DNA from: Chloroflexota bacterium
GTDB taxonomy: Bacteria; Chloroflexota; Limnocylindria; Limnocylindrales; CSP1-4
Direction of reading: 5' to 3'
Assembly (NCBI GenBank): GCA_021786385.1
Contig: JAJYNJ010000093.1
Span: 32,786 to 68,207 of the forward strand
DNA: 35,422 bases
This document shows positions 1-35,422 of the stretch, one piece after another. Both the position numbers and the translations under genes were made by a program. Positions within the stretch are counted from its first letter, which is position 1. Every line of letters begins with the position of its first letter. The notes beneath the pieces are model-generated. The model did no database searches. It was not told the origin of the DNA and saw only the letters and a program-made list of their open reading frames with translations.

Positions 1-264
1 GTCGTCGTCAAGCCGACACCCCGCGAAGAGATGACCAAGTCGGGCATCGTCCTGCCCGACACAGCCAAGGAGAAGCCCCAGGAGGGGAGCGTCCTCGCCG
101 TGGGCCCCGGCCGCATCCTCGATGATGGCGCGCGCGAGGCGATGGACGTCCAGGTGGGCCAGAAGGTCCTCTACGCCAAATACGCGGGCACCGAGTTCAA
201 GGTGGATGGCGAGGAGTACCTCATCATCAGCCAGAAAGACATCCTCGCGATCGTCGAGGAGTAG
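1..264 (+). CDS. groES: Co-chaperonin GroES (5'-truncated by window edge)
   Basis: This is the GroES co-chaperonin, the heptameric lid of the GroEL folding chamber in the cytoplasm. The reading frame is open from base 1, so roughly the first ten residues lie outside the window; the ATG at 31 is internal. The mobile-loop segment [16 protein letters not shown], the roof segment [12 protein letters not shown] and the ending DILAIVEE match the family well. groEL follows 81 bp downstream, the usual groES-groEL operon order. A second, divergent GroES lies at 27305-27604, so this copy is the likely housekeeping partner of GroEL. Identity is certain; only the start is unseen. Confidence 0.96.
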
Positions 265-1965
<1,701 letters not shown>

Positions 1966-1984
1966 TCCGCGTCGTACCCTGCTG

Positions 1985-2016
1985 CGAAGCCCGGGCCACC
2001 ACCAGCCCGGGCTTCG
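1985..2016 (+). terminator. Hairpin terminator after groEL
   Basis: A perfect 12-bp stem (1985-1996 pairing with 2005-2016, CGAAGCCCGGGC with its complement) encloses an 8-nt loop. It begins 20 nt after the groEL stop codon. The downstream strand is only mildly T-rich (TGCTGTCTGCC), so it resembles a factor-assisted or GC-rich intrinsic terminator. It separates the groES-groEL operon from pcrA. Confidence 0.7.
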
Positions 2017-2105
2017 TGCTGTCTGCCCTCCTGGCGCCGGGCTGCCCGCGGACTCCCGTGTCCCCCGGACCTCCCGATGCCGATCGGTCCGCGAGAGGTG
2101 CCCGG

Positions 2106-2117
2106 TAGAATGGGCGC
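2106..2117 (+). promoter_or_regulatory. Leaderless-type -10 box of pcrA
   Basis: TAGAAT (2106-2111) is followed by exactly six bases and then the GTG start at 2118. No Shine-Dalgarno sequence precedes this start, and no clear -35 is visible. The arrangement is that of promoters giving leaderless transcripts beginning at the start codon. The same spacing occurs before gatC and at the ATG upstream of dnaE. Confidence 0.5.
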
Positions 2118-4883
2118 GTGAGCTTCCCCCGACCAGACCAGCTCAGCGCGCGCGTCACCGCACCAGAGGGCCCCCCCGGCAACCCCCCTTCCGAGCAGTC
2201 CGACGAGCCGCCCTGGCCGACCGACGCGCACGACTCGTTGCCCGACGAGCGCGACCCGGAGGACGCCAACCCTGAGGACGCCGGTCCGTGGGGCGCGCTC
2301 GGCGCCGACACCAGCGCCCCGACGCGGGACCGCAGCCTGGCGTCGACGGCCGCGAGCAGGGAGGCTCTCGCGACGCAGATCCTGGCGCGTCTCAACCCCG
2401 AACAGGCCCGCGCGGTGACGACCGCGGATGGGCCGATCCTGATCCTTGCCGGCGCCGGCTCTGGCAAGACGCGCGTGCTGGCGCACCGGGTCGCCTACCT
2501 GATCGGCGTGCGCGGCGTGCGTCCCTGGCAGATCCTCGCGGTCACCTTCACCAACAAGGCCGCGGCCGAGATGCGCGAGCGGATCCTTGGGCTGGTTGGC
2601 GGGGACGGCCGTGACGTCGCGATGGGCACGTTCCACGCGCTCTGCGCGCGGGTGCTCCGGCGCGACGGTCCAGCGATCGGCGTGGACCCGCGCTTCACGA
2701 TCTACGACCAGGACGACCAGGTCGGGCTGATGCGGCAGGTCCTGCGTGACCTGGACCTGCCGGGTACCGGCGAGACCCGTCCGGCCGCCGTCCTCGGGTT
2801 GATCGGGCGCTGGAAGAACGACCTGGTCGGGCCCGACGAGGCCGCGGAAGCCGCGCGCACGCACCACGAGCGGCTGGCCGCGAAGGCGTACCGACGCTAC
2901 CAGGCGCGTCTGGACGAGGCCAACGCGCTGGACTTCGACGACCTCCTCGTCGACGGGCTGCGCCTCTTCGAGGAGGCGCCGGAGGTGCTGGCGCGCTACC
3001 AGGACCGCTGGCGCTACGTGCACGTGGACGAGTACCAGGACACCAATCGTGCACAGTACCTCTGGATCCGGCACCTGGCCGCCCGGCACCGCAACCTCGC
3101 GGTCGTCGGCGACGACGACCAGAGCATCTACAGCTGGCGCGGGGCAGACCTCCGCAACATCCTCGACTTCGAGCGCGACTACCCGGACGCCACGGTGGTC
3201 AAGCTCGAGCAGAACTACCGCTCCACCCAGCGCATCCTGGAGGCGGCGCACGCGGTCGTCTCGCGCAACGCCGAGCGCACCGACAAGAAGCTCTGGACGA
3301 CCAACCCGCAGGGCGTGCTGATCGAGCGGTTCGAGGCCGACTCCGAGGACGAGGAGGCCGACTGGATCGCCCGCCAGATCGATGCGCTGGTGCGCGGCCG
3401 CGGGGCCGGCGGGTCCGCCGTGGCCAGCCGTGCAGACGAGGACGACGCGCGGCCGTACGCGCTGCGCGACATCGCGGTGATGTACCGCACCAACGCCCAG
3501 AGCCGGCCGATCGAGGAGGCGTTCCTGCGCTGGGGACTGCGCTACCAGCTGGTGGGTGGTACGCGCTTCTACCAGCGCCGTGAGGTCAAGGACGCGCTGG
3601 CGTATCTCCGGGTGCTCCGTAACGATCACGATCAGATCGCGTTCGAGCGGATCCTCAACGTGCCGCCGCGCGGGATCGGCGCACGGACGCTCGAGGAGCT
3701 GCGGCAGCTCGCTGCTTCCCGCGGCGGGAACGCCTGGGAGGCCGTGCTCGCGGCGGCGGAGTTGCCATCAGTGGCTCCGCGTGTGCGGCATGCGCTCTCG
3801 GACTTCGGTGGCCTGATCGGCCGGCTGCGGGCGCGGATCGAGATCCTGCCGTTGCCGCAGCTGCTCGACGAAGTCCTGGAGCAATCGGGATATCGCGCGA
3901 TGCTGCACGATGGCACCGCTGAAGGCGAGGAGCGCTGGGCGAACCTGCTCGAGCTGCGCGAGGTGGTGGAGCGCTACGCCGACCTCGCGCCCGGGGACGC
4001 CCTCGACCGCCTGCTGGAGGAGACCGCCCTGGTGGCCGACCAGGACACCTGGGACCGGGACGCCGATGCGGCGACGCTCATCACGCTGCACGCTGCGAAG
4101 GGGCTCGAGTTCCCGATCGTCTTCATCAGCGGCATGGAGGAGGGCGTCCTGCCGCACAGCCGTTCGCTCGACGATGAGCGGCAGATGGCCGAGGAGCGAC
4201 GGCTCGCGTATGTCGGGATGACCCGCGCGATGCACCGGCTCTACCTGAGCCACGCCGCCTCGCGGGTGACGTTCGGGCGCGGCGGTTTCTCGGTGCCGAG
4301 CCGGTTCTTGCTCGAGATCCCCCAGGGCCTGCTGCACGCGCCGGCGCTCGTCGCGCCAGACGCCTGGGACGACGACCAGCGCCCGGCCGAGGAGCGGACG
4401 GGCGGGGTACTCGATCTGGACGTGGTCTTCGGGCGCGGCAGAGGCGCGGCCCGGCGGACGGTGCAGCGCACGATCGGCCCGCGGCACTTGCCGCCCGGCG
4501 GGGGGTACACGGCTCCCCCGGGCGCGCCGCCGCCAGGGAGACCGTTCCGGCCGTCGCGGGATCTGGACGCGCGACGTGCCGCGTACTACCGGGCGACCGA
4601 GCGCAGGCCGGCAGCAGGCGTTGACGGGCGCAGCACCGAGACCGCCGCGGCGCCGGCGGTGCAGGGACCCGCGACCGTGCCGCGCCCGGTGCCGCCGCGC
4701 GCCATCATCCCCGGCGAGCGCCGCTTCCGCGATGGCGACCGCGTGCGCCACCCGGCATTCGGCGAGGGGACCGTCGTCAGCTCGCGGCTGACACGCGACG
4801 ACGAGGAGGTGACGGTGGCCTTCCCGCGACGCGGGGTGAAGGTGTTGCTGGCGAGCCTGGCCAACCTCGAGTTGCTCGGCTGA
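2118..4883 (+). CDS. pcrA: ATP-dependent DNA helicase, UvrD/PcrA family
   Basis: This is a superfamily 1A 3'-5' DNA helicase acting in DNA repair and replication restart, 921 residues. Walker A is AGAGSGKT at residues 111-118. The motifs AVTFTNKAAAEMRER, HVDEYQDTN (motif II), VVGDDDQSIYSWRGA (motif III), QNYRST, TLHAAKGLEFP and VAYVGMTRA-type motif VI (here LAYVGMTRA) follow in the standard order. The last 50 residues (RFRDGDRVRHPAFGEGTV onward) match the PcrA C-terminal Tudor-like domain that contacts RNA polymerase. It is longer than typical PcrA because of an 85-residue acidic, proline-rich N-terminal extension and a Pro/Arg-rich linker before the Tudor-like tail. The GTG start at 2118 is supported by a -10 box 6 nt upstream; a start nearer residue 80 is possible but has no ribosome binding site evidence. 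Confidence 0.95.
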   Translation: MSFPRPDQLSARVTAPEGPPGNPPSEQSDEPPWPTDAHDSLPDERDPEDANPEDAGPWGALGADTSAPTRDRSLASTAASREALATQILARLNPEQARAVTTADGPILILAGAGSGKTRVLAHRVAYLIGVRGVRPWQILAVTFTNKAAAEMRERILGLVGGDGRDVAMGTFHALCARVLRRDGPAIGVDPRFTIYDQDDQVGLMRQVLRDLDLPGTGETRPAAVLGLIGRWKNDLVGPDEAAEAARTHHERLAAKAYRRYQARLDEANALDFDDLLVDGLRLFEEAPEVLARYQDRWRYVHVDEYQDTNRAQYLWIRHLAARHRNLAVVGDDDQSIYSWRGADLRNILDFERDYPDATVVKLEQNYRSTQRILEAAHAVVSRNAERTDKKLWTTNPQGVLIERFEADSEDEEADWIARQIDALVRGRGAGGSAVASRADEDDARPYALRDIAVMYRTNAQSRPIEEAFLRWGLRYQLVGGTRFYQRREVKDALAYLRVLRNDHDQIAFERILNVPPRGIGARTLEELRQLAASRGGNAWEAVLAAAELPSVAPRVRHALSDFGGLIGRLRARIEILPLPQLLDEVLEQSGYRAMLHDGTAEGEERWANLLELREVVERYADLAPGDALDRLLEETALVADQDTWDRDADAATLITLHAAKGLEFPIVFISGMEEGVLPHSRSLDDERQMAEERRLAYVGMTRAMHRLYLSHAASRVTFGRGGFSVPSRFLLEIPQGLLHAPALVAPDAWDDDQRPAEERTGGVLDLDVVFGRGRGAARRTVQRTIGPRHLPPGGGYTAPPGAPPPGRPFRPSRDLDARRAAYYRATERRPAAGVDGRSTETAAAPAVQGPATVPRPVPPRAIIPGERRFRDGDRVRHPAFGEGTVVSSRLTRDDEEVTVAFPRRGVKVLLASLANLELLG

Positions 4884-4912
4884 ACAGCGACTCCGGGCAA
4901 TCCGTACCATGA

Positions 4913-7228
<2,316 letters not shown>

Positions 7229-7244
7229 GACGGGAAGGGAACGG

Positions 7245-7296
7245 GCCGCCGCGGGCGCCGTCCGGTATCAGCCGCCGCGGGCGCCGTCCGGTATCA
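7245..7296 (+). repeat. 26-bp tandem duplication carrying the gatC promoter
   Basis: Positions 7245-7270 and 7271-7296 are identical and directly adjacent (beginning GCCGCCGCGGG and ending CCGGTATCA). Each copy ends in a TATCA -10-like box. Only the second copy continues as TATCAT at the right distance from the gatC start; the first reads TATCAG. Confidence 0.95.
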
Positions 7297-7303
7297 TCGG
7301 TTC
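7292..7303 (+). promoter_or_regulatory. Leaderless-type -10 box of gatC
   Basis: TATCAT (7292-7297) lies exactly six bases before the gatC ATG at 7304. There is no ribosome binding site in between, so the transcript probably starts at or next to the start codon. The geometry is identical to that at pcrA. Confidence 0.55.
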
Positions 7304-7603
7304 ATGGCCATCCTCTCCCGTGCCGACGTCGCGCACGTCGCGCACCTCGCGCGCCTCGGACTGACCGACGCGGAGCTGACGTTGCTCGAGGGCCAGCTCA
7401 ACCACATCCTGGACCAGTACCGCGTCCTCTCCGAGCTGGACACGACCGCCATCCCGCCCACGGCGCAGACGATCGAGCTCGAGAACATCCTGCGCGAGGA
7501 CACGCCGGGTTCTTCGCTCACGCCCGAGGAGGCGTTGGCAGGGGCACCCGAACGTCAGGGCGACTACTTCGTGGTGCCGGTGGTGGTCGAGGGGGCCGAC
7601 TGA
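7304..7603 (+). CDS. gatC: Asp-tRNA(Asn)/Glu-tRNA(Gln) amidotransferase subunit C
   Basis: GatC is the small stabilising subunit of the GatCAB amidotransferase, which converts mischarged Glu-tRNA(Gln) or Asp-tRNA(Asn) to Gln- or Asn-tRNA in the cytoplasm. The 99 residues have the family pattern: [16 protein letters not shown] at the N-terminus, a central [15 protein letters not shown] helix and a C-terminal segment ending in FVVPVVVE. It begins at an ATG preceded only by a -10 box, so translation is probably leaderless. gatA starts 3 nt after its stop codon. The gene is the promoter-proximal member of gatC-gatA-aminotransferase-gatB. Confidence 0.95.
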
Positions 7604-7605
7604 CG

Positions 7606-9189
7606 GTGGGGACGGATCGCCGCCTGACCCGCCTCCGCGCCCACGAGATGGCGCGAGGGCTCCGTGCCGGTGCCTTCAGCGCGCGCGAACTCGTCGATGC
7701 GCACCTGGAGCTCGCCCATGCCACGGACCGTGGCCTGCACGCCTGGCTCTTCCTCGACGACGCGCGGGCCCGGGCCCGCGCCGACCTGGCCGACCGCCGC
7801 CTGGCCGAGGCTCGGCGCGCGGGACCGGAGGCGCTCGCCGCACTCCCGCCGCTCCTCGGCATCCCGGTGGCGCTCAAGGATCTGGTGGTGACCCGCGGTC
7901 AGTCGTCGACCGCTGGGAGCCGCATCCTGCAGGGGTTCGTCGGCCCGTTCGACGCCCACATCGCGGAACGCATCGATGCCGCAGGCGGCGTCGTGCTCGG
8001 CAAGACCAACATGGACGAGTTCGCGATGGGCTCTTCGACCGAACATTCTGCGTGGGGACCCACCGCGAACCCCTGGGATCTCGGCCGTGTGCCGGGCGGC
8101 AGCAGCGGCGGTTCGGCGGCCGCGGTCGCGGCCTACCACTGCGCGGTGGCGATCGGCACCGACACGGGCGGCTCGATCCGCCAGCCGGCCGCCCTCTGCG
8201 GGATCGTCGGAATGAAGCCGACGTACGGGCGCGTCAGCCGCTACGGCATCGTCGCGTTCGCCAGCTCGCTCGACCAGGTCGGGCCGTTCGGGCGCGATGT
8301 GCGCGATGCCGCGGCGCTCCTCCAGACCGTGGCAGGACGCGATGAGCGCGACTCGACGTCGAGCCCGCTCCCGGTCCCCGATTACCTCGCCGATCTGCCC
8401 GCGGACGACGACGCCGCAGCCCGCGCCGTGCGCGGCCTGCGGCTGGGGCTGCCGCGCGAGTACTTCGTGCCCGGTATGGAGCCGGGGGTCGAGGCGCGGG
8501 TGCGCGAAGCGGTGCAGACGCTCGCCTCGGCCGGGGCCGAGATCGTCGACGTCTCGCTGCCGCACACCGACTACGGCCTCGCCACCTACTACATCATCGC
8601 GCCCGCCGAGGCGTCCGCGAACCTGGCCCGGTACGACGGGATCCGCTACGGCTGGTCGGTCCGCGATGGCGATGTGCTGGCGAACTACCTGGCGACGCGG
8701 GGCGCCGGCTTCGGCGATGAGGTCAAGCGGCGCATCATGTTGGGTACGTATGCGCTCTCGGCCGGCTACTACGACGCCTACTACGTCAAGGCCCAGAAGG
8801 TTCGCACGATGATCAAGGGCGACTTCGACGCGGCGTTCGAGCGGGTCGATGCGATCGTGGCGCCCACGAGCCCCAGCGTGGCATTCCCGCTGGGTGCGCG
8901 CCTCGACGATCCGGTGGCGATGTACCTCTCCGACGCGTGCACGCTGCCCGTCAACGTGGCCGGGCTGCCGGGCATCTCGATCCCGTGCGGCCTGTCCGGG
9001 GGTCTGCCGGTCGGGCTCCAGATCATCGGCCGGCCCTGGGACGAGGGGCGGCTCTTCCGGATCGCGCGCGCGTACGAGGCGGTCACGGCCGACGCGGACT
9101 GGCGGCGCCTGGAGCCGTCCGACCTTCCGGCCTTGGCCGACCCGGCGATCCGTCCGCCCCGCCTGCCGGGCGCGACAGCCCAGACCTGA
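7606..9189 (+). CDS. gatA: Asp-tRNA(Asn)/Glu-tRNA(Gln) amidotransferase subunit A
   Basis: GatA is the glutaminase subunit that releases ammonia from glutamine and passes it to GatB. It belongs to the amidase-signature family. The Ser-cisSer-Lys triad is visible as K91 (PVALKDLV), S166 (GGSSGGS) and S190 ([11 protein letters not shown]), with the same 75- and 24-residue spacings as in characterised GatA. The start is the GTG at 7606, 2 nt after the gatC stop; the open frame runs further upstream but that part overlaps ligA and gatC. The length of 527 residues is slightly above the usual 480-490, mostly through the Ala/Arg-rich region at residues 50-80. It is translationally coupled to gatC by its position. 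Confidence 0.96.
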
Positions 9190-9205
9190 CCTCGGAGGAG
9201 CGACG

Positions 9206-10414
9206 ATGTCCAGCGAGACCAGCGCGACCCAGACCCGCTCCCGCCTCGCCGCTCGGGTGGCGGCCGTGCCCGCGTCTGGGATCCGCAGGTTCTTCGACGT
9301 GATCGCGACGATGCCCGAGGTGATCTCGCTCGGGGTCGGTGAGCCCGACTTCGCGACGCCCGAGCCGATCGTCCGGGCAGGGATTCGCTCGCTCGAGGCG
9401 GGGCGTACGCACTACACCAGCAACTACGGCACGCTCGAGTTGCGGCGCGCCATCGCCGGCGACCTCGAGCGGCGCTACGGCGTCTCCTACGAGGCGGGCA
9501 CCGAGATCCTCATGACCGTCGGCGCATCCGAGGCGGTCTCCGTCACGATGACCGCGCTGGTCGATCCCGGGGATGAGGTGCTCCTCCACGAGCCTTCGTA
9601 CGTGGCGTACATGCCGGCGGTGGTCTTCGCCGGCGGCACGACCGTCCATCTCCCGACGCGGGCCGCTGACGGGTTCGCGCTCGACCCCGACGAGGTGGAG
9701 CGCCGGGTCACGCCGCGCTCGAAGGTGCTCTTCCTCGGTTATCCCTGCAACCCGACCGGTGCCGTGCTGCCGCCCGAGGTGCTCCGTGCCCTCGCCGAGA
9801 TCGCCCGCCGCCACGATCTGCTCGTGGTCAGCGACGAGATCTACGCGCGCCTCGTCTACGACGGCCATCACCACGAGCCGATCTCCGCCCTGCCCGGGAT
9901 GAAGGAGCGCACGGTGCTCATCGGCGGCTTCTCGAAGGCGTACGCGATGACCGGTTGGCGGATCGGCTACATCTGCGCGCCGCGCGAGCTCCTGGAGGGG
10001 ATCGTCAAGGTGCACCAGTACGCGATCATGTGCGCGTCGACGACCGCGCAGGACGCAGCAGCGGTGGCGTTGCGCGACGCCGAGTCCGACGTGCAGCGGA
10101 TGCTCGCCGAGTACGACCGACGGCGACGCATGTTCGTGGCGGGGCTCAACCAGATCGGCCTCCCGACGGTCGACCCGCTCGGCGCGTTCTACGCGTTCCC
10201 GAACGTCGCGGTGACCGGCCTGAACGGCGACGAGTTCAGCGAGCGGCTCCTCTTCGAGGAGCACGTCGCGGTGGTGCCCGGCGATGCCTTCGGGCCATCG
10301 GGGGCCGGGCACGTGCGCATGTGCTACGCCACGAGCTACGAGCAGCTCGAGGAGGCGCTGCTGCGGATCGGGCGGTTCGTGGCCCGGCTGCGACGAGCGC
10401 CGCGCGATGGCTGA
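9206..10414 (+). CDS. Pyridoxal-phosphate aminotransferase, class I/II (aspartate/aromatic type)
   Basis: This is a fold-type I PLP aminotransferase of 402 residues, expected to transfer the amino group of an amino acid such as aspartate, alanine or an aromatic amino acid to a 2-oxo acid. The ISLGVGEPDFATPEPI N-terminus, YTSNYG, NPTGA, VSDEIYARLVYDG and the Schiff-base lysine in GGFSKAYAMTGWRIGY (about K244) are all present. The ATG at 9206 has a strong GGAGGAG site 5 nt upstream. It sits between gatA (16 bp upstream) and gatB (8-bp overlap), so it is co-expressed with the amidotransferase. Substrate specificity cannot be read from the sequence; production of aspartate or glutamate-family amino acids would suit the neighbours but is inference. 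Confidence 0.92.
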   Translation: MSSETSATQTRSRLAARVAAVPASGIRRFFDVIATMPEVISLGVGEPDFATPEPIVRAGIRSLEAGRTHYTSNYGTLELRRAIAGDLERRYGVSYEAGTEILMTVGASEAVSVTMTALVDPGDEVLLHEPSYVAYMPAVVFAGGTTVHLPTRAADGFALDPDEVERRVTPRSKVLFLGYPCNPTGAVLPPEVLRALAEIARRHDLLVVSDEIYARLVYDGHHHEPISALPGMKERTVLIGGFSKAYAMTGWRIGYICAPRELLEGIVKVHQYAIMCASTTAQDAAAVALRDAESDVQRMLAEYDRRRRMFVAGLNQIGLPTVDPLGAFYAFPNVAVTGLNGDEFSERLLFEEHVAVVPGDAFGPSGAGHVRMCYATSYEQLEEALLRIGRFVARLRRAPRDG

Positions 10415-11891
10415 GACGGCGCTACCCGGCCCGGCCGCGGCGGGCGCCACTCGCTGGGAGGCGGTCATCGGGATCGAGGTCCACGCGCAGCTGCGCACGG
10501 CCTCGAAGATGTTCTGTCGCTGCTCGACCGACCTGCGCGACGCGCGCCCGAACAGCCGGACCTGTCCGGTCTGCCTGGGGTTGCCGGGAGTCCTCCCCGT
10601 GATCAACCGCCGGGCGGTCGAGCTCGTGCTCGCCACAGGGATCGCGATCGAGGCGGAGATCGCGCCCGTGACGCGCTGGGACCGCAAGAACTACTTCTAC
10701 CCGGACCTTCCAAAGGGCTACCAGATCAGCCAGTACGACCTGCCGCTGGCGTCCCACGGCCGGCTTACGTTCGACACGAGCGAGGGACCGTGCACGGTCC
10801 GCATCCGGCGGGCGCACTTGGAGGAGGACACGGCTCGCCTGCAGCACACCACCGACGAGCTGGGCCGGCGCATCAGTCTCGTCGACTTCAATCGCTCCGG
10901 GCTGCCGCTGATGGAGGTCGTCACCGAGGCCGATATCCGGACGGCCGAGCAGGCGCGCCGTTACGCCGAGGAGCTGCGTCTGCTGCTGCGCACGATCGGC
11001 GCCTCCGACGCGGAGATGGAGAACGGCCAGCTGCGGGTCGAGGCGAACGTCTCGCTGCGGCCGGTCGGGCGCGAAGAGTTCGGGACGCGCGTCGAGGTCA
11101 AGAACATGAACTCGTTCCGTGCGGTCGAGCGGGCGATCGCGTTCGAGATCGAGCGGCAGGGGCGCGCGCTCGAGGCGGGCGAGGTCCTCGTGCAGGAGAC
11201 GCGCGGCTGGGACGATGTGCGCAACGAGACGTACCGCATGCGGGTCAAGGAATACTCCGACGACTACCGCTACTTTCCGGAGCCCGACCTGCCCCCGCTG
11301 CGGGCCGACCCGGCGTGGCTCGACTCGATCCGCGCGTCGCTCCCCGAGCTGCCCGCGGCGCGACGGGCGCGCTACGTGGCGGAGCTCGGCCTCTCGCCCT
11401 ACGATGCCGGTGTGATCGTCGGCGATCCCGCAGCCAGTGCGCTCTTCGAAGAGGCACTCGCCAACGGCGCGGTCGCACCCAAGGCGCTCGCCAATTGGAT
11501 CACCGGCGAGTACCTGCGGGTGGTGCGGCAGCGCGGCGACGGTGGTCACGCGTCCGGTGCCGAGCTGGCGCACCTTGTGGCGATGGTGGAGGAGGGGCGC
11601 ATTTCCGGGACCAACGCGAAAGAGATCTTCGCGCGCCACGTCGAGGCGGGCGAGCCGGTCGAGCAGATCGTGGCCGCGCTCGGGCTGGCGCAGATCTCGG
11701 ACGCGGACGCGCTCGCCGCTGCCGTGAACGAGGTCCTCGCCGCGCACCAGGCGGCCGTGTCGGATTACCGGGCCGGGAAGCAGCAGGTGGCCGGATTCCT
11801 GGTGGGGCAGGTCATGAAGGCGACGCGCGGCCAGGCGAACGCCGCCATCGTGCAGCGGTTGATCCGCGAGCGGCTGGAGGGCGGCGAGTGA
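10407..11891 (+). CDS. gatB: Asp-tRNA(Asn)/Glu-tRNA(Gln) amidotransferase subunit B
   Basis: GatB is the tRNA-binding kinase and transamidase subunit of GatCAB. The 494 residues begin with EAVIGIEVHAQLRT, followed by zinc-site cysteines (MFCRCS and TCPVCLGLPG), the signature YFYPDLPKGYQISQYD, and the C-terminal YqeY-like tail that clamps the tRNA elbow. The ATG at 10407 overlaps the last 8 bases of the aminotransferase gene; the open frame continues upstream but without family similarity. It completes the set gatC, gatA and gatB in one operon, which implies that this organism uses the indirect route to Gln-tRNA and/or Asn-tRNA. Confidence 0.96.
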   Translation: MAETALPGPAAAGATRWEAVIGIEVHAQLRTASKMFCRCSTDLRDARPNSRTCPVCLGLPGVLPVINRRAVELVLATGIAIEAEIAPVTRWDRKNYFYPDLPKGYQISQYDLPLASHGRLTFDTSEGPCTVRIRRAHLEEDTARLQHTTDELGRRISLVDFNRSGLPLMEVVTEADIRTAEQARRYAEELRLLLRTIGASDAEMENGQLRVEANVSLRPVGREEFGTRVEVKNMNSFRAVERAIAFEIERQGRALEAGEVLVQETRGWDDVRNETYRMRVKEYSDDYRYFPEPDLPPLRADPAWLDSIRASLPELPAARRARYVAELGLSPYDAGVIVGDPAASALFEEALANGAVAPKALANWITGEYLRVVRQRGDGGHASGAELAHLVAMVEEGRISGTNAKEIFARHVEAGEPVEQIVAALGLAQISDADALAAAVNEVLAAHQAAVSDYRAGKQQVAGFLVGQVMKATRGQANAAIVQRLIRERLEGGE

Positions 11892-11958
11892 TCGGTGGCC
11901 CGCGTCGGACCGGGGCGCGTGCCAGCGGGGCGGGGGCGGACGGGGGACGATTCGGTCG

Positions 11959-12231
11959 ATGGGCCCGCTGAACCTCGGCCTGTGGGTCGCCGGTGTCGCG
12001 CTCGTCGCGGCGGCGTACCTGCGGGGTGTGCCCTACTACCGCCGGTACCAGGCCCTGCGCGCACAGCAGGAGAACATCCGCCGCTACGAGACGTGGCGCG
12101 GGCGGCCGACCGAAGCCGGGCCCTCGAGCGCCGACCTGATGGAGGCCGAGCTGCGGCGGCGTGCACGGTCCTGGCTGGTGGCGGGGGTCGTGGGGGCGGC
12201 CCTGATCGTCGCCGGCTTCGCCGTTCGGTAG
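11959..12231 (+). CDS. Small two-helix membrane protein, unknown function
   Basis: A 90-residue open frame is predicted from an ATG 67 bp after gatB. Two hydrophobic helices are visible, LGLWVAGVALVAAAYL near residues 6-21 and WLVAGVVGAALIVAGFAV near 72-89. They are separated by a charged, helical segment rich in Arg and Glu (RRYQALRAQQENIRRYETW). The ribosome binding site is weak. I do not recognise the family. The clear alternation of hydrophobic and charged segments makes it a credible gene rather than a chance frame. Confidence 0.6.
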   Translation: MGPLNLGLWVAGVALVAAAYLRGVPYYRRYQALRAQQENIRRYETWRGRPTEAGPSSADLMEAELRRRARSWLVAGVVGAALIVAGFAVR

Positions 12232-12256
12232 ACGCGCGGCGTCGCAAGCCGGCCGC

Positions 12257-12769
12257 TCAGGCGCGTCCCGCGTCGTCCGCGGCGCGCATGGCCCGGTGTT
12301 CGATCTTCGTGCAGTGGTCCATGACGACCGGCAGTCCGGCGGCGGCGGCGATGCGCGCGGCTTCCCAGTTGACCACGCCCAGCTGCAGCCAGAGCGCGCC
12401 CGCACCGACCGCAACGGCCTCGCGCGCGATCTCCGGGGCGGCTTCGGGGCGACGGAAGACGTCCACGATGTCGAAGCGGCCGGCGGCCCGCGTGGCGCTG
12501 GCCAGGTTGGGGAACGTGGGCCGCCCGAGCACCTCACTGACGGCGGGGTTGATCGGCACGCAGTCGTAGCCGGCCGCCAGCAGGTAGGCCATCACGTCGT
12601 TGGATGGTCGCGCCGGATCGGGCGAAGCGCCCACGATCGCCACGCGGCGCGCCCGCCGCAGCAGTTCCCGTGCCTCCGCGGTGGACGCGAGCCGCACGTC
12701 GCCGCGCCCCTCCTGGAGATCGAGCAGCTCCGCGGCGCGCTCGCGCCCGCGGGCGGCCTCCTCGTTCAT
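12257..12769 (-). CDS. CoA-binding domain protein (YccU-like)
   Basis: This is a stand-alone CoA-binding Rossmann domain protein of 170 residues. The VAIVGASPDPARPSNDVM nucleotide-binding loop, GYDCVPINP, FDIVDVFRRPE and LWLQLGVVNWEAA are the hallmarks of the YccU/CoA-binding family related to succinyl-CoA synthetase alpha. Family members bind CoA or its derivatives, but their physiological role is poorly known. The ATG at 12769 is preferred because a GGAGG site lies 6 nt upstream. A GTG at 12781 would leave no room for a ribosome binding site. It is divergent from the BMP transporter operon, about 100 bp from that promoter. Confidence 0.88.
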   Translation of the reverse strand: MNEEAARGRERAAELLDLQEGRGDVRLASTAEARELLRRARRVAIVGASPDPARPSNDVMAYLLAAGYDCVPINPAVSEVLGRPTFPNLASATRAAGRFDIVDVFRRPEAAPEIAREAVAVGAGALWLQLGVVNWEAARIAAAAGLPVVMDHCTKIEHRAMRAADDAGRA

Positions 12770-12869
12770 CGCGTCCTCCACCTCCTGGCCTGCCGCAGGA
12801 AGCGCGACACGGCGCGGGGCGTCACCACGGGTGGCCCGCCGCGGCGCTGCGACCCCTGACGATGCAACC

Positions 12870-12900
12870 TATGATTGCACGGGCCTTCCGGCCGCGTGCA
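12870..12900 (+). promoter_or_regulatory. Promoter and palindromic operator candidate of the BMP transporter operon
   Basis: A good -10 box, TATGAT, lies at 12870-12875. Directly behind it is a 25-bp inverted repeat at 12876-12900: TGCACGGGCC, a TTCC loop, then GGCC, one unpaired G and CGTGCA. The palindrome would cover the transcription start site, where a repressor dimer commonly binds. No convincing -35 box is visible. Confidence 0.45.
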
Positions 12901-13044
12901 TACTGGCGCCGCATCGCCGCCGGTGCCGCGTGCCTGCGGGTCCGGTGGAGCTGGGGAGATCAGTATCCGGGGAAAGGCCCCGGATCCGAGTGTCGGACCG
13001 GAGGCAGCGCGTCCTCGGGTCCGACAGAGTTGGAGGAAGAACCG
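12901..13044 (+). promoter_or_regulatory. Structured 5' leader of the BMP lipoprotein gene
   Basis: The untranslated leader contains two strong hairpins. The first is an 8-bp stem (12965-12972 with 12978-12985, ATCCGGGG). The second is a 9-bp stem (12991-12999 with 13018-13026, TGTCGGACC) with an inner GAGG/CCTC stem. The second ends 5 nt before the GGAGGA ribosome binding site at 13032-13037. The layout could let the leader control translation. I do not see the conserved core of any riboswitch class I know. Confidence 0.4.
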
Positions 13045-14205
13045 TTGCGAACGTTACGCGTCGGCGTCGCCATGGCAGCCGTGGCGGCGATCCTGTTCGG
13101 CGCCTGCTCGTCTTCCGCGTCCACGGCCCCTTCCGCGGCCGCGTCCGCGGCGGCCGCCCCCTCGGCGGCGGCGAGCCAGGCCGCGGCCCCCTCCGCTGCG
13201 GCATCGGCCGCAGCCGTGGTCAGCCCGGGCGCCAGCGCCTCGGCCAGCTGCGTCGCTCCGAACCCCAACTTCAAGGTCGGCCTCGTCACCGACGTCGGCG
13301 GCCTCAACGACAAGAGCTTCAACCACCTCGCCTATCTCGGGCTGCAGCGCGCACAGTGCCAGCTCGGCGCGACGGTCGACGTCATCCAGTCGACCGAGCA
13401 GTCGCAGTACGTGCCGAACCTGACCACGTTCGCCCAGAAGGGCGACAACCTGGTGATCGCGGTCGGCTTCCTGATGGCGAACGCGGTCTACACCGTCGCC
13501 ACGCAGTATCCCAATATCAAGTTCGCCGCGATCGACACGGCTCCGGCCGATGCCAAGGGCAATACCGTCAACTTGCCCAACGTGGCCAACCTCTTCTTCC
13601 ATGAGCAGGAGTCCGGCTACCTGGTCGGATACATGGCCGGCCTGATGGAGAAGGGCAAGGTCGGCGCCGCGACATCCAACACGATCAGCTACATGGGTGG
13701 CCTGGCCATCCCGCCGGTCGACCGCTACATCGCCGGTTACATCGCCGGCGCCAAGGCTGCGGACCCGTCCATCACGATCATCGGTGGGTACTCGCAGTCG
13801 TTCACCGACCAGACCATCGGGAAGAGCATCGGGCTCAACCACATCTCGCGCGGCTCGACGATCCTCTTCCAGGTGGCGGGCGCGAGCGGCCTGGGCTACC
13901 TACAGGCCGCGGTCGACAAGGGCGTCTACGGGATCGGCGTCGATGCCGACCAGAACTACGTCGCGCCGGCGACGATCATCACCAGCGCGATCAAGAAGGT
14001 CGACGTCGCGGTCTTCTTGACGATCCAGGCGACGATGAACAACCAGTTCAAGGGTGGCGACAACGAGTTCACCCTCCAGAACGACGCGACCGGGTTTGCA
14101 CCGCCGAACAGCGCGGTCCCGGCGGACATCGTCGCGCAGGTGACCCAGGTCGCCGCGCAGATCAAGAGCGGCGCCATCGTCCCGCCGACGACCATTCCCA
14201 AGTAG
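13045..14205 (+). CDS. BMP-family ABC transporter substrate-binding lipoprotein
   Basis: This is a basic membrane protein (BMP/PnrA/Med) family lipoprotein, the extracytoplasmic receptor of an ABC importer. Characterised relatives bind purine nucleosides. The TTG start at 13045 has a GGAGGA site 7 nt upstream and gives a typical lipoprotein signal, with arginines R2 and R5, a hydrophobic core and the lipobox LFGAC (C21). A very Ala/Ser/Pro-rich linker of about 45 residues follows the cysteine and would hold the receptor away from the membrane. The receptor domain starts at FKVGLVTDVGGLNDKSFN, the family signature, and continues through AVGFLMANAVY and the typical QTIGKSIG region. The mature receptor has normal length. 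Upstream open frame is not coding by similarity. Confidence 0.93.
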   Translation: MRTLRVGVAMAAVAAILFGACSSSASTAPSAAASAAAAPSAAASQAAAPSAAASAAAVVSPGASASASCVAPNPNFKVGLVTDVGGLNDKSFNHLAYLGLQRAQCQLGATVDVIQSTEQSQYVPNLTTFAQKGDNLVIAVGFLMANAVYTVATQYPNIKFAAIDTAPADAKGNTVNLPNVANLFFHEQESGYLVGYMAGLMEKGKVGAATSNTISYMGGLAIPPVDRYIAGYIAGAKAADPSITIIGGYSQSFTDQTIGKSIGLNHISRGSTILFQVAGASGLGYLQAAVDKGVYGIGVDADQNYVAPATIITSAIKKVDVAVFLTIQATMNNQFKGGDNEFTLQNDATGFAPPNSAVPADIVAQVTQVAAQIKSGAIVPPTTIPK

Positions 14206-14227
14206 CTCGTCGGTTCGCGAGCGATCT

Positions 14228-14265
14228 GATCGGGGCGGGTCTGGCTGTGCCGGCCCGCCCCGATC
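14228..14265 (+). terminator. Large intercistronic hairpin between BMP receptor and permease genes
   Basis: A perfect 12-bp stem (14228-14239 with 14254-14265, GATCGGGGCGGG) is extended by an inner CTGGC/GCCGG stem with a TGT loop. It has no T tract and lies inside the operon. It is therefore more likely an mRNA-stabilising or attenuating hairpin that keeps receptor levels above permease levels, as is common after binding-protein genes. Confidence 0.6.
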
Positions 14266-14286
14266 GATACCCCCAGAGGGCATGCC

Positions 14287-15399
14287 GTGAGCGTCGCCAC
14301 CGTACCGTTGGAAGCGCCCCGGGGCCGCCTGCTGCGGTTCGTGGCGGCCGTTGTCACCCCCATCCTCGCGATCGTGCTCGCGATCCTCGTCGGTGGGCTC
14401 GTGGTACTTGCGAGCGGTTCCAACCCGATCGCCGCCTACCAGCAGATGCTGGTGGGTGCCGTCGGATCGCCGTTCGACATCTCCGAGACACTCATCTCGT
14501 CGATTCCCCTCATCCTCGCCGCGTACGCGGTCTCGTTTGCCTTCCGGTGCGGCCTCTTCAACATCGGCGCCGAGGGACAGCTCTACATGGGCGCGATCGC
14601 GTCGACGTGGGTCGCCACCACGCTGCCCAACTGGCCGGGGCTGCCCCTGATCCTGCTCTGCATCGTCGCCGCCATGCTCGCCGGCGGGGCCTGGGCCGGG
14701 ATCGCGGGTTGGCTCAAGGCCAAGACCGGGGCGCACGAGGTGATCACCACGATGATGCTGAGCTACGTGGCGATCGACATCAGCCACTGGCTCCTCGAGG
14801 CGGGACCCATGACCCCCGCGAACGCGTTTGGGACACCCGAGTCGGGGCCCATCCCGCCGCAGGCGGCGTTCCCGGTGATCCTGCCGTCGTGGATCCTCCC
14901 CAACGCCCGGCTCAACGCGAGCCTCTTCTTGACCATCCTGGCCGGCCTCGTCTTCGCGTGGATCCTGTGGCGGACGCCGCTCGGATACGAGATCCGGGCC
15001 GTGGGCTTCAACGCCAAGGCGGCAGCCTACGGCGGCATCAACGTCGCACGCCGGCTCGTCATCGCCATGGTCATTGCGGGCGCCTTCGCCGGGCTGGCCG
15101 GGATGGTCCCCGTCTGGGTCCAGCACCGGCTCTACGACAGCTTCTCGCCGGGCTACGGCTATGAGGCAATCGCGGTGGCGCTGGTTGGCAAGAACTCCGC
15201 GATCGGGATCTTCCTCGCCGGGCTGCTGTACGGCGCCATGATCCACGGCGCGGTGGCCATGCAGGCGAATGCGAACATCTCGGGCTTCTTGGTCCAGATC
15301 CTCCAGGCGCTCGTCCTCTTCTTCGTGGGCGCCGAGATGTTGATCCGTTGGATACTGCGGCGGGGTGGGCTGCGCGCGCTGATGGAGGCCGCGGCCTGA
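14287..15399 (+). CDS. ABC transporter permease, BMP/nucleoside type (subunit 1)
   Basis: This is the first membrane subunit of the importer, 370 residues, of the branched-chain amino acid/ribose permease superfamily (BPD_transp_2). About nine hydrophobic helices are visible, starting with FVAAVVTPILAIVLAILVGG. The signature stretch AKTGAHEVITTMMLSYVAI and the EIRAVGFNAKAAAYGGI loop, which contacts the ATPase, are typical of NupP/YufP-like permeases. The GTG at 14287 is used because the nearby ATG at 14282 meets a stop after two codons. The stop overlaps the start of the second permease by one base (TGATG), implying translational coupling. Confidence 0.93.
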   Translation: MSVATVPLEAPRGRLLRFVAAVVTPILAIVLAILVGGLVVLASGSNPIAAYQQMLVGAVGSPFDISETLISSIPLILAAYAVSFAFRCGLFNIGAEGQLYMGAIASTWVATTLPNWPGLPLILLCIVAAMLAGGAWAGIAGWLKAKTGAHEVITTMMLSYVAIDISHWLLEAGPMTPANAFGTPESGPIPPQAAFPVILPSWILPNARLNASLFLTILAGLVFAWILWRTPLGYEIRAVGFNAKAAAYGGINVARRLVIAMVIAGAFAGLAGMVPVWVQHRLYDSFSPGYGYEAIAVALVGKNSAIGIFLAGLLYGAMIHGAVAMQANANISGFLVQILQALVLFFVGAEMLIRWILRRGGLRALMEAAA

Positions 15400-16340
15400 T
15401 GGACATCGTCGGTCTCTTCGTCACCGTCTTCGCTCGTCCGGACCTTTGGGCCGGAACGCTGCGCTTCGCGGCGCCGCTCACGCTGGCGGCGCTGGGGGGC
15501 GTCATCTCCGAGCGCTCCGGCGTCGTCAACATCGCGATGGAAGGGATGATGCTGGTCGGCGCCTTCTTCGCCGTCCTGGTCGCCGCGGCGACCCACGACA
15601 TCGTGCTGGCGACCCTCGCCTCGGTCGCCTGCGGCGGGTTGATCGCGACCGTCCACGGCATCGCTTCGATCCACCTGCGGGCCAATCAGATCGTCTCGGG
15701 GATGGCGATCAACCTGCTTGCCCTCGGGCTCACGAGCTTCCTCATGTTCCGCTTCTACGCGACCAGCGGCACGCCCTCCGACATCCCGGCGCTGCCCGAT
15801 CTGAAGCTGCCGGTGATCTACGGCATCCCGTTCGTCGGAGCCGTGATCGGCGACCAGAACATCGTGGTCTGGCTCTCGATCCTCGCCGTCCCGATCACCT
15901 GGTGGTTCCTCTTCCGGACCCGGCTCGGGCTGCGGATCCGTGCCGTCGGTGAGCATCCCCGTGCCGCAGACACGCTCGGCGTCTCGGTCTTCGAGATCCG
16001 CTACCTGTGCGTGATCCTGAGCGGCCTGCTCTCGGGCCTGGGCGGCGCCTACCTCTCGCTCAGCGTGGCGCACTCGTTCAGCGACAACATGACGAGTGGC
16101 GCCGGGTTCATCGCGCTCGCCGCCATGATCTTCGGCAAATGGCACCCGGTAGGCGCCTTCCTCGCGTGCCTGCTCTTCGGCTTCGGCCAGTCGCTCGGGA
16201 TCAACTTGCAGGGCACCGGCTTCCCGGACCAGCTCGTCGCGGCCACGCCCTACGTGCTGACGATCGTGGCCCTCGCCGGGTTCGTCGGACGGGCGGTTGC
16301 GCCGGCGGCCGACGGGATCCCCTACGAGGTGGGCGAATGA
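15399..16340 (+). CDS. ABC transporter permease, BMP/nucleoside type (subunit 2)
   Basis: This is the second membrane subunit, 313 residues, forming a heterodimer with the preceding permease. The N-terminal region RFAAPLTLAALGGVISERSGVVNIAMEGMMLVGAF is the strongly conserved family start, and LRIRAVGEHPRAADTLGV is the ATPase-coupling loop. Around eight to nine hydrophobic helices are present. The ATG at 15399 overlaps the upstream stop codon; the longer open frame lies inside the first permease gene. Its own stop overlaps the ATPase start (ATGA). Confidence 0.93.
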   Translation: MDIVGLFVTVFARPDLWAGTLRFAAPLTLAALGGVISERSGVVNIAMEGMMLVGAFFAVLVAAATHDIVLATLASVACGGLIATVHGIASIHLRANQIVSGMAINLLALGLTSFLMFRFYATSGTPSDIPALPDLKLPVIYGIPFVGAVIGDQNIVVWLSILAVPITWWFLFRTRLGLRIRAVGEHPRAADTLGVSVFEIRYLCVILSGLLSGLGGAYLSLSVAHSFSDNMTSGAGFIALAAMIFGKWHPVGAFLACLLFGFGQSLGINLQGTGFPDQLVAATPYVLTIVALAGFVGRAVAPAADGIPYEVGE

Positions 16341-17995
16341 GCGCCGAGGCCCCGCGCAGCCCGGCTGGGCTGCCGCCCCGGGACGGCCCACCGTACCTGG
16401 AGATGCGGGGCATCACCAAGGCCTTCGGCAGCCTCCTTGCCAACGACCACGTTGAGCTGTCGGTGCGTCGCCAGGAGATCCACGCCGTGGTCGGCGAGAA
16501 CGGCGCCGGCAAGACGACGCTGATGAACATCCTCTACGGACTCGTCCATCCCGACGCGGGCGAGATCTTGTTCGAGGGGAAGCCGGTCCGGATCCGCGGG
16601 CCACGCGATGCGATCGCGGCCGGGGTCGGGATGGTGCACCAGCACTTCCAGCTGGTGCCGGTCATGACGGTCGCCGAGAACGTCGTGCTGGGCCAGGAGC
16701 CCGGCGGCATCGTGCTGGATCGCGCTGGGTCGGTGGCCCAGGTCCGCGAGCTCTCCGAACGGTTCGGGCTGATCGTCGACCCCACGGCGCGCGTCGACAC
16801 GTTGCCGGTCGGCGTGCAGCAGCGCGTCGAGCTCCTGAAGATTCTGTACCGCGGGTCGCGTCTGCTCGTCTTCGACGAGCCGACGGCGGTGCTGACGCCA
16901 CAGGAGACCGACGAACTCTTCGAGATCTTCCGGGGGCTGGTCGCAGGCGGCAAGACCGTCATCTTGATCACCCACAAGCTGGGCGAGGTGATGGCGATCT
17001 CGGAGCGGGTGACGGTCCTGCGCCAGGGTCGCAACGCGGCCGTGTTGGAGACAGCCCGCACGTCGCCGGCGGAGATCGCGCGGGCCATGGTGGGCCGCGA
17101 GGTCCTGCTCCGCGTCGAGCGCGACGAGGCCCATATCGGGGCGGAACGACTCCGGCTCGATGGCGTGAAGGCCGACTCGGACCGGGGACTGCCGGCGCTG
17201 GCGGGCGTGGACCTGACGGTCCGATCGGGCGAGATCGTTGGGATCGCCGGGGTCAGCGGCAACGGCCAGCTCGAGCTGGCCGAGGTCGTCGCCGGGCTCC
17301 GGCCGGTGACGGCCGGGCACGTCTACCTCGAGGGTCGCGACGTGCGGGATCAGAGCGCGGCCGAGCGGCGCGCGAATGGCCTGGCGTATATCCCGGAGGA
17401 TCGACACACCCGGGGGTTGATCCTGCCGTTCGAGGTGAAGGAAAACCTGATCCTCGGGTCGCAGTCGAAGCCTCCGTTCGCGGTGCACGGCCAGCTCCGC
17501 TGGCCTGCCATCGACGAACGCGCGACCAGCCTGATCCGGCAGTTCGACATCCGCCCGCCGAACCCCGATGCCCCAGCGTCCTCGCTTTCCGGTGGCAACC
17601 AACAGAAGGTGGTGGTGGCGCGCGAGCTGGCCGAGGGACCGAAGGTGCTGGTGGCGGCTGAACCGACCCGTGGGCTCGACGTGGGGGCGACGGAGTTCAT
17701 CCACCGCGAACTGGTCGAGAAGCGGGACGAAGGGCTGGCGATCCTGCTGATCTCGAGCGAGCTGGACGAGATCTTCTCGCTCTCCGACACGATCGCCGTG
17801 ATCTACCAGGGCCGCATCGTCGAGGTGATGCCGAGCGCGGCCGCCAGTCGCGAACGGGTGGGGCTGCTGATGGCCGGCGGGTCGGTCGAAGAAGTGACAC
17901 CGTCGGCGGCGCAGATCGCGCAGGCTGCCGCGCTGCAGGCGGCCGCCGCGGCCTCCTCGGCCCAAGACTATGCGTCGCGGGAGGGCAGCAGCTGA
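16337..17995 (+). CDS. ABC transporter ATP-binding protein, double-domain (BMP/nucleoside type)
   Basis: This is the energising subunit of the importer, 552 residues with two nucleotide-binding domains fused in tandem as in RbsA, MglA and NupO. The first domain has a canonical Walker A, GENGAGKTT with K59, and Walker B LLVFDEPTAVL, but a degenerate signature (VGVQQR). The second has a degenerate Walker A (GVSGNGQLEL) and a proper signature, LSGGNQQKVVVAREL. This split is normal in the family and implies one fully active composite site. The C-terminus ends in an Ala-rich tail. The gene overlaps the second permease gene by 4 bases and closes the transporter operon. Confidence 0.94.
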   Translation: MSAEAPRSPAGLPPRDGPPYLEMRGITKAFGSLLANDHVELSVRRQEIHAVVGENGAGKTTLMNILYGLVHPDAGEILFEGKPVRIRGPRDAIAAGVGMVHQHFQLVPVMTVAENVVLGQEPGGIVLDRAGSVAQVRELSERFGLIVDPTARVDTLPVGVQQRVELLKILYRGSRLLVFDEPTAVLTPQETDELFEIFRGLVAGGKTVILITHKLGEVMAISERVTVLRQGRNAAVLETARTSPAEIARAMVGREVLLRVERDEAHIGAERLRLDGVKADSDRGLPALAGVDLTVRSGEIVGIAGVSGNGQLELAEVVAGLRPVTAGHVYLEGRDVRDQSAAERRANGLAYIPEDRHTRGLILPFEVKENLILGSQSKPPFAVHGQLRWPAIDERATSLIRQFDIRPPNPDAPASSLSGGNQQKVVVARELAEGPKVLVAAEPTRGLDVGATEFIHRELVEKRDEGLAILLISSELDEIFSLSDTIAVIYQGRIVEVMPSAAASRERVGLLMAGGSVEEVTPSAAQIAQAAALQAAAAASSAQDYASREGSS

Positions 17996-18036
17996 CCCGA
18001 CGGCCGCCGGCCGTCGACCCGCATGACGTACCGGCG

Positions 18037-18938
18037 TGGCGTGTTCTGGCGGCCCTCGCGATCGTCTACGTGGTCTGGGGTTCCACCTACCTCGCGATCC
18101 GGGTCGTGGTGGAGGGGCTTCCGCCGCTCCTCAGTGCGGGGATCCGCTTCGTGGTGGCGGGGACGGTGCTGGCCGCCGTGCTGGCGCTGCGCGGAGGCGT
18201 GCGCCGTCTCCTGGTGCCGCGCCACGAGCTGCTCGGAGCGGGCGGGGTCGGCGTCGCGCTGCTGGCGGCGGGCAATGGGGGGATCAGCAGCGCCGAGCAG
18301 CACGTGCCTTCCTCGCTGGCGGCGCTGGTGGCGGCGTCGATCCCCTCTGGGTGGTGGTCTTCCGGGCGCTGGCCCGGGAGCGCGTCACCCGGGGCACGCT
18401 GGGCGGCGTCGCGCTGGGGTTCGCCGGCGTGGGCGTGCTGACGTCGCAGGGGGGCGCGGGATCGGTGGATCCGGGGGCCGCAGCGTTGCTCGTGGTGTCC
18501 TGTGCGTGCTGGGCGGCCGGGTCGTTTGCCTCGAGCCGGGTGCCGATGCCTCGGGACCCGCTGGTCTCGACCGCGCTCGAGATGCTGGCGGGCGGCATGG
18601 TGCTGCTGCTGGTCGCCGCGGTGCTCGAACCAGGCGGCATCCCGGCGCATAGCGAGACTCGTTCGTGGCTCGCCTTGGGATACCTGATCATGTTCGGATC
18701 GCTGCTCGCGTTCACCGCGTACACGTGGCTCCTGGCGCATGCGCCGGTCTCGCAGGTGGCGACCTATGCGTACGTCAACCCGGTGATCGCGCTGGTGCTG
18801 GGCTGGGCGATCCTGGCGGAGCCGCTGACCCCATTTCTGCTCGGTGGGGCGGTGCTGGTGCTGGTGGCGGTCGCGCTCGTGATCCGTCACGAAGCGCGGC
18901 AGATCCCGGCCTCGCTGGCGGCAGAAGAGGCGGCCTGA
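18037..18938 (+). pseudogene. EamA/DMT-family transporter, frameshifted
   Basis: The translated region matches the drug/metabolite transporter (EamA) family, inner-membrane exporters with ten helices in two repeats. The first part, VVWGSTYLAIRVVVEGLPP to LAALVAASIP, is read in one frame (18037-18345). The rest, WVVVFRALARERVTRG to the stop at 18938, is read in another. The switch falls at a run of four C (18342-18345); one extra C would restore ASIPLWVVVFRAL, the usual family sequence. In addition no normal start codon exists in frame before the first helix; the first is the GTG at 18070, inside it. Either a sequencing error or a decaying gene would explain the shift. It follows the transporter ATPase gene directly on the same strand. 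Confidence 0.8.
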
Positions 18939-18952
18939 GTCGAGGTCGGAAC

Positions 18953-18988
18953 GGGCGCCGCGGGCGACAGCCGGGTGACCCGCCGCCC
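18953..18988. terminator. Hairpin between convergent genes
   Basis: A 10-bp GC stem with a two-base bulge (18953-18964 with 18979-18988, GGGCG and GCGGG arms) encloses a 14-nt loop. It lies between the convergent EamA and DUF72 genes and could act in both directions. There is no T tract. Confidence 0.3.
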
Positions 18989-19011
18989 CATGGCCGCTGC
19001 CCACGTGCCGC

Positions 19012-19785
19012 CTACCCGACCTCGATCGCCGACGGCAGCGGCGTGCGGGTCGGCGCGAGCCCCGCCCGATCGAAGACCACCCCGGCCAGCGCCGCGTCGC
19101 GCACCGCGCAGCCGGCCCAGTCGTTGTTGAAGTAGACGAACCGATCCGCGTCGGCTGGCCACTCGCGCGCGAGCACGCCCGCCCACTCCTCGAGCGCGGC
19201 TTCCCCGTAACACGGCCGCGGCCGACCCAGCCCCTCATGCAGGCGCAGATACGCCCAGTCGGCCGTCCGCCAGAGAGGCGTGATCGCTCCCTGTCGGTCG
19301 GCCAGGCAGAGCGCGACACCGCGGCCGAGGAGCGACCTGCGGACCTCCTCGACGAACCAGGACTGGTGCCGCAGCTCGACCGCCACGCGAACCCCGGCCG
19401 GGAACGCCTCGAGCGCGGTGACGAGCGCGGGCAGATCCCTCTCGAAGCTCGGTGGGAGCTGCAGCAGTACTGGACCGAGCCGATCCCCCAGACCGCTCGC
19501 CGCCTCGATGAACCGCGCGACCGGCTCCTCGGGGTCGCGGAGTCGTCGGACGTGCGTCAGGTAGCGGCTGGCCTTGACCGCAAAGAGGAACCCAGGCGGC
19601 GTGCGCCGTGCCCACGCTTCGAAGGTAGAGCGGCGCGGCAGGTAGTAGAAGCTCGCGTTGATCTCGACCGTGGCGAAGTCCGCGGCATAGTGCTCGAGCC
19701 AGCGCGCCTGAGGCAGGCCGGGCGGGTAGTAGCGCCCGCGCCAGTGCCGGTACTGCCAGCCGGATGTGCCGACGTAGACTGCCAT
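19012..19785 (-). CDS. DUF72 (YecE-like) TIM-barrel protein
   Basis: This is a DUF72/YecE-family protein of 257 residues. The family has a TIM-barrel-like fold and no firmly known function. The signature GTSGWQYRHWRGRYYP at the N-terminus, YAADFATVEINASFYYLP, FLFAVKASRYLTH, LLQLPPSFERD, RVAVELRHQSWF and the C-terminal FVYFNNDWAGCAVRDA are all present at their usual positions. The ATG at 19785 has a GGAG site 8 nt upstream; the GTG at 19794 abuts that site and is less likely. It stands alone on the minus strand. Confidence 0.9.
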   Translation of the reverse strand: MAVYVGTSGWQYRHWRGRYYPPGLPQARWLEHYAADFATVEINASFYYLPRRSTFEAWARRTPPGFLFAVKASRYLTHVRRLRDPEEPVARFIEAASGLGDRLGPVLLQLPPSFERDLPALVTALEAFPAGVRVAVELRHQSWFVEEVRRSLLGRGVALCLADRQGAITPLWRTADWAYLRLHEGLGRPRPCYGEAALEEWAGVLAREWPADADRFVYFNNDWAGCAVRDAALAGVVFDRAGLAPTRTPLPSAIEVG

Positions 19786-19945
19786 CGATGCCACTCCGCC
19801 AGATGGTCGGGCGGAGCGCCACCCGGTCGACCCGTAGCGCGCACGGATGGCGCCGACCCGATCACGCCCGCTCGATCCACCGACCGGGTCCTGCCGTGCC
19901 CACGGCCGCCTGTCGGTCGGCCGCCGATCCTCCGGGCGTCCTCGT

Positions 19946-20038
19946 CGGTCGGCCCGCGATCGGTCGGCCCGCGGTCGGTCGGCCCCCGCTGGTTCGTCGG
20001 TCGACCCGCGGTCAGTCGGCCTCGCTGGTCGGCCCGCG
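19946..20038. repeat. Degenerate 15-bp tandem repeats downstream of the AIM24 gene
   Basis: Copies of CGGTCGGCCCGCG start at 19946, 19961 and 19976 (exact 15-bp period), with variants at 19998 and 20026 and a weaker one near 20011. The last abuts the stop codon of the AIM24-family gene. The 254-bp gap between the DUF72 and AIM24 genes holds no credible gene. Confidence 0.7.
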
Positions 20039-20039
20039 G

Positions 20040-20747
20040 TCAGTTCTCGGTCGGCAGGTGCACGTACGCCGACTGGATCCCGACCCGACCCGGCCCTGTG
20101 AAGCGATTGAACACCAGCTGCCCCGACCCCCCGAACACCCCCGTCTTCAGTCCGTAGACCGCCGGCTGCATCGACACCGTCTCGTCCCGGTAGATCCAGC
20201 CGCCGCCCTCGACGTCGATCGCCTCGCCGGGCCCCAGCTGCTTTTCGAAGACGTTGCCGTAGCCGTGGAGCCAGACCACGCCCTCCTCGGCGCCGGCCTG
20301 GAAGCGGTCGATGAAGAACCCGCTCCCTCCGAACAGCATGTTCCCGATGCCACGCACCCGCGTGAACGCGTAATCGACGCCCCCGGTGGCGGCCAGGAGC
20401 TGGTGCTCCCTGACGAAGATCGACCGGCCGGGCGGCAGGTGGATCGAGAGGACATGCCCGGGATCGTCACGCGAGAACGCGATCTCGCCCGGCGACTGCG
20501 TCTCGGTCATGAAGATCGGCATCCCCGCCACGACCCGCTTGAATGCCCCGGCCATCGGATGGATCCCGATCAGCAGGTTGGGATCCTTCCAGAGCACGAC
20601 GTGGTGCTCGAAAAAGAGGCGGCGACTGCCGTCGAGCACGACGTGCAGCACCGGCACGAGCTCGCCCTCGATCCGGTAGATCAGGCCCGCCGCGCGCCCC
20701 TCCTCGACACGGGTCGGCAGCAAGACCGGCGGCTGCGGTGTCTCCAC
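20040..20747 (-). CDS. AIM24 / TIGR00266 family protein
   Basis: This 235-residue protein belongs to the AIM24 family, named after a yeast mitochondrial protein and widespread in bacteria with unknown function. Members fold as double beta-helices. Typical elements are LLIGIHPMAGAFKRVVAGMP-like repeats of alternating beta-strands, FMTETQSPGEIAFSRDDPGH, LFGGSGFFIDRF and the late VFGGSGQLVFNRFTGPGRV. The GTG start at 20747 has a GGGAGGAG site about 5 nt upstream. No signal peptide is seen, so a cytoplasmic place is likely. The gene is isolated, with repeat-rich DNA on both sides. Confidence 0.88.
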   Translation of the reverse strand: METPQPPVLLPTRVEEGRAAGLIYRIEGELVPVLHVVLDGSRRLFFEHHVVLWKDPNLLIGIHPMAGAFKRVVAGMPIFMTETQSPGEIAFSRDDPGHVLSIHLPPGRSIFVREHQLLAATGGVDYAFTRVRGIGNMLFGGSGFFIDRFQAGAEEGVVWLHGYGNVFEKQLGPGEAIDVEGGGWIYRDETVSMQPAVYGLKTGVFGGSGQLVFNRFTGPGRVGIQSAYVHLPTEN

Positions 20748-20993
20748 GCGATCTCCTCCCAGCTGGGCCGCTCGGGTGCGGCCGGGTCACGCCGATGGTC
20801 TGCGCCCGGTGGGCCGCTGTCAACGGCCGGGCGGACCTGGCACGGCGGACCTGGCCCGGTGGCCTGGTGGCCTGGCGGCCCGGCACGGCGCAGGCGGTTG
20901 GTCGGGCGATCGTGGCGCGCAAGACGTGCCAGCCGGGCATGGCGACGGGCGCGTCTGCCAGGCGCGTGGGGTCGTGGGTGAGACAGAGGCGCA

Positions 20994-21213
20994 TTTCGAC
21001 GATCAGTGAACGGCATGTGGCGCGTTCAGCGGTTGCGGCCGTCGCAGTACCGTTTTGACCGGCTGACCGGCTGACCGGCTGACCGGCTGGCCGGCTGGCC
21101 GGCGGCGTCGATGCCGGCCCGGACACTGCCTGCCCGGTTCCGAGCGTTGAGCGGGCCGGCCAGCAGGGGCAGCCGCCGCAGCACCCAACCGAGCTGTTCA
21201 CTGATCGTAGAAA
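20994..21213. repeat. 21-bp inverted repeats flanking a 178-bp segment
   Basis: The sequence 20994-21014 recurs as its reverse complement at 21193-21213 with only two mismatches. The common core ACGATCAGTGAAC (20999-21011) is perfect, facing GTTCACTGATCGT (21196-21208). The enclosed segment includes the GACCGGCT array. The arrangement resembles a very small non-coding element with terminal inverted repeats, but no target-site duplication is evident. Confidence 0.6.
21057..21104 (+). repeat. 8-bp tandem repeat array (GACCGGCT)
   Basis: Four perfect head-to-tail copies of GACCGGCT occupy 21057-21088, followed by one GGCCGGCT variant and a degenerate sixth copy. The array is a simple microsatellite-like repeat without spacers. 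Confidence 0.95.
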
Positions 21214-21262
21214 GCAGCGAGGCGGAGGGGCTCGCCCAGTGGCGACGGTCCCCCGGACGGGC

Positions 21263-21366
21263 GGCCACTGGCCCCCGACAACCCGCCACTGCGCCGGCGG
21301 GCCGCCACTAGTACCCCGGGGGCCGCCACTGGCACCCGACCAGCCGCCACTGCCCCAGGCGGGCCG
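21263..21366 (+). repeat. Five GCCACT-headed repeats with 20-21 bp period
   Basis: GCCACT begins at 21263, 21284, 21304, 21325 and 21346, spaced 21, 20, 21 and 21 bp. The unit is loosely GCCACTGGCACCCGACCA with variable middle bases and CC at the end. A reverse-oriented AGTGGC lies at 21238. The spacing is two turns of the helix and the last box is about 85 bp before the dnaE -10 box. Confidence 0.75.
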
Positions 21367-21450
21367 TCGGCAGCACCCAAGCCGGCGCGCACCCAGCCGC
21401 CCGTGCACCCGGACGACGGCCGACCCACGATCGGCCGGCATCCCGCGGGC

Positions 21451-21495
21451 TATCCTAGTCCCATGCCCTTGACCCGCGCGTGCCCTCTCCCGTGA
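21451..21495 (+). promoter_or_regulatory. dnaE promoter and 10-codon upstream reading frame
   Basis: TATCCT (21451-21456) is followed by exactly six bases and an ATG at 21463. This ATG opens a short frame, MPLTRACPLP, that stops at TGA 21493-21495. The stop overlaps an in-frame dnaE GTG at 21492 (GTGA). The short frame may be translated from a leaderless mRNA and coupled to dnaE. A base error that breaks a normal dnaE start at 21463 is the alternative. Confidence 0.45.
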
Positions 21496-24400
21496 CGATC
21501 GCTCCCAACGACTTCACCCACCTGCACGTCCACACCGAGTTCAGTCTGCTCGACGGCCTCGGGCGGATCGACGACTTGGTCGCCGAGGCATCCGCGCTCG
21601 GGTTCGACTCTCTGGCGATCACGGATCACGGCGCGCTCTACGGGGCCGTGGCGTTCTACCAGGCCGCCACCCAGCGCGGCATCAAGCCGATCATCGGCGT
21701 CGAAACGTACGTGGCGCGCCGTTCGATGACGGACCGCGACGGCAGGGCAGACGCGCAACCGTACCACCTGGTCCTGCTGGCGAAGGACTGGACCGGCTAC
21801 CAGAACCTGTGCCGGATCATCACCGATGCGCACCTGCAGGGGTACTACTACAAGCCGCGCATCGATCGGGACTACCTCGCGCAGCACGCCGAGGGCCTGA
21901 TCGGCATGTCCGCTTGCCTGGGTGGCGAGATCCCCAAGGCGCTCGAGGTCGACGACTGGGAGGGCGCCCGCCGGCTCGCCGGCGCCTACCGCGACATCTT
22001 TGGTCCCGGCAACTTCTACCTGGAGCTCCAGGACCACGGGATCCCGCTGCAGCGGCGGCTCAACGAGCAGCTGCTGCGTCTCGCGCCCGAGATGGGACTG
22101 CCCCTCGTCGCCACCAACGACTTGCACTACGTCCGGCGCGCCCAAGCCGAGGCCCACGACGTGCTCCTCTGCATCGGGACCGCGTCGACGCTCGACACGC
22201 CGAACCGGATGCGCTTCGAGAGCGACGAGTTCTACCTCAAGAGCGCGGCCGAGATGGAGGCGCTCTTCCGCGACGTGCCGGAGGCCCTCCGCAACACCCG
22301 GCGCATCGCCGAGATGGTCGACCTGAAGCTGCAGTTCGGCCAGCTCCGTCTGCCGGACTTCCCCGTCCCCCCGGGGCATACCGCGGAGTCCTGGTTGCGC
22401 GCGGAGTGCGAGCGGGGCCTGCAGGAACGCTACCCGGCGGTCACGCCGGAGATCCGCGAACGGCTCGACTACGAGCTCGACGTGATCTGCCGCATGGGCT
22501 ACGCGGGGTACTTCTTGATCGTCGCCGACTTTACCCGCTTCGCGCGCGAGCAGGGGATCGCCATCACGTGTCGCGGCAGCGCCCCCGGATCGATCGTGAC
22601 GCACACGCTCGGCATCACGCCGGTCGACCCGATCCGCTACGAGCTGCCGTTCGAGCGGTTCCTCAACCCCGATCGCGTCACGATGCCCGACATCGACGTG
22701 GACTTCGAGGACGCGCGTCGCGACGAGGTCATCAACTACGTCACGCGCAAGTACGGCGCCGATCATGTCGCCCAGATCATCACGTTCGGCACCATGCAAG
22801 CGCGCGCGGCCATCCGGGACGTCGGGCGCGTCCTCGGCATGCCGTACGGGGACGTCGACCGGATCGCCAAACTCGTCCCGAACCAGCTCGGGATCCACCT
22901 CGAAGAGGCCATCGCGCAGGCGCCCGAGCTGCGCGGGCTGTACGACGGCGACCCGCAGATCCATCGTCTGATCGAGCTTGCCAAGCAGGTCGAGGGGGTC
23001 GCGCGCAACGCCTCGACCCACGCCGCCGGCGTCGTGATCAGCCGCGAGCCGCTGACCGAGATCATGCCGCTCCAGAGAGCGACCAACTCGGAAGCGCTCA
23101 TGACGCAGTACGAGATGCACGGCGTCGACGCGCTGGGGCTCCTCAAGTTCGACTTCCTGGGTCTCTCCAACCTGACGATCCTGCGGCACGCGGTCGATAC
23201 GATCCGCCGGCACCGCGGCGTCGAGATCGACCTCGACCAGATCCCGCTCGACGACGCGAAGACGTTCGAGCTGCTCGCCTCGGGCGAAACGACGGGTGTC
23301 TTCCAGCTGGAGTCGGCGGGGATGCGCCGCTACATCCGCGAGCTGCGTCCGACATCGGTGTACGACCTGGCGGCGATGGTGGCGCTCTACCGCCCCGGCC
23401 CCATGGACAACATCCCGGCCTACATCCGGCGCAAGCACGGGGAGGAACCGATCACCTACCTGCACCCGCTCCTCGAGCCGTACCTCTCCAAGACGTACGG
23501 CATCTTCGTCTACCAGGAGGACATCATGGCGGCGGCCAAGGCGCTCGCCGGCTTCAGCGGCCCCGAGGCGGACACCCTCGGCTACGCCATCCGCAAGAAG
23601 AAAGACGACGTCCTCCAGCAGATGATGGCGAAGTTCGTCCCGCAGGCCGCGGAGCGCGGCGTGAAGCCCGACGTGATCGAGGCCGTCTTCAAGGCCTTCG
23701 CCCCGTTCGCCCGGTACGGCTTCAACAAGGCGCACGCCACGACGTACGGCCTGGTCGCGTACCAGACCGCGTACCTCAAGGCGAACTACACGGTCGAGTA
23801 CATGGCCAGCGTGTTGACCGCGTTCCGCGACAACACCGACAAGGTGGCCGCGGCGGTGGCCGAGTGCCGGCGCCTGGGGATCGAGGTCCGCCCGCCCGAC
23901 GTGCACCGCAGCCACCTCGACTTCACCGTCGAGGGAGACGCCATCCGTTTCGGGCTGCTGGCCGTCAAGAACGTGGGCCAGGGCGCCATCGAGTCGATCA
24001 TCACCGCCCGCGAGGCCGAGGGCGATTTCCGCTCGCTGACCGACCTGTGCCGACGCGTCGACCTGCGCCTGGTGAACAAGCGTGTGCTCGAGTCGCTGAT
24101 CAAAGTCGGGGCCCTGGGGCGCTTCGGGCACCCAGCACAGCTGCTGCTCGCGCTCGACGACGCGATGGCCGCCGCGCAGGCCGAACAGCGGGACCGCTCG
24201 AGCGGCCAGACGTCGCTCTTCGGCGACGCAGCGGAGCCCGAAGCGCTGGAGCGGCCGCTGCCGCCCGCGACGGAGGCGCCGCCCCGCGAGCGGCTGCGCT
24301 GGGAGAAGGAGTTGATCGGGCTCTATCTCTCCGACCATCCGCTGGCCGCGCTGGCACAGCAGCTCGACCGCTACGTCACCGCGTACAGCGGGGATCTCGG

Positions 24401-25418
24401 GGAAGAGATGGACCAGCAGCGGGTGGTCGTCGGCGGTGTCGTGACGGGCGTCCGGCGGGTGATCACGAAGTCGAAGGCCACGATGGGCGTGGCGACCCTC
24501 GAGGACCTGCAGGGAACGATCGAGGTGATCGTCTTCCCGAAGACGTTCGAGGCGACGGTGGCGACCTGGCAGGAAGATGCGATCCTGTTGGTGGCCGGGC
24601 GGGTCGACCACAAGGGCGACGGATCGGTGGTGCTGGCCGACTCGGTCTGGACGTGGGAGGAGGCGGCCGGGCTCGGCGAGGGCGCCTTCGCCCGACAGGT
24701 GCAGTCGTTCGAGCAGGGGCGGCGCGGTGGCCGGGGAGCGGGCCGATGGGGGGCGCCGGCCGCCGTCGATGCCTCCTCGACCGGCGGCCGGCCGGGCGGC
24801 GACGGCGCGGTCGGCACTGGGCTGCGCGGCGCGGTCGGTGGTGCTCCGAACGGCCACGCCGCGAACGGCCATGCTCCGGACGGCCACGCCGGCCACGTGG
24901 TCCGGCGCGTGATCCCCCACGTCTCACCACTGCGCGGCGGGGGCATCCTGGGTGAACTCGAGATCGACGTCCCGGTGGCCACTGGGCGGGCGCCGACGGG
25001 CGGTGCGATCGGCTCGGCCGAGCGGTCGGCGCTGCCACCTAGCACGGCCCGTTCGGTGGCTTCGCTCGCGCCGCCCGCGTTCTCGGACGACGAGCCGCCG
25101 CCGCCGATCGAAGCGGAGCGCGCCGCGGCCCGCCGGGCCGCAGCGCCCACGCGTCCGCTGGAGGCGATGCCCGGGGAGGCGCTCCACGTGCGCTTCGGGT
25201 TCCACTCGGGCGAGCCGCTCGCCGAGGTGTTCGCCGCCGTCCGCGAGATCCTGCGCAGCCGCCCGGGCCAGACGCCGGTCGTGCTCGAGGTTCCGCTCGG
25301 TGACGGCCGCACGCAGCCGATGGAGCTGCGCACGCGGGTCGCCTACGACGCGGAGCTGCTGGCGGAGTTCGAGCGGCGCTTCGCCGGCGCGGTCACGCTG
25401 GAGCTCGGTGCCGACTGA
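21480..25418 (+). CDS. dnaE: DNA polymerase III alpha subunit (DnaE)
   Basis: This is the replicative DNA polymerase III alpha subunit, up to 1312 residues. The PHP domain begins at HLHVHTEFSLLDGLGRI. The polymerase active site has the motif PDIDVDFED, with catalytic aspartates near 404 and 406. The fingers follow, then helix-hairpin-helix motifs and an OB fold around residues 980-1065 (VVVGGVVTGVRRVITKSKATM). A low-complexity linker of about 155 residues rich in Gly, Ala and Pro follows, including NGHAANGHAPDGHAGH near 1124-1139. The end is a small conserved domain (ALHVRFGFHSGEPLAEV onward). No intein is present. The start is GTG 21480 or GTG 21492; the second overlaps an upstream mini-frame stop. 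It is a DnaE1-type enzyme, probably the main replicase. Confidence 0.96.
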   Translation: MPSPVTIAPNDFTHLHVHTEFSLLDGLGRIDDLVAEASALGFDSLAITDHGALYGAVAFYQAATQRGIKPIIGVETYVARRSMTDRDGRADAQPYHLVLLAKDWTGYQNLCRIITDAHLQGYYYKPRIDRDYLAQHAEGLIGMSACLGGEIPKALEVDDWEGARRLAGAYRDIFGPGNFYLELQDHGIPLQRRLNEQLLRLAPEMGLPLVATNDLHYVRRAQAEAHDVLLCIGTASTLDTPNRMRFESDEFYLKSAAEMEALFRDVPEALRNTRRIAEMVDLKLQFGQLRLPDFPVPPGHTAESWLRAECERGLQERYPAVTPEIRERLDYELDVICRMGYAGYFLIVADFTRFAREQGIAITCRGSAPGSIVTHTLGITPVDPIRYELPFERFLNPDRVTMPDIDVDFEDARRDEVINYVTRKYGADHVAQIITFGTMQARAAIRDVGRVLGMPYGDVDRIAKLVPNQLGIHLEEAIAQAPELRGLYDGDPQIHRLIELAKQVEGVARNASTHAAGVVISREPLTEIMPLQRATNSEALMTQYEMHGVDALGLLKFDFLGLSNLTILRHAVDTIRRHRGVEIDLDQIPLDDAKTFELLASGETTGVFQLESAGMRRYIRELRPTSVYDLAAMVALYRPGPMDNIPAYIRRKHGEEPITYLHPLLEPYLSKTYGIFVYQEDIMAAAKALAGFSGPEADTLGYAIRKKKDDVLQQMMAKFVPQAAERGVKPDVIEAVFKAFAPFARYGFNKAHATTYGLVAYQTAYLKANYTVEYMASVLTAFRDNTDKVAAAVAECRRLGIEVRPPDVHRSHLDFTVEGDAIRFGLLAVKNVGQGAIESIITAREAEGDFRSLTDLCRRVDLRLVNKRVLESLIKVGALGRFGHPAQLLLALDDAMAAAQAEQRDRSSGQTSLFGDAAEPEALERPLPPATEAPPRERLRWEKELIGLYLSDHPLAALAQQLDRYVTAYSGDLGEEMDQQRVVVGGVVTGVRRVITKSKATMGVATLEDLQGTIEVIVFPKTFEATVATWQEDAILLVAGRVDHKGDGSVVLADSVWTWEEAAGLGEGAFARQVQSFEQGRRGGRGAGRWGAPAAVDASSTGGRPGGDGAVGTGLRGAVGGAPNGHAANGHAPDGHAGHVVRRVIPHVSPLRGGGILGELEIDVPVATGRAPTGGAIGSAERSALPPSTARSVASLAPPAFSDDEPPPPIEAERAAARRAAAPTRPLEAMPGEALHVRFGFHSGEPLAEVFAAVREILRSRPGQTPVVLEVPLGDGRTQPMELRTRVAYDAELLAEFERRFAGAVTLELGAD

Positions 25419-25451
25419 GTGCCGGCCGAAGCGCGTGCCCGCAGGACCCGC

Positions 25452-25967
25452 CTACGTCGAGACCGGGATCGTCGGGACGCCCGCGAAGTAGATCGCCTCC
25501 TTCTCGCGGGCCACGATCCAGTCGGCAAGCGCGCTGTTGACGAGCAGCGTGCCTGCGTCGTGCATCTGCAGCTGGCCGCCACTCAGGTAGGCGATCGTCG
25601 CCGTCGTCAGGGGCACCATCGGCCCGCGATGGGCCAGGCTCCGCAGCGGCGCGACGCCGGGGTACGCATGCAGCTCGCCGAGGACACCGTATGGACCCAG
25701 CTGGACGTGGACCCGGTGACGCACGGTGTGTACGCGTCGCTGTCGGTCCTGTGACGGGTCGGTCGCCTCCACCGCGTAGAGCTCGTCCCGCCGGATCTCG
25801 ACCCGCTCCAACGCGACGCGGCGGCCGTCGTCGAGGCTCTCCAGGACCGCGTCACGCAGCACGATGACCTCGGCCGCGTTGAGCGCATCGGTGAGGCGGG
25901 ATGCCGTCAGGTCGAGGGCGCCCGAGATCCGGCAATCTCCCGCGTAGCCGGCGAATCGGATCTGCAT
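25452..25967 (-). CDS. Conserved small protein, local paralogous family (member A)
   Basis: A 171-residue soluble protein with an ATG at 25967 and a GGAGG site 6 nt upstream. It shares a two-part pattern with three other proteins in the window (30015-30497, 29548-30018, 31987-32643). The first part is a SGALDLTASRLTDALN segment followed by LRDAV. The second is GVLGELHAYPG, then MVPLTTATIAYLSGG and LLVNSALADWI. The strands alternate as in a beta-rich sensor or binding domain; no catalytic motif, signal peptide or membrane helix is visible. The pattern resembles a domain of unknown function common in Chloroflexota; I do not assign a database name with certainty. It is convergent with dnaE and divergent from the ArsR operon. 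Confidence 0.8.
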   Translation of the reverse strand: MQIRFAGYAGDCRISGALDLTASRLTDALNAAEVIVLRDAVLESLDDGRRVALERVEIRRDELYAVEATDPSQDRQRRVHTVRHRVHVQLGPYGVLGELHAYPGVAPLRSLAHRGPMVPLTTATIAYLSGGQLQMHDAGTLLVNSALADWIVAREKEAIYFAGVPTIPVST

Positions 25968-26075
25968 CGCTCCCTCCTGGTGCTGGGCTCCAGTCTCCGC
26001 CGACGACGCGGGGGGATCCAGCCCCCCACTGGTACGGGGCGGCGATGGGACCGCCAGGTGGGGCGCATCTGAGCT

Positions 26076-26106
26076 ACTTGCGCAAGCACGCAATATCGGC
26101 TAGCAT
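26076..26106 (+). promoter_or_regulatory. Promoter and operator candidate of the ArsR operon
   Basis: TTGCGC (26078-26083), a 17-bp spacer and TAGCAT (26101-26106) form a good sigma-70-type promoter. An inverted repeat TTGCG-N6-CGCAA (26078-26093) covers the -35 and the start of the spacer, and a TTGCGCAA palindrome lies inside it. An ArsR dimer binding there would block polymerase, giving autoregulation. Confidence 0.55.
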
Positions 26107-26169
26107 CCGTCTGACCCGTGGTCGTTGCGCGTGAGCGCGCACCGGCCGGACGGGACGTCGGGGAGGTCC

Positions 26170-26520
26170 ATGAACGGAGATCCAGCGCGCTACCAGCTGC
26201 ACGCCGAGGTGTGCAAGGTCCTGACGGATCCGAAGCGGCTCATGCTGATCGACGCCCTCGCGGGCGGTGAACGATCGGTAGGGGAGCTCGCGGTGGTCCT
26301 TGGCGTCACGCTGGCCAACGCGAGCCAGCACCTCGGCGTGCTGCGCCATGCGGGCCTCGTCGAGACACGCCGCGAGGGCACGACCGTGCTCTACCGGCTG
26401 AGCGAACCAGAGATCGTGGAAGCCTGCCGGATCATCGAGCGCCTCGTCGCCCGACGCACCCGCCCACAGGTCTCCGCGCCCCATCCCACGGCGACACTGG
26501 CAACCACCACACGGAGTTGA
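26170..26520 (+). CDS. ArsR/SmtB-family transcriptional regulator
   Basis: A 116-residue winged helix-turn-helix repressor. The core AEVCKVLTDPKRLMLIDALAGGERSVGELA, then LANASQHLGVLRHAGLVETRREGTTVLYRL, is the ArsR recognition and wing region. Only one cysteine (in EVCK) is present, and the usual metal-binding ELCVCDL motif is missing. It may therefore sense redox state, sulfur species or another ligand rather than arsenic. The ATG at 26170 follows a GGGAGG site by 3 nt; GTG 26131 or TTG 26125 would add a tail with no family similarity. It is the first gene of the redox cluster and probably represses it. Confidence 0.9.
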   Translation: MNGDPARYQLHAEVCKVLTDPKRLMLIDALAGGERSVGELAVVLGVTLANASQHLGVLRHAGLVETRREGTTVLYRLSEPEIVEACRIIERLVARRTRPQVSAPHPTATLATTTRS

Positions 26521-26525
26521 GCACG

Positions 26526-26933
26526 ATGACGATCGGCACCCACTACACGTTCGGCACGCGCCTCGCGCGTCCCCTGGCCGAGGCCCGCCCCCTGGTGGAG
26601 GCCGCCCTGAAGACCGAAGGCTTCGGCGTGCTGACCGAGATCGACGTGGCTGCAACCATGCGGGCGAAGCTGGGCATCGAGCAGGATCCATACCTGATCC
26701 TCGGGGCCTGCAACCCGCCGTTGGCGCATCGGGCCCTGCAGGTCGATCCGTCGGTCGGCGCGCTGCTGCCGTGCAACGTCGTCCTCCGAGAGGAGGCGGG
26801 TCAGACGATCGTGGAGGCGCTCGACCCGACCGCCGCGATGGGCATCTCGGATGCCCCCGGGCTCGTCGACGTGGCGTCCGAAGCCCGCGAACGACTGCAA
26901 CGCGTGATCGCTAGCCTGGAGGTGCAGGCATGA
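26526..26933 (+). CDS. DUF302 family protein
   Basis: This is a DUF302 protein of 135 residues. It contains the family hallmarks EVLTEIDVAATM-type strand (here GFGVLTEIDVAATMRAKLG), YLILGACNPPLAHRAL and GALLPCNVVLREE. The function is unknown; members often sit with redox and sulfur genes. Two conserved cysteines (GACNP and LPCNV) could be redox-active. The ATG at 26526 is 9 nt after a GGAG sequence; a TTG at 26517 overlapping the ArsR stop is the alternative. Its stop overlaps the glutaredoxin start (ATGA). Confidence 0.92.
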   Translation: MTIGTHYTFGTRLARPLAEARPLVEAALKTEGFGVLTEIDVAATMRAKLGIEQDPYLILGACNPPLAHRALQVDPSVGALLPCNVVLREEAGQTIVEALDPTAAMGISDAPGLVDVASEARERLQRVIASLEVQA

Positions 26934-27205
26934 CCGGGACCCCCGCTCGACCCCACCGCGTCCTCGTCTTCACGACGCCGACATGCCCCTGGTGTAACCG
27001 CGCCAAGGCGTACCTGCGTGCCCACGGGGTGCCGTTCCGCGAGGTCGACGTGAGCCGTGACGTGGCCGCCGCGCGGGACCTCGTGCGGCGCACCGGCCAG
27101 ATGGGCGTGCCGGTGATCGAGATCGACGGCCGCCCGATCGTCGGCTTCGACCAGGCGCGCATCGACGCGTTGCTCGGCCTGCGGGCGAGCGCGCCGGTGC
27201 ACTGA
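26930..27205 (+). CDS. Glutaredoxin-family thiol-disulfide oxidoreductase
   Basis: A 91-residue glutaredoxin (Grx/NrdH-like) with the active site CPWC at C19-C22, the cis-proline loop GVPVIEIDG, and the IVGFD end typical of NrdH/MrxA-type redoxins. It reduces disulfides using a thiol donor; whether it uses glutathione, mycothiol or thioredoxin reductase cannot be read here. The ATG overlaps the DUF302 stop by 4 bases, so the two are translationally coupled. It is the clearest indication that this operon serves thiol redox balance. Confidence 0.94.
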   Translation: MTGTPARPHRVLVFTTPTCPWCNRAKAYLRAHGVPFREVDVSRDVAAARDLVRRTGQMGVPVIEIDGRPIVGFDQARIDALLGLRASAPVH

Positions 27206-27304
27206 CGCTCGACTGCCAGGGCTCGGCAACCGCCCAGGGGTTGGGCAGACCAGATCTGTCGGCATCCCATCGTTCCTCAGTCATCGCAAGGAGGAGTCAC
27301 TACC

Positions 27305-27604
27305 ATGGCCACTCAGGTCCAGCCGCTCGGAAGCCGTGTCCTCGTCCGCGTCCTCGCGGAGGAGAGCGTCACGAAGTCCGGGATCCTGCTCCCCGACACG
27401 GCGAAGGAGAAGCCGCAGCGCGGCGAGGTCGTCGCGGTCGGCGACGACACGGAGACCATCAAGGTCAGCGTGGGCGACCGCGTCCTCTTTCCCAAGTACA
27501 CCGGCACGGAGATCCGCCTGGAGGGCGAAGACCACCTGATCATCGACTCGAACGACCTGCTGGCGATCCTGCGGGAGACGCCCGCCGCCGTCGCGGCCGC
27601 CTGA
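27305..27604 (+). CDS. groES: Second GroES-like co-chaperonin, roof loop missing
   Basis: A GroES paralogue of 99 residues, starting at the ATG 27305 with a GGAGGAG site 8-9 nt upstream. The N-terminus QPLGSRVLVRVL and the mobile loop [16 protein letters not shown], which docks on GroEL, are intact. The segment after VVAVG is short: GDDTETIKVSVGD replaces the longer [18 protein letters not shown] of the groEL-linked copy. The roof hairpin that closes the top of the lid is thus largely absent. The tail ends in an Ala-rich extension. No groEL accompanies it; it lies 99 bp after the glutaredoxin gene and 21 bp before a DsrE-like gene. It could make mixed lids with the first GroES or serve GroEL under stress. 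Confidence 0.93.
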   Translation: MATQVQPLGSRVLVRVLAEESVTKSGILLPDTAKEKPQRGEVVAVGDDTETIKVSVGDRVLFPKYTGTEIRLEGEDHLIIDSNDLLAILRETPAAVAAA

Positions 27605-27625
27605 GCGACCGGCGAGCTGCGTCCC

Positions 27626-27958
27626 ATGGCCGACAAGCTACTGGTGGTGATCGTTTCCGACGATGTGAAGGCGTCCGTGGGGGCTCGCATGGCCGCCCGG
27701 ATGGCGGAACGCGGCACCCTCGAGGACATTCGCGTGCTCTTCTTCGGGCCGAGTGAGCGTCTGCTGGCGGATCCGCCAGCCGATCTCGCGGAGTCGCTCG
27801 CCACACTGCGCCGCCATGCACGGCCGCTGGCCTGCCAGGCGGTGGCGCAGCAGCTCGGCGTGCTGAGCCGCCTGACGGAGGTTGACACCGAGCTGGTGCC
27901 GGCCGGCGAGGAGGTCGAGCGCCGGCTGCGCGACGGCTACGAAATCATGACCTTCTAA
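27626..27958 (+). CDS. DsrE-like small protein
   Basis: A 110-residue protein resembling the DsrE/DsrF-like superfamily, whose members handle sulfur atoms as persulfides. It has the pattern KLLVVIVSDDVKASVGARMA, EDIRVLFFGPSERLLA, a single cysteine at C70 in RPLACQAVA, and the conserved end GYEIMTF. C70 would be the sulfur acceptor. No signal peptide is present, so it is cytoplasmic. It follows the second GroES by 21 bp and is probably in the same operon. Confidence 0.82.
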   Translation: MADKLLVVIVSDDVKASVGARMAARMAERGTLEDIRVLFFGPSERLLADPPADLAESLATLRRHARPLACQAVAQQLGVLSRLTEVDTELVPAGEEVERRLRDGYEIMTF

Positions 27959-28064
27959 GGCGGACAGCGATGCGCCTGTTGCTGCCGGGTCGGCACGGCC
28001 GGGGATCGCGGCAGGGGTCGCACACGGGATCGGGCGGACCGCGTTGCGGCTCGGACCGGCGACG

Positions 28065-28667
28065 ATGAGCCGTCCCTGTGATCCTGCCGCACTGGCCTGC
28101 AGCGTGGCCGGATCGCTGCACGAGGCCGGTTCGTCGCTGCGCGCCGTGCTCAGTTTGCGGTTCGTGGCGGAGGCACTCGTCTGGAGCGTCGCCGCGCTGC
28201 TGGCCTTCGGGCTCGTGGCTGCCATCATCCCGAACCCGATCTTCGGGCGGAGCATCCCCCCGGCGCCGTTCGCGATCGCCGTCTGGCTGCTCTCGGCCCC
28301 GTTGATGGGGCTGATCGGGGCCACCTACGGTCGAGCGGCCCGTGAACGGGCGGCCGCTCTCGCCCCGTCGTCGTCGGGTCTGCTCGTGTCGTTGGGCACG
28401 GTCGGGACGGCGGGCGAGGCGGAGCCCGAGGGGCGTGGCACCACCGCCGCCACGATCGGCAGCCTGGCCGCCTTCTTGGCGATCGGCTGCCCGGTGTGCA
28501 ACAAGGTGGCGCTGCTGTTGCTCGGGGCGAGCGGCGCGCTCACCGTGTTCGCCCCGCTGCAGCCCGTGATCGGGGCGGCCTCGCTCCTGCTGCTTGCCGG
28601 GACGCTGGTTTGGCGGCTGCGCCTCCTGGCTCGTGGGGTGGCCTGCGCGGTACCGGCACGAGCCTGA
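28065..28667 (+). CDS. Membrane protein with intramembrane CPVC motif, unknown function
   Basis: A 200-residue integral membrane protein with four to five hydrophobic helices (about 38-55, 68-88, 129-150, 155-170 and 170-188). A CPVC motif (C142-C145, in IGCPVCNKVALLLLG) sits inside the third, near the membrane face. This is the same spacing as thioredoxin-type active sites. A quinone- or thiol-linked redox role like that of DsbB/VKOR-type proteins is possible, but the fold is not one I recognise. The ATG at 28065 is chosen with a weak GGA site; the TTG at 28044 is an alternative. It is the last plus-strand gene of the redox cluster. Confidence 0.75.
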   Translation: MSRPCDPAALACSVAGSLHEAGSSLRAVLSLRFVAEALVWSVAALLAFGLVAAIIPNPIFGRSIPPAPFAIAVWLLSAPLMGLIGATYGRAARERAAALAPSSSGLLVSLGTVGTAGEAEPEGRGTTAATIGSLAAFLAIGCPVCNKVALLLLGASGALTVFAPLQPVIGAASLLLLAGTLVWRLRLLARGVACAVPARA

Positions 28668-28729
28668 CGCGGGGTCCGCGGCTCCGGCGCAGGCTTGCGG
28701 CCGGGCCCGCAGGGCAGGGGACCGCGGCT

Positions 28730-28746
28730 GCTCGACGTGGTCGAGC
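28730..28746. terminator. Small hairpin between convergent genes
   Basis: A 7-bp stem (GCTCGAC at 28730-28736 with GTCGAGC at 28740-28746) with a three-base loop lies between the convergent membrane protein and isochorismatase genes. There is no T tract, so termination is only suggested by position. Confidence 0.25.
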
Positions 28747-28775
28747 CCGACGCGCCGGCGCTCGCACCGGGCCGT

Positions 28776-29363
28776 CTACCGTCCGACGATGGCGCGGACG
28801 ATCTGGTCGGTGGTCCGCACGCGCCCCAACCGCGGAAAGATCCGGGTCACCGTGTGCGCGTGGTCTTCCGCGTTGCGCGCGGTCATGGCGTCGACGGCGA
28901 AGATCTGCTGGTAGCCGCGTTCGTAGGCGTCACGGGCCGTCGACTCGACGCCGATGTTGGTCGAGATGCCGCCCAGGATGATCGTCGTGATGCCCCGTCG
29001 ACGCAGTTGCAGGTCGAGCTCCGTGCCGTAGAAGGCGCCCCACTGGTGCTTGGCGATCACGAGGTCACCGGGCTCCGGGCCGAGCTCCGGGATGATGTCC
29101 GACCAGCCCTGTGGAGGCGGTCCGCCGGGCGGCGGTGCCTCGTCGGCGATGGGACGGAGCGCGTCGAGACAGTCCGCGGACGTGGTCACGTGGACGAGCA
29201 CGACAAGGGCCCCGGCGCGCCGGCAGACGTCGGTCAGGCGACGGGCGTTGGCGACCACCTCCCGCGCGGAGATGGGCGCGGTCGACCCGGCGACGATCCC
29301 GTTCTGAAGGTCGATGAGGACGAGGGCGGTCGATCGGGGATCGAGCGGTGGCAGGGCATCCAT
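28776..29363 (-). CDS. Isochorismatase-fold hydrolase with Gly at the Cys-nucleophile position
   Basis: A 195-residue isochorismatase-like hydrolase. The catalytic Asp is D18 (ALVLIDLQNG) and the Lys is K105 (LVIAKHQWGAF). The family signature GGISTNIGVESTARDAYERGY has glycine (G138) where cysteine hydrolases of the family (nicotinamidase, N-carbamoylsarcosine amidase) have the nucleophile. EntB and PhzD, true isochorismatases, also lack that cysteine, so a non-amidase reaction is possible. The ATG at 29363 has an AGGTG site about 6 nt upstream; the GTG at 29369 is less likely. No siderophore or phenazine genes are near. It is convergent with the redox cluster. Confidence 0.9.
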   Translation of the reverse strand: MDALPPLDPRSTALVLIDLQNGIVAGSTAPISAREVVANARRLTDVCRRAGALVVLVHVTTSADCLDALRPIADEAPPPGGPPPQGWSDIIPELGPEPGDLVIAKHQWGAFYGTELDLQLRRRGITTIILGGISTNIGVESTARDAYERGYQQIFAVDAMTARNAEDHAHTVTRIFPRLGRVRTTDQIVRAIVGR

Positions 29364-29375
29364 GGACACACCTCA

Positions 29376-29409
29376 CGGGCAACGCAGCGTCTCGCGGGCA
29401 ACGCAGCGT
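29376..29409. repeat. 15-bp direct repeat upstream of the isochorismatase-like gene
   Basis: CGGGCAACGCAGCGT occurs at 29376-29390 and 29395-29409, a 19-bp period. It lies 13 bp from the start codon, so it is within the 5' leader. Confidence 0.9.
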
Positions 29410-29460
29410 TCGGCGGCATGGTCGGCGAGCGATGGCCGGGGTCGCGCTGCATACATCTAT

Positions 29461-29486
29461 CTTGTACCGCAACCTTGTACCGCAAC
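29461..29486. repeat. 13-bp perfect tandem repeat in the same leader
   Basis: CTTGTACCGCAAC is repeated head-to-tail at 29461-29473 and 29474-29486. On the minus strand each unit reads GTTGCGGTACAAG, offering TTGCGG as a -35-like element in duplicate upstream of the isochorismatase-like gene. Confidence 0.9.
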
Positions 29487-29547
29487 GCGGCCGGCGCCGC
29501 AGCGCCGGAGCTGGACCGCCCTGGCCGCGGTCCCGGCTGGCACCCGC

Positions 29548-30018
29548 TCAGGGGCGACCTGTTCCGATGAGCCTCGTCGACTCCGCCACGGCGATCATCT
29601 GGGTGCGGTTGACCAGCAACAGGGCGAAGTGGCTGATCACCCGCCGGTCGGCCAGCGAGCGAGCGCGGGCGCTCGTCATGGCCACGAAGCGTGGGTCACT
29701 GGCGTCGACGAATCCGGCCAACGTCTGCTCGTGATACAGGTATACGGAGCCGGTGATCGCGTGGCCCGACGTGAAGAGGATCATGCGCCGCGGGCGCCTC
29801 TCGATGGTCGGGCGCTCCAGTTGGCGCAAGGGATCGACGGGTTCGCTCGGCAGCTCTACTGCCTCGCGCTGACCGATGAACGCGATCTCGTCTTGGTTGA
29901 GCAGCAGCTCCGGCATCGTCAGGTGCGTCGGGTCGCCGTTCCGGCGCAGCAGCCGCTCCCGGTCTGCCCTGGCGGCCCCCTGCGATCCCACAGCGACCCT
30001 CGACGGCGGACCGGTCAT
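29548..30018 (-). CDS. Conserved small protein, local paralogous family (member C)
   Basis: A 156-residue soluble protein. LLRRNGDPTHLTMPELLLNQDEIAFIGQ aligns with LLGWHGEDPVGVAPELWL and MIAQREP of member D (31987-32643), and ITGSVYLY...RFVAMTSARA...LLLVNRTQMIAV follows the common second half of all four members. The N-terminal RLSD/N-type segment seen in the others is missing. Its ATG overlaps the stop of member B (ATGA), so the two are coupled. I do not recognise a catalytic motif; a small binding or regulatory domain is the best reading. Confidence 0.75.
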   Translation of the reverse strand: MTGPPSRVAVGSQGAARADRERLLRRNGDPTHLTMPELLLNQDEIAFIGQREAVELPSEPVDPLRQLERPTIERRPRRMILFTSGHAITGSVYLYHEQTLAGFVDASDPRFVAMTSARARSLADRRVISHFALLLVNRTQMIAVAESTRLIGTGRP

Positions 30019-30497
30019 CGGGGCGCGATCGGGCGCAGGATGCGGTCGTGCCCGGCGTCCCGGATGCTCGTCGCCGCGGCAGTGCTGACGATCACCACCG
30101 GCGTGGCGGCGAGGCTCGCGCCGCTTGCCGCCAGGACGATCGTCGCGTCCGTCAACGGCACGAACGCCGGACGGCGATGCAGGTTCGCGAGGGGATCGGC
30201 CGCCGCTGGTCCGTGCAGCTCGCCGAAGACCGCAAACCCGCCCACGGCGATTTCCACCCGCCGGCGCCGCGTCCAGATGCGCCGCTCCGATGGCGGTTGA
30301 TCGTCCGGGATGATCAGGAGCACCTGATCGAGCGACACGTCCAACGCGGGAACGGCCGAGGCCGATTGGCTCGCCAGATCCGTCACGGTCGCGTCGACCA
30401 GGCGTAGCCCAGTGACGCGGTTCACCGTGTCGCTCACACGCTCATGCGCCCCGCAGAGCGTGCCGGCCACGATCCGATCGGCCTGGAACAGGCGCAC
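30015..30497 (-). CDS. Conserved small protein, local paralogous family (member B)
   Basis: The conserved part starts near VRLFQADRIVAGTLCGAHERVSDTVN and continues with LVDATV, FAVFGELHGPAA, AFVPLTDATIVLAASG and a C-terminal VIVSTAAATSI. These match member A (25452-25967) segment by segment. I use the GTG at 30497, where similarity begins, giving about 160 residues; it has no good ribosome binding site. The open frame continues to 30695 but that portion overlaps the neighbouring gene and looks unlike the family. The start is therefore uncertain and a frameshift near 30500 cannot be excluded, since an ATG at 30516 lies in another frame. It is followed by member C with a 4-base overlap. Confidence 0.65.
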   Translation of the reverse strand: MRLFQADRIVAGTLCGAHERVSDTVNRVTGLRLVDATVTDLASQSASAVPALDVSLDQVLLIIPDDQPPSERRIWTRRRRVEIAVGGFAVFGELHGPAAADPLANLHRRPAFVPLTDATIVLAASGASLAATPVVIVSTAAATSIRDAGHDRILRPIAPR

Positions 30498-30663
30498 CAG
30501 CAGGGGGTTCGTGCATGGAGTCTCGTGCTCAGTCGAACCTTCCAGCGCTGGATGAGCAGGACGGCCTCGTAGGCGGGAGACGAGGCCGGCAACCCGGCCG
30601 GTCACTTCATGCCACGGGCGGCCCACCCGCGCATCGCCGGAGCGCTCTGGCGCCTGGGCTCGT

Positions 30664-31389
30664 TCACGGGACCACCAGGTGGACCGGGTTGCCACGGATC
30701 GTCACTTTCCATGTCGTGCGGTCGTGGGCTGCTCCGCCGTAGTAGGTGTAGGCGACTTTCCACCAGCCGTTCTGGGGCGCCGTGTAGTCGGAGGGGATCG
30801 GGATGTCGACCACGAGCCAGTGTCCGTTGAAGTAGCGGTGGCCGCTCGAGGTCGTGACGATGCCGGGACCGTTGGGCGTCGTGGTCGATTGATTCGGCAA
30901 CGGGTACGGAATCGAGACGTTCGAATCGTTCGTGCCGGCGTCATACCAACGGAAGGGCACAGCCGTGTAGCCGGTCGCCGTCGGCATCAGGAACTGCATG
31001 TACGCGTTGCCGTTCGCGTCGCCCGGGTCGAAGAGGCGGATCTCCATCGTCTTGCCGGCATGGATCGCGGCGATCTGGGCCATGTAGAGGTTCGTCACGC
31101 CCGAGTTCATGTTCGCGAAGATCGACATGGACCCGAGGCCGTAGATCTGCGGCTGGGTGCCACCGCCGGTGCCCGCCACCGCCTTGATCGAGAACTGGTT
31201 GGAACCGTTCCCGTAGCCAGATGTCTGCACGTTCAAGCGGTAGATGCCCGTCAGTGGGCTGGGGATCGTGTAGAACGGCAACCACTTGCCGAGGTAGTCG
31301 CCGGTGTTCGAGTGCGACACGTACTGACTCGAGCAGGACGTGGGGTATACGGTGGCCACCAACGGCGTGCCGGCCATCGATTCAACCAA
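30664..31389 (-). CDS. C-terminal part of a TadG-like pilus-associated protein (5'-truncated)
   Basis: The 241-residue frame resembles the C-terminal domain of large TadG-like proteins of Chloroflexota, with KTMEIRLFDPGDANGN, FRWYDAGTND, the strand-rich GHRYFNGHWLVVDIPIP and the ending IRGNPVHLVVP. It lacks a signal sequence and the N-terminal TadG membrane anchor that such proteins have. The frame begins at a TTG (31389) eight codons after an in-frame stop at 31411-31413; ATG 31377 is the next start. A truncated remnant is the most likely reading, though expression as a separate domain is possible. It lies in a decayed stretch next to frameshifted helix-turn-helix remains. Confidence 0.65.
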   Translation of the reverse strand: MVESMAGTPLVATVYPTSCSSQYVSHSNTGDYLGKWLPFYTIPSPLTGIYRLNVQTSGYGNGSNQFSIKAVAGTGGGTQPQIYGLGSMSIFANMNSGVTNLYMAQIAAIHAGKTMEIRLFDPGDANGNAYMQFLMPTATGYTAVPFRWYDAGTNDSNVSIPYPLPNQSTTTPNGPGIVTTSSGHRYFNGHWLVVDIPIPSDYTAPQNGWWKVAYTYYGGAAHDRTTWKVTIRGNPVHLVVP

Positions 31390-31722
31390 CCAGGATGCGC
31401 CGGGTGGTCGTCAGACCGGTAGCGGATCTGTGCGCCGGGCCGCGGCGTGTCCAATGAGACCCGCCAGGCGATTCCGGGCGAAGCGGGTGCGCCACTTGAC
31501 CATCGGGGCTGACTGAGCAGGGCGCCGCCAGGGGATCTCGAACGTCCCCGCCCTTCCGCGGCGGCGAGGATCATGTGTGCTCGCTTTGCAGCCGCTGTTC
31601 GGTTGAGCCGGCGCGCAGCCAGCTCGCCACCGTCCCTCGTTCCGACTACGACAACACGATGGTTGTGGCGGCGTTCCCCATCCGCCCAGCGTCGCAAAAC
31701 GGTCGCCGGCACCGCCGCCATT
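31390..31722. other. Gap without a recognisable gene
   Basis: About 330 bp between the TadG-like fragment and the helix-turn-helix remnant hold open frames on both strands without family features. The minus-strand frame reading LSQPRWSSG and WRVSLDTPRPG could be the decayed middle of the TadG-like gene, but I cannot support that. Confidence 0.5.
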
Positions 31723-31982
31723 CTACGTGAGTAAGGACGAGGAGGCATCGCAACCACGATCCCAGCAAGCAACGGTGTCTTGCGACGTCCCGAGCAGCCG
31801 GGCGAGCGCTGCTTGGGTGAGGCCCTGCTGCAAGCTGGCCCGTCCGCAGCCGACAGTAGAATGGCACCCTCTCCAAGTCCTCCTGCGCAAGCGCCAGTGC
31901 CTGGCTGGACCCACCGTCGGACGATCCTTGGAGGACGACCTGTGGTCGGCGCGACTTCGTCGACGGTGAGCGTGGCATCCAC
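31723..31982 (-). pseudogene. Decayed helix-turn-helix regulator gene
   Basis: Two helix-turn-helix signatures appear in different frames within 260 bp. LTVDEVAPTTGRPPRIVRRW is read from GTG 31982 and resembles the excisionase/MerR-type DNA-binding helix. QGLTQAALARLLGTSQ with TVACWDRG follows in another frame and resembles an XRE/Cro helix. A frameshift between them would join them. The GTG lies 4 bp after the stop of member D (31987-32643), so they were probably one operon. The reading is tentative because the shared frame cannot be restored by one obvious base change. Confidence 0.35.
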
Positions 31983-31986
31983 GAGC

Positions 31987-32643
31987 CTACCGCCCGGCAG
32001 GGGCGACTTCGACGTTCACCGGCCTCGCGCTGACGGGCACCGCCACGACATGAGGGGTGGCTGTGGCGATCGCGTCGATGCGACCCCGGTTGACCAGCGC
32101 GAAGGCGTACCGGACCGATTCTGGCTGCGGGTCGCCCGCCGCCTGTACCTCGACGTCGGTCATGGGCACGAAGAGGATGTCGCTCGCGCCCATGTACATC
32201 GTCATCGACCCGCCCTCCGGGAGGTGCACGTTGCCGGTGATCAGGAGGTCGTGGCTGACAATGCTCAGTCGCTGCGTCTGGCGAGTCACGCGGAAGCCCT
32301 CGCGGTCCTGAATGGGCTGTGGCTCGCGCTGTGCGATCATGGTGATGGCGCGACGCGTGAGCCAGAGTTCGGGCGCCACGCCGACGGGGTCCTCACCGTG
32401 CCAGCCCAGCAGCCGACCGTCGCGCAAGCCCACGAGTCCCTCGCTCAGATTGACGAAGTCGGATAGCCGGTTGAAGCCGCCCACGGAGAGCGTCCCCGCC
32501 AGGCGCAGACCCGGCCCCAGGATCTCGACCGGCTCGGCGCGGCCGACCTCCGCTCGCTCGTCGGCGTGCTGGCTCCCCGTCTCGGCCGCCTGTAATCGCC
32601 GGATCGCTGCCGTGGAGCCTGGCCCAGGTTCGAGGGCGTTCAT
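31987..32643 (-). CDS. Conserved small protein, local paralogous family (member D)
   Basis: A 218-residue protein with the start ATG at 32643 and a GAGGG site 8 nt upstream. After a variable 55-residue N-terminus comes LAGTLSVGGFNRLSDFVN with LRDGRLL, then PELWLTRRAITMIAQREP, ITGNVHLPEGG, ILFVPMTDVEVQ and FALVNRGRIDAIA. These match members A, B and C in order, and this is the longest member because it has both N- and C-terminal halves. No membrane helix or signal is seen. It sits 111 bp downstream of the TadG-like gene on the same strand, so it may belong to the pilus operon. Confidence 0.78.
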   Translation of the reverse strand: MNALEPGPGSTAAIRRLQAAETGSQHADERAEVGRAEPVEILGPGLRLAGTLSVGGFNRLSDFVNLSEGLVGLRDGRLLGWHGEDPVGVAPELWLTRRAITMIAQREPQPIQDREGFRVTRQTQRLSIVSHDLLITGNVHLPEGGSMTMYMGASDILFVPMTDVEVQAAGDPQPESVRYAFALVNRGRIDAIATATPHVVAVPVSARPVNVEVAPAGR

Positions 32644-32754
32644 CGCTGTTACCCTCTGAATCCGTCGGCGCGTCTTTGCGCTTCCCCATTCCTCGTCATG
32701 GCCGTTCCTCGTCCCGCTGTGCTGTCTACTCTCCATCGGACCTGGTGGCTGTCG

Positions 32755-34182
32755 TCACTCCACCAGGCCGATCTGGCCGTGGTAGAAGAGGTTCGCGTCA
32801 TAGTTGACCTGCAGGTTGCTGTTGCCCTCCACCTCCAGTGTGCCGGCGATGAACTGGCCGGTGACCGTTGCCTTGGATCCGCCGTGGTCGTCCCCGCCCT
32901 CGATCTCGACCTCGCTGACTGGCACGTAGACTGTCCCGCGGATGCCGGCAGTGCTGCTCCCCTCGATCTCCACGTCTCCCTGGTGGGCGGGTACGCGATC
33001 CTGCCAGACGACCAACCCCGCGTACGGGCTTTGCTGCAAAGGCCACAAGTTGAGACCGGCCGATCCTGCGGTCTTGATGTCGCCCATTTTCCCGTTGTCG
33101 GTCGGGCTATCGGGATCGACGGTGTTGTAGAGCAAGACGCCTCCGCCGGGAGTCAGGTTGCCCGCCGACACGACGCTCGTGAGGCTGGCGTTCCCGTTCA
33201 GCGTGAGTCCGCCACCGGCAAGGATGTAGGTTCCGGGCGTTAGATATACGGTCGCCCTACCCGAGATCCTCAAGCCGCCCCAGTACACCCCCGGAGACAG
33301 GACGAAAACCCCCGGCCCCTCGATCTTGCAGGGCTTGGGCTCGGCAGGAGTGCCGCCCCCGTTCCCCGGGCAGCTCGAGCTCGGCGCCTGGTGGGGATCC
33401 GGCCCGACTAGGCCGGCCAGTGGGTCCAGCAGTGGTGCGGGGACCTGCTGGGGCTGCGGGGCCCAGCTGCCCGGCGGAGGGCCTGGATACCCCGTCCAGG
33501 TCCCAACCACGTGCGTCCACTGCGTCGACACCGTAGGGTGCCCGTCGACCGCGACCGCCCCGTCCTTGCCGGTCGAGCAGTTCGAGTTGACCATGAGGCC
33601 GCCGGCTGTCGTCAGGTGGGAGTCGCCGTGGTGATCGCCGCCGCCGATCTCGACCGATTCGCAGACGTTCTGGCGGAGTATCCCATCCTCGGTTTCCTGA
33701 CCCAGGATGAGCATGCTGTACGGCGCCGCGGTGGCGTGGATCGACGCCACCGCGCGAGCCGAGACCATCCAGCACGACTGCCCGACCACATTGGCGAAGC
33801 TCGTGCGCATCGGCCGGGTCGTAATGATCTCGACCGCATCACTGTTGCCCCGGTTGGGTCCGCTGGTGGGTGGGTGGTTGATGGTGACCGAGGTTCCCTG
33901 GCCGTTGCAGCGGGCCGGGTCGGCCGGATCGAAGCCGTTCGCCGCGGCGATCGACAACGCAGCCGAGCGGATATCCGTACCGTCCCGCAGTGCCTCGGCG
34001 CCCGCCAGCGCGCTAGTGTCCGCCGCGCTCTGCGCCTGCTCGCGGTTGACCCACGCCATCCCCCCATCGATGAGCAGCCCCGCCATCGCAAGCAGTGCGA
34101 CCAGAAAAAGGGCGAAGACGACGATCACCTGGCCTCGTTCGCTGGATTGGGGGCTAGCTGGATCTCGGCCCTGCGTAGGCAT
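32755..34182 (-). CDS. TadG-like pilus assembly protein with beta-helix-like domain
   Basis: A 475-residue protein with a TadG N-terminus (RGQVIVVFALFLVALLAMAGLLIDGGMAWVN, then AQSAADTSALAGAEA), a single membrane anchor and a large extracytoplasmic part. The rest is rich in short Gly/Val strands with several similar motifs: VEIGGGDHHGDS, VEIEGSSTAGIRGTVYVP and VEIEGGDDHGGS. This suggests a parallel beta-helix. Tad/Flp pili build on TadE/TadF/TadG pseudopilins. The ATG at 34182 has an AGAGGAG site 5-6 nt upstream and is preferred over GTG 34203, which overlaps the previous gene. It is the third gene of the pilus operon. Confidence 0.88.
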   Translation of the reverse strand: MPTQGRDPASPQSSERGQVIVVFALFLVALLAMAGLLIDGGMAWVNREQAQSAADTSALAGAEALRDGTDIRSAALSIAAANGFDPADPARCNGQGTSVTINHPPTSGPNRGNSDAVEIITTRPMRTSFANVVGQSCWMVSARAVASIHATAAPYSMLILGQETEDGILRQNVCESVEIGGGDHHGDSHLTTAGGLMVNSNCSTGKDGAVAVDGHPTVSTQWTHVVGTWTGYPGPPPGSWAPQPQQVPAPLLDPLAGLVGPDPHQAPSSSCPGNGGGTPAEPKPCKIEGPGVFVLSPGVYWGGLRISGRATVYLTPGTYILAGGGLTLNGNASLTSVVSAGNLTPGGGVLLYNTVDPDSPTDNGKMGDIKTAGSAGLNLWPLQQSPYAGLVVWQDRVPAHQGDVEIEGSSTAGIRGTVYVPVSEVEIEGGDDHGGSKATVTGQFIAGTLEVEGNSNLQVNYDANLFYHGQIGLVE

Positions 34183-34199
34183 CGGGACTCCTCTGGGCA

Positions 34200-34697
34200 T
34201 CACTGGATGTAGACAATGCTCTGCGCCTGGACGGTGAACGAGCCGCCCACGATGCTCGACACGATCGGCGTCAGCAAAGTCACGGTCGCGCTGATCCGCA
34301 CGACGACACGGCCGTCGCTGCGGGTCCCATCGGGGTAGAAACAGGTTGTCGGGCTCGTCGTGTCGTCGTAGGTGTTGCCCGACGACGCGAAGCTCGTACA
34401 GGCACCCGGCGCGCCCACAATCTGGCTCGGGCTTACGGCCACGCCGGGCGTGAACACCGCGGCCCGGATCGCATCGAACTTGGACTGGGTATCCGCGGGC
34501 GTGACCATCGCGACGCGCGCCGCCTCCCGCGCTGCCTCCGCAATCGTGTGCTGTGCGTAGACGACCCGGCCGAAGTCGATGAGGGCCATGAAGAGGAGCA
34601 GGAGGAGCGGCATCACGATGGCAAACTCAGCCATCGCCTGTCCGCGCCCTATGCGGCAGGCCAGCGGTGGCCGGCCTGTGCGTGAGAGCGCGATCAC
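34200..34697 (-). CDS. TadE-like pseudopilin (second copy)
   Basis: A 165-residue TadE-family protein. GRGQAMAEFAIVMPLLLLLFMALIDFGRVVY contains the GxxxxEF prepilin-like processing region, followed by a hydrophobic helix and AAREAARVAMV. The GTG at 34697 overlaps the stop of the preceding TadE gene (GTGA), implying coupling. The upstream open frame to 34865 lies inside that gene and is not used. It would be processed and assembled as a minor component of a Tad/Flp pilus. Confidence 0.9.
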   Translation of the reverse strand: MIALSRTGRPPLACRIGRGQAMAEFAIVMPLLLLLFMALIDFGRVVYAQHTIAEAAREAARVAMVTPADTQSKFDAIRAAVFTPGVAVSPSQIVGAPGACTSFASSGNTYDDTTSPTTCFYPDGTRSDGRVVVRISATVTLLTPIVSSIVGGSFTVQAQSIVYIQ

Positions 34698-35224
34698 CGC
34701 AGAATCGTGGCTTCGGTCTGGGATCCCATGATCACAGGGTGTCCCCAGAGCAGGTCGAGCAAAGGCGTGACCAGCGTCATGGAGTAGGTGACATGGACGC
34801 GCACCCTCGTCGCGGTCGCGCCATTGGCCACTGTACAGGTGGCGAACGAGGTGCCGTCGCCGCACTGGGGCGGGTCGAACGCGAGAGCGGCGTGGTCGAG
34901 CCCGTAACCCTGGTCAGCGATCCGGCGCGCCACGTTGTCCGGGTCGGGAGAGTAGTTGACGCTCGTCGCGCCCGGCGGGCACGGAACTGAGTCGGCCGGC
35001 TGCGGGTTGGCGCACCACTTGAGATAGTTTGTTCCCTGCGCTGCGTAGAGGGCTGCCTCCCGGGACGCGTTCGAGACAGAGACGAAGGCCGTGAAGACGC
35101 GCGCTCCATCCACCACCGAGAGCGTGGCCAGCATGAGGAGAGGGAAAAGCAGCGCGAACTCCACGAGCGCCTGACCGCGCCCGCTTGGGAATGCCTTCGC
35201 GGCGCCCTGTCGGTGAACGCCCAA
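34694..35224 (-). CDS. TadE-like pseudopilin (first copy)
   Basis: A 176-residue TadE-family protein with SGRGQALVEFALLFPLLMLATLSVVDGARVF, the GxxxxEF processing site and membrane helix, then SNASREAALYAAQG. Four cysteines in the distal part may form disulfides. The start is a TTG at 35224 with a GAGGG site about 6 nt upstream. A matching promoter lies 45-70 bp upstream. It is the first gene of the operon TadE-TadE-TadG-like and then member D. The tadABC/cpa machinery is not in the window and may be to the right or elsewhere. Confidence 0.88.
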   Translation of the reverse strand: MGVHRQGAAKAFPSGRGQALVEFALLFPLLMLATLSVVDGARVFTAFVSVSNASREAALYAAQGTNYLKWCANPQPADSVPCPPGATSVNYSPDPDNVARRIADQGYGLDHAALAFDPPQCGDGTSFATCTVANGATATRVRVHVTYSMTLVTPLLDLLWGHPVIMGSQTEATILR

Positions 35225-35268
35225 CCCGATCCCTCAAATGCGTATAACACGTTGCTTGTGAGTGCCGG

Positions 35269-35297
35269 ACCGTACCTGCGGAACCTTACTGAGTCAA
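35269..35297 (-). promoter_or_regulatory. Sigma-70-type promoter of the pilus operon
   Basis: On the minus strand TTGACT (35297-35292) is separated by 17 bp from TACGGT (35274-35269). This is a good spacing, and it lies about 45 bp before the first TadE start. The region is AT-richer than the surrounding genes. Confidence 0.5.
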
Positions 35298-35422
35298 TAT
35301 CGAAGGGGGATGTCGTTGCTATATGCACTGTTTTCGTGACGTCAGTCGGGCGACCTGCAAACATCAACGTAAGGACTTAGGCGGCACGGGATGCTTCTAA
35401 CGTTGGCGCAGCTGCTTGGTAC
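35298..35422. other. AT-richer stretch at the window edge, no gene seen
   Basis: This end holds no credible reading frame. It contains the palindrome TGACGTCA at 35337-35344, which may be a regulator site for the pilus promoter or chance. Confidence 0.4.

What the first reader, a model, noticed from the sequence alone, without database searches (positions are those of the whole stretch)
27305..27604. GroES paralogue without its roof loop and without a GroEL
Compared with the groEL-linked copy (1-264), the mobile loop is preserved almost exactly, but the roof segment between VAVG and VG(D/Q) is cut by about 6-7 residues. In GroES the roof closes the top of the lid; phage T4 Gp31 also has an altered roof to fit a larger client. 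A lid with an open top could fold larger or particular redox-sensitive clients.
Basis: partly seen in the sequence, partly recalled or inferred. Interest (0 to 1): 0.6.

Follow-up and report, generated by a model that had tools for sequence, protein, structure and literature searches.

The report
Roofless GroES paired with a glutaredoxin
The gene is a real second GroES (the lid of the GroEL protein-folding barrel) whose roof hairpin is missing, and it belongs to a widespread, apparently undescribed lineage encoded almost always next to one kind of glutaredoxin in sulfur- and thiol-redox gene clusters, which suggests a redox-linked spare lid rather than a lid for oversized clients.

Summary
ORF 27305-27604 is a genuine GroES; compared with the groEL-linked copy its mobile loop is kept and its roof segment is 9 instead of 16 residues, and an AlphaFold model has no roof hairpin. 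It is not chance. All 65 non-redundant stand-alone copies I collected have a roof of 8-10 residues; 91 of 96 groEL-linked copies have 15-17. 48 of the 65 sit directly behind a gene for a YruB-type glutaredoxin. In 251 Chloroflexota genomes this GroES and that glutaredoxin co-occur in 24, only the glutaredoxin occurs in 1, neither in 226. The surroundings (ArsR, DUF302, DsrE, rhodanese, TusA, OsmC, thioredoxin reductase-like enzymes) point to thiol and sulfane-sulfur chemistry. 'Without a GroEL' holds only locally: the genome has two GroELs, and four well-complete relatives have just one, so it most likely caps the ordinary GroEL. The larger-client idea is not supported: eight actinobacterial genomes live on a single short-roof GroES, one short-roof copy lies beside groEL, and roofless lids are known (T4 gp31, Arabidopsis Cpn10). 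Best reading: an alternative open-topped lid, co-regulated with a glutaredoxin under an ArsR-type sensor.

The parts
26170..26520 (+). ArsR-type repressor gene with two conserved cysteines (HAEVCKVL and EACRII); ORF can also be read from 26125
   Evidence: PF01022 1.7e-11 and NF033788 HTH_metalloreg 5.3e-24; both cysteines conserved in the ArsR next to this GroES in other loci
26526..26933 (+). DUF302 gene; its ORF overlaps or abuts the ends of ArsR and of the glutaredoxin gene, suggesting one transcript
   Evidence: PF03625 2.4e-26; overlap read from ORF coordinates
26930..27205 (+). YruB-type glutaredoxin gene, CPWC active site, directly upstream of groES
   Evidence: PF00462 3.1e-20; TIGR02196 GlrX_YruB 96.2 bits, above cut-off 88.55; conserved partner
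27305..27604 (+). short-roof stand-alone groES
   Evidence: PF00166 2.7e-28; structure matches GroES chains
27356..27406 (+). mobile loop with GroEL-binding tripeptide I-L-L (27383-27391)
   Evidence: alignments A1/A2; tripeptide tally
27443..27469 (+). shortened roof segment DDTETIKVS, 9 residues instead of 16
   Evidence: no strand in the model
27626..27958 (+). DsrE-like gene, probably same transcript (21-nt gap)
   Evidence: no Pfam hit itself; its homologue in L007 gives a weak DsrE match, 18.3 bits against a cut-off of 22.7, over its full length
28044..28667 (+). membrane protein with GCPVCNK motif, no family, follows groES in the nearest relatives
   Evidence: homologues downstream in 7 loci; no Pfam hit
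1..264 (+). full-roof groES (5' end cut by window), comparison copy
   Evidence: PF00166 1.9e-30
346..1965 (+). groEL linked to the full-roof groES; likely shared partner
   Evidence: PF00118 2.9e-82

Best explanation
The gene encodes an alternative GroES ring. Seven copies are expected to cap the cell's ordinary GroEL through the conserved mobile loop, but because the roof hairpin is missing the dome has an open top. It is made together with a YruB-type glutaredoxin (and in this genome a DUF302 and a DsrE-like protein) under an ArsR-type repressor whose two conserved cysteines make a thiol, persulfide or metal signal plausible. Under such stress the cell would raise lid supply and thiol-disulfide/persulfide repair together, so that proteins with oxidised or sulfur-modified cysteines can be reduced and refolded. 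Shown here: the roof loss, the conserved loop, the conserved gene pair and its sulfur/thiol-redox surroundings. Inferred: ring formation, GroEL capping, induction signal, clients.
For: Short roof in all Grx-linked copies (48 of 48 with 8-10 residues). Gene pair: Grx directly upstream in 28 of 30 loci with readable upstream DNA among L005-L035 and in all 24 short-GroES genomes of an even sample of 251 Chloroflexota, found with GroES alone; reverse search with Grx: 25 of 26 top places adjoin the short GroES. The lineage groups together on a tree built without the roof columns (88/81, 40 rows). Surroundings: ArsR, DUF302, Trx, DsrE, TusA, rhodanese, rhodanese-metallo-beta-lactamase fusion, OsmC, TrxR-like and other FAD oxidoreductases. 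Mobile-loop tripeptide hydrophobic in the rows where it was read. G008, G025, G028, G029 (91-95% complete) have the short GroES and only one GroEL, the one beside the full-roof GroES. No cysteine in 43 of 48 Grx-linked GroES, so GroES itself is unlikely to be the redox switch.
Against: No experiment; co-expression is inferred from gene order only, and in this genome 99 nt separate Grx and groES. No promoter was identified. One genome keeps the operon (ArsR-DUF302-Grx-rhodanese-methyltransferase-OsmC) without the GroES, and L029 keeps GroES without Grx, so the two are separable. The roof loss may be neutral. Heptamer and GroEL binding were not modelled.
Confidence: 0.55

Rival explanations
1. 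Ordinary extra GroES: a second, redundant lid gene. The roof is a dispensable, length-variable loop and its loss has no particular effect; the linkage with Grx only reflects stress co-regulation.
For: Roof length varies in working GroES: 8-9 in the only GroES of eight actinobacterial genomes, 11 in groEL-linked Bacteroidota copies, 8 in groEL-linked L248. Roofless Arabidopsis Cpn10(1)/(2) are described, and Cpn10(2) forms functional homo-oligomers in vitro (PMC4242682).
Against: The short roof is kept without exception over a lineage that spans several phyla, while nearly all genomes checked keep a separate full-roof copy beside groEL; a neutral loop should sometimes lengthen.
Confidence: 0.25
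2. Open-topped lid for larger or protruding clients, as proposed for T4 gp31.
For: Roof hairpin absent in the model; fold matches gp31 among others (1g31_A Z 8.9); gp31 lacks roof loops and this is believed to help fold the larger gp23 (PMC6318259).
Against: gp31 also has a longer mobile loop, which enlarges the cage (22 vs 16 residues, PMC6318259); here the mobile loop has ordinary length. Short roofs occur in sole housekeeping GroES. No large client gene is conserved next to it.
Confidence: 0.1
3. Dedicated lid for the genome's stand-alone second GroEL (contig C62).
For: Both unlinked genes are present in G000, G001, G002, G004 and G006.
Against: No consistent co-occurrence: G008, G025, G028, G029 have the short GroES without a second GroEL; G013 and G023 have a stand-alone GroEL without it.
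Confidence: 0.06
4. Lid or adaptor for a non-GroEL machine, for example ClpP as in the Chlamydomonas chloroplast complex (PDB 7ekq), whose Cpn20 is the top sequence match in the PDB.
For: 7ekq_R is the best PDB sequence match (5.6e-31, sum of two domains); its first domain also has a very short roof in that alignment.
Against: The top score adds two GroES domains; single-domain GroES from Thermus scores higher per domain and structure search ranks ordinary GroES first. No clpP was seen nearby. The mobile loop matches that of GroES1 in the same genome.
Confidence: 0.04

Closest known systems
GroES / Cpn10 (Pfam PF00166), e.g. Thermus and M. tuberculosis GroES
   Same: Fold, length apart from the roof, conserved mobile loop
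   Different: Roof 9 instead of about 16 residues; not beside groEL; beside a glutaredoxin gene
Bacteriophage T4 gp31
   Same: No roof loops; alternative lid for the host's GroEL (PMC6318259)
   Different: gp31 has a longer mobile loop and only 15-16% aligned identity here; this protein is a close GroES homologue in bacterial chromosomes
Arabidopsis chloroplast Cpn10(1) and Cpn10(2)
   Same: Lack a roof loop (PMC4242682); extra lids beside full-roof ones
   Different: Plastid proteins; Cpn10(1) works only as a hetero-oligomer with Cpn20; no glutaredoxin partner seen in that paper's passages read here
Bdellovibrio GroES2 (Bd3349)
   Same: Second GroES, separate from the groES1-groEL pair, proposed to make alternative GroEL lids under its own regulation (PMC3464611)
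   Different: 117 residues, not described as roofless, regulated during predation, no glutaredoxin link in the passages read
Single short-roof GroES of an actinobacterial group (L221-L247)
   Same: Roof 8-9 residues, not beside groEL
   Different: Only GroES in most of those genomes, separate clade (100/98), no Grx upstream

Membership tests
GroES / Cpn10 co-chaperonin | Cpn10 beta-barrel domain | tested here: met
   PF00166 98.3 bits vs cut-off 21.1; structure match to 1wnr_G Z 12.1, rmsd 1.8, 79 aligned
GroES / Cpn10 co-chaperonin | Mobile loop with hydrophobic tripeptide for GroEL | tested here: met
   ILL in place of IVL; loop nearly identical to the linked copy
GroES / Cpn10 co-chaperonin | Roof beta-hairpin of about 16 residues (usual, but not strictly defining: sole GroES proteins can lack it) | tested here: not met
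   9 residues, no strand in model
GroES / Cpn10 co-chaperonin | Seven-membered ring that caps GroEL | not testable with these tools
   single-chain prediction only
groESL operon copy | groEL directly downstream | tested here: not met
   no groEL near it in L118; downstream gene is DsrE-like
T4 gp31-type lid | Missing roof together with lengthened mobile loop | tested here: not met
   roof short but mobile loop of ordinary length
YruB-family glutaredoxin (partner gene) | TIGR02196 above its cut-off and CxxC motif | tested here: met
   96.2 vs 88.55 bits; both active-site cysteines invariant in 15 rows

The most novel reading that the evidence does not exclude
A distinct chaperonin branch in which an open-topped GroES and a glutaredoxin act as one unit: the opening lets the glutaredoxin, or a thiol/persulfide exchange, reach a client held in the GroEL cage, giving reduction-coupled folding inside a chaperonin.
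Probability: 0.08. Interest if true: 0.9.

Novelty: new variant of a known kind. Interest (0 to 1): 0.52.

Why it matters
Genomes carrying spare GroES genes raise the question of what a second lid is for. Here the answer is constrained: one lineage, one structural change (roof removed), one partner gene (a glutaredoxin), one kind of neighbourhood (thiol and sulfane sulfur). That makes a vague idea, alternative GroEL lids for special conditions, directly testable, and it points to an apparently unrecorded link between chaperonins and cysteine redox repair. It also gives natural material for asking what the GroES roof does, since some bacteria use a roofless GroES as their only one.

Tried and rejected
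CIRCE (HrcA) site in the window: none with up to 3 mismatches, though the groESL promoter lies outside the window. Sigma-70 promoter and terminator scan of 25900-28800: nothing above chance. Anti-phage defence (PADLOC): no match for GroES, Grx, DsrE-like or DUF302. Pairing with the stand-alone GroEL: distribution does not fit. GroES as a redox switch: almost no cysteines. Viral origin: viral GroES structures match but no closer than cellular ones, and the neighbours are chromosomal genes. Foldseek matches to quinone oxidoreductases and alcohol dehydrogenases reflect the GroES-like fold only. Literature searches for a glutaredoxin-GroES operon found none in the held library, which is not proof of absence. 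The first roof-length script used a lazy pattern that misread a few rows (L075, L099, L138, L162, L166, L175); the alignment-based count replaces it.

Full report
What is there. The ORF at 27305-27604 encodes 99 residues and is a clear GroES (PF00166, E 2.7e-28). It differs from the groEL-linked copy at 1-264 by seven residues missing from the roof segment; the mobile loop is almost the same. AlphaFold gives a GroES fold with no roof hairpin, while a full-roof Chloroflexota GroES modelled as a yardstick has short strands there. Solved GroES chains are the best structural matches (1wnr_G Z 12.1, rmsd 1.8 over 79; 1p3h_B Z 12.0, rmsd 3.2 over 88), with gp31 lower (1g31_A Z 8.9, rmsd 3.5 over 89).

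Is it a lineage trait? A scan of 84,980 species genomes seeded with this protein returned 80 loci. From all loci collected I built a non-redundant set of 161 GroES and measured the roof on an alignment. groEL-linked: 96, of which 91 have 15-17 residues, four Bacteroidota copies have 11, one actinobacterial copy has 8. Directly behind a glutaredoxin gene: 48, all with 8-10. Neither: 17, all with 8-9 (three are members of the same lineage, the rest an actinobacterial group). These rows are related to each other, so counts are not independent tests; still, on a tree built without the roof columns the Grx-linked copies fall in one group with three relatives (88/81) and the roof state needs only two changes.

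The glutaredoxin partner. In the first 31 related loci the glutaredoxin lies directly upstream, same strand, in 28; of the other three, L019 is a contig edge, L029 has ArsR there instead, and L032 has none but a FAD oxidoreductase reading frame follows the GroES. An even draw of 251 Chloroflexota genomes searched with the GroES alignment gave 24 genomes with a short-roof copy, every one with the glutaredoxin upstream. Searching the same genomes with the glutaredoxin alignment gave 26 top-scoring places (138 bits or more) in 25 genomes; all but one adjoin the short GroES. The exception, G317, keeps the operon ArsR-DUF302-Grx-rhodanese-methyltransferase-OsmC with the GroES missing (gene names there read from the translation by likeness to L011). 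The glutaredoxin is YruB-type, with both active-site cysteines invariant.

Neighbourhood. In the window: ArsR, DUF302, Grx, GroES, a DsrE-like protein and a GCPVCNK membrane protein. Elsewhere: thioredoxin (L015), DsrE and TusA (L011), rhodanese (L010, L011), rhodanese fused to a metallo-beta-lactamase domain (L029), OsmC (L011, L027, L031, L033), thioredoxin-reductase-like enzymes (L035, L213), two-domain thioredoxin/glutaredoxin proteins (L033, L035), FAD oxidoreductases of the sulfide:quinone reductase kind by appearance (L012). The ArsR proteins share two cysteines. This is thiol and sulfane-sulfur chemistry; that reading of the neighbours rests on known roles of those families. Hosts include Chloroflexota, Actinomycetota (among them Conexibacter sp. 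S30A1, complete genome) and Dormibacterota, by record titles.

Which GroEL? The genome has two. Four relatives of 91-95% completeness carry the short GroES and a single GroEL, the one beside the full-roof GroES, so the short GroES must use that one if it uses any GroEL. Genomes with a second stand-alone GroEL do not consistently carry the short GroES.

Does a missing roof mean special clients? In an even draw of 246 Actinomycetota, a separate short-roof group appeared. Twelve of those genomes were checked: eight have exactly one GroES (roof 8-9, not beside groEL) and one GroEL. One genome has a short-roof copy directly upstream of groEL (L248). So the short roof serves general folding. The literature agrees that roofless lids exist: gp31 (PMC6318259) and Arabidopsis Cpn10(1) and (2) (PMC4242682). 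A stand-alone second GroES as an alternative lid was proposed for Bdellovibrio (PMC3464611).

Conclusion. The most likely mechanism is an alternative, open-topped lid for the ordinary GroEL, co-regulated with a glutaredoxin in a thiol/sulfur stress module. What is new is the near-obligate pairing of one GroES lineage with one glutaredoxin subfamily; I found no description of it in the library searched.

Noticed in passing
G000:C62:162886-164406 (outside the window): A second, stand-alone groEL in the same genome, present in several members of the genus but without consistent link to the short GroES.
   Followed up: partly
window 28044-28667: Membrane protein with a GCPVCNK motif and no known family, conserved downstream of the GroES/DsrE genes in the nearest relatives (7 loci).
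   Followed up: partly
window 25452-25967 (-), 30015-30695 (-), 31987-32736 (-): Three proteins in one window that match each other at about 30% identity, two with DUF6812 similarity: perhaps a small local family of unknown function.
   Followed up: partly
window 32755-34865 (-): Tad/TadE-type pilus assembly genes; similar genes also lie downstream of the Grx-GroES pair in L020 and L022.
   Followed up: no
   Followed up: partly
L263 (G317): Operon ArsR-DUF302-Grx-rhodanese-methyltransferase-OsmC without the GroES: a natural deletion for comparison.
   Followed up: yes
window 21492-25418: DNA polymerase III alpha (dnaE) lies just upstream of the cassette in the genus (also L006-L008, L115), so the cassette has a fixed chromosomal site there.
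   Followed up: partly
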